38,472 nucleotides of DNA, taken from NCBI GenBank assembly GCA_021323535.1, contig JAJONO010000045.1, positions 1-38,472 of the forward strand, written 5' to 3'. This document shows positions 1-38,472 of this stretch, piece after piece (position 1 is the first letter of the stretch; every line of letters starts with the position of its first letter). The stretch comes from Bacteroidota bacterium. GTDB taxonomy: Bacteria; Bacteroidota; Bacteroidia; B-17B0; Aurantibacillaceae. The position numbers were made by a program, and so were the translations under genes. The notes under the pieces were generated by a model that was not told the DNA's origin, did not search any database, and saw nothing but the letters and a program-made list of their open reading frames with translations.

Positions 1-52
1 ACATTTACTGCTCATTCCCAAAGAACTGACGACTCAGAATCATATTCGTTTT

Positions 53-787
53 GTGTTAAGCATTATTCTGATGCTTTGTATTTCCATCCCGGTTTTTTCT
101 CAGGAAAAAAAGGAAGGTGAGAAGAAAAAAAAGGAGAAGAAGAAGCAACAAACCCAAAAGTACGACGACGATGATTTTGATATGAAGAATTACAAACTCG
201 AGCCAAGTGATCGTTTGATACTTGAATTAAATCACACCACCTGGACGGGCCTGAAGGCCCCGATTAAATCGGTTCTGCCAAGCGTTGGAATGAACATTGC
301 CGTGATGTTTGATAAACCCATTGGTTATTCAAACTTTACTTTTGGTTACGGAATAGGATTCTTCAGTCATAATTTCCATAGCAACGCGGATTTTGTTTAC
401 ATGCGCGACAGCCTCACCAATTCTTTTACAACAAAACTCGAACCGTTCAATCGTCCGTTTTCACTTAACCGTTACGCAGAAAAAATTCTGGAGATTCCGA
501 TCGAGATCCGTTTCAAAACAAAGACCGACAGGCAATTCAAAATTCATGTTGGCGGAAAGATCGGGTACGTTGTAAATAATTTCCGTTCTATTCGGGATAA
601 CGACGGTAAAGTGAGGGTTTACGATATCAAGAATATTAATCCGTTTCGTTACGGAGTTAATTGCAGGATCGCCTTCCAGCAATTTGCCATTACTGCCAGC
701 TATTATTTCAGCGAGGTTTTCGTAAAAGATAAAGGACCAGCCAACTATTATCCTTATGCTTTCGGTATCGCTATAATGCCATATTAA
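53..787 (+). CDS. Outer-membrane beta-barrel protein, PorT-like (5' end uncertain)
   Basis: A 244-residue exported protein. A hydrophobic segment ending VFSQ at about residue 17 looks like a signal peptide cut before or at Gln. It is followed by a Lys/Glu-rich stretch, a run of Asp (about residues 39-42) and then alternating amphipathic strands typical of the Bacteroidota outer-membrane beta-barrel domain (PF13568-like), with an aromatic C-terminal residue. Size and layout resemble PorT, a T9SS assembly protein, but no diagnostic motif proves this. The only start visible is GTG at 53. The frame is open to the first base of the window and has no ATG there, so the true start may lie upstream and the gene may be 5'-partial. 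The next gene begins 4 bases after its stop. Confidence 0.6.
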   Translation: MLSIILMLCISIPVFSQEKKEGEKKKKEKKKQQTQKYDDDDFDMKNYKLEPSDRLILELNHTTWTGLKAPIKSVLPSVGMNIAVMFDKPIGYSNFTFGYGIGFFSHNFHSNADFVYMRDSLTNSFTTKLEPFNRPFSLNRYAEKILEIPIEIRFKTKTDRQFKIHVGGKIGYVVNNFRSIRDNDGKVRVYDIKNINPFRYGVNCRIAFQQFAITASYYFSEVFVKDKGPANYYPYAFGIAIMPY

Positions 788-791
788 AATC

Positions 792-1371
792 ATGTTAAGC
801 GGGGTTGATATTAAAAGTGAGCTTTCGAAACTAAGATCAAAAACAAGAAAGGAAGAGGACCAGGTTCTCCGTGAGGTAGACAGGATCCTGCATGAAAGCA
901 CATTCAATAAAAAAAATGTCCTTGATAATCTGAAACATTATAGCCAGACCTTTGAACTGGTTAACGAAGACGAAGTAATTGAAAGGATTTAAGTTACTTG
1001 GAACAACAAAATTTTTCAGGGAGAAAGAAAATAAAGAATGCGCCTTATTGTTTGCTCCAACTAATTTAGGAAACTATTACCTCATGCATAAATGGGGAAA
1101 GGAATTGAAATGGTACAGAGCCATTACAAGCTGGCCACTGAAAAACTTTGAGACGCTTTTCCTTACTGTGATCATGGTAACGGCTATTATTACCTTGTGT
1201 ATTCCAAATTATCATCTTGTTCTCGCCCGCGAAATTGATTACTGGTCGACCTACCGCATTGGAATTTTCTTTCACATCCTCATATTCAATATGGGAGCCA
1301 CGGCGTATTATACTTTTGCTTTCGGGAAGAATTTAAGTGTGAGTTTGTGGAATAATAACAGGGACTTTTAG
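792..1371 (+). pseudogene. Membrane protein gene split by a frameshift or internal deletion
   Basis: Two reading frames overlap here. Frame A (792-992, 66 residues) is a charged helical N-terminal piece ending NEDEVIERI. Frame B (from about 979 to 1371, roughly 130 residues) carries the motifs LLFAPTNLGNYYL and HKWGKELKWYR and two hydrophobic segments (about residues 55-75 and 90-113 of that frame). Frame B has no ATG near its beginning, only TTG at 979, and its start lies inside the end of frame A. From memory, related Bacteroidota proteins are single chains of about 190-240 residues in which roughly 50 residues separate the two parts, so the gene probably suffered an out-of-frame deletion near 975-990. 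A sequencing or assembly error, or two genuine overlapping genes, cannot be excluded. Confidence 0.5.
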
Positions 1372-1373
1372 GG

Positions 1374-1546
1374 GTTCTCGCAGACGAACGCAGAAGATTG
1401 CGCGGAAGACGCAGAAGAAACTACTTGAGTTAATATTGCGTTTAAAAAAGAATTTAAATGCCAGATTTCTTCTTCGCACGTCAGCGAATCCTTCTGCGAG
1501 AAACAATTCTCTGCCACTCTGCTTCCTCAGCGTTTTCTGCGAGAAC
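1374..1546. repeat. Dispersed palindromic repeat, TTCTCGCAGA family, copy 1
   Basis: The ends are perfect 11-bp inverted repeats, GTTCTCGCAGA (1374-1384) and TCTGCGAGAAC (1536-1546). Inside are further imperfect inverted CGCAGAAG / CTTCTGCG words. The element fills the whole gap between two convergent genes: it begins 2 bases after one stop codon (1369-1371), and its last base is the first base of the opposite stop codon (1546-1548). A second copy with the same ends lies at 8625-8725. Confidence 0.65.
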
Positions 1547-1875
1547 TACGAGAGCCCGTCTCCCATTATCTTCACCTTAATATCATTCATCTGTTCAGAT
1601 AATTTAAGCTGGCATGAGAGCCGTGAAGTAGGAGTAATGTTTGGAAGTGTATCAAGCATGGCGTATTCATCATCGGTAATTTCCGGAAGAGAATCGAAGC
1701 CATTGGTCACCTCAACGTGACAGGTTGCGCAAAGAGCCATTCCGCCACAGGTGGCCATGATATCGTATTCGTTTCCTTTTAAAAATTCCATGAGAGAAAG
1801 TCCCATGTCGGTTGGCGCTTCTAACTTAGTTACAGAACCGTCGTGGTTTTCGATTTGGATGGTGATGTCTGGCAT
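1546..1875 (-). CDS. 2Fe-2S ferredoxin (adrenodoxin type)
   Basis: A 109-residue soluble electron carrier. Four cysteines in the adrenodoxin pattern, C43-X5-C49-X2-C52 and C88, are set in ATCGGMALCATCH and RLSCQL and would bind one 2Fe-2S cluster. Length matches the family. Redox partners are not encoded next to it: upstream on the same strand are a small unknown gene and methylmalonyl-CoA epimerase. The ATG at 1875 gives MPDITIQIENHDG, a normal beta-strand start for this fold. The stop codon shares its first base with the end of a dispersed palindrome, which may supply a transcription end for this gene and its convergent neighbour. Confidence 0.9.
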   Translation of the reverse strand: MPDITIQIENHDGSVTKLEAPTDMGLSLMEFLKGNEYDIMATCGGMALCATCHVEVTNGFDSLPEITDDEYAMLDTLPNITPTSRLSCQLKLSEQMNDIKVKIMGDGLS

Positions 1876-1940
1876 AGTTGCTGTGGTGATTTTAATAAAT
1901 GTGATTATTTTATAAGTGATAAATTAAACGGAATTTTGTT

Positions 1941-2201
1941 TTAATACTTCCAGATATTAGACCTTATATATTGAATTAATCCTGCAATATCCTCGTCTTC
2001 AAAAGTAACTCCAAGTGGATTAGTAAGTTTTTCTATTACCAGATGTTCTGCCTTTTCGACAATTAATACCACAAACAAGTCATTTTTTATTGGATAGTTC
2101 CAAATCCATCTTTTTTTACCATCCCGCATTTCTTTTTTCAAATGTATAAAGCCAGTAAAACCAATGTCATGTAGTTGCTTATCTATTTCTTGCCTTGTCA
2201 T
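1941..2201 (-). CDS. Hypothetical protein, 86 residues
   Basis: A small soluble protein without a signal peptide or membrane segment, starting MTRQEIDKQLHDIGF. An in-frame extension to 2267 exists, but it overlaps the end of the epimerase gene and begins with unlikely sequence, so the ATG at 2201 is preferred; it leaves 28 bases after the mce stop. The predicted pattern is a short helix, then strands (KKRWIWNYPI, LFVVLIVEKAE), then a helix. I do not recognise a family. It probably shares a transcript with mce. Confidence 0.55.
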   Translation of the reverse strand: MTRQEIDKQLHDIGFTGFIHLKKEMRDGKKRWIWNYPIKNDLFVVLIVEKAEHLVIEKLTNPLGVTFEDEDIAGLIQYIRSNIWKY

Positions 2202-2229
2202 ATTAATAGAGTAATAAAAAGTATCTGAC

Positions 2230-2634
2230 TTACCTCTTCTCCTCACACAATTCAACCAGCACCCCATTCGTGCTTTTCGGATGCAAAAAACAAATGCGTT
2301 TATTATCAGCGCCGTCTTTCGGTTGAGCGTGAATTAATTCAAAGCCTTCCGTTTTAAGACGCTCCATTTCCTGTTCAATGTTATCCACCGCATAAGCGAT
2401 GTGGTGAATACCTTCACCTTTTTTCTCAATGAATTTGGCAATAGAACTGGCTTCATTGGTGGCTTCCAGCAATTCTATTTTGGTTTCGCCAAGCATAAAA
2501 AAAGAAGTACTTACGCCTTCGCTTTCCACAGCTTCGATTTTGTAATGTTCTTTGCCGAATAATTTTTTAAATAATTCGTTGCTGCTGTTTAAATTCTTTA
2601 CAGCTATGCCTATGTGTTCAATTTTTGTGATCAT
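2230..2634 (-). CDS. mce: Methylmalonyl-CoA epimerase
   Basis: Interconverts (R)- and (S)-methylmalonyl-CoA between methylmalonyl-CoA mutase and propionyl-CoA chemistry in the cytoplasm. The 134-residue chain is a vicinal-oxygen-chelate fold: beta-alpha-beta modules start at IEHIGIAV and GIHHIAYAV, and candidate metal ligands are H7, E54, H77 or H78, and E128 (LVELCEE). The reading frame runs upstream to 2691, but those 19 residues are translated from a dispersed palindrome (2671-2719), so I place the start at the ATG at 2634, giving MITKIEHIGI and the usual family length. No mutase or carboxylase subunit is in the window. Confidence 0.92.
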   Translation of the reverse strand: MITKIEHIGIAVKNLNSSNELFKKLFGKEHYKIEAVESEGVSTSFFMLGETKIELLEATNEASSIAKFIEKKGEGIHHIAYAVDNIEQEMERLKTEGFELIHAQPKDGADNKRICFLHPKSTNGVLVELCEEKR

Positions 2635-2670
2635 ACTGTTTGTTTGTCGTGTGACATCGAGTCCGTAACC

Positions 2671-2719
2671 CTGAGCGCAGTCGAAGGGCAAAAGCGAACG
2701 TCGCTTCGACTGCGCTCAG
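2671..2719. repeat. Dispersed palindrome, CTGAGCGCAGTCGAAG family
   Basis: A perfect 16-bp inverted repeat: CTGAGCGCAGTCGAAG (2671-2686) and its complement (2704-2719), with a 17-base loop. GTGACA words lie just outside both arms (2651-2656 and 2721-2726). It lies between mce and the J-domain gene, both on the minus strand. RNA from either strand would form a strong GC-rich hairpin, but no T-run follows directly, so it is not a standard intrinsic terminator. Confidence 0.8.
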
Positions 2720-2729
2720 CGTGACATGT

Positions 2730-3647
2730 TCAATGATTACCTGATTTATTAAAAAACTCTTCTCCAGTTATTTCTTTAAACTCTGTATCTTTTCCTGTGA
2801 TCGTTAAGGCGTTAACTGCGCTCATTCCCAAAGGTGAAATGCTTTCATAGAAACGTAAATTCTCCGAAAACGCCCCTTTCACTTTTGAGTCGTATACTTT
2901 TTTATTTTCATCCCAGTTTTTTCCTGAAGAGTATTTTATGTAAAGCGAATCATTTGGCAATTGTGGTATTTCAGCCGAATATCCTTCCTTAATAAAACAA
3001 CAACGGACTAAATCACTTCCCGAAAACAAGCATAGAATTAAATCCTGATTAGATTGGTTTGAAACATTCAGACTGAGTTCATCTTTTTCAAAAAACTGTT
3101 CCCCTCCAAACCATTCTGAATACGGAGAATCGCCCATTTTTAAATCTTTCTTTACCGACGTTGTCGACACATCTGGCGAGCCAAGATGATTACCATGTGA
3201 AGGCGTCGCAAAATTGATCACCAGTAAAAACAAAAGAACAGCCAATGGAGTTGCGTACAAAATATATTTATACTCATTGTAATTTTTTTTCAGATTGGCA
3301 TGTTCTGCTTTTGCCCTATTAACTTTCTCATATTTCTTAATGTGCTCATTGTAGTACTGCCTGCGTTTCATCTCTTTCTCTTCGAAGCTCCAGTTTTTTG
3401 TTTTGGAACCGGTGGAATGAGTGGTAGAAGCGTTCTGATGATATTTGAGTTTAAGATCGTAAGAATATTTACTGGTGGGGTGTATGAGTGTTTCGTAAGC
3501 GAGAAGAATTTTTTTGAACTGGTCCTGACCAGAAGGATTTTTATCAGGATGGTATAGTTTCGCAAGACTCCTGAATGCGGTTTTAATTTCGCTGGTACTG
3601 GCGCTTTGTTTAACTCCTAATATGTCGTAATAATTGGTCAAGAGCAA
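2730..3647 (-). CDS. Membrane-anchored J-domain (DnaJ-like) protein
   Basis: An N-terminal J-domain (about residues 4-68: NYYDILGV, then the HPD motif at 33-35, then DQFKKILLAYETL) would stimulate a DnaK-type chaperone. A charged linker leads to one membrane helix at about 128-147, followed by a domain of about 155 residues that I do not recognise, with three cysteines near its start. It lacks the G/F and zinc-finger regions of DnaJ itself, so it is a type III J-protein. No ATG precedes the J-domain. The frame starts with TTG directly after the TAA of the aldehyde dehydrogenase gene, in the same frame; a second TTG at 3641 would give the more standard (M)TNYYDILGV. Coupled translation with the upstream gene is likely. 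Confidence 0.8.
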   Translation of the reverse strand: MLLTNYYDILGVKQSASTSEIKTAFRSLAKLYHPDKNPSGQDQFKKILLAYETLIHPTSKYSYDLKLKYHQNASTTHSTGSKTKNWSFEEKEMKRRQYYNEHIKKYEKVNRAKAEHANLKKNYNEYKYILYATPLAVLLFLLVINFATPSHGNHLGSPDVSTTSVKKDLKMGDSPYSEWFGGEQFFEKDELSLNVSNQSNQDLILCLFSGSDLVRCCFIKEGYSAEIPQLPNDSLYIKYSSGKNWDENKKVYDSKVKGAFSENLRFYESISPLGMSAVNALTITGKDTEFKEITGEEFFNKSGNH

Positions 3648-5090
3648 TTATAATTTAACGCAAACGTTCTTCGGCTCTGTGAAAAAGTCAAGTGCTTCAA
3701 AACCTCCTTCTCTTCCAACGCCGCTGGCCTTAACCCCTCCGAAAGGAGTTCTTAAGTCGCGTAACAGCCAACAGTTGATCCACACGATTCCTGCATGAAT
3801 ATTATTGGCAATTCTGTGCGCTTTGGTAAGATCTTGTGTCCATACAACGCTTGCCAGTCCGTAAATGGTTGAGTTCGCCATTTTCAAAGCTTCTTCTTCA
3901 GTGTCAAAAGGAGTGATGGTAACTACAGGGCCAAAAATTTCTTCCTGGTTAGTACGGCAATCGTAATTTAATCCTTCAATGATAGTTGGCTCTATGTAAT
4001 AACCCTCGCTGAATTCACCGCTCATTTTAATTGGATTTCCACCACAAAGGATTTTTCCGCCTTCTTGCTTGGCGAGTTCAATGTAACTTAATATTTTTTC
4101 CTGGTGTGGTTTCGAAACAACAGCTCCCACTTTTGTTTTTTCATCGCGCGGGTCTCCTACAACCAATGCTTTTGTTTTAGCAATGAAGTCGGTTTTAAAT
4201 TTGTCGTAAATCTTTCTCTCTACAAAAATGCGTGAACCACAAAGACAAATTTGTCCCTGATTGGCAAAAGAAGAAAGCATGGTTGTCGACAACATTTTTT
4301 CATAATCACAATCCGCGAAAATAAGATTCGGATTTTTTCCTCCGAGCTCCAATGATAATTTCTTGAACATTGGGGCGGCAATAGAAGCAATGTGTTTTCC
4401 TGTTGTTGTTCCTCCTGTAAAAGAGATGAGGGGAATATCTTTATGGCTCACAATGGCGTTGCCTACTTTACCTCCAAGACCATGAACAATGTTTAACACG
4501 CCCGCAGGTAATCCTGCTTCAACACAAAGTTCAGAGAGTAAATACGCTGTCATGGGTGTGACTTCGCTTGGCTTTGCCACAACTGTACATCCTGCTGCTA
4601 AAGCCGGTGCTATCTTCCAGCTGAAAAGATATAAAGGCAGGTTCCAGGGCGAAATACAACCCGCGACGCCAACAGGCTGACGAAGTGTATAATTGATCGC
4701 AGAGTCTTCCATGGAGTGCGCATGAGAAGCGTAATGAAGAATTCCTGTTCCATAAAAATGAAAGTTGGCTGCCGCTCTTGGGATGTCCACTGTTTTGGCG
4801 AGTTTCAGAGGTTTCCCATTATCGATACTTTCAGCCAATGCCAGTTTATCAAGATTTTTCTCAATGAGAGCGGCAATTTTCAGAAGATATTGTGAACGTT
4901 TATCCTTAGGAAGAATGCTCCATTCCTTAAACGCGTTTTTAGCAGCGGCATAAGCAAGTTCTACGTCTTTTTCGTCACTGTCTGGAATATAAGAATAAAC
5001 CTTACCGGTAGAAGGATCGTAATTATCTAAATACGTTTTTGAAACAGGCTCAATTAACTGCCCGTTTATATAATTTTTAATGTGTTGCAT
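3648..5090 (-). CDS. NAD-dependent aldehyde dehydrogenase, 2-(amino/hydroxy)muconic semialdehyde type
   Basis: A 480-residue member of the aldehyde dehydrogenase superfamily. Visible are the oxyanion Asn in PWN (N150), the general-base Glu in LELGGK (E248), the catalytic Cys in NQGQIC (C282) and the Rossmann signature SFTGGTTTGK. The C-terminal VWINCWLLRDLRTPFGGVKASGVGREGG stretch is characteristic of 2-hydroxymuconic or 2-aminomuconic semialdehyde dehydrogenases. A role in the kynurenine branch of tryptophan breakdown, known in several Bacteroidota, is a reasonable inference, but no other gene of that pathway is here. The ATG at 5090 gives a standard N-terminus. Confidence 0.88.
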   Translation of the reverse strand: MQHIKNYINGQLIEPVSKTYLDNYDPSTGKVYSYIPDSDEKDVELAYAAAKNAFKEWSILPKDKRSQYLLKIAALIEKNLDKLALAESIDNGKPLKLAKTVDIPRAAANFHFYGTGILHYASHAHSMEDSAINYTLRQPVGVAGCISPWNLPLYLFSWKIAPALAAGCTVVAKPSEVTPMTAYLLSELCVEAGLPAGVLNIVHGLGGKVGNAIVSHKDIPLISFTGGTTTGKHIASIAAPMFKKLSLELGGKNPNLIFADCDYEKMLSTTMLSSFANQGQICLCGSRIFVERKIYDKFKTDFIAKTKALVVGDPRDEKTKVGAVVSKPHQEKILSYIELAKQEGGKILCGGNPIKMSGEFSEGYYIEPTIIEGLNYDCRTNQEEIFGPVVTITPFDTEEEALKMANSTIYGLASVVWTQDLTKAHRIANNIHAGIVWINCWLLRDLRTPFGGVKASGVGREGGFEALDFFTEPKNVCVKL

Positions 5091-5155
5091 AGGATCTTTA
5101 AGAGAGCTTAAAGATACGAAATGTAGGAATATAGCAGAGCAATTGCATTAAATAA

Positions 5156-5230
5156 AGCCACAGATTTCGCAGATTTTCACAGATTAAGGATGAAAGATAT
5201 AATCTGCGGAGTCTATGTGAATCTGCGGCT
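5156..5230. repeat. Dispersed palindrome, AGCCRCAGATT family
   Basis: The ends AGCCACAGATT (5156-5166) and AATCTGCGGCT (5220-5230) are inverted with one mismatch. Inside, further CAGATT / AATCTG words alternate in opposite orientation. The element lies between the aldehyde dehydrogenase gene and the stop of the upstream unknown gene. It resembles the short agccRcagatt...aatctg elements that I recall as scattered in many environmental genomes. Confidence 0.6.
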
Positions 5231-5239
5231 CAAAAAGAT

Positions 5240-5623
5240 CTATACCTTGCAATAATACTGTCCCTCCTTATAAATGGTAATCCCTTTAAATGGCCCTTCG
5301 CCAAAAGAGAAGAATCCGATCTCTGGAATAGAAGCGTCGCTTATTTTCCGGAGAATTTCCTGGGAGTAACGGTTTATATTTCCGAGCTCTGTAATTATTC
5401 TTTCCGCGGTTTCACTGTGAATTATACCAAGTTCGAGAAATGAAATTTTTTCTTTTATCTCGAATGAAAAATTTATTTTTTTGTCTGGGGCGCATTGGTG
5501 TTTCACTCCAAACAAAAAAGAGTTAATGGAATAATTGAGGAAAGGAACTTTCGCAATCACTTCCTTCATGTCGGCGGCAAGCATTCGTCGTGATAATTTA
5601 TTCAGCACGTTTTCGTTTTCCAT
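5240..5623 (-). CDS. Hypothetical protein, 127 residues
   Basis: A soluble protein of unknown function with no signal peptide or membrane helix. It begins MENENVLNKLSRRMLAADMKEVI. A central helical segment (FLELGIIHSETAERIITELGNINRYSQEILRK, shown only as position, about residues 62-93) is followed by a short glycine-rich strand region ending YCKV. It starts 5 bases after the stop of the phosphatidyltransferase gene, so the two are almost certainly cotranscribed. Confidence 0.65.
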   Translation of the reverse strand: MENENVLNKLSRRMLAADMKEVIAKVPFLNYSINSFLFGVKHQCAPDKKINFSFEIKEKISFLELGIIHSETAERIITELGNINRYSQEILRKISDASIPEIGFFSFGEGPFKGITIYKEGQYYCKV

Positions 5624-5628
5624 AGTGA

Positions 5629-6204
5629 TTATTTATTAAGTGATAAGATTGATTTTACATCTACTCTCGCTGTTTTTAATTTTAAGAGAATGAGGAACGC
5701 TTCGGTTTGCGCAATGAGACCCCACCCGAACATGATCCCGAAAATAATATCAGCGTTGTTGCCCCACAACAGTACCAGAACAGTAATTGTAAGAAGAATG
5801 GCCCAGGCCTTAGCTGCGTAAGTATGAAGCGCGATAGAAGTATTGAATTTAAAGAACCCGAATAGTTGTACACTCACTTCAAGTCCGAGTAAAATAAACA
5901 ACGGAAGAGCATGTGTTCTCATGAATTCTGTTTTCATTACAATAAGAAGATACAATAACGAGAACCAGAAAATAGTATCCACCTTACTATCGAGTTGTCG
6001 GAGTTCGGGAGTGGCCACATTCAATCTTCTCGCTATAATACCATCGAAAATATCTGAAAGAATTGCGGTAATAAGTATGAGGCCAATTAGTAAAGGTTGC
6101 TGCATAGGTTTATAAATCGACCCGAAAACGTAAAATAGCGCCATAACGAGCCTGCTATAAGTAAGCGCGTGCGGCAATCGGAGCATTAATTGTTTTGTGT
6201 TCAT
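5629..6204 (-). CDS. CDP-alcohol phosphatidyltransferase family protein
   Basis: An integral membrane enzyme of about 191 residues with roughly five or six hydrophobic segments. It carries the family's metal and CDP-binding signature at residues 51-76: D51, D54-G55, A58-R59, D72 and D76 in the D-X2-DG-X2-AR-X8-G-X3-D-X3-D pattern. The glycine of that pattern is Leu here (L68), while all four Asp are kept. The family moves a phosphatidyl or phospho-alcohol group from CDP to an alcohol; which alcohol is used cannot be read from the sequence. A perfect -7 box (TAATTTTG) lies 20 bases upstream of the ATG. Confidence 0.82.
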   Translation of the reverse strand: MNTKQLMLRLPHALTYSRLVMALFYVFGSIYKPMQQPLLIGLILITAILSDIFDGIIARRLNVATPELRQLDSKVDTIFWFSLLYLLIVMKTEFMRTHALPLFILLGLEVSVQLFGFFKFNTSIALHTYAAKAWAILLTITVLVLLWGNNADIIFGIMFGWGLIAQTEAFLILLKLKTARVDVKSILSLNK

Positions 6205-6223
6205 ATTCTTTAGTTTTATAAAC

Positions 6224-6231
6224 CAAAATTA
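6224..6231 (-). promoter_or_regulatory. -7 box for the phosphatidyltransferase gene pair
   Basis: On the minus strand this reads TAATTTTG, a perfect match to the Bacteroidota -7 consensus TAnnTTTG, 20 bases upstream of the ATG at 6204. No convincing -33 TTG was seen at the expected distance. Confidence 0.45.
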
Positions 6232-6388
6232 CATAACCGGAACACCCTGTCCTTACGGCTTTATGCGGTGTTTAAAGCGGTTTAACGGATTTACGCAGTT
6301 AAAATGTTAAGGTTTTTTAAAGGCACGGCCCCATTTGCGGTTTTCATAAATTGCAAAATCTGAATTTGCTTTTTTTACAAAAATCTCT

Positions 6389-6396
6389 ATCTTTAT
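6389..6396 (+). promoter_or_regulatory. Candidate -7 box for the HTH regulator gene
   Basis: TATCTTTA is one base from TAnnTTTG, and a TTTG-type word lies about 20 bases upstream (6366-6369 region). An A/T-rich leader of about 15-20 bases would precede the ATG at 6416. This divergent 211-base gap also holds the -7 box of the oppositely oriented gene pair. Confidence 0.4.
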
Positions 6397-6415
6397 AAAC
6401 ACTTTTTATTAAAAT

Positions 6416-7432
6416 ATGCAGGCAAAAAAAGAAAAGAAACCGGCTAAAACCAACCTGAAGATCCAGGATCATTTTATAGCCAAGTTGAAAGAGGTCCTCC
6501 CCCAGGGCATTGGTCTTGCAGAGGAAATTTCGGATGTACTGGAAGTAAGCATCGATAGCGCTTACCGCAGAATAAGAGGAGAAACTGAACTTACCATTGA
6601 AGAAATTTACAAGATGACTAAAAAGTATGCCATCAGTGTAGATGAAGTGTTCAGTAATCAGAGCGGTACCGTTACGTTCGCCTATACAAAACTCACCGAT
6701 AGCGCAAATAATTTTGAAGAGTATCTGACCAGGATCGTAAATCACCTCAAATCCATCAACAAGTTTGAATCAAAAAAGATTTATTACGTTGCGGAAGAAA
6801 TTCCTATTTTTTATTCTTTCTTTTCGAAAAAACTTACCGAGTTTAAATTGTTTTACTGGCAACGAAGCGTACTTAACATTTCAGATTACCAGCAACAAAA
6901 GTTTGAGTTCGGATTAATTTCACAGAACCTTATCGATATCGCGCATCAGGCTTACAAGGAATACCTGAGTATTCCGAGTGTGGAAATATGGACCATTGAA
7001 ACTGTATATACCGGGTTAAGACAAATAAAATTTTATTTCGACAGTGGAATTGTACCACAAAAAGAAGCGCTTGAATTGCTGGACGAATACAGGAAAATGA
7101 TTGATATGGTTCAGAACAACGCGCAGAACGGTCGTAAAAACATCAGCGATAAAGCTGAAACGTTTCACATGTACAGCAGCGAAGTAGTACTTGGCACCAA
7201 TTGTATTTATGTGACGATGGGCGATTCAAAATATTCATACATCTCATTCAATACTATGAATTCACTCACTACCAATAATCCAGAGTTTTGCGAAGAAACG
7301 GAACATTGGGTAAGGAATCTTGAGAAGAAAAGTATTCTCATAAGCGGTGTGGCCGAAAAACAACGTTACCAATTTTTTAGCAGTATGATTAAAAAAGTGG
7401 ATGATTACATCGAAAAAGTTAAGAACGCGTAA
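6416..7432 (+). CDS. HTH-domain transcriptional regulator (BetR-like Bacteroidota family)
   Basis: A 338-residue cytoplasmic protein. Residues about 30-75 form a helix-turn-helix (GIGLAEEISDVLEVS, then SAYRRIRGETELTIEEIYKM, then VDEVF), close to the N-terminal DNA-binding module of many Bacteroidota regulators. The remaining 260 residues are mostly helical, without a recognisable ligand domain. The basic leader KKEKKPAK precedes the HTH. The start is the ATG at 6416. Its TAA is followed without a gap by the TTG start of the FAD oxidoreductase gene, so both are translated from one message. The regulated genes are unknown; the divergent neighbour is one candidate. Confidence 0.75.
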   Translation: MQAKKEKKPAKTNLKIQDHFIAKLKEVLPQGIGLAEEISDVLEVSIDSAYRRIRGETELTIEEIYKMTKKYAISVDEVFSNQSGTVTFAYTKLTDSANNFEEYLTRIVNHLKSINKFESKKIYYVAEEIPIFYSFFSKKLTEFKLFYWQRSVLNISDYQQQKFEFGLISQNLIDIAHQAYKEYLSIPSVEIWTIETVYTGLRQIKFYFDSGIVPQKEALELLDEYRKMIDMVQNNAQNGRKNISDKAETFHMYSSEVVLGTNCIYVTMGDSKYSYISFNTMNSLTTNNPEFCEETEHWVRNLEKKSILISGVAEKQRYQFFSSMIKKVDDYIEKVKNA

Positions 7433-8644
7433 TTGAAGAAAAAGATCTCGATAGTAGGAGGGGGTTCCTGCGCTTTGATTCTTGGCTGTGAACTCGATAC
7501 TCAAAAATACGATGTCACTATTTACGAAGGGAACTCTGCTCTTGCACGAAAATTTTTAGTTGCAGGAGATGGAGGTTTAAATCTTACTCATTCCGAAAGC
7601 GAGCAAAAATTTATTCTACGTTATACGCCACATGAATTCCTGGAAAAGGCGTTCCGTAATTTTACCAATAAGGATTTTACCAAATGGATCAATTCCATTG
7701 GCATTGAAACCTATGTTGGTACCAGTGGAAGGGTGTTTCCGAAAAAAGGAATTAAGCCCGCCACAGTTTTAAAAGCGATTATCAAAAAGATTGAAGCAAA
7801 TAATGTTTCTGTTCTATATCAACAGGAATGGAAAGGTTTTTCGGGAGATAAATTAATATTTAAAAATTCCGGCAAAACATACGAAGTAAAAAGCGACATT
7901 GTTATTTTTTGCCTTGGTGGCGCCAGCTGGCCGGTAACAGGTTCAAAGGGAGATTGGCTGAACTATTTTTCTTCGAAAGGAATTTCAGCGAAGAATTTTG
8001 AAGCGAGTAATTGTTCATTCACTATTTCATGGCCGGAAGATTTCATTAAAAAATCAGAAGGGAAAGTTCTTAAGAATGTATCTATTTCCTGCAATGGAAA
8101 AACCAACCTGGGTGAAGTGGTAATTACAAAAAACGGAATAGAAGGGAGCGGCATTTATCCTTTAAGTCCGCAAATACGAAAGCAGCTTTCAGAAAAAAAC
8201 AAGGCAGAGATTTATATTGATCTGAAACCGCAGATTGCTCAGGAAAAGCTCCTCCAAAAATTGAGTTCTGTTGGTGAAAAAAAGAATTTCAGCGAGAGCC
8301 TAAAGACAGAACTCAATATTGATAATACAGTTTTACAATTACTAAAATCGCACACTACAAAAGAAGGTTTTCTTAATATCAATTCGCTGACAAAATGCAT
8401 CAAAGAATTTTATCTTACAATTACAGGAACGGGTCTGGTTGAAGATGCTATATCAACTGTTGGGGGAATTTCTCTTGAAGAAATCACTTCTCATTTCGAA
8501 TTAAAAAAACTACCATCACATTACGTTATTGGAGAAATGCTCGACTACGATGCTCCAACAGGAGGATATTTATTACAATCGTGTTTCAGTATGTCTAAAT
8601 ATTTAGTTGATATCCTTAAGGAGGGTTCTCGCAGAGAGCGCTAA
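7433..8644 (+). CDS. NAD(P)/FAD-dependent oxidoreductase, HI0933/TIGR03862-like
   Basis: A 403-residue flavoprotein of the HI0933 (YhiN) superfamily. The dinucleotide-binding motif is at the very N-terminus (ISIVGGGSCALILG, residues 5-18), followed by YEGNSALARKF and the family hallmark GDGGLNLTHSE (about 46-56). A C-terminal FAD-contact segment reads YDAPTGGYLLQSCFS. The substrate is unknown for the family. The start is TTG at 7433, adjacent to the preceding TAA; the motif position rules out a much later start. The final residues, GSRRER, are encoded by the left end of a dispersed palindrome (8625-8725), so the natural C-terminus was probably replaced or extended by that element. Confidence 0.82.
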   Translation: MKKKISIVGGGSCALILGCELDTQKYDVTIYEGNSALARKFLVAGDGGLNLTHSESEQKFILRYTPHEFLEKAFRNFTNKDFTKWINSIGIETYVGTSGRVFPKKGIKPATVLKAIIKKIEANNVSVLYQQEWKGFSGDKLIFKNSGKTYEVKSDIVIFCLGGASWPVTGSKGDWLNYFSSKGISAKNFEASNCSFTISWPEDFIKKSEGKVLKNVSISCNGKTNLGEVVITKNGIEGSGIYPLSPQIRKQLSEKNKAEIYIDLKPQIAQEKLLQKLSSVGEKKNFSESLKTELNIDNTVLQLLKSHTTKEGFLNINSLTKCIKEFYLTITGTGLVEDAISTVGGISLEEITSHFELKKLPSHYVIGEMLDYDAPTGGYLLQSCFSMSKYLVDILKEGSRRER

Positions 8645-8725
8645 GAAAGCTGAGTCTGCAAAGAATAAAACCAATAGCGGATTTAACTCTGCGATTTCTG
8701 CTTTCTCTGCATCCTCTGCGAGAAC
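8625..8725. repeat. Dispersed palindromic repeat, TTCTCGCAGA family, copy 2
   Basis: Perfect 12-bp terminal inverted repeats GTTCTCGCAGAG (8625-8636) and CTCTGCGAGAAC (8714-8725), with imperfect internal complementarity. It shares its ends with the element at 1374-1546. Its first 20 bases are coding: they supply the last codons and the stop of the FAD oxidoreductase gene. Confidence 0.7.
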
Positions 8726-8809
8726 GACATTTGTTAAAAACAAAATTTTCACCTAAAAAAGCTATTCACATGCGTTTATAACTTTTCGCCCATGTTGTTT
8801 CAATTGCTT

Positions 8810-8817
8810 TATATTTG
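8810..8817 (+). promoter_or_regulatory. -7 box for the enoyl-CoA hydratase gene
   Basis: TATATTTG matches TAnnTTTG exactly. It lies 23 bases before the ATG at 8841 and is followed by an A-rich leader (AATTAAAAATAAAAC), the usual Bacteroidota arrangement in place of a Shine-Dalgarno site. Confidence 0.6.
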
Positions 8818-8840
8818 CCTCAAATAATTAAAAATAAAAC

Positions 8841-9629
8841 ATGGTGGCAACAAGTGAGTATATCTTAAGCGAAGTAAAGAATGGTGTATTGATAATTACT
8901 ATCAACAGACCCGATAAATTAAATTCGCTCAATAAACAAACCATTGAAGAGCTTCACGAAACATTGGTTGAAGCAGAGAACGTAAACGATATCCGTGCCA
9001 TTATTCTTACAGGTGCAGGACAAAAAGCATTCGTTGCAGGCGCCGACATTGCCGAATTTGCAAACTACTCGGTTGAACAGGGAAAACAATTAAGTTCGAT
9101 CGGTCATTTTAAAATATTCAATTTCATTGAAAACTATAGCAAACCAATTATTGCTGCGGTAAACGGTTTTGCATTGGGTGGAGGACTTGAATTAGCTATG
9201 GCTTGTCATATTCGTGTAGTAAGTGATAATGCTAAAATGGGACTTCCGGAAGTGAGCCTTGGTGTAATTCCTGGTTATGGCGGAACTCAGCGTTTAGCTC
9301 AATTGGTAGGAAAAGGAAAGGCTTTTGAAATGATCGTAACAGCAGATATGATCAACGCGCAGGATGCTTATAAATGGGGATTAGCGAATTATGTGACTAC
9401 CCAGGAAGAACTGCTCAATAAATGTTTCGACATTACAAGTAAAATCGCAACGAAGAGCCCGACTGCAATTAAAACTGCAATTAAAGTAATTAACGCCGGT
9501 TATAACAACTCAGTAAACGGTTTCGAAGTAGAGATTGAAGAATTCGGTAAATCATTCGGAACAGGCGATTTCAAGGAAGGCGTTGGCGCCTTTATGGATA
9601 AACGCAAAGCAAATTTTAAGGGAGAGTAA
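8841..9629 (+). CDS. Enoyl-CoA hydratase (crotonase family)
   Basis: Hydrates 2-enoyl-CoA to 3-hydroxyacyl-CoA in fatty-acid or short-chain acyl-CoA breakdown. The 262-residue chain has the crotonase features: the CoA-binding and oxyanion segment AFVAGADIAEF (63-73), GFALGGGLELAMAC with catalytic Glu E117, and LPEVSLGVIPGYGGTQRL with the second catalytic Glu E137. With both glutamates present it should be a true hydratase rather than an isomerase or dehydratase paralogue. It stands alone behind its own promoter, without thiolase or dehydrogenase neighbours. Confidence 0.92.
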   Translation: MVATSEYILSEVKNGVLIITINRPDKLNSLNKQTIEELHETLVEAENVNDIRAIILTGAGQKAFVAGADIAEFANYSVEQGKQLSSIGHFKIFNFIENYSKPIIAAVNGFALGGGLELAMACHIRVVSDNAKMGLPEVSLGVIPGYGGTQRLAQLVGKGKAFEMIVTADMINAQDAYKWGLANYVTTQEELLNKCFDITSKIATKSPTAIKTAIKVINAGYNNSVNGFEVEIEEFGKSFGTGDFKEGVGAFMDKRKANFKGE

Positions 9630-9646
9630 TCATTCTCGTAAAATGC

Positions 9647-9728
9647 AAAATGTCATCCTGACGAAGGAAGGATCTGTTCTTTTATCATCTCAAAAGCCCA
9701 GATCCCTCGTGCCTCGGGATGACATTTT
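9647..9728. repeat. Dispersed palindrome, AATGTCATCC family
   Basis: Arms of 30 bases (9647-9676 and 9699-9728) are complementary at 25 positions, with a 22-base loop. The outer 12 bases, AAAATGTCATCC and GGATGACATTTT, are perfect, as is the inner GATCTG / CAGATC. It fills the gap between the hydratase stop and the promoter of the next gene. Confidence 0.75.
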
Positions 9729-9764
9729 CTATTTTTACAAGTGTGCCTGCGTTCAAAAAATCAC

Positions 9765-9772
9765 TACCTTTA
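9765..9772 (+). promoter_or_regulatory. Candidate -7 box for the small membrane protein
   Basis: TACCTTTA is one base from TAnnTTTG. It ends only 8 bases before the proposed TTG start at 9781, so the message would have almost no leader. Confidence 0.3.
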
Positions 9773-9780
9773 TCCCCGAA

Positions 9781-10047
9781 TTGAAAGCCTCAACCAAATA
9801 CTTAGCGGTTTTTATCATTGTAATTTTCGTGCTGTTTCCGGTCGATGTGGAAGCGCAATGCGCCATGTGTAAAGCGGCTGCTGAAACGTCAATGAAAAAC
9901 AATCCTAAATCTATGGCGCGCAGTTTGAATAGTGGAATTTTGTATCTAATGGCTGTTCCTTACCTGATGTTATGTTTTATTTTCAGGAAACAAATCGTCA
10001 GTATCTACAGGAAAATTTTCAGAAAGACTTCGGGGGAAACTCAATAG
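9781..10047 (+). CDS. Small exported/membrane protein with a CxxC motif
   Basis: An 88-residue protein with an N-terminal hydrophobic signal (about residues 8-24, ending DVEAQ), then CAMCKAAAETS, then a second hydrophobic segment (about 48-65, GILYLMAVPYLMLCFIF) and a basic tail. The CxxC directly after the likely cleavage point, the LNSGILYLMAVPYL segment and the total size fit a small Bacteroidota membrane protein type I have seen without an assigned function. The reading frame extends upstream to 9535 through a palindromic repeat and the hydratase gene; I take TTG at 9781 as the start because the signal peptide begins there. The CxxC could bind metal or be redox active, but that is conjecture. 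Confidence 0.65.
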   Translation: MKASTKYLAVFIIVIFVLFPVDVEAQCAMCKAAAETSMKNNPKSMARSLNSGILYLMAVPYLMLCFIFRKQIVSIYRKIFRKTSGETQ

Positions 10048-10136
10048 AGGATGTATGATTAATGATAAAGGATTAAATCCAATGGTCTTATGTCATTCGT
10101 CATTTATCTTTCCAAAAATCTTCGTAACCCGTGTAA

Positions 10137-10439
10137 TTAGGATTGCTGATCAATCACCTTCGGAACTTTAAAGTAATCGCTGTCTTTTTTAGGAGCATTT
10201 TTCAGAGCCTCTTTCTGGGTAACGGTCACTTCAGGAGTATCTTCACGCATAATATTTTTTTCATTGGTCATGTAGATCAATGGTTCCATATTATCGGTGT
10301 TTAATTCATTGAGTTTATCCACGAAACCAAGCATCCTATTAATGTCGTTCAGGATCTCTGTTTTGGCTTCATCTTTGAATTCAAGTCGCGCCAGGTGCGC
10401 AATTTCATCAACCGTTTTAATATCAATTTTGTTTGCCAT
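10137..10439 (-). CDS. gatC: Asp-tRNA(Asn)/Glu-tRNA(Gln) amidotransferase subunit C
   Basis: The small subunit of GatCAB, which converts mischarged Glu-tRNA(Gln) or Asp-tRNA(Asn) to the amide. The 100-residue chain has the expected N-terminal helices (VDEIAHLARLEF, NDINRMLGFVDKLNELNTD), the MEPLIYM segment and the REDTPEVTVTQKEALKNAP tail ending in DYFKVPKVI. Length is typical. gatA and gatB are not in the window. The ATG at 10439 lies inside the end of plsC (17-base overlap), so the two are translationally linked. Converges with the small membrane protein gene. Confidence 0.93.
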   Translation of the reverse strand: MANKIDIKTVDEIAHLARLEFKDEAKTEILNDINRMLGFVDKLNELNTDNMEPLIYMTNEKNIMREDTPEVTVTQKEALKNAPKKDSDYFKVPKVIDQQS

Positions 10440-11175
10440 GATATTTCTCTAATTCTGCTTGTGTAAAGTTAAACACTTTCTCTTTAATTTCATTGATATT
10501 TTCTTCGGTAAGACCTTTTGTTTCAATCACGTCTCCCACAATAATTTTTGGTATGCCAGGACTACCATTGCTTTTAAAGAAGCCCCCGTTTTGCAGGAAT
10601 TTCCAGTTATTGAGATTTACCGCTGCAACAATAGGTACCTGCTTTTCAATAGCGAGCTTGAAAGCGCCATTTTTAAAGGGTCTAAGCTTACCTTCCGAAG
10701 AAATGGTGCCTTCGGGGTAGATAACTACACTAAGTCCTTCATCGAGCTTTTTACCAGCATCTACAAATGCCTTATGAGAACCGGTCATGCTTTTACGGTT
10801 CACCGGAATATCAAGGTACACGAAAAAATATTTGAATAGAGGAACTTTGAGGAGTTCAGCCTTGGCCATGTAAACTGCGGTATGGTCAATGAACAATGGA
10901 CTTAACACAATGTCGAGATAGGACGTGTGATTGCAAACAATAATGCACGGGCTGGGTAATTTATATTTCTTCGATTTGTATTTTATGGAAGGATACAGGA
11001 ACGAAAAGAAAAGAATAATACGTGCCCAGAAACGTTTGAGTTTAAAAGCAAGGTTCGCATTACGCGTTCTGAAACAATAAAAGAAAAACGGGAACAATAA
11101 GAGAAAAGGAATGACAAACCAAAAGGCGAACCACAATTTCCAGATGGGGGAGAGTATGTAACGAAAGATGTTCAA
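10423..11175 (-). CDS. plsC: 1-acyl-sn-glycerol-3-phosphate acyltransferase (PlsC family)
   Basis: Transfers an acyl chain to the sn-2 position of lysophosphatidic acid at the inner membrane face. Two hydrophobic segments (about residues 14-34 and 50-62) anchor the N-terminus. The catalytic NHTSYLD (N82, H83, D88) and the substrate-binding YPEGT (153-157) are present, with RPFKNGAFKLA following. At 250 residues it is a normal family member. The only start near the N-terminus is TTG at 11175. The word TAACTTTG (TAnnTTTG-like) overlaps that codon, so either that box is fortuitous or translation starts at a later TTG (residue 14). Confidence 0.85.
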   Translation of the reverse strand: MNIFRYILSPIWKLWFAFWFVIPFLLLFPFFFYCFRTRNANLAFKLKRFWARIILFFSFLYPSIKYKSKKYKLPSPCIIVCNHTSYLDIVLSPLFIDHTAVYMAKAELLKVPLFKYFFVYLDIPVNRKSMTGSHKAFVDAGKKLDEGLSVVIYPEGTISSEGKLRPFKNGAFKLAIEKQVPIVAAVNLNNWKFLQNGGFFKSNGSPGIPKIIVGDVIETKGLTEENINEIKEKVFNFTQAELEKYHGKQN

Positions 11176-11346
11176 AGTTAATCTGCCGTAAAATTACGCA
11201 ATAAGCGGCAGATTCAGGGAATTAAGATCTTTTCAGAAAGAAAAATTTCAGCGGATTTTACTGAAATAAAAGTTAAATGTGCGGGAATAGTAATTTCTGA
11301 AACTAATTTAAAAATCACTTGCAAAAAACGCAGTTGAACCGGAAAA

Positions 11347-13542
11347 CTATTTCAGTTTTGTGATAATGAATTCTGTTCTCCTGTTTTTAGAATGCTCATC
11401 TTCGCTACAGGTTGGTTTGACTTTACCTTCGCACATGCACCCATTCAGAAGTTTGGCCTCGCCGTATCCTTTACCAACGATCCTGGTTTTCTCAATTCCT
11501 TTTTTTACAATATATGCGGCACTGGCTTTAGCGCGTTTATCAGAAAGTGTTGTGTTTGCTTTGGCCACACCACGACAATCGGTATGGGCGCCGAGCTCAA
11601 TGTACATATTAGGATATTCTTTCATAACAGCCACCACCTTGTCAAGCTCAACGGAAGCGTCTTTACGGATCGCGAATTTTCCAAGGTCAAAATAGATGGG
11701 TTTGATTTCGATCATTTTTGCAAGGTCCATACCCACTTCCACTTTACCAAGTTTCATATCCAGGCTTTCGTTAATACTGATGTCGCCCGGCTTTTTAATA
11801 TCGTAAATGAAGGTGAGTGTTTTGGTCAGGTATTTTTCTTTTTCAAGTGTAATAGCGTAACTGATCTTATCACCCACTTTTTTTCCTTTCAATGATTTTC
11901 TGTAATCGCCTGCAACAGCTGTTGTGTAAGTGTCGAATGCTTCGTTGCCTGGCAATTCTTTCAACGTCATTTTAACGCCTTCGAGAGGGGCGTTCGATTT
12001 AGCGTCGGTTATCAGCGCGATCAACGCCAATTTAGGATCTTTCTCTAACAATAACGTTTTGGTAAAAGTATCATCGGGAGAAGATTTTGTAGAGACGCTG
12101 TCTTCGAGTTTAAAATAATCTTCTTTTTCCACTCCTAAAGTATAACTGAGATCTTCTTCGATCACAGTTTGAATTTCTCCTTTATCATTGGTGGTCATAA
12201 ATTCGCTGCCAACTTTTACAACAGTGTTTGCAATGATCTCATTCGTTCCTTTATCTTTTAAAGCAATGATAATTTCTTTTCCTCGTTTTACTTCTCTTAA
12301 GATCTGGAAATTATAAATGTCATCATCCATTCCGCCTTTTTTACGATTAGAGCTCAGATATCCGGTTTTATTATCATCTCCAAGGAAAACACCAAAATCA
12401 TCATCTTTACTATTCACGGGTTCGCCCATATTGTAAATTCTTCCCGCCTTGCCTTCTTTTATTTTTGTTTCATAAATATCCAGTCCGCCAATTCCATCGT
12501 GTCCGTTCGAAGAAAAATACAACAGATCATTTGAGGCAATGAAAGGAAACACTTCGTTGCCAGCCGTGTTTACTTTATCTCCTAAATTCTCAGGTGTTCC
12601 CCACGATCCGTCTGTGTTTTTGACGCACTTATAAATATCCATTCCGCCTTTTCCTCCATCCATATCCGATGCAAAATATAATGTTTTACCATCGGCAGAA
12701 ATACTTGGATGCGCGAAGTTATAATCGTTTTTATTGAAAGGAAGTTCCGAAACTCTTTCAAAGCCATTTCTGTTCATGGTAGCTTCAAAAATTTTGAGTT
12801 TAAAAGTTCCTTCTTTGCTCATTGCTTTTTTGCTATAATTATTTCTTGTGAAATACATTACCTGGAAATCCTTCGTAAAACAAACCGGACCATCATTGTA
12901 CTTTGAGTTAAGATCATCCATGAATACTTTTACCGGAAGATCGATCCCGCTTGTTTTTTCAGTAGTGTAAAGATTAAGATAACTGTCGCCTGTCCAGCCA
13001 TGTTTAACATTGATCCACTTTGTAGTGTTTCTTGACGAGGCAAATACAATGGTATTATTAAAATTCACAGCACAAAAATCGTTCTGGTCCGAATTGAACG
13101 AAGCAAGATTTACAGAGTACGCGTCCATATTTTTCACGTATTGTTTAGCTTTCTCCAAAGACGAAGCCAGTTCTTTTCCTCTTGCGTCGCCCGAATACTG
13201 GTCAAAATATGTTTTTGCTTCTGTATTGTTACCACTCTCCATTAATGCTTGTCCATAATATAATTTATGAACCGGTTCTGCATGTCCGTACTTGATCAGA
13301 TAGCCATAACATTTTAATTGCCCCGAAGTATTATTTGTTAATCTGTAGCAGTCGCCAAGATTAGAAAGAATCAGTTTATTACTGCTGTCCACTTTATAGG
13401 CTTTTTCGTAATAAGGAATAGCTTCGGCGTAAGCCTGCGACCCATAATATTTATTCGCTTTTTTTAATGCTCCGGCCTGCGCCACTGCAAAAACAACAGC
13501 GATGGAAGCAAGAAAAGCGAGAGTATATTTTTTACTTTGCAT
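11347..13542 (-). CDS. PorE-like OmpA-family protein (TPR, PD40 propeller, CRD, OmpA)
   Basis: A 731-residue exported protein with signal peptide (residues 1-23, ending AQA), TPR-like helices (about 25-135), PD40/WD40-like propeller blades (about 150-420, with repeated ISADGKTLYFASDMDGGKGGMDIY-type blades), carboxypeptidase-regulatory-like beta domains (about 430-600) and a C-terminal OmpA peptidoglycan-binding domain (about 610-731: PIYFDLGKFAIR, GAHTDCRG, LSDKRAKASAAYIV). This order matches PorE, which links the T9SS to peptidoglycan in Porphyromonas. It is the last gene of a three-gene minus-strand operon, 18 bases after the PorP/SprF gene. It could serve this one adhesin, or be a general T9SS component. 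Confidence 0.85.
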   Translation of the reverse strand: MQSKKYTLAFLASIAVVFAVAQAGALKKANKYYGSQAYAEAIPYYEKAYKVDSSNKLILSNLGDCYRLTNNTSGQLKCYGYLIKYGHAEPVHKLYYGQALMESGNNTEAKTYFDQYSGDARGKELASSLEKAKQYVKNMDAYSVNLASFNSDQNDFCAVNFNNTIVFASSRNTTKWINVKHGWTGDSYLNLYTTEKTSGIDLPVKVFMDDLNSKYNDGPVCFTKDFQVMYFTRNNYSKKAMSKEGTFKLKIFEATMNRNGFERVSELPFNKNDYNFAHPSISADGKTLYFASDMDGGKGGMDIYKCVKNTDGSWGTPENLGDKVNTAGNEVFPFIASNDLLYFSSNGHDGIGGLDIYETKIKEGKAGRIYNMGEPVNSKDDDFGVFLGDDNKTGYLSSNRKKGGMDDDIYNFQILREVKRGKEIIIALKDKGTNEIIANTVVKVGSEFMTTNDKGEIQTVIEEDLSYTLGVEKEDYFKLEDSVSTKSSPDDTFTKTLLLEKDPKLALIALITDAKSNAPLEGVKMTLKELPGNEAFDTYTTAVAGDYRKSLKGKKVGDKISYAITLEKEKYLTKTLTFIYDIKKPGDISINESLDMKLGKVEVGMDLAKMIEIKPIYFDLGKFAIRKDASVELDKVVAVMKEYPNMYIELGAHTDCRGVAKANTTLSDKRAKASAAYIVKKGIEKTRIVGKGYGEAKLLNGCMCEGKVKPTCSEDEHSKNRRTEFIITKLK

Positions 13543-13560
13543 AATATGTGTTCTTATGTT

Positions 13561-14520
13561 TTAGAAATACCTTGGTGTAACAACTTTTTTGCCTTTATAA
13601 GTAAACAGGTAATTCAGCGCAAGTTCATGTGATCCTATTGGCGAATATTTCTGAATCGGATTAAGTGTGTAATCATAAGCATAACTTACAAGGAATTGTT
13701 TGTTCACCTGCATGCCAACAATTGCCGAAACTGAAGATCCGTTGCGGTATGAGGCGCCTGCCCATATCATTTCTTTAATTAAAAAGTTAGCGTTGAGATC
13801 AAATTGTAAAGGCGCGTTCTGCACCGCTTTGATCATGGCCTGACCTTTTAATTTCAGATCTTTTGTAAGGGTAAACATGTTCCCAACTGTAAGATAATAG
13901 TGAAAATTTTCAGGTTCAATTTTTGTGCTGAGTTCAACGGCCCCATTAGTGGCGAATTTTACTTTGTCGTCGATCATACGAGGAATAGAAAGCCCAGCAT
14001 AAAACGTTGGTGTGTTAAAGAAAACTCCGGTACCGAAATTAGGGGCAATGGTGCTTGCCGAATTCGAAAACTGTGGATCGGTTGTTCCGTCGTTACTCAC
14101 TTTAAGTTCATTAAATTTGTTCAACTGATTATGCATGCCACCCATCAAACCAAAAGCAAGAGTACTCTTAGCGCTTGTTTTTAAACGGTAAGCATAGCTT
14201 GCGTAAACAAGATTATGGTTGAGAACGCCAATGCGCTCATTGAGAACACTTAAACCTAATCCCATAGTATTGTTCATTAACGGGCCATGCAACGAGAATG
14301 AAGTTGTAACGGGTCTGCCCGGAAAATTAACCCATTGCTGCCTGTGAAGTAGTGTCGCACTCATGGCTTCTTTGCTTCCTGCGTAGGCTGGATTAATAAA
14401 CATTTCATTGAACATGTATTGTGTGAACATGTAATCAAATTGTGCCTTAGCTGTATTTACTGCAATTAAAAAACAAACTGCGAATGCTATAGCTTTTACG
14501 TTTATGATGAAGTGTTTCAT
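13561..14520 (-). CDS. PorP/SprF family outer-membrane protein
   Basis: A 319-residue protein with a signal peptide ending AKAQ (about residue 27), then the family hallmark DYMFTQYMFNEMFINPAYAG, RQQWVNFPGRPVT and a series of amphipathic strands ending in an aromatic residue (TPRYF), consistent with an outer-membrane barrel. PorP/SprF proteins (PF11751) act with T9SS type B substrates; in Flavobacterium johnsoniae SprF is needed for surface delivery of the adhesin SprB. Here the gene lies 18 bases downstream of a giant protein with a type B domain, so it is most likely the dedicated carrier or anchor of that protein. Confidence 0.9.
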   Translation of the reverse strand: MKHFIINVKAIAFAVCFLIAVNTAKAQFDYMFTQYMFNEMFINPAYAGSKEAMSATLLHRQQWVNFPGRPVTTSFSLHGPLMNNTMGLGLSVLNERIGVLNHNLVYASYAYRLKTSAKSTLAFGLMGGMHNQLNKFNELKVSNDGTTDPQFSNSASTIAPNFGTGVFFNTPTFYAGLSIPRMIDDKVKFATNGAVELSTKIEPENFHYYLTVGNMFTLTKDLKLKGQAMIKAVQNAPLQFDLNANFLIKEMIWAGASYRNGSSVSAIVGMQVNKQFLVSYAYDYTLNPIQKYSPIGSHELALNYLFTYKGKKVVTPRYF

Positions 14521-14538
14521 GTCTAATCTCTTTATTTA

Positions 14539-17500
14539 TTAATACTGCAATACAATAAATCCGTTAAGTGCTTTCTGATCTCCACTCTTGAACTCAAGAA
14601 TGTAATAATACGTTCCGGCCGGCAATTTCTGGTTGCCAAGCGTTCCTGTTACATTCGGATAACCTTCCCAGGTGTTATCGTAGTTATCTTTTCTATACAC
14701 TTTATTGCCCCAGCGGTTGTAAATCGTGAGTGTGTTTTCAACTGAAGAAAGTCCTTTGATCACAAAGAAATCATTCCTGCCATCACCGTCTGGTGAGAAA
14801 CCCTGAGGGATGAAGAGTGTGCTGTTAGGAATTGAAAGTACTGTAGGAACGTTATCAACAGCCTCGTTCCATACACCGTTGTTATTAGTGTCAGGATTTG
14901 TTCCCGCGTTAGAAGTATCGCTGACAATAATACTTGTAGTGTTCATGGCAGAACCAAAGGCGCTGTTCTTAACAACAGTAATGGTATCAGGATCTACATT
15001 GATCGTAAAGATGATGGTGTTCACCTGACCAGGAGCCAGCCAGCTCTGCGATGGAACAAGTAAATTAATATCACTGTTTCCATTAAAGTTTGAGTTGGCG
15101 GTTAAGCTTCCGGTTGTGAACGGACCAGATTTGATAGAATACGATGCAGGTTGTTTAATAGTGTTGTTAAACAAGCTGTCTTTCACAACAACATTTTTCA
15201 ATGTATCATTACCTAAGTTGTGAATAGTAATGGTGTAAGTGATATCCCACGTGTTGTTGTCGAGTTTTTCTCCAAGCGCTGCTGTTTTTGTTAACCCAAA
15301 GAATAAGTTCGGACTTAAATTCAACGGCGTTGGAATATTATTATCGGTAGGATTTCCGTTCGCGTCTGGATCAGGATTGTATCCTGTATTCGACGAATCA
15401 GCAAACACAACACCAATTGTTGGAGATGAGAATCCGATCACGGTATTGTAGAACGGACCAAAATTACCATTGTGTGTAATATTCACTCTGAACTGTATCG
15501 TGTCTGTTTTTCCCGCAGCAAGAGCGCTCGTTGTATTCGTCATCATTGTTTGAACAGAACCGTCGAATGCAGAGTTAATGGTAATGCTGCTGTTAAGGCT
15601 TATTACAACCGGAGCCGATACAACACTGAATACAGTCGGAGCAGGGAACGTTGTTGCCAGATTTTCTACAAGCGCGATATTATCCAACTGTTGTGTGCCA
15701 GTATTTTTCACGATCACGAAATAATCTACATCGTAAGTTCCGTCAGGTTTCACGGTTGGAGTGCTTACTGCTTTAGCTAGGCCAAATACTGAGTTGGTGA
15801 TACATGAAGTCGGTGTCAGGAACAAGGTGGTATCTTTTGTACAGCCATTCGCCGCAAAGAATCTCACTGTGTAAGGAGTAATTATCAGAGGGTTTGGGAG
15901 CGTGCTGATGAGCATGCCAGTGGCCCCTGGAATAAGAACTGCTGTGGCATAAGTGGCTGTTCCGGTATATGAACTTCCTGCAACAAGATCGTATTTATCC
16001 GTGATACCATTATGTCCATTGGCAAAAATCATCCCGTTATTATTTGCCATTGTTCCTGAACATGTGGCAGGAATAATAGTCGCGGTAATAGGAACATTAG
16101 TGTCTGATATAACGGTTACCACTGTGCTTGCAGGGCAACTGCTTGAAAGATCAACTACGGTCACGGTATATGTCCCGGCCATTGAAACTGTTGAAGTTTG
16201 CGCTGCGCTGGTAAAGCTGCCAGGGCCACTCCATGAGTATCCTGCATTTGTTGCTGAAGTAGCCGCGGTTAATGTGGCACTAAAATTAGAACAGGTTATA
16301 GTTCCGGTGGCCGTTGCAGTAACAGTTGGAATAGAAGTGTCGGTAAGGACAGCTACAGTACTTGAGGCCGAGCAACCGCTTGTAATTTCTGTTACCGTTA
16401 AGGTGTAATCACCCGGCACAGCTATTCCGGTTGGACTTCCGGCAGTGTTGGTATATCCGCCCGGACCGTTCCACAGGTAATTCACTGTAGTTGGAGTTGA
16501 GCTTCCAAGGAGAGAAACAGAAGGAGAGCTGCAGGTAATTGATCCGCTGACTCCTGTGGACACATTCGGTAATGGATTTACAACAAGCGTAAGAGTTACT
16601 ATTCCCGAACCGCAGATCCCATTCGATCCTGTTAACGTATAAACCGTTGTTGTAGTTGGATTCACTACGGCAACAGAAGTTGTAATTGATCCAGGCATCC
16701 ACGTATAACTTGAAGCGCCGCTTGCTGTAAGTGTTGCAGAGCTTCCCACACAAATTGCCGTTGGAGAAGAAGAAGCTGTTACGGTTGGACTAGGAAGAAC
16801 AACCATGGTTATGGTCTGCGTATTTGAACAGCCTGTTGGGTCTGCTCCGGTAACGGTGTATGTCGACGTCACAGTTGGATTAACTGCGATAGCACTTGCT
16901 GTTATTGATCCAGGCATCCAGGTATAACTGGAAGCTCCGCTGGCAGATAATGTTCCTGCGCTTCCCAAACAAATGCTTGTTGGAGTTGCAACCGGTACAA
17001 CGGTAGGATTAGGATTTACAATGACAGATATAGTAGCTTGTCCGTTACAACCATTCGTATTGGTTCCAATAACTGAATAAGTTGTGGTAACGATTGGTGA
17101 ATGAACAACAGACGAGCCGGTTGATCCAACAGGTATCCATGTGTATGTTGAAGCGCCGGCTGCCGTTAATGTTACAGTTGATCCGGCACACATTACTGTA
17201 GGAGATGCTGTGGCTGTAAGTGTAGGCAATGCATTCACTACAACAGTTACGACAGTGTTGCCGCTACAGGTTCCGTTTAATCCGTTAACTGTATAGTTAG
17301 TTGTGGTTGTTGGAGTAACCACCACGTTGCTTCCTGTTAACGCACCAGGGCTCCAGGTGTAATTTGTTGCTCCGTTTGCTGTTAATGTTGCCGAACCGCC
17401 AAGACAAATAGCTGTCGGATTTGCAATAGCCGTTACAGTAGGGGTAGTATTTACAGTTAATGTAAAGAGAGCTGTGTTTGTACAACCTGCGGCGCTTATC

Positions 17501-20500
17501 GCGTAAACTGTATACGTTGTGGTTACGGTTGGGTTATCAGTTATTGTAGGAGTAACCGCAGCTACAGGCATCCAGGTATAACTGGCCGCACCACTGGCTG
17601 TTAAAGTGGCTGTTTGACCACTACATAATACAGTTGGGTTTGAAACAACAGTTACTGTAGGAGTTGGATTTACACTAATGGTAATTGCCGCGGTTGATGA
17701 ACATATCCCATTCACCCCCATTACAGTATATTGTGTTGTAACGGTTGGTGTAACAAAAATAGAAGCGCTTGTCATGCCACCAGGATTCCAGGTGTAAGAA
17801 GTTGCTCCATTCGCCGTTATACTTGTTGATCCGCCCGAACAGAACATAGTACTTGATGCAACTACAGAAAGCGTTGGAGTAGGCGTCACATTCAAAGTGT
17901 ACGATGCTGTGCTCGTACATCCTGCAGCACTTGCTCCAATCAATGTATAAACAGTTGTTGCAGTTGGTGTAACTATGGATGTTGAACCTGTTGCTGATCC
18001 CGGCATCCAGGTGTAGTTGGTTGCGCCTGTTCCTGTGAGGGTTGCAGATGTACTACTACAGATATTAGTTGCTGTACTTGTTATGGTTAACGAAGGGAGC
18101 GGATTCACTGTTACCATTACAGTTGTATTATTTGTACAGCCCAGTGAATTGGTTCCAACAACCGTGTAAGTTGTAGTTATGGTTGGAGTCACTGGTACAT
18201 TACTTCCTGTTAACGCGCCCGGGTTCCAGGTATAAGATGCGGCGCCATTGGCGGTCAATGAAGTTGTGGCGCCATTACATATTGTTGGTGAGGTTGCGCT
18301 GGCTGTTAATGTAGGAAGAGGATTTACAACAACACTAACGGTTGTCGTAGTGTTGCAAATTCCATTTACACCAATAACAGTGTAAGTTGTGGTAATAGTT
18401 GGAGTTACTACAACATTGCTTCCTGTTGATGGTCCCGGGGTCCAGGTATAGTTGGTTGCACCAGTTGCTGTTAACGTTGAAGATGCGCCGATACAAATGG
18501 CAGTCGGACTAGATAAAGCAGTTACCGTAGGAACAGGTGTTACACTTAAGTTGAAAGTGGCTGTATTCGTACAACCCGCAACGCTTGTTCCGGTAAGTGT
18601 ATAAAGTGTTGTTGCTGTTGGAGTCACCGCAACTGTTGAGCCAATGCCTGCTCCCGGCATCCACGTATACGTTGAAGCGCCGTTTCCTGTCAGCGTAGCA
18701 GAACTTCCCGCGCAGATATTGGTAGCTGTACTTGTAATAGTTAGGGTAGGAATAGGATTAACAGTTACAATTACGGTTTGCGTATTCGTACATCCTAATG
18801 AACTTGTTCCTGTTGCAGTGTAAGTTGTGGTTATTGTAGGCGATACAACCGGGTTACTTCCTGTGAGAGTTCCAGGCATCCATGTATACGTTGCTGCGCC
18901 GCTTCCGGTTAAGGTGCTCGACATGCCCGCGCATATTGTTGGCTGCGTAGCTGTTGTTGTTAATGTAGGTAAAGGATTTACAACTACTGCTACAGTTTGC
19001 GTGCTGTTACAGATTCCTGTTGCCCCTGATATTGTATAGGTTGTATTCGTTACAGGAGAAACTACTGTGCTGCTTCCTGTCATCGCACCTGGATTCCAGG
19101 TATAATTGCTTGCGCCGCTTGCCGTGAGAGTCGCCGAATTACCAATACAAATCGCTGTTGGATTTGACATGGCTGTAATCGTTGGAACAGGCGTTACACT
19201 AACTGTAATGGTTGCAGTGTTAACGCATCCCGCCCCACTCGTTCCGAATAAAGTATAAGTTGTAGTAACGGTTGGCGTTACTGAGATTGGTGATCCTGGT
19301 ATTCCACCCGGATTCCAGAAATAAGAAACACCACCGGCTCCTGTTAATGTTGTTGAACTGCCGGAACAGATATTTGTCGCGGTGGCAGAAACTGTTAATG
19401 TTGGTAATGGATTTACTACCACTGCAACAGTTTCGGTATTTACACAACCTGCCGTGTTTGTTCCGGTAACAGTATAAGTTGTATTCACAGTAGGAGAAAC
19501 CACAATTGTACTTCCGGTTGATGGTCCCGGATTCCAGGTGAATGTAGAAGCGCCACTGGCAGTGAGACTCGCGCTTTGTCCAATACATATTGTTGGAGAA
19601 GAAGCGTTGGCTGTTACAGTTGGTAACGGATTTACAATAAGATTTACTGTTTGCGTTGTACTACAGATACCAGACATTCCTGTTACAGTGTATTGCGTAG
19701 TTGTTGTAGGAGAAACTACAGTAATACTTCCTGTCATTGATCCCGGCATCCATGTATAAGATGTGGCCCCGGTTGCAGTTAATGTTGAAGAGTTGCCGAC
19801 ACAGATCGCGGTTGGGCCCGCAGTTGCATTTACTGTTGGAAGCGGTGTTACCATAAGATTCACCGTTGTTGTATTCGTACAACCCAATGCTGTACTTCCG
19901 GTAACTGTATAAATTGTTGTAGCGGTAGGAGAAACCACCGTGCTGCTTCCGGTCATCGCGCCTGGCATCCATGTATATGTTGCAGCGCCATTAGCCGTCA
20001 GTGTAGATGAACTTCCAACGCAAATATTTGTTGGAGAAGATGAAGCCGTAACTGTTGGATTCGGATTCACAATAAGATCTACCGTCTGCGTACTTGAACA
20101 TGCGCCGGTCATTCCGGTGACGGTATATTGCGTTGTAATTGTCGGAGATACTATCGCACTACTTCCTGTCATTGCACCAGGCATCCATGTATAATTCGTA
20201 GCGCCCAGGGCTGTTAATGTTGAAGATGATCCCATACACACCACGGTTGGTGTTGCAGCGAGTGTAAGAATCGGAACAGAGTTCACCGTTACTGTGATGG
20301 CTGCGGTATTTGTACAACCTGCTGTGGATGTTCCTGTAGCGATATAAGTAGTAGTCACTACCGGAGAAACAACGATGTTGCTTCCTGTCATTGCACCGGG
20401 CATCCAGGTATACGTTGAAGCTCCTGTTGCTGTTAAAGTAACGTTACCCGCAACACAGATGGCAGTTGGACTCGCAACCGGTGTTACTGTTGGAAGCGGA

Positions 20501-23500
20501 TTCACTATTAACGCCACAGTTGCAGGCGACGAACAACTTCCGTTATTTCCAGTGACAGTATACGTTGTTGTAATGGTGGGAGAAACGATTGCGCTTGTTC
20601 CTGTCATCGCACCCGGCATCCAGGTGTATGTGGATGCTCCTGATACTGTAAGCGTAGCAGAACCTCCGATACAAATGGCTGTCGGGTTACTTGCTGCAAT
20701 AACTGTTGGAACAGGTACCACGTTTAATATGACTGTGTTCGAACCGCTACAGCCTAATGTGCTTCCGGTTACAGTGTATGTTGTAGTTGTTGTAGGAGAA
20801 ACAATCGCACTACTTCCTGTCATTGATCCCGGCAACCACGTATAGGTAGCGGCTCCTGTAGCAGTTAATGTAGCGCTGTTTCCAACACAAATAGAAGGCG
20901 AAGATGAACTCGCGTTAACAGTCGGATTAGGATTCACCAATAAACTAACGGTTTGCGTTTTGGTACATCCTGTAGCATTAATCCCGGTAACAGAATAAAT
21001 GGTTGTTGCTATGGGGTTTACTACCGTACTGCTTCCTGTCATAGCGCCCGGCATCCAGGTATAAGATGTAGCCCCCGTTGCGGTGAGCGTTGAACTGTTA
21101 CCGGGACAAATAGCGGTAGGATTCGGAGTAGCCGTAATAGTTGGTCCGTTATCTACAGTGAGCATTATGGTTGTACTTCCTGTACATGCACCCGATGATC
21201 CGGTAACTGTATACGTTGTTGTTATAGTCGGAGAAACGGTAACATTCACACCTGTGAGCGATCCCGGCATCCATGTATAAGTTGTGGCTCCTGATCCGGT
21301 TAGTGTTGCTGAACTTCCTGTACAAATAATGTTTGTTGAACTTGAAGCGCCTACTGTTGGAATCGGCACCACGTTAACAGTGAAGTTAGCTGTATTGGTA
21401 CAGCTTCCATTGCTTCCTGTTACTGTGTAAATTTGCGTACTTGCAGGCGTTACGGTAACATTGGCGCCGGTAAGCGATCCCGGCATCCAGGTGTAGCCTG
21501 AAGAAGCCCCCGTTGCTGTCATTGTTGCATTGCTTCCAATACAAACTGTTGAAGTTCCTGTGATGTTGACGGTTGGATTCGGATTCACCAATAAACTAAC
21601 GGTCTGCGTTTTGGTGCACCCTGTCGCGTTAATTCCTGTTATTGTATAAACCTGTGTAGCCGCAGGAGAAACCGTTACTGCACTTGTGGTCATTGCCCCC
21701 GGCATCCACGTATAAGATACGGCGCCTGTTGCTGTAATGGTTGAACTTCCTCCCGGACAAATAGCGGTCGGACTTGGAGTTGCAGTAATGGTTGGTCCGT
21801 TGTTCACGGTGATCATGATGGTTGTACTTGCGGTACAAATTCCAGATGCTCCTGTTACTGTATATGTTGTGGTTATAGTTGGAGAAACAGTAACATTCAT
21901 TCCTGTGAGAGAACCAGGCATCCAGGTATAGGTTGTTGCCCCTGACCCTGTAAGTGTTGCCGAACTTCCTGTACAGATAATATTAGTTGAACTTGATGCG
22001 CCCACAGTTGGAATCGGAACTACATTCACAGTAAAGTTAGCTGTGCTGGTACATGTTGTGTTGCTTCCTGTTATGGTATAAATTTGTGTGCTGACCGGCG
22101 TCACTGTTACGTTGGCGCCTGTGAGAGAGCCCGGCATCCAGGTATAGGTTGTTGCACCGTTTGCAGTCATTGTAGCGCTGCTTCCAACACAAACCGTTGA
22201 GGTTCCGGTGATATTAACTGTCGGATTAGGATTCACCAATAAACTAACGGTCTGCGTACTGACACATCCTGTAACGTTTACTCCTGTCACTGTATAAATC
22301 TGGGTACTTGCAGGAGAAACAGTAACAGCGCTGGTAGTCATTGCACCCGGCATCCACGTGTAAGATAAAGCGCCGGTTGCGGTAATAGTTGAACTGTTAC
22401 CCTGGCAAACCGCTGTTGGATTTGGAGTGGCAGTGATTGTTGGTCCGTTATACACAGTTATCATCGTAGTAGCAGAACTACTACAGGCCGCCGAAGTTCC
22501 TGTTAAAGTATACGTTGTTGTTATGGTTGGAGAAACAGTAACGTTCGCCCCGGTGAGAGATCCTGGCATCCACGTATAAGTTGTGGCGCCTGATCCTGTC
22601 AGAGTTAACGAGCTGCCTGAACATATGGCGTTGGTAGAAGAAGACGCACTCACTGTAGGAATAGGAACAACTGTAACAAGTTTTGTTGCTGAGTTTGTAC
22701 ACGTTCCATTACTTCCTACAATGGTGTAGGTTGTTGAAGTTGTTGGTGAAACAGCCGCTACAGATCCGGTAAGAGCTCCGGGATTCCACGTATAAGTAGA
22801 TGCTCCGGCCGCGGTTAATGATGCCACACTTCCAATACATATAGATGATGTGACCGGTGTGATGGTAATGTTAGGGACCGGGCTGACGACTAAAGAAACT
22901 GTTGAGGTTTTTGGACATCCTATCACGTCAACTCCTGTTACAGAGTAAGTGGTTGTGATGCCTGGCGATACTGCTACCGAGCTGGAGATGGTTCCTCCGG
23001 GATTCCACGTATAGGATACGGCGCCGGAAGCAGAAAGCGTTGAACTTCCCCCTGGACAAATTGAAGTAGGCGAGGCGACGGGGTTAAGGGTTGGACCCGA
23101 ACTCACCGACACTGTGACCTGCGCGGAGTTGGTACAACTTCCGTTTGCTGCTATAAGCGTGTAGTTGGTTGTTATTGTTGGTGTCACGGCTACGAAGTTT
23201 CCTATCAAAGGACCGGGGAACCAGCTATAACTTGTGGCGCCGACGGCCGATCCGAAGAGGTTGGATGTTGCGCCCGAACAGATGTAGGAGGGTGTGGCTA
23301 CCGTAACCATGTTGGTAGGCGTTGGCACTACTCCTATGTTTATAGATGCTGTTGCGTTACACGCGGCCCCAGTGGAGCCTGTAACAGTATAGGTTGTGTT
23401 TGTTGTTGGCGTTACTACAATTACAGAACCCGTTGCTCCCGTGCTCCAGGTGTAATTGGTCGCACCACTGGCTGTAAGTGTGGATGGTCCCCCCGAACAA

Positions 23501-24948
23501 ACACTCGAAGAGCTTGATGAAATGTTAACTGTAGGACTGGGATTGACTGTGATCTGCCGCGTAAAGGTTCCTATACAGGTTCCTGCTGTTGCGGTTAACG
23601 TATAAATAGTGGTAGCTGTCGGCGTTACAACGAGTGAAGCACTATTAGATCCTCCTGGCATCCATGTAAAATTCGTGGCCCCTGTTGCGACCAGCGTAGC
23701 TGTATTGTTGGTACAAACCGTTGCAGAAGGCACAGGTGTTATAGTAACCGGAGGTGTAAACTGTAAATTGATAACACGGAAAATCGGATTACAGATACCA
23801 ACCGGTGTCATTTGTAAAGTATAGTTACCCGCAACGGCCGTGCTGATTGTTTGATTTGTATTGGATGTTACGCCACTTCCGGCGGGACCGTTCCAGAGAT
23901 AAGGATTCAAACCACCGGGAGCAGTTAATGTCGCTGTTGTTCCGCAAGGGGCCGTGGCATTAATGGAGGTAGTCGGCATGGAGACAAGCGTAGTACTGTT
24001 AACGGTAAGGTTCATTGGCCCGCAATTGGAATCGAAATAAGCGTACATGTAATGCGCGGTAGGACTACAATCGGCCACCATAACCTCTACGGTGATACAG
24101 GTTCCGATATAGGATGTAAGATCAATGGAATATTTTTGCCAGCCATTTGAGCGCCACACACAGGCACCGCTTCCGCAGTTGATACCAGTGTTGATCCAGG
24201 TAGTAGGAAAGTTACCGGGACAGGATACACTGTTGGTCGCTGGAGGATTAAACGTAAATTGGGGACAACTTTGTAAGTTACCGATGCAATCCCTGAGCTT
24301 TACAAACATATAAGGTTGCTGGCAACAGGTATGTATTCCGTTTTCTACAGCGTAATAAGCAATTTCATAAAGGTAGTTGGCGTTGGTAACGGCGAAGGTC
24401 TGCGTAAGTTTGATAACCTTACCTGTAGGCGAAGCGTTATTAAGTTTAGCAACGAAAGAGCCGCCCAGAGGAGAATTAGGAATAACAGCGCCGGTTATAA
24501 CATCTACAAAAGGGGTTCCCATAATAGAAAGAAGGGCTCCGGGAGCAAGAGGTGTAGTTGCACTTGGATAGGCGCAGGAATTGGTATTCTGGCCAATGGT
24601 TGCTGTCCATCCAGTGAAGTTACCCATTTCAAAACCTTCGTTGATACAAGGAGCTACAATAGATGAGGCCTGAGGAGGAACAGTCTGCGCCCAGTGTTTT
24701 TCATTTGCGCCAGGATAATATTTATCCATGATGTACTGCCTTTTGGCATTATAAAGCGCACCTTGATATTCATCGCCATACATGCCTTCTTCGGCAGCGC
24801 TGCGACTCCAGGCTTGTTCGTCAAAACCTCTTAAAGAATCAGGAGATATAAGTGATTTAAAAAAAGATCTTCCAAAAGACTGGGAAAAAACAGGATTTGA
24901 AAAGCATAACCCTAAAAAGCAAAAAAATGGTAAAATTTTATGCCTCAT
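14539..24948 (-). CDS. Giant T9SS type B repeat adhesin (3,469 residues)
   Basis: A secreted surface protein. A signal peptide (residues 1-23, ending VFSQ) is followed by a globular N-terminal region (about 24-320) with several cysteines and an EGFEMGNFTGW / SNGWQKYSIDLTSYIG carbohydrate-binding-like layout, one atypical Ig-like unit, 33 canonical Ig/PKD-like units (400-2791), two divergent units (to about 2955), two DUF11-like domains (about 3055-3375) and a C-terminal type B T9SS signal (CHU_C, 3378-3469: FIPQGFSPDGDGRNDFF, IYNRWG). It is the first gene of an operon with a SprF-like carrier and a PorE-like protein. By analogy with SprB it may serve adhesion or gliding, but a function in this organism is inferred only. 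Reading frame is intact over 10.4 kb. Confidence 0.92.
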   Translation of the reverse strand: MRHKILPFFCFLGLCFSNPVFSQSFGRSFFKSLISPDSLRGFDEQAWSRSAAEEGMYGDEYQGALYNAKRQYIMDKYYPGANEKHWAQTVPPQASSIVAPCINEGFEMGNFTGWTATIGQNTNSCAYPSATTPLAPGALLSIMGTPFVDVITGAVIPNSPLGGSFVAKLNNASPTGKVIKLTQTFAVTNANYLYEIAYYAVENGIHTCCQQPYMFVKLRDCIGNLQSCPQFTFNPPATNSVSCPGNFPTTWINTGINCGSGACVWRSNGWQKYSIDLTSYIGTCITVEVMVADCSPTAHYMYAYFDSNCGPMNLTVNSTTLVSMPTTSINATAPCGTTATLTAPGGLNPYLWNGPAGSGVTSNTNQTISTAVAGNYTLQMTPVGICNPIFRVINLQFTPPVTITPVPSATVCTNNTATLVATGATNFTWMPGGSNSASLVVTPTATTIYTLTATAGTCIGTFTRQITVNPSPTVNISSSSSSVCSGGPSTLTASGATNYTWSTGATGSVIVVTPTTNTTYTVTGSTGAACNATASINIGVVPTPTNMVTVATPSYICSGATSNLFGSAVGATSYSWFPGPLIGNFVAVTPTITTNYTLIAANGSCTNSAQVTVSVSSGPTLNPVASPTSICPGGSSTLSASGAVSYTWNPGGTISSSVAVSPGITTTYSVTGVDVIGCPKTSTVSLVVSPVPNITITPVTSSICIGSVASLTAAGASTYTWNPGALTGSVAAVSPTTSTTYTIVGSNGTCTNSATKLVTVVPIPTVSASSSTNAICSGSSLTLTGSGATTYTWMPGSLTGANVTVSPTITTTYTLTGTSAACSSSATTMITVYNGPTITATPNPTAVCQGNSSTITATGALSYTWMPGAMTTSAVTVSPASTQIYTVTGVNVTGCVSTQTVSLLVNPNPTVNITGTSTVCVGSSATMTANGATTYTWMPGSLTGANVTVTPVSTQIYTITGSNTTCTSTANFTVNVVPIPTVGASSSTNIICTGSSATLTGSGATTYTWMPGSLTGMNVTVSPTITTTYTVTGASGICTASTTIMITVNNGPTITATPSPTAICPGGSSTITATGAVSYTWMPGAMTTSAVTVSPAATQVYTITGINATGCTKTQTVSLLVNPNPTVNITGTSTVCIGSNATMTATGASSGYTWMPGSLTGANVTVTPASTQIYTVTGSNGSCTNTANFTVNVVPIPTVGASSSTNIICTGSSATLTGSGATTYTWMPGSLTGVNVTVSPTITTTYTVTGSSGACTGSTTIMLTVDNGPTITATPNPTAICPGNSSTLTATGATSYTWMPGAMTGSSTVVNPIATTIYSVTGINATGCTKTQTVSLLVNPNPTVNASSSSPSICVGNSATLTATGAATYTWLPGSMTGSSAIVSPTTTTTYTVTGSTLGCSGSNTVILNVVPVPTVIAASNPTAICIGGSATLTVSGASTYTWMPGAMTGTSAIVSPTITTTYTVTGNNGSCSSPATVALIVNPLPTVTPVASPTAICVAGNVTLTATGASTYTWMPGAMTGSNIVVSPVVTTTYIATGTSTAGCTNTAAITVTVNSVPILTLAATPTVVCMGSSSTLTALGATNYTWMPGAMTGSSAIVSPTITTQYTVTGMTGACSSTQTVDLIVNPNPTVTASSSPTNICVGSSSTLTANGAATYTWMPGAMTGSSTVVSPTATTIYTVTGSTALGCTNTTTVNLMVTPLPTVNATAGPTAICVGNSSTLTATGATSYTWMPGSMTGSITVVSPTTTTQYTVTGMSGICSTTQTVNLIVNPLPTVTANASSPTICIGQSASLTASGASTFTWNPGPSTGSTIVVSPTVNTTYTVTGTNTAGCVNTETVAVVVNPLPTLTVSATATNICSGSSTTLTGAGGVSYFWNPGGIPGSPISVTPTVTTTYTLFGTSGAGCVNTATITVSVTPVPTITAMSNPTAICIGNSATLTASGASNYTWNPGAMTGSSTVVSPVTNTTYTISGATGICNSTQTVAVVVNPLPTLTTTATQPTICAGMSSTLTGSGAATYTWMPGTLTGSNPVVSPTITTTYTATGTSSLGCTNTQTVIVTVNPIPTLTITSTATNICAGSSATLTGNGASTYTWMPGAGIGSTVAVTPTATTLYTLTGTSVAGCTNTATFNLSVTPVPTVTALSSPTAICIGASSTLTATGATNYTWTPGPSTGSNVVVTPTITTTYTVIGVNGICNTTTTVSVVVNPLPTLTASATSPTICNGATTSLTANGAASYTWNPGALTGSNVPVTPTITTTYTVVGTNSLGCTNNTTVMVTVNPLPSLTITSTATNICSSTSATLTGTGATNYTWMPGSATGSTSIVTPTATTVYTLIGASAAGCTSTASYTLNVTPTPTLSVVASSTMFCSGGSTSITANGATSYTWNPGGMTSASIFVTPTVTTQYTVMGVNGICSSTAAITISVNPTPTVTVVSNPTVLCSGQTATLTASGAASYTWMPVAAVTPTITDNPTVTTTYTVYAISAAGCTNTALFTLTVNTTPTVTAIANPTAICLGGSATLTANGATNYTWSPGALTGSNVVVTPTTTTNYTVNGLNGTCSGNTVVTVVVNALPTLTATASPTVMCAGSTVTLTAAGASTYTWIPVGSTGSSVVHSPIVTTTYSVIGTNTNGCNGQATISVIVNPNPTVVPVATPTSICLGSAGTLSASGASSYTWMPGSITASAIAVNPTVTSTYTVTGADPTGCSNTQTITMVVLPSPTVTASSSPTAICVGSSATLTASGASSYTWMPGSITTSVAVVNPTTTTVYTLTGSNGICGSGIVTLTLVVNPLPNVSTGVSGSITCSSPSVSLLGSSTPTTVNYLWNGPGGYTNTAGSPTGIAVPGDYTLTVTEITSGCSASSTVAVLTDTSIPTVTATATGTITCSNFSATLTAATSATNAGYSWSGPGSFTSAAQTSTVSMAGTYTVTVVDLSSSCPASTVVTVISDTNVPITATIIPATCSGTMANNNGMIFANGHNGITDKYDLVAGSSYTGTATYATAVLIPGATGMLISTLPNPLIITPYTVRFFAANGCTKDTTLFLTPTSCITNSVFGLAKAVSTPTVKPDGTYDVDYFVIVKNTGTQQLDNIALVENLATTFPAPTVFSVVSAPVVISLNSSITINSAFDGSVQTMMTNTTSALAAGKTDTIQFRVNITHNGNFGPFYNTVIGFSSPTIGVVFADSSNTGYNPDPDANGNPTDNNIPTPLNLSPNLFFGLTKTAALGEKLDNNTWDITYTITIHNLGNDTLKNVVVKDSLFNNTIKQPASYSIKSGPFTTGSLTANSNFNGNSDINLLVPSQSWLAPGQVNTIIFTINVDPDTITVVKNSAFGSAMNTTSIIVSDTSNAGTNPDTNNNGVWNEAVDNVPTVLSIPNSTLFIPQGFSPDGDGRNDFFVIKGLSSVENTLTIYNRWGNKVYRKDNYDNTWEGYPNVTGTLGNQKLPAGTYYYILEFKSGDQKALNGFIVLQY
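14542..14817 (-). other. T9SS type B C-terminal secretion domain (CHU_C)
   Basis: Residues 3378-3469 of the giant adhesin. The hallmark IPQGFSPDGDGRNDFF opens the domain, followed by TIYNRWGNKVY, NTWEG and LPAGTYYYILEF, ending NGFIVLQY. This domain type (TIGR04131/PF13585) targets proteins for T9SS export and usually works with a PorP/SprF partner, which is the next gene. Confidence 0.92.
16576..23751 (-). repeat. 33-unit tandem Ig-like repeat array in the adhesin
   Basis: By hand segmentation, 33 consecutive units of 70-75 residues (mean 72.5, about 217 bp) cover residues 400-2791. The core pattern is P-x-P-T-(V/L)-x6-12-(I/V)C-x-G-S-x-(T)LTA-x-GA-x-x-YTW-x-PG-x10-VSPT-x3-TYTVTG-x-x-x-x-C-x8-V-x-V-N. 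Each unit has two conserved Cys, which probably form a disulfide, and one Trp in YTW. Units 6-14 (about 20715-22670) and units 20-28 (about 17665-19630) each repeat as triplets with a period near 650 bp. Many antisense frames stay open across the array; they are shadows. Confidence 0.9.
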
Positions 24949-25113
24949 AACAAAAATTATAATATGCTAACTTATTAAAATTTTTTGAACAATTGTCGCA
25001 GAATAATGCTCTCGGGGCGCAACTTTCTGATTATTAAAACCTTAATAATGCGCTATTTAGGGAATCAGGCGCAATAGCGAGTTAAAACGGTTTAAATGAA
25101 TTAACAAAAGGCA

Positions 25114-25121
25114 TATTTTTG
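25114..25121 (+). promoter_or_regulatory. Candidate -7 box upstream of mutL (distal)
   Basis: TATTTTTG matches TAnnTTTG. It would give a leader of about 45 bases. A second match, TAACTTTG, lies nearer to the gene at 25157-25164; which is used cannot be decided from sequence. The 225-base divergent gap (24949-25173) also holds an 8-bp perfect inverted repeat, ATTATTAA / TTAATAAT (25030-25049). I see no convincing promoter for the adhesin operon here. Confidence 0.35.
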
Positions 25122-25173
25122 TCCATTTCAGGCTCAGAAAAAGCTATCCGAATCATTAACTTTGGAAGGAGAT

Positions 25174-27009
25174 ATGTCAGATAACATCATTGCACTTTTA
25201 CCCGACCATGTGGCCAACCAGATTGCTGCAGGTGAGGTGGTGCAACGCCCCTCCAGTGTAGTGAAGGAATTGCTCGAAAACGCGGTGGACGCGGGCGCCA
25301 CACAAATCAGGCTCATTATTAAAGACGCCGGAAAATCATTAATTCAGGTCATTGATAACGGTAAAGGGATGAACCCTTTTGATGCCCGTATGTGCTTTGA
25401 ACGCCACGCTACTTCGAAAATAAGTAAGGCCGACGACCTGTGGTCGCTTACCACCAAAGGATTCAGAGGCGAGGCCCTCGCCAGTATAGCAGCAGTGGCC
25501 CAGGTGGAGATGAAGACGCGTAAAAAAGACGATGTTGTTGGTCAGCATATCATCATTGAAGGCAGTAAATTTGTTTCACAGGAAGAATGTCAGACCCCAG
25601 TTGGAACAACTTTCATTGTAAAAAATCTCTTTTATAACATTACCGCGCGCCGTAACTTTTTAAAAAACGATCAGGTAGAGCAAAAACACATTATTGATGA
25701 ATTTGAACGTATCGCCCTTCCACATTGCGACATTCATTTCACCCTCATCAGTAATGGCAATGAAATTCTGAATCTTCCTGCAGGTAACCTCATGCAGCGT
25801 ATCAAGCTGCTGTATGGAAATTATATGCAGAAGGATCTTGTGCCTGTAGCCGAAGACACGTCCTTTCTTAAAATAGGAGGATATGTGAGCCTGCCTTCCG
25901 CAGCTGTAAAAACACGGAAAGAACAATTTATTTTCATTAATAACCGCTTCATTAAAAACGCGTTTCTCAATCACGCTATTTCAGAGGCATATAAAGAGCT
26001 CATCAGCTTTCAGTCGCACCCGAAATATTTTTTGTTCCTGGAACTGGATCCAAAACACATTGATATAAACATCCATCCTACAAAAACCGAAATAAAATTC
26101 ACTGACGAAAAATCGGTTTACATGTTGCTCATGAGTGTTGTGAAGCGCGCCCTGGGCAAAGCAAATGTAGCGCCATCGCTGGACTTTGAAACAAGCATTA
26201 CTTCCGATCTTGTTACGTCTTCCGATAAAGTATATACCCAGCCAAAAGTAAATTACAATCCGGATTACAACCCGTTTAAAAATTCAGGACCTTCTTCTTA
26301 CCAGGGAAAGGAAACTGAACTTCAGAAAGTAAATAAACAAAACTGGGAAGCTTTATTTGATGGATTTAAACAAACAAGCGAAGAAGAAGCGCAGCCTAAT
26401 ACCAGGGACCAGCACGCGATTGAAGATCTGAAAAAGGAAAGCGTTGATTACAACGTGTTCCAGCTGAATTTTAAATACATTGTTACCTCTTTCGGGCAGA
26501 ATGTGGTGATCATTGATCAGCAACGCGCGCACGAACGGATTGTTTACGAACATTACCTGAATACAAAAAGCGAATACAAAATCTCTTCGCAGCAATTATT
26601 GTTTCCAGAACAAATTGAGCTTAGTGCCAATGATTTTAATCTTGTGAAAGATCTGAAAGACGAATTCAACCAGCTTGGATTTGATATTGAAGAGTTTGGG
26701 AAGAACAGTATCGTTGTAAATGGCGCCCCTTCCGATTTACAGGACATTAATGTGATTCAGACGATCGAAGGTGTACTTGAAACTTTTAAACTGAACACCA
26801 TAGATGCCAAGATCGAAAAACACGACAACCTTTGCCGGGCTATTGCTAAAAATACGTGTATCCGTTACGGGAAACAGCTTGATGACAGCGAAATGAAACT
26901 GATCGTTAACCAGGTGCTTCAATGCGAAAATCCGCTTTATACTGCCAATGGAAAACCGGTAATGATGGAAGTTGATTTAACAGAAATAGAACGCTTTTTT
27001 AAAAAATAA
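25174..27009 (+). CDS. mutL: DNA mismatch repair protein MutL
   Basis: Couples MutS mismatch recognition to strand removal. The N-terminal GHKL ATPase is complete: QIAAGEVVQRPSSVVKELLENAVDAGA, DNGKGM, RHATSKI and TTKGFRGEALASIAAV. The transducer region contains FINNRFIK and DINIHPTKTEIKF, and a linker leads to the C-terminal dimerisation domain. There the metal motif of endonuclease-type MutL (DQHA-X2-E-X4-E) reads DQQRAHERIVYE from D448, with His and Ala replaced, and the late HGRP-like motif reads NGKP. An upstream in-frame TTG (25162) exists, but ATG at 25174 is preferred; AAGGAGAT just before it is a rare Shine-Dalgarno-like site here. Heads an operon with two rhomboids. Confidence 0.95.
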   Translation: MSDNIIALLPDHVANQIAAGEVVQRPSSVVKELLENAVDAGATQIRLIIKDAGKSLIQVIDNGKGMNPFDARMCFERHATSKISKADDLWSLTTKGFRGEALASIAAVAQVEMKTRKKDDVVGQHIIIEGSKFVSQEECQTPVGTTFIVKNLFYNITARRNFLKNDQVEQKHIIDEFERIALPHCDIHFTLISNGNEILNLPAGNLMQRIKLLYGNYMQKDLVPVAEDTSFLKIGGYVSLPSAAVKTRKEQFIFINNRFIKNAFLNHAISEAYKELISFQSHPKYFLFLELDPKHIDINIHPTKTEIKFTDEKSVYMLLMSVVKRALGKANVAPSLDFETSITSDLVTSSDKVYTQPKVNYNPDYNPFKNSGPSSYQGKETELQKVNKQNWEALFDGFKQTSEEEAQPNTRDQHAIEDLKKESVDYNVFQLNFKYIVTSFGQNVVIIDQQRAHERIVYEHYLNTKSEYKISSQQLLFPEQIELSANDFNLVKDLKDEFNQLGFDIEEFGKNSIVVNGAPSDLQDINVIQTIEGVLETFKLNTIDAKIEKHDNLCRAIAKNTCIRYGKQLDDSEMKLIVNQVLQCENPLYTANGKPVMMEVDLTEIERFFKK

Positions 27010-27012
27010 ACC

Positions 27013-27714
27013 ATGTTCAGCATTTTCAACATACCAATGGTGACAAAGAACCTTTTGCTGATAAACATCATTGTTTATTTCTTTACCTACATTTTAAAAC
27101 AGACACAGGGGATTGACCTGAATGATTATTTCAGCCTGCACGATCATTTGTCATCCAACTTTAAACCGCATCAATGGATCACTTATATTTTCATGCACGC
27201 CGACGGAAGGCATCTGTTCGGAAATATGCTCGGAATACTTGTTTTCGGAAACTTGCTTGAGAACCATTGGGGCCCGAAACGTTTTCTTGTCTTTTATATG
27301 ATCTGTGGCTTAGGAGCGGCTATTCCGCAATACATTATCAATCATATCCAGCTTTTAAAAGTAATAGAAGCGAAAGATCTGGACATCATGAATCCCGATT
27401 TGAGTCCTTCGATAAAACAAGTGATTATGGATCACTTTTATAACCGGTTAACCAAGTCTATTACCCTTGGCGCTTCCGGAGCGTTATATGGTATTATGGG
27501 GGGTGCTTTTGCAATTTTTGGTAACATGCCTTTTTCACTTTTTCTTATACCGATCCAAATCCGGTTGAAATATTTGATTACAATTTATATGTTTGGAGAA
27601 ATTATCGGAGGCTTAAGCGCTGGTAAAGGTATTGCGCACTTTGCGCACATTGGAGGTTTGATTGTTGGCATGGTTATGGTGTTAATATGGGAACGAAACC
27701 GAAAGTCCTATTAA
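27013..27714 (+). CDS. Rhomboid family intramembrane serine protease
   Basis: A 233-residue polytopic membrane protease. The catalytic pair is Ser S155 in LGASGALYG and His H212 in HFAHIGG, and the supporting HLFGN motif (H67-N71) is present, with six hydrophobic segments. A charged insert of about 35 residues (118-150) lies between the third and fourth segments. The gene starts 3 bases after the mutL stop and ends 3 bases before a second rhomboid gene. The mutL-rhomboid-rhomboid order recurs in Bacteroidota; substrates are unknown. Confidence 0.9.
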   Translation: MFSIFNIPMVTKNLLLINIIVYFFTYILKQTQGIDLNDYFSLHDHLSSNFKPHQWITYIFMHADGRHLFGNMLGILVFGNLLENHWGPKRFLVFYMICGLGAAIPQYIINHIQLLKVIEAKDLDIMNPDLSPSIKQVIMDHFYNRLTKSITLGASGALYGIMGGAFAIFGNMPFSLFLIPIQIRLKYLITIYMFGEIIGGLSAGKGIAHFAHIGGLIVGMVMVLIWERNRKSY

Positions 27715-27717
27715 AGT

Positions 27718-28545
27718 ATGAACTTTTTTCAAAAAATATCCAAAGTATTTCAGGGGCAAGGGAAACTTGCCCAGTTGATCATTATAAATTTTTCTCTCTT
27801 TTTAACGATCAACCTGGCTTATAATATCGCGCATCTGAATCTGGAACCTTACCTGGTTCTACCCGTGGGCGGAACGGCGTTTCTTCCGAAGTTCTGGACC
27901 ATTTTCACTTACATGTTTGTGCATGTCAATTTCTTCCATCTCTTCTTTAACATGGTTCTTCTTTTCATGGCGGCAAGATTCTATTTCAGTATTTTTGGCG
28001 ACGCAAAACTGATTTACCTGTATGTTATGAGTGGTCTTTCAGGAGCGGCTCTCATTCTTATTCTTGGTTTATTGATCCCAAATTCTTTTTTCGAAACAAC
28101 GCTTATCGGCGCTTCTTGTTCGGCTTTGGGAATCATTATGGTAATGGCTACGTACTCACCTAATTATCCGGTTTCTTTATGGGGACTTTTCGAAATGAAA
28201 TACAAATATTTCGCGATCCTCATTTTCATATTAAGCACCCTGGTCGACTTCAGAGCAAACATTGGTGGAAAAATAGCTCACATGGGCGGGGCGGCATTCG
28301 GGCTCATGTATGGATATGCACTAAGTCGCAAAGTGGATCTGTTTAACTTCCAGTTTCTGGCAAAGAAAAAAAGTAAACTCAAAGTGGTTTCATACAATAA
28401 AACTATCGATGATGTTTACAACGAAACCAGAGTCAGTAAGGATACACGTATGAACGAGCTTCTCGACAAAATTTCAAAAAGCGGTTACGACAGTCTCACA
28501 AAAAAAGAGAAAGACGAACTCTTCAATCTTTCACAAAAAAAATAA
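27718..28545 (+). CDS. Rhomboid family protein with a GASC active-site variant
   Basis: A 275-residue polytopic protein, paralogous to the upstream rhomboid. HVNFFHLFFNM supplies the conserved His and Asn (H74, N78), and IAHMGG supplies the catalytic His H188. The serine motif reads GASC (G131-C134) where GxSG is the rule: the nucleophile S133 is kept, but the following Gly is Cys. A cytoplasmic tail of about 75 residues (from KKKSKLKVV) contains a helical RMNELLDKISKSGYDSLTKKEKDELF segment seen on many Bacteroidota rhomboids. Activity is therefore uncertain. Confidence 0.88.
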   Translation: MNFFQKISKVFQGQGKLAQLIIINFSLFLTINLAYNIAHLNLEPYLVLPVGGTAFLPKFWTIFTYMFVHVNFFHLFFNMVLLFMAARFYFSIFGDAKLIYLYVMSGLSGAALILILGLLIPNSFFETTLIGASCSALGIIMVMATYSPNYPVSLWGLFEMKYKYFAILIFILSTLVDFRANIGGKIAHMGGAAFGLMYGYALSRKVDLFNFQFLAKKKSKLKVVSYNKTIDDVYNETRVSKDTRMNELLDKISKSGYDSLTKKEKDELFNLSQKK

Positions 28546-28594
28546 CGATTCCCCATATTATCCCGAATATTTACTTAAATTAGTTGGGTAATAG

Positions 28595-30157
28595 ATGCGC
28601 TGTACATGGCTTTATAGTCTGATCCCTCTGTGTTTCTTTTTTAATTCTTTTGCGCAACCAAAAGGTAAAATGGATATTGACGATGCTGAAGAGCATTTCA
28701 ATCATAAGAATTACCTGATGGCCATCCCGATCTTCAAGGCCGAATTAAAAAAAGATCCTGATAACAAAAAGCTATTATATAAACTCGGCATCTGTTATCT
28801 CAATACAAAGGTTAGTCGCGAAGAAGCAGTTAAATATCTTGAGCAATACACCAAGGATCCTAAATGCGAAGAAGATGCCTGGATCTCTCTTGGAAGAGCA
28901 TATCATCTTGTCAATAAAATTGATGAAGCGCTTGTTGCTTATAACAAATTCAAATCACTGAAACCAAAACGTGAGAGCGAAGTAAGTTTGCTTATTCAAC
29001 AATGCAACAACGCTCAGCGCCTTATTAATTCACCAGTGAATGTTTCCTTCCAGAATCTGGGAAAAGAAGTGAACAGCGATGATCCGGATTATTATCCCTT
29101 CGTTACTGCCGATGAAACTTTTCTTGCATTTACTTCAAGAAGAAAAGATAATGTGGGTGGAAAAAAAGTTGAGATTGATGGTTATCACAGCAGCGATATC
29201 TGGTACAGTAAAGTGGAGAATGGTAAATGGACCAAAGTAGTGAATGGGGGAAGGAACATGAACGGTGCGCTGGACGAACAAGTGGTAGGATTAAAATCAG
29301 ACGGATTAGAGATGTATGTGTACCTCGATCACATTGATAAATTCGGCGACATTTATATTTCGCAACGTAAAGATCTGATTTCTGAATTTCCAAAACCAAA
29401 GATCTGCGACCCGCTCATTAATGAGAAAGTAGAAACGAGCGGTTGCCTCAGCGAAGATGGTAACACCATGTTTTTTGCACGCAGGGAGAAAGTGGATGAG
29501 ACCAGCGATCTTTATATCTGTCGTAAATTACCAAACGGAAAATGGGCACTGCCACAGAAATTGCCTAAGACTATCAACACCATGTACAACGAAGATTTTC
29601 CATATCTGTCCAACGACGGAACAACACTTTATTTTGCAAGCGAAGGTCATAACAGCATGGGAGGATACGACCTTTTTAAAACTACCTGGAACAAAGAAGA
29701 GAATCGTTTTTCAAAACCAGAAAATCTTGGATATCCTGTTAATTCAACAGACGATGACCGCAACATTTGTGTAACGCCCGACAATCGTGTTGCTTATATC
29801 AGCGCGTTTAAACCTGGAGGATTCGGCGATCTGGATATTTACAGGATCAAGTTCAACGACAATGAACAAATATCAAAGATTTACACCGGAAAAGTTTTTT
29901 TCGGAGATACCATCGCGGCTAACCAGCCAAAGAGTTACGCGGTTTCTATCGTGGTTCAAAACAAGCAAAGCAAACTCGAATACTTTTTTACACCACATTC
30001 AAAGACAGGAAAATATGTGATGAGTCTGCCAGTGGGAAAATACGACGTTTCGGTGGATGTGCCGGGATATGAAGTGTATAAGGAAGTAATGAACGTTTCA
30101 GATATCGGTAAAGTAGATATGGAGAAGAATAAGAATATTATTCTGAAGAAGAAGTGA
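28595..30157 (+). CDS. TPR and PD40 propeller protein, PorE-like without an OmpA domain
   Basis: A 520-residue exported protein with signal peptide (residues 1-20, ending SFAQ), three or so TPR motifs (about 25-140: AEEHFNHKNYLMAIPIFKAEL, then KLLYKLGICYL, then AWISLGRAYHLVNKIDEAL), PD40-like blades (about 150-430: FPYLSNDGTTLYFASEGHNSMGGYDLF) and a small C-terminal beta domain (about 435-515). It parallels the first two thirds of the PorE-like protein at 11347-13542 but lacks the peptidoglycan-binding OmpA domain. It follows the mutL-rhomboid group after 49 bases and ends at a clear terminator. A role in envelope or T9SS assembly is inferred from fold only. Confidence 0.8.
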   Translation: MRCTWLYSLIPLCFFFNSFAQPKGKMDIDDAEEHFNHKNYLMAIPIFKAELKKDPDNKKLLYKLGICYLNTKVSREEAVKYLEQYTKDPKCEEDAWISLGRAYHLVNKIDEALVAYNKFKSLKPKRESEVSLLIQQCNNAQRLINSPVNVSFQNLGKEVNSDDPDYYPFVTADETFLAFTSRRKDNVGGKKVEIDGYHSSDIWYSKVENGKWTKVVNGGRNMNGALDEQVVGLKSDGLEMYVYLDHIDKFGDIYISQRKDLISEFPKPKICDPLINEKVETSGCLSEDGNTMFFARREKVDETSDLYICRKLPNGKWALPQKLPKTINTMYNEDFPYLSNDGTTLYFASEGHNSMGGYDLFKTTWNKEENRFSKPENLGYPVNSTDDDRNICVTPDNRVAYISAFKPGGFGDLDIYRIKFNDNEQISKIYTGKVFFGDTIAANQPKSYAVSIVVQNKQSKLEYFFTPHSKTGKYVMSLPVGKYDVSVDVPGYEVYKEVMNVSDIGKVDMEKNKNIILKKK

Positions 30158-30211
30158 CGCTTTTGGTTTAAAATTGTTTAAGCAGTTTAAATTGGTTCAA
30201 AAAGCTTTAAT

Positions 30212-30242
30212 AAAAAAGTCCCGTTTCAGCGGGACTTTTTAT
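30212..30242. terminator. Intrinsic terminator, probably bidirectional
   Basis: The stem AAAAGTCCCG / CGGGACTTTT (30214-30223 and 30230-30239) has 10 pairs, a 6-base loop and flanking A and T runs on both sides. It lies between two convergent genes and would serve both strands. Confidence 0.88.
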
Positions 30243-30257
30243 TTATGTGTTAAGTGA

Positions 30258-30530
30258 TTATTTCTTAATGCAACCGTCTTTGATCTCAACGCTGTCGCCA
30301 CCTTTTAAAGTTACTTCACCACAGTTGGTATATAATACGCATTCAGTAGCGCCACCCTGAACGGTGATACTTCCTGTTTTGCTGGCGTCGAAGGTTACTT
30401 CTTTGTAGCTTCCGTCAATTTTCACTTTTAAAGTGTAGGCTTTGCTGTCTCTGTTTATATAACGAACAGTTACAGCGCTATTAGCTACAACGGCAACAAG
30501 AACAAGAGTTGAAAGGATTAATTTTTTCAT
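30258..30530 (-). CDS. Small exported protein, 90 residues
   Basis: A signal peptide of about 18 residues (KKLILSTLVLVAVVANSA) is followed by a compact beta-rich mature domain of about 70 residues: VTVRYINRDSKAYTLKVKIDG, TGSITVQGGATECVLYTNCGEVTLKGGDSVEIKDGCIKK (about 52-90). Three cysteines sit in the last third. No family is recognised. It has the look of a small periplasmic or surface beta-sandwich protein. It starts downstream of hom on the same strand, separated by a tandem repeat, and ends at the shared terminator. Confidence 0.75.
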   Translation of the reverse strand: MKKLILSTLVLVAVVANSAVTVRYINRDSKAYTLKVKIDGSYKEVTFDASKTGSITVQGGATECVLYTNCGEVTLKGGDSVEIKDGCIKK

Positions 30531-30573
30531 GTTGAATCTGTTTTATTTTACATTAAATTTATATAATTCAGCC

Positions 30574-30636
30574 CAATACTCCAAATTACCCACTCAATAC
30601 TTCAAATCACTTACTCAATACTCCAAATTAACGCTT
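30574..30636 (-). repeat. 21-bp tandem repeat, three copies, containing the hom stop codon
   Basis: Copies start at 30574, 30595 and 30616 on the plus strand and share CAATACTYCAAATY. The period is exactly seven codons. In the hom frame the copies read N-L-E-Y-stop, D-L-K-Y-stop and N-L-E-Y-W, so the first copy supplies the end of hom and the others lie in its 3' untranslated region. Confidence 0.75.
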
Positions 30637-31862
30637 TCGAATACGCTTTCGTCTAATCCCTGTTTAGCGGCTTCATTCTCATCTCCCACCTCCGATACAA
30701 AGAGGCGGTTCTTAAGGATATAGTCCTTCTGTTTTAACAAACTTTTAACATTAACAAGAGCCACTACATAATTATAGCTCTCGCCTTTGTATTGTTCAAA
30801 TATGTGCTGCGTTTCAAGTGCCTGAAGATCCACCACCGAATTGTAACGAATGTAAGCTTTAATGAATACATCATTGGTGATGTTGTTGGCTTGAGATTGC
30901 TTCAATTTTTTAAAGGCGTATTTATAATCGTAAGACAATGCAGAGATGTCGGAAAGCACGGCCGCACCGGTTGGGTGACCGCCAGCGCCTTTTCCTTTGA
31001 GAAATTGTTCGCCGCTGAATTCTCCTTCTACAATGACGCCGTTAAACTCATTGTCTACAAAATATAAAGGATTTTCCTGTTTAATGAACTTTGGTAAAAC
31101 AAAAATGGAGATCTTGTTTTTGTTCTGCCGGATAGTTGGAACCAGTTTTATTTTATAACCTTTTTCAGAAGCGTATTTAATATCATTGTCATCTAAAGTA
31201 GTAATCCCAATATTTAAAACCTCTTCAGGTTTTGCAAACACTCCAAAAGAATGAAGCGCGAGAATGATGGCTTTGTATTTGGGATCAAATCCTTCCACGT
31301 CGCTCGTTGGATCACTTTCAGCAAAACCTTTTTCCTGTGCCTGTTTTAATGCCGAAGCGTAACTGAGTTTTTCGGAAATGGTTTTGGTAAGAATGTAATT
31401 GGTGGTACCGTTGAAAATCCCCGAAATTTTATTCAGTTGTTCGTTGTCGAAATATTCTTCAAGTGTTCTTATGATAGGAATGCTACCGCAAACACTGGCT
31501 TCGTACAATAGCGACACGTTATGTTCTTCCTGCAATTGCTGTAATTCTTTAAGATGCGTAGCTACCAGTTTTTTGTTGGCTGTTACTACATGTTTACCTT
31601 TTCTGATGGCGTACTTCACAATTTCGAAAGCTTCATCGGCGTCGTCGATCAATTCTACAATGACGTTGATCTCCGGATTATCTAAGATTTCGTATTTATC
31701 AAATGTGAAAATACTTTTGTCGAGTGTTCTTGGTTTGTTTTTGTCTTTTACCGCAATTTTTGTAATGTTTGCCGTGAAGCCTTTACTGTTATTGAGCACG
31801 TGATACAAACCTTGTCCCACGCAGCCAAAACCGAATAATCCTATATTTAATTTTTTTGCCAT
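30615..31862 (-). CDS. hom: Homoserine dehydrogenase
   Basis: Reduces aspartate semialdehyde to homoserine, the branch point to threonine and methionine. The 415-residue chain has the NAD(P) motif GLFGFGCVGQG (8-18), the VTANKKLVA segment, the catalytic region GIFNGTTNYILT and GFAESDPTSDVEGFDPKYKA, and GKGAGGHPTGAAVLSD. The C-terminal 80 residues have an ACT-like alternation (YIRYNSVVD, YNYVVALVNVKSLL) and may be a regulatory remnant. It is monofunctional, with no aspartokinase part. It lies 5 bases after metX, which fits homoserine being drawn into methionine synthesis under SAM control. Its last codons and stop are part of a 21-bp tandem repeat. Confidence 0.93.
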   Translation of the reverse strand: MAKKLNIGLFGFGCVGQGLYHVLNNSKGFTANITKIAVKDKNKPRTLDKSIFTFDKYEILDNPEINVIVELIDDADEAFEIVKYAIRKGKHVVTANKKLVATHLKELQQLQEEHNVSLLYEASVCGSIPIIRTLEEYFDNEQLNKISGIFNGTTNYILTKTISEKLSYASALKQAQEKGFAESDPTSDVEGFDPKYKAIILALHSFGVFAKPEEVLNIGITTLDDNDIKYASEKGYKIKLVPTIRQNKNKISIFVLPKFIKQENPLYFVDNEFNGVIVEGEFSGEQFLKGKGAGGHPTGAAVLSDISALSYDYKYAFKKLKQSQANNITNDVFIKAYIRYNSVVDLQALETQHIFEQYKGESYNYVVALVNVKSLLKQKDYILKNRLFVSEVGDENEAAKQGLDESVFESVNLEY

Positions 31863-31867
31863 ACTGT

Positions 31868-32932
31868 TTAATTTAAAAAGCTTAACGCTAAGTTTTGATT
31901 GATTGTTGTTTCTTTTTTGTCTGATAAAAAATCACGAATGATCTTTGTGAGTTGTTGGGTCTCTATTAAAAAACCATCGTGACCATAGAACGAGTCTATT
32001 TGTTTGTATTTACTTTTCTTAATGTGTTTCGCAATGAATTCCTGCTCCTGCGGTGGGAACAACAGATCGCTGCTGATGCTGATCACCAGTGTTTTTGCGG
32101 TAATAGAGCTTAAAGCTTTTTCAATAGAAACCCTTCCTCTTCCAACATTGTGCGAATCCATTGCTTTTGAAAGTGTGATGTACGAATAAGCATTAAAACG
32201 GTTCACGAGTTTTTGTCCCTGGTAACGCTGATAACCTGCCGAATTAAAATCATCTAATTTTTCATCATGTTTTTCTTTCTGTGTTTCATTGTAAGTCTGG
32301 TAATTTCTATAGCTTAATAAAGCAATGCTTCTTGCTGCCGATAATCCTTTTTGTCCGCCATCTTCCGTATTCGAATAATACGTACGATCAGCTTTAATGG
32401 CTAAACGCTGACTTTCATTTAACGCGATTCCCCATGGAGAATGTTTTGCGTTAGTGGCAATTACAATAGTGTTGTTGAATAATTCAGGCTGAAGGATGTT
32501 CCATTCCAGCACCTGTTGCGCGCCCTGCGAACCTCCGATGATGGTATTTATTTTTTCAATTCCAAGATGTGTTCTCAGCAAATTGTGGGCCTTTACCATA
32601 TCGCGGATGGTGACGTTCGGAAAATAACTGAACCATTTTTGCTTCGTGAATTTATTTTCGGTAAGCGGGCCCGTGGTGCCGTAACATGAACCAAGATTAT
32701 TAGCGCACACAATGTAATGATCTTGTGGATTAAACAGATCATTGTCGCCGAATAAACCCGGCCACCATTCGGTAACGTTACTATTAGCGGTTAGAGCGTG
32801 ACATACCCAGATCACATTGTCTTTGTTTTTGTTGAGCGTGCCAAACGTATGGTATGCAATTTCGAGTGATGGTAATACATCTCCTCCTTCTAAAGGAAAA
32901 GCATGATCGTATTTAAAAACCTGGTGTGACAT
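31868..32932 (-). CDS. metX: Homoserine O-acetyltransferase (MetX family)
   Basis: Activates homoserine for methionine synthesis. The alpha/beta-hydrolase chain of 354 residues shows the oxyanion segment VCHALTANSNV, GSCYGTTGP, the nucleophile Ser S135 in GGSQGAQQ (where GGSMGGMQ is usual), the acid Asp in SISSDLLFPP and the His in GHDGFLIE. MetX homologues may use acetyl- or succinyl-CoA, and I cannot decide which from the sequence. The gene follows a 76-residue unknown gene after 1 base and precedes hom by 5 bases; the operon lies behind a SAM-I riboswitch. MetY or MetB, the next enzyme of the pathway, is not in the window. Confidence 0.93.
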   Translation of the reverse strand: MSHQVFKYDHAFPLEGGDVLPSLEIAYHTFGTLNKNKDNVIWVCHALTANSNVTEWWPGLFGDNDLFNPQDHYIVCANNLGSCYGTTGPLTENKFTKQKWFSYFPNVTIRDMVKAHNLLRTHLGIEKINTIIGGSQGAQQVLEWNILQPELFNNTIVIATNAKHSPWGIALNESQRLAIKADRTYYSNTEDGGQKGLSAARSIALLSYRNYQTYNETQKEKHDEKLDDFNSAGYQRYQGQKLVNRFNAYSYITLSKAMDSHNVGRGRVSIEKALSSITAKTLVISISSDLLFPPQEQEFIAKHIKKSKYKQIDSFYGHDGFLIETQQLTKIIRDFLSDKKETTINQNLALSFLN

Positions 32933-32933
32933 A

Positions 32934-33164
32934 TTAATTCTTCCCTGTAAAAATGTTATAGATTAATTCCTGTTGTTCCTGTGACGATAAGATATTGATG
33001 TCATTCACCAGTCGTACTTTCTTTCCTGTTGTAAAGTAGTATGGTAAATGACCGCCTTTTACAGCGCCGGCGTATTCAATTTCGAAGCGAATAGATGATT
33101 TGAAATCTTTATCGTTGAGTAAGTTCTTTGTGAGAACATTTATGTTGAGTTTATTATTTTCCAT
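32934..33164 (-). CDS. Hypothetical protein, first structural gene of the SAM-controlled operon
   Basis: A 76-residue soluble protein, MENNKLNINVLTKNLLND..., with no signal peptide or membrane helix and no recognised family. A longer frame to 33191 would begin at TTG; the ATG at 33164 is preferred. Pattern: a helix (about 8-16), two strands (SIRFEIEYAGAV, LPYYFTTGKKVRLV) and a C-terminal helix (SSQEQQELIYNIF). The stop lies 1 base before the metX start, so translation is tightly coupled. Its position suggests a part in methionine synthesis, or a stabilising partner of MetX, but that rests on context alone. Confidence 0.6.
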   Translation of the reverse strand: MENNKLNINVLTKNLLNDKDFKSSIRFEIEYAGAVKGGHLPYYFTTGKKVRLVNDINILSSQEQQELIYNIFTGKN

Positions 33165-33222
33165 TTGTTTAAATTTTAGGTCTTCCGACAATTAATTGAT
33201 TTGATTTTTGATTTTCATATCG

Positions 33223-33263
33223 GCCCGGATTAAATCAAGGGCAAGTGAAAAATCTGAACGGGC
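33223..33263 (-). promoter_or_regulatory. Second potential RNA stem downstream of the leader peptide
   Basis: GCCCG (33223-33227) and CGGGC (33259-33263) could pair across a 31-base loop, and TAATCC (minus strand, 33232-33227) at its base can also pair with the GGATTA of the hairpin at 33285-33304. This makes two mutually exclusive folds possible. No U-tract follows, so any effect would more likely be on translation or Rho access than on intrinsic termination. Confidence 0.3.
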
Positions 33264-33284
33264 TTATGCCTCGTTTCTAAACAA

Positions 33285-33304
33285 TAATCCTGAAGTAAGG
33301 ATTA
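33285..33304 (-). promoter_or_regulatory. Hairpin overlapping the leader peptide stop codon
   Basis: On the minus strand TAATCCT-TACTTC-AGGATTA forms a 7-bp stem with a 6-base loop. The stop codon TAA (33304-33302) is the first part of the stem, so a ribosome stalled in the preceding Cys codons would block the hairpin. Confidence 0.5.
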
Positions 33305-33442
33305 GCACATACAGCAGCAACACATTCGTCCGTGCAGAAGTAAACTCTGCAGAGTATGTATACTGTGATGTACAATGGAATGATGGAACCCTCCGAAGAT
33401 TGACGTGTTTGTAGCTTGTTTTTGAAATTGTGCGTTTTTCAT
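33302..33442 (-). CDS. Cys/Met-rich candidate leader peptide, 46 residues
   Basis: The frame starts at ATG 33442, 11 bases beyond the closing stem of the SAM-I riboswitch, after the A-rich stretch AGTAAAAAAA. It encodes MKNAQFQKQATNTSIFGG at the N-terminus, a His-rich middle (four HH/H-S-I motifs), LQSLLLHGR and then M-C-C-C-C-M-C before TAA. Five cysteines and two methionines in the last seven codons are far from expectation and point to a translation-sensing leader for sulfur amino acids. No signal peptide or known domain is seen. It is not in frame with, nor overlapping, the first structural gene (start 33164). A tiny metal-binding protein is the alternative. Confidence 0.6.
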   Translation of the reverse strand: MKNAQFQKQATNTSIFGGFHHSIVHHSIHTLQSLLLHGRMCCCCMC

Positions 33443-33453
33443 TTTTTTTACTT

Positions 33454-33590
33454 TTAATTTATCTTTCCTCTTACTCTCATCAGAGGCAGGATTTAGCACC
33501 GGTTTTCCAATTCTTCCTTTCGGAAGGACTTCTAGTTGGTTGCCTGCGGGTCAACGAGCCTATTCTCTCGCCGCATCTTGATAAATTAAC
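33454..33590 (-). ncRNA. SAM-I riboswitch (S-box leader)
   Basis: On the minus strand the conserved S-box elements appear in order: P1 5' strand TTAATTTATC, then AAGA, a P2 helix TGCGG/CCGCA with inner CGAG/CTCG and a kink-turn-like internal loop, GCAGGCAACC, a P3 hairpin with CTTCC-GAAA-GGAAG inside CCAA/TTGG, then CCGGTGCTAAATCCTGCC and CTGATGAGAG, and the P1 3' strand GATAAATTAA (10 perfect pairs with the 5' strand). It precedes metX and hom, the expected targets. No intrinsic terminator lies between P1 and the leader ATG, so control of translation of the leader peptide, or of events further downstream, is more likely than classic termination. Confidence 0.92.
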
Positions 33591-33622
33591 TACACACAAA
33601 AAGGAGGTAATTAATTCGGGGA

Positions 33623-33656
33623 CAAATTTATACTATTAAAAGCATTACTTCCAAAT
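33623..33656 (-). promoter_or_regulatory. Promoter of the SAM-riboswitch operon
   Basis: On the minus strand TTTG (33656-33653), 22 bases, then TAAATTTG (33630-33623), a perfect -7 box. Transcription would start near 33615, about 25 bases before the first base of the riboswitch P1 stem. Confidence 0.65.
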
Positions 33657-33743
33657 TTATTTTTATTTTTCTGAACTTTCCCTTTATCCACGGCCTTTTC
33701 GGAGCCATATTTTTTGTAATTTAACACGCTAAATAGTTTCAGT

Positions 33744-34895
33744 ATGATCAAAAAATTGCTTTCAGGAATGATAATTCTGGCATCGGCCGCCATCCTTTTT
33801 ACGGATTGTTCGAACGACGAACCCAAAAAATTAAAGACTAAAAAAGGCGTCAAATTAAAATATGCTCTCAATCCTGATAGCATTTACAGGCAGGGCTCCA
33901 TTACAAAAGCACTCGCTGTTGCAACACCTGCTCAGAAAAACGAGAGTCGTAAATTGTTCATGAACGGACTCGATCTTCTTGTCAATAAGAACAACGCCAA
34001 GGCGAGCGTTGAATTTTTCAAAGAGGCCATTTATTATTATCCTGATGAAAAAAGTTATTCGCATTTATTCGACGCGTATCTAAGAAACAATGAACTGGCA
34101 TTGGCCGATAGTACCAATGCATCTTTAGTGGGCCGGATAGAGTACAGCGAAACATCTTTCAACAGTGCATTGATCTCTGCGGCAAAGCAGGACGAAGGCA
34201 TGGTTATCAGCAATCTTGAATCGGCTATTATGGAAGGCTTCGCGTTTAAGGACCGCGTTGTGAATGAAAAATTATTTGAGTTCATGAAAGATAACCAATC
34301 GTTTCAGTCACTTTTAATTTCAAATTTTGGCGATGACAAATTAATAAGAATGAAACTATATACTGCCTTTCTGAAATCATTTCCTGATCTGGAACTTCCG
34401 TTCGAAGTAACCAACGATTCGGTTCGTTCTTTCAATTACGACAAATACATTAACTACGATTTTGCCATGTTTGTTCCGGGAATGGAGAACGGACGGTTTT
34501 CGCGTGATGTTTCAAACGAATACATCTACGTTGGAAAATTTAAAACAGAAAGAGGAATGGCGCTTGTCTATAAATCCATGGAGATGATGGGCGACACTTT
34601 AAATCCTATTGCAACCAATGTTGTGATTTATGACTCGGTAGGGACTATTGTTTCCAATGAAACCATTGCCTGTTATTGCTCACCACTTGAAAGCAAAGCC
34701 TGCATGATCAATAAAGATCATTCTATCGATGTGAAAGTGTATACTACCAAATGGGAAATGGATCCCCTTGAAAAAGGTTATGCAGGAAATAAAATAGTTG
34801 GCGTAGAAGAAAAAGAAAAACTGAAATTTGTAGTCAATAAAGAGAATAAACTCGAGGAGGTTTCTAAAAAAGAAGCAGTAGCGTCAAGTCAGTAA
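33744..34895 (+). CDS. Probable lipoprotein with helical-repeat N-terminal half
   Basis: A 383-residue exported protein. The N-terminus (KKLLSGMIILASAAILFTDCSNDE) looks like a lipoprotein signal with Cys at 22, but Asp precedes the Cys, which is unusual for a lipobox. Residues about 60-170 are TPR-like helices (KLFMNGLDLLVNKNNAKASVEFFKEAIYYYPDEKSYSHLFDAY, described by position only). The second half (about 215-375) is beta-rich, with two CxC/C groups near 308-320 (ACYCSPLESKACM). No family is recognised. Its end overlaps the convergent DUF2306 gene by 12 bases. The 144 bases upstream hold no clear promoter box. Confidence 0.7.
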   Translation: MIKKLLSGMIILASAAILFTDCSNDEPKKLKTKKGVKLKYALNPDSIYRQGSITKALAVATPAQKNESRKLFMNGLDLLVNKNNAKASVEFFKEAIYYYPDEKSYSHLFDAYLRNNELALADSTNASLVGRIEYSETSFNSALISAAKQDEGMVISNLESAIMEGFAFKDRVVNEKLFEFMKDNQSFQSLLISNFGDDKLIRMKLYTAFLKSFPDLELPFEVTNDSVRSFNYDKYINYDFAMFVPGMENGRFSRDVSNEYIYVGKFKTERGMALVYKSMEMMGDTLNPIATNVVIYDSVGTIVSNETIACYCSPLESKACMINKDHSIDVKVYTTKWEMDPLEKGYAGNKIVGVEEKEKLKFVVNKENKLEEVSKKEAVASSQ

Positions 34896-35522
34896 CGCCC
34901 GGTTTTTCACTCTTAAAATAATTATTATTTCTGCAACAAGCAGGTTAAAGATCCAGCTTGTCCACGAGATAAGATTGTATTCTTCCTTTGCTCCCAGGTG
35001 AATCATGTATGGAAGTGCCAGCGCCATTAAACGCAATGTGACTGCAGATAGTGTAAGCGCAAAACTTCTGATCATCCATTTTTTGTGTGATATGAAGTCT
35101 TTTTGTTTTGCTTTCAGGAGAGCAATTCCGGTAAACAACATCCATAATAACGCCAGGATAACAAAACTCACTTTTGTGATCAGAAATCCGTTAGCGTAAA
35201 AGCCCATGATCAATCCAGATGGCCCCGCGAGTAAAAGGATATCTGTTACATAAACATATCCCATTATCCGGTGCAGTTTTTTCTTTTTGCGTACAAGGTA
35301 ATTTGAAAATTGTGTGAGCCCAGCGATCATTGCAAAAATGCTGAGAAACACATGTACATAAAAAGCATAACGCCAGTGTTTAATATGAATGATGTTTTGC
35401 TTGGTAAGTAAAAAATCAACATCGTAGCGCGAACTAAAGTAAGGAAGACTTAAACGAAACATCAACGCGCAAAAGATCAGCAGAACAATCAGCAACGCAC
35501 TATTTATAAGAGAGACTTTCAT
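34884..35522 (-). CDS. DUF2306 family membrane protein
   Basis: A 212-residue polytopic protein with about six hydrophobic helices. Conserved features of the DUF2306/YozB-like group are visible: FYVHVFLSIFAMIAGLTQF, the basic KKKKLHRIMGYVYV (His-Arg before the third helix), DFISHKKWMIRSFALTLSAVTLRL and a terminal helix. Histidines inside the helices (HVFLS, LHRIMG, SHKKW, MIHLG) suggest haem or metal binding, but function is not established. Convergent with the preceding gene, overlapping by 12 bases. Upstream lies an 8-bp perfect inverted repeat. Confidence 0.8.
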   Translation of the reverse strand: MKVSLINSALLIVLLIFCALMFRLSLPYFSSRYDVDFLLTKQNIIHIKHWRYAFYVHVFLSIFAMIAGLTQFSNYLVRKKKKLHRIMGYVYVTDILLLAGPSGLIMGFYANGFLITKVSFVILALLWMLFTGIALLKAKQKDFISHKKWMIRSFALTLSAVTLRLMALALPYMIHLGAKEEYNLISWTSWIFNLLVAEIIIILRVKNRALLT

Positions 35523-35551
35523 GATGGAGCGATTAAATATAATCTTTATTT

Positions 35552-35576
35552 AATTGACATTTATTAACTGTCAATT
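35552..35576. promoter_or_regulatory. Inverted repeat AATTGACA-N9-TGTCAATT
   Basis: Perfect 8-bp arms (35552-35559 and 35569-35576) lie 29 bases upstream of the DUF2306 start, with CTCTTTTTTT to the right. It may be an operator for the minus-strand gene or a weak terminator for plus-strand transcripts. The rest of this 243-base gap (35523-35765) holds nothing recognised besides TAACTTTA (35738-35745), a near -7 box for the RlpA-like gene. Confidence 0.4.
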
Positions 35577-35765
35577 CTCTTTTTTTAGGATTTATGTGTG
35601 TTGATGAGGGCTACAGCTAGAGTCTAAACTGTTAAATTTACGACCCGATTAAGGATTTAGAACAATTTTAGATACAAGTTAAACTCATAAAATAACGTTC
35701 TTGCCGAAACTTCCCTGAAAAGCAGGAAATACGGGACTAACTTTAAAGTATAAAAACAGTTAATC

Positions 35766-36143
35766 ATGACCAAAATCATTACATTATTAAGCTGTTTGTT
35801 TTTATGTTCTGCTTTTAATATGCCTAATACAGAGGCTATTTTTTTCGAAAAAGGACTTGCCAGTTATTATCACCAGATGTTTGAAGGACGCACCTGTTCT
35901 AATGGTGAAATTTTCAGACACACAGGTTTAACCTGCGCCCACAAAACATTAAAGTTTGGTACTATATTAAGAGTTACCAATCTTAAAAATGATAGCGTTG
36001 TTATTGTGAAAGTAAATGACAGGCTCCCTAAAAAATCGAAATGCTGCATCGATCTGACAATGCGCGCTGCGAAACAACTTAATTTCGTGAAAGGTGGAAT
36101 CACCAAAGTGAATATTGAGATTTTAAAGAACCCTTTGCCATAG
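35766..36143 (+). CDS. RlpA-like double-psi beta-barrel protein
   Basis: A 125-residue exported protein with a signal peptide of about 18-24 residues, then one RlpA-type barrel: GLASYYHQMFEGRTCSNGE (30-48), LTCAHKTLKFGTILRVTNL (55-73) and VVIVKVNDRLPKKSKCCIDLTMRAAKQL. His59 and Asp85 occupy the positions of the catalytic residues in RlpA-like lytic transglycosylases. Cys residues C44, C57, C93 and C94 replace residues that are Ala, Ala and Arg/Ile in typical RlpA and may form disulfides. It lacks the SPOR domain, so it is a short stand-alone version; peptidoglycan cleavage is plausible but not shown. Confidence 0.82.
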   Translation: MTKIITLLSCLFLCSAFNMPNTEAIFFEKGLASYYHQMFEGRTCSNGEIFRHTGLTCAHKTLKFGTILRVTNLKNDSVVIVKVNDRLPKKSKCCIDLTMRAAKQLNFVKGGITKVNIEILKNPLP

Positions 36144-36176
36144 AGGTTTTTTTCTCAATTAATCAAGTCTGTTTTC

Positions 36177-36247
36177 CAACTAATATAGTTGCCGTTTCAA
36201 TTAACGTGTTTTGATATTAAACGTTTGATCGGCAACTATATTAGTAG
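36177..36247 (+). promoter_or_regulatory. Paired operator-like palindromes abutting a start codon
   Basis: CAACTA-ATA-TAGTTG (36177-36191) is a perfect 15-base palindrome around a 3-base centre. CAACTA-TAT-TAGTAG (36233-36247) is a near copy whose last base touches the ATG at 36248. Together they also form a perfect 15-bp inverted repeat, CTAATATAGTTGCCG (36180-36194) and its complement (36230-36244), spaced by 35 bases that include AAACGTTT. This may be a repressor site pair over a promoter, or an RNA stem over the ribosome site. Confidence 0.6.
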
Positions 36248-36979
36248 ATGAAAAAATATGTATTACTATTAGCAACCATTTACCTGGTATCCTGTAAACA
36301 GGGAGACGATTCTCAAAAAGAAACATCCGTATCTGCGGACAGCATTCCCGCGAAATCACAAACAGATCTGAACTTTGACGGAAAACAATTCAAAGTATTA
36401 AAACTTCCTTTGATATTGGATTCGGCTTTTTTGGCAAGTTGCGACACTTCCAACAAACTTTCTTACGGCTTTATCAGAAAAATGAACTGCACCTTCATCA
36501 ATCACGATATTTCACGATCGCTGCAATACAATCTTTTAAAATTCTGCGATATTGATTCACTGAAGTCCGCAGGAAAATACAAAGATTATCTTACTTCCCT
36601 GGACGTGGGCATGACCAAAAATTCAATAGCATTTACTATTGGAGGCCTTGAATTTAATAACGGAGCGACTCTACTATTGTGGGGATTGAATTACGAAAGC
36701 ATGGATGCTTGTCCTTACGCCTTCAGTAAATCTATTATTGCCACTTACAAAAATGAAAACAACGAATGCATCAGCTTCATTGTTGCAAGAGACCTTAAAG
36801 AAGCAGATCCTCCAATGATTGCCAATGCACATGTAAGCGCTGAAATGAGTTCTGACGGCAACATTGAAATAACCTGTACCACGATTATTGAAAATTCCGG
36901 TAATCAAAGAGATGAATCGAAGCAAACACTGGTATTAAAAGTGGAGAAAGAGAAACTCACAGTTATAGGTTCGAAATAA
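36248..36979 (+). CDS. Hypothetical lipoprotein, 243 residues
   Basis: A lipoprotein signal peptide (KKYVLLLATIYLVSC, lipid-modified Cys at 16) is followed by a short Ser/Asp/Gln-rich linker and a mature domain without a recognised family. The mature part has cysteines near residues 65, 81, 99, 153 and 173 and a central beta-rich stretch (NSIAFTIGGLEFNNGATLLLWGL). The gene stands alone, and its start codon is directly joined to a paired palindrome, so expression is probably tightly controlled. Confidence 0.72.
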   Translation: MKKYVLLLATIYLVSCKQGDDSQKETSVSADSIPAKSQTDLNFDGKQFKVLKLPLILDSAFLASCDTSNKLSYGFIRKMNCTFINHDISRSLQYNLLKFCDIDSLKSAGKYKDYLTSLDVGMTKNSIAFTIGGLEFNNGATLLLWGLNYESMDACPYAFSKSIIATYKNENNECISFIVARDLKEADPPMIANAHVSAEMSSDGNIEITCTTIIENSGNQRDESKQTLVLKVEKEKLTVIGSK

Positions 36980-37093
36980 AGAAAATCAAAATTTTTTTAT
37001 ATCAGGGGAATGAAACACATCATTCCCTTTTTCATTGCAATATGGTTAATTAGCAGTAAAAGAGTGCAAAACAAAAAGAGTGCAAAGGGCGAA

Positions 37094-38017
37094 TCAGAGA
37101 TCCATTTCCCTTTTTATATTTTCTATTACCAGGTCAGATGCAACATCTTTCCTTATCCAATTAATTTTAACGCCTTCTTTTTCCATTTTACGGAACCAGG
37201 TCATTTGTCTTTTAGCAAATTGAAAGATGGCGGTTTGAAGTTGCTCGTAGTATTGAGTTGGATCTAATTTGCCCTGGAGGAGTAAAGACGTGTATTTGTA
37301 TTCCAATCCCAGGAACTGAAGGCGTTCGTGTGTTATTCCTTTTTCAAGAAGGAACTCTGTTTCCCTTACCATATCCATTTGGATGCGACGTAATAATCTT
37401 CCCGAAATATAATTTCTGCGTTCGTCAACGGAAATGGCAATACCCAGATAGTAGGGTTTATAAGGACGTTCACCCGAAATAATCTTACCCGGATTTTCTC
37501 CAAGATAGGTTGCCACTTCAATGGCTCTGATAATTCTTTTCTGAGAGTTAGTGTCGGTGTGATCGGTATGTTCTTTTGGAAATTTCCAGAGCTGTTCCAG
37601 CAATTCTTCTTTCGGTAAGTTGCTGAGCTTTGCACGGAGCTCAGGGTTTTCTTTTACCTGTGTAAAGCTGAAATCTTTTCTTAAGCTGTCGAGGTACAGG
37701 CCCGTTCCGCCGCAAATAATAGGTAGTTTATTCCGTGAACGTATATCGTGAAAAGCCTTGTCGCACAATTCCGCAAATTCGTGAAGAAAGAATTGTTCAT
37801 CGGGCTCACGAATATCGATCATGTGATAAGGGATCTTTTTTCCATTGACAAAATATTCAACCAGGTCTTTTCCGGTGCCAATGTCAAGCCCTTTATACAC
37901 CTGTCGTGAATCAGCGCTGATAATTTCGCCGTTAAGCTGGTATGCAATATCGCAGGCAAGGCTGGTTTTACCACTGGCTGTTGGGCCTAATACAACTATG
38001 CAATTATAATTACTCAA
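37094..38017 (-). CDS. miaA: tRNA dimethylallyltransferase
   Basis: Adds the isopentenyl group to A37 of tRNAs reading codons that start with U. The 307-residue chain has the P-loop GPTASGKT (11-18), the DSRQVYKGLDIGTGK substrate-binding segment, GGTGLYLDSL, a helical insert and QFAKRQMTWFRK near the C-terminus. All core motifs are intact. The ATG at 38017 overlaps the stop of the upstream partial gene by 8 bases, which implies cotranscription. Confidence 0.95.
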   Translation of the reverse strand: MSNYNCIVVLGPTASGKTSLACDIAYQLNGEIISADSRQVYKGLDIGTGKDLVEYFVNGKKIPYHMIDIREPDEQFFLHEFAELCDKAFHDIRSRNKLPIICGGTGLYLDSLRKDFSFTQVKENPELRAKLSNLPKEELLEQLWKFPKEHTDHTDTNSQKRIIRAIEVATYLGENPGKIISGERPYKPYYLGIAISVDERRNYISGRLLRRIQMDMVRETEFLLEKGITHERLQFLGLEYKYTSLLLQGKLDPTQYYEQLQTAIFQFAKRQMTWFRKMEKEGVKINWIRKDVASDLVIENIKREMDL

Positions 38018-38472
38018 CCGGAGTATAAACTAGTTTAAGATTTCCTTCGTTCTTTGTGATCACAAATTTTTCCCTGTCAAATTTTTCTTCATCATTCTTT
38101 ACAGGAATTTTTTCCAATGATTTTTTATTGATGAGGAAATAGTTGGGAGATGTTTCTCCATGCAGCACAAAGCCGGCTTTTATAAATGATTCTCCTGACG
38201 AAAACTGTTTGTCAATGTAGGTCATGATATCGCCTGCCTGTTTTTCCTTACAGAAATTCTTTACGAGTTTTGTTAATCCTCCGGTAATAGTAATGCCATT
38301 CTTACAACAGAAACGAATTAACTCAAACGAACGTTTATCTTCGGGCAGACGATTCATTTTTCTTCCTTTGGAAAAAGAGGCCACGGCAAGAAGCTCATTT
38401 TTACAATACAATCCGTAATTAAAGGCGCTTTGGGTGGAGTTCATGAGGTGATACTCTTCCAGGAATTCTTCG
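38010..38472 (-). CDS. Partial gene: GNAT-like or phage-type domain protein
   Basis: The frame is open to the window edge, so the start is outside; an internal ATG at 38444 is unlikely to be the start because EEFLEEYHL is encoded in frame before it. The visible 150 or so residues contain NYGLYCKNELLAVASFSKGRK, RSFELIRFCCKNGITITGGLTKL and SGESFIKAGFVLHGETSPNYFLIN. This pattern (short strand, basic loop, ELIRFC helix, GG-x-x-KL) recalls a domain often attached to phage homing endonucleases and related to acetyltransferase folds. Function unknown. It overlaps miaA by 8 bases. Confidence 0.65.
   Translation of the reverse strand, partial: EEFLEEYHLMNSTQSAFNYGLYCKNELLAVASFSKGRKMNRLPEDKRSFELIRFCCKNGITITGGLTKLVKNFCKEKQAGDIMTYIDKQFSSGESFIKAGFVLHGETSPNYFLINKKSLEKIPVKNDEEKFDREKFVITKNEGNLKLVYTPVE

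Follow-up and report, generated by a model that had tools for sequence, protein, structure and literature searches.

A SAM-I riboswitch followed by a cysteine- and methionine-rich leader peptide before metX and hom in Bacteroidota: a candidate two-stage sulfur gate

Organization of the locus

The window, by which is meant the whole stretch of 38,472 nucleotides analyzed here, carries on its minus strand a SAM-I riboswitch, a short leader frame, a small gene, metX and hom. In the direction of transcription, the parts are the following:

33456-33587, minus strand: SAM-I riboswitch aptamer (RF00162), cmscan score of 67.4 bits (gathering score 44.4), model positions 1-108
33443-33463, minus strand: 3' strand of P1 (GATAAATT) and A-rich linker, where translation of the leader presumably initiates; closure of P1 leaves it partly paired
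33302-33442, minus strand: leader peptide ORF of 46 aa with ATG start and TAA stop, from translation, kept in the family
33305-33325, minus strand: sensor tail M-C-C-C-C-M-C, from translation, with a pattern match at 33311-33325
33285-33304, minus strand: predicted hairpin starting at the leader stop codon (TAATCCT/AGGATTA), from the minimum free energy (MFE) fold, not called as a terminator
33165-33301, minus strand: structured spacer from the leader to the next gene, z of -2.4 for the 118 nt from the stop codon
32934-33164, minus strand: small gene of 76 aa, conserved between the leader and metX/metY in 41/48 leader loci
31868-32932, minus strand: metX, homoserine O-acetyltransferase (TIGR01392, E 5.8e-105, under its curated cut-off; Abhydrolase_1)
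30615-31862, minus strand: hom, homoserine dehydrogenase (PF00742, 182.1 bits)

RF00162 is the sole Rfam family found above its cut-off in the window by cmscan, and the aptamer, scoring over the curated cut-off, belongs to this family in sequence and structure. The initial annotation had described a 46-codon frame ending in RMCCCCMC and a stop, with seven sulfur amino-acid codons (M-C-C-C-C-M-C) directly before termination. Translation confirms both features, as window:33302-33442:- reads MKNAQFQKQATNTSIFGGFHHSIVHHSIHTLQSLLLHGRMCCCCMC*. The strand, which had been left unstated, is the minus strand, and translation of the plus strand is interrupted by stops. The frame had been placed 11 bases past the riboswitch, a distance corrected here to 13 nt between the last position of the model and the ATG; no terminator-like site was found between the two, in agreement with the earlier description. 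Taken alone, the hairpin at the leader stop codon reaches a z of -0.66 only in the window sequence. Further downstream, the metX ATG lies 1 nt past the stop of the small gene, and hom is apparently the final gene of the operon since the first ORF of 120 aa or more that follows it stands on the plus strand.

The small gene, on which the initial annotation is silent, separates the leader from metX or metY in 41 of the 48 leader loci defined below and encodes 68-81 aa, a set from which L060 was dropped as a spurious ORF in another frame and in which N-terminal extensions were trimmed in L023 and L025. The window copy has no Pfam or NCBIfam match at E 0.001, and the AlphaFold model of the 76-aa protein is weak (mean pLDDT 67, pTM 0.49, two helices). 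Among 16 aligned copies, the invariant residues are L, GG, R, N, E and a C-terminal N. The distance from its stop to the next gene ranges from 1 to 234 nt over 40 loci and is at most 23 nt in 25 of them. The window copy contains no Cys and no internal Met. Over the 41 copies, the 3085 residues following Met1 include 0 Cys and 1 Met versus about 50 and 64 expected, the background used here and for the leaders being the window ORFs of at least 200 aa, some spurious frames included. The neighboring proteins of the window are also poor in sulfur: the 415 aa of Hom include two Cys and no internal Met, and the 354 aa of MetX include three Cys and two internal Met. The operon looks as if it were built for translation during sulfur starvation.

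Elsewhere in the window genome, metY-like matches are fragmented (G000:C59 and C74, L300-L302), one standing at a contig end and one containing an internal stop, which may reflect the draft assembly or decay.

Conservation and distribution of the riboswitch-leader pair

The family search covered 87 genomes, of which 77 gave a match, and yielded 130 SAM-I loci (rows transcribed by hand from the search output, the total being counted by program) that were classed by their first downstream gene using tblastn. A leader was scored when an ATG within 62 nt opened a frame with at least four Cys among its last 15 residues, a threshold chosen after initial examples had been viewed. With this rule, a poly-Cys frame follows 47 of the 50 metX/metY riboswitches versus none of the 80 others, these counts not representing independent events because the family loci share descent. 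By class, the frame is present in 35/38 metX and 12/12 metY loci, and in 0/58 metH, 0/14 methyltransferase, 0/4 CGS-like and 0/4 unclassified loci. The metH, metY and CGS-like classes each depend on one reference checked against NCBIfam, the CGS-like reference matching cystathionine gamma-lyase/synthase models under their cut-offs, whereas the methyltransferase class is named by resemblance alone, with no NCBIfam match at 1e-20. The metH riboswitches, devoid of leader in the same genomes, provide an internal control. Conservation of a Cys-rich frame after SAM-I riboswitches of related genomes, on which the initial annotation had made its reading depend, is thus found at the metX/metY loci of the family.

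Among the three metX exceptions, L239 has a leader with three Cys and the terminal sequence MYMWCCSMC; L017 reads N, while L045 appears degenerate. Adding L239, which falls under the four-Cys threshold, to the 47 loci gives the set of 48 leaders used hereafter, with L017 and L045 excluded. The Met-Cys4 pattern (ATGTGYTGYTGYTGY) occurs 67 times in the 87 genomes versus 12 times for the reversed pattern; out of 30 Met-Cys4 loci inspected, 13 correspond to leaders preceded by a SAM motif, and the other 17 are located elsewhere. Judged at sequence level, the leader is more than a chance frame: it is real, conserved and, within the family, specific to metX/metY riboswitches.

The 14 family loci in which a SAM-I precedes a putative methyltransferase gene often have metH behind it. 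The second SAM-I of the window genome (L002, G000:C13:91425-91592, minus strand) is found before a methyltransferase-resembling gene and has no leader.

The 48 leaders are 29-54 aa long, with a variable N-terminal part and a conserved tail. In the last 15 residues, Cys accounts for 43.5% and Met for 20.3%, versus 0.6% and 0.3% in the remainder, and as both residues are enriched, the tail would read Met as well as Cys. The final residue is Cys in 44/48 leaders, and the final pair is Met-Cys in 37/48. The N-terminal parts are poor in both residues, with 3 Met and 7 Cys for 24 and 19 expected. Tail Cys codons are divided into 158 TGC and 155 TGT, a free wobble as expected for coding. These leaders display the traits of leader-peptide attenuators, namely a short ORF in which codons for the pathway amino acid form a run near the end, located just upstream of pathway genes (metX and metY, and cysH in the loci described below). 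A hairpin formed by the Cys codons and acting as an RNA signal was considered and rejected, its stability over synonymous recoding being weak (mean z of -0.7, 23/48 below -1).

The leader ATG is located 12-14 nt past the aptamer in 39 of the 48 loci, the full range being 3-15 nt. The sequence ATAAATTAAA, covering the 3' strand of P1 and the linker, is conserved at 92-100% per position in the 48 metX/metY-class loci, and the metH-class consensus at the same region is ATAAGTCGG. According to the rule stated in the survey passage of PMC2258182, a start at most 15 nt from the aptamer core points to direct translational control of the first ORF. As the leader starts within this distance, it would be the ORF concerned, so SAM itself would control the leader start. 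Shine-Dalgarno sequences are naturally absent in Bacteroidota, and in Flavobacterium johnsoniae, initiation is favored by a weakly paired region from -20 to +20 and by A at -12/-13, -6 and -3, as reported in the relevant part of PMC6847099. Closure of P1 would hide the nucleotides up to about -14 of the leader AUG.

Beyond the family, a scan of GTDB species genomes for CCCCMC followed by a stop returned 73 stretches. Of these, 31 are preceded by a SAM-I core motif at a distance of at most 350 nt, all in records with Bacteroidota in the title, and 18 of the 31 leaders recur identically among the 48 of the family. When 18 loci chosen outside the family set were submitted to cmscan, 15 had a SAM-I over the gathering score beside the leader, with an aptamer-leader spacing of 4-10 nt. 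The carriers are Solitalea agri, Mucilaginibacter rivuli, Botryobacter ruber, Parachryseolinea silvisoli, seven Pontibacter records (two sharing one leader), two Crocinitomicaceae MAGs, one Flavobacteriales MAG and one Bacteroidales MAG. Among the lineages looked up, the riboswitch-leader pair is present in Cytophagales, Sphingobacteriales and Flavobacteriales. The two Pontibacter tested, P. oryzae and P. chinhatensis, have cysH as the next gene; Botryobacter carries cysD and cysN behind the leader. These three genes are expected targets of Cys limitation.

Sulfate-reduction genes were thus seen behind a SAM-I and a poly-Cys leader at L140 and L190 (CysH) and at L159 (CysD and CysN), as well as at L144, L188 and L189, where they were judged by N-terminal likeness alone. 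Other poly-Cys leaders precede proteins of 326-482 aa (L149, L295, L296 and L169, the last with two SAM-I); the two such proteins tested, those of L149 and L169, have no NCBIfam match.

The two sensors are not always found in this close arrangement. No SAM-I was detected, even at E 1, in the DNA fetched around the leaders of L165 (a Chitinophaga pinensis MAG) and L136. The leader can thus stand alone, the two sensors being separable modules. At both loci, it precedes metY-metX-hom, metY and metX being confirmed in L165. At L088, a SAM-I is followed by a terminator-like GC hairpin with a T-run, then by a poly-Cys leader 146 nt past the aptamer and by metY. L088 is also the only one of 50 SAM-I loci from a phylum sample, mostly the best-scoring ones, to possess a poly-Cys leader, and universality was accordingly rejected; L111 passes a loose three-Cys filter but was excluded for its scattered Cys in a TTG frame. 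Out of 395 class genomes, 14 contain a CCCMC-stop motif, which in 7 of them is preceded by a SAM motif at no more than 450 nt. From these scans, the pair appears wide but patchy in Bacteroidota, far from universal.

A proposed gate and its rivals

The leader tail of Cys and Met codons, placed right after a SAM-sensing RNA, suggests that two sulfur signals may be read in series. The two-input interpretation of the initial annotation is partly supported by these sequence comparisons, which establish the parts of such a gate with their order, conservation, spacing and codon make-up. We favor, with an assurance only somewhat above even, a two-stage sulfur gate on metX-hom, in which SAM would decide whether the leader is translated, and a ribosome stalled at its Cys or Met codons would switch the operon on. 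In the first stage, SAM would close the A/U-rich P1, the 3' strand of which extends into the A-rich stretch preceding the leader AUG, and the leader would stay untranslated; at low SAM, P1 would open and the leader would be translated. In the second stage, a shortage of Cys-tRNA (or Met-tRNA) would stall the ribosome in the last 15 codons or so, the ribosome otherwise running off. The next gene, encoding the 76-aa protein, would be expressed in the stalled state only, the operon being off either without a ribosome (high SAM) or with a finished one (ample Cys and Met). The net logic would be ON for SAM low AND (Cys or Met scarce). We infer the control of the leader by SAM, the stalling, the sign of its effect and the coupling step from the arrangement of the parts. 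The presence of the leader before cysH fits a stall that means ON. A leader sensing Cys only would keep metX off in Cys-rich, Met-poor cells and deprive them of the means to produce O-acetylhomoserine, an objection that the Met codons of the tail would answer.

In part of the family, the off state would probably be set by pairing of leader codons near the Cys run with the start region of the next gene. Three states were modeled at 41 loci using assumed masks of about 30 nt: the next start region is unpaired at a mean of 0.588 in the free transcript, 0.682 with a ribosome stalled on the first tail Cys and 0.595 with a ribosome at the stop. From stop to stall, accessibility rises by more than 0.05 in 22/41 loci and falls by as much in one. 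As shuffling the spacer leaves the mean stall effect on start accessibility unchanged (0.082 versus 0.087), this effect stems from the leader itself, and the spacer hairpins were rejected as the switch; that the stop-proximal hairpin disappears once a ribosome is placed at the stop is a built-in consequence of the mask.

The search for contiguous helices paired the leader segment spanning -45 to +15 relative to the first tail Cys with the -28 to +14 region of the next gene. Over the 41 loci, the best helix reaches -12.7 kcal/mol versus -9.5 for shuffles and -10.2 for swapped partners, a significance that is optimistic because this was the third look at one question. At most two of 40 shuffles are as good in 21/41 loci, spanning 13 different sequence pairs such as TTCATGATG/CATCATGAA, TTCATGATGATGG/CCATCATCATGAA, CTTTTTCATG/CATGAAAAAG, GTTTTTGCATGT/ACATGCAAAAAT and CCATCTGTTG/TAACAGATGG. 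When windows along the transcript are compared, the signal is strongest at the start codon (mean z of -1.83; 16/41 loci for about 3 expected), with 10/41 loci in the overlapping window at -20 and 1 to 6 in every other window. ATG-bearing controls shrink the excess, with -12.7 for the native start, -11.1 for metH/methyltransferase starts and -10.7 for the second gene. Still, 10/41 loci beat 95% of 71 such controls, and the native start exceeds that of the second gene in 29/40.

The signal is restricted to contiguous helices that involve the leader portion surrounding the first Cys codons. Gapped duplexes between the leader and the start were rejected (mean z of -0.5, 5/48 below -2), as were those limited to the last 12 codons, for which native starts give -12.1, swapped ones -11.9 and metH/methyltransferase starts do better at -15.2. 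When the stretch is extended to +300, only 14/41 loci have their top-ranking helix in contact with the start region. Among the 21 loci with a good helix, five have its leader strand 16-40 nt ahead of the first Cys, which may be too far for a single stalled ribosome to cover. At the window locus, the helix is at chance level (17/40 shuffles as good, or 93/200 when the entire leader is used), the native start region is equaled by 87% of the control ones, and stalling brings no opening of the next start (unpaired at 0.46 free, 0.47 stalled and 0.52 at the stop). The helix is also absent in the 7/7 family loci without the small gene, and none of the 11 loci from the outside set has at most two of 40 shuffles as good. 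Leader/start pairing is a likely coupling step for part of the family, as judged from these predicted helices. An entirely translational AND gate, in which the stalled ribosome would unmask the next start by occupying the pairing leader codons and the sensor peptide would be the sole directly controlled ORF, is put forward more tentatively, and we rather doubt it in this complete form.

The serious rival is transcriptional control, intrinsic or by Rho, with the same two inputs: a stalled ribosome would prevent a terminator or shield the spacer from Rho, whereas behind an untranslated or finished leader, the polymerase would stop before metX. We regard it as quite possible, although short of even. 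Indeed, the spacers are strongly structured, with a mean z of -2.2 against shuffles for the 118 nt after the leader stop and 42/48 loci below -1, and the stop-proximal hairpin covaries, both-sided changes affecting 4 of its 8 pairs over 19 relatives. Terminator-like sites, mostly made of the second spacer hairpin (CCTTGG..CCAAGG) and a short T-rich stretch, occur in 9/48 family spacers for 1.2 expected from shuffles under the rule used for the window. These nine spacers make transcriptional coupling possible in some relatives, and they led us to weight this rival up and the translational gate down. However, the T-runs are short, 39/48 spacers have no such site, and none was found on the minus strand of the window from the riboswitch to metX. 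For Rho, C outnumbers G in 47/48 leader loci when the 120 nt behind the leader are counted and in 40/48 for 80 nt, versus 38/76 control loci for the latter length, but such an excess is weak evidence for Rho sites. Rho has been proposed for actinobacterial poly-Cys leaders lacking a terminator, in the account that PMC1262725 gives of them.

The spacer hairpins recur in the window (33165-33304, minus strand) and in relatives as a stop-proximal, a GC-rich second and a third hairpin, with a further one shortly before the small gene at some loci. They have no role in the proposed gate model, and the second has the look of a weak terminator in some relatives.

An unlikely alternative holds that the leader senses Cys and Met while the SAM-I acts independently, through transcript stability or a platform of its own, the inputs being added rather than read in series. 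It would account for the leaders of L165 and L136 without a detectable SAM-I and for L088, where the riboswitch has its own terminator-like hairpin 146 nt ahead of the leader and metY, but the spacing fixed at 12-14 nt in most of the family, and at 4-10 nt in 15 other loci, leaves no room for a separate platform. Finally, a Cys-rich peptide that is functional in itself (metal- or redox-binding), its small ORF standing by chance after a riboswitch, is very improbable: C-terminal Cys runs could bind metals, but the N-terminal sequence varies, the length ranges over 29-54 aa, the Cys run abuts the stop and the occurrence follows metX/metY/cysH operons, never metH, all of which are traits of leader peptides.

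Related systems and significance

The window aptamer resembles other SAM-I (S-box) elements of RF00162 in its score over the gathering threshold and in its sulfur-gene context. Unlike the usual SAM-I, the first ORF is here a leader peptide instead of a metabolic gene, starting 13 nt from P1 with no terminator platform. The nearest system in logic is the tandem of SAM-I and T box(Met) that precedes metX and metY, with a predicted NOT A AND B logic as given in the corresponding section of PMC9481103. Both arrangements place two serial sensors before the same genes, SAM being read first and aminoacyl-tRNA second, but the tandem reads uncharged tRNA by the T box RNA, whereas ribosome stalling on a leader ORF is proposed here. 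Indeed, no T box scores over its Rfam cut-off in the window, and the main text of PMC9481103 contains neither "leader peptide" nor "uORF".

The Salmonella mgtA leader responds to Mg2+ and proline, its ORF lying within the sensing RNA, and mgtCBR reportedly carries tandem attenuators. Both leaders likewise join a small-molecule or ion signal to codon-specific stalling, with unrelated RNA, signals and genes. Mycobacterial poly-Cys leaders, for their part, are leaderless. The actinobacterial poly-Cys leaders described in PMC1262725 precede cys genes in Mycobacterium and P. acnes and cbs in B. longum, the Mycobacterium ones having no conserved terminator in that description. They share with the present leaders a run of Cys codons near the stop and a position before Cys-pathway genes, a likeness of design, but belong to a different phylum, and no riboswitch appears in the passages of PMC1262725 that deal with them. 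In Rhodobacterales, the uORFC-8-2 motif upstream of cysS is also a uORF with Cys codons, located inside a stem, for which attenuation has been proposed; as presented in the motif's description in PMC8632094, it differs by its two Cys codons and its intrinsic terminator with a U-run, no riboswitch being mentioned there.

Within Bacteroidota, leader-peptide attenuation upstream of amino-acid operons is evoked in general terms for Flavobacterium psychrophilum in a passage of PMC9723704, and possible leader sORFs are indicated for Bacteroides thetaiotaomicron in a passage of PMC7366714. The initial annotation had considered tandem control by a riboswitch and a leader peptide not to be a standard description, and a SAM-I riboswitch followed by a Cys leader was indeed not found described in the open-licence PMC literature searched. 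What is new here is the combination of a riboswitch with a leader-peptide attenuator, each kind being already known.

To our knowledge, little is known of riboswitch control of genes in Bacteroidota. If the proposed gate is true, it would offer a simple answer for SAM-I in this phylum, the switch acting on the start of a leader ORF, and ribosome stalling would join the ways of building riboswitch logic gates. As short ORFs behind riboswitches are easily overlooked by gene calling, other riboswitch classes may hide the same design. The gate would also explain why metX/metY switches differ from metH switches within the same genomes. Such an AND gate would suit bacteria without Shine-Dalgarno sequences and would be spread over several Bacteroidota orders. 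It would link SAM, methionine and cysteine status at the point where sulfur enters homocysteine, and the Cys- and Met-free protein of the next gene could then be made in sulfur starvation.
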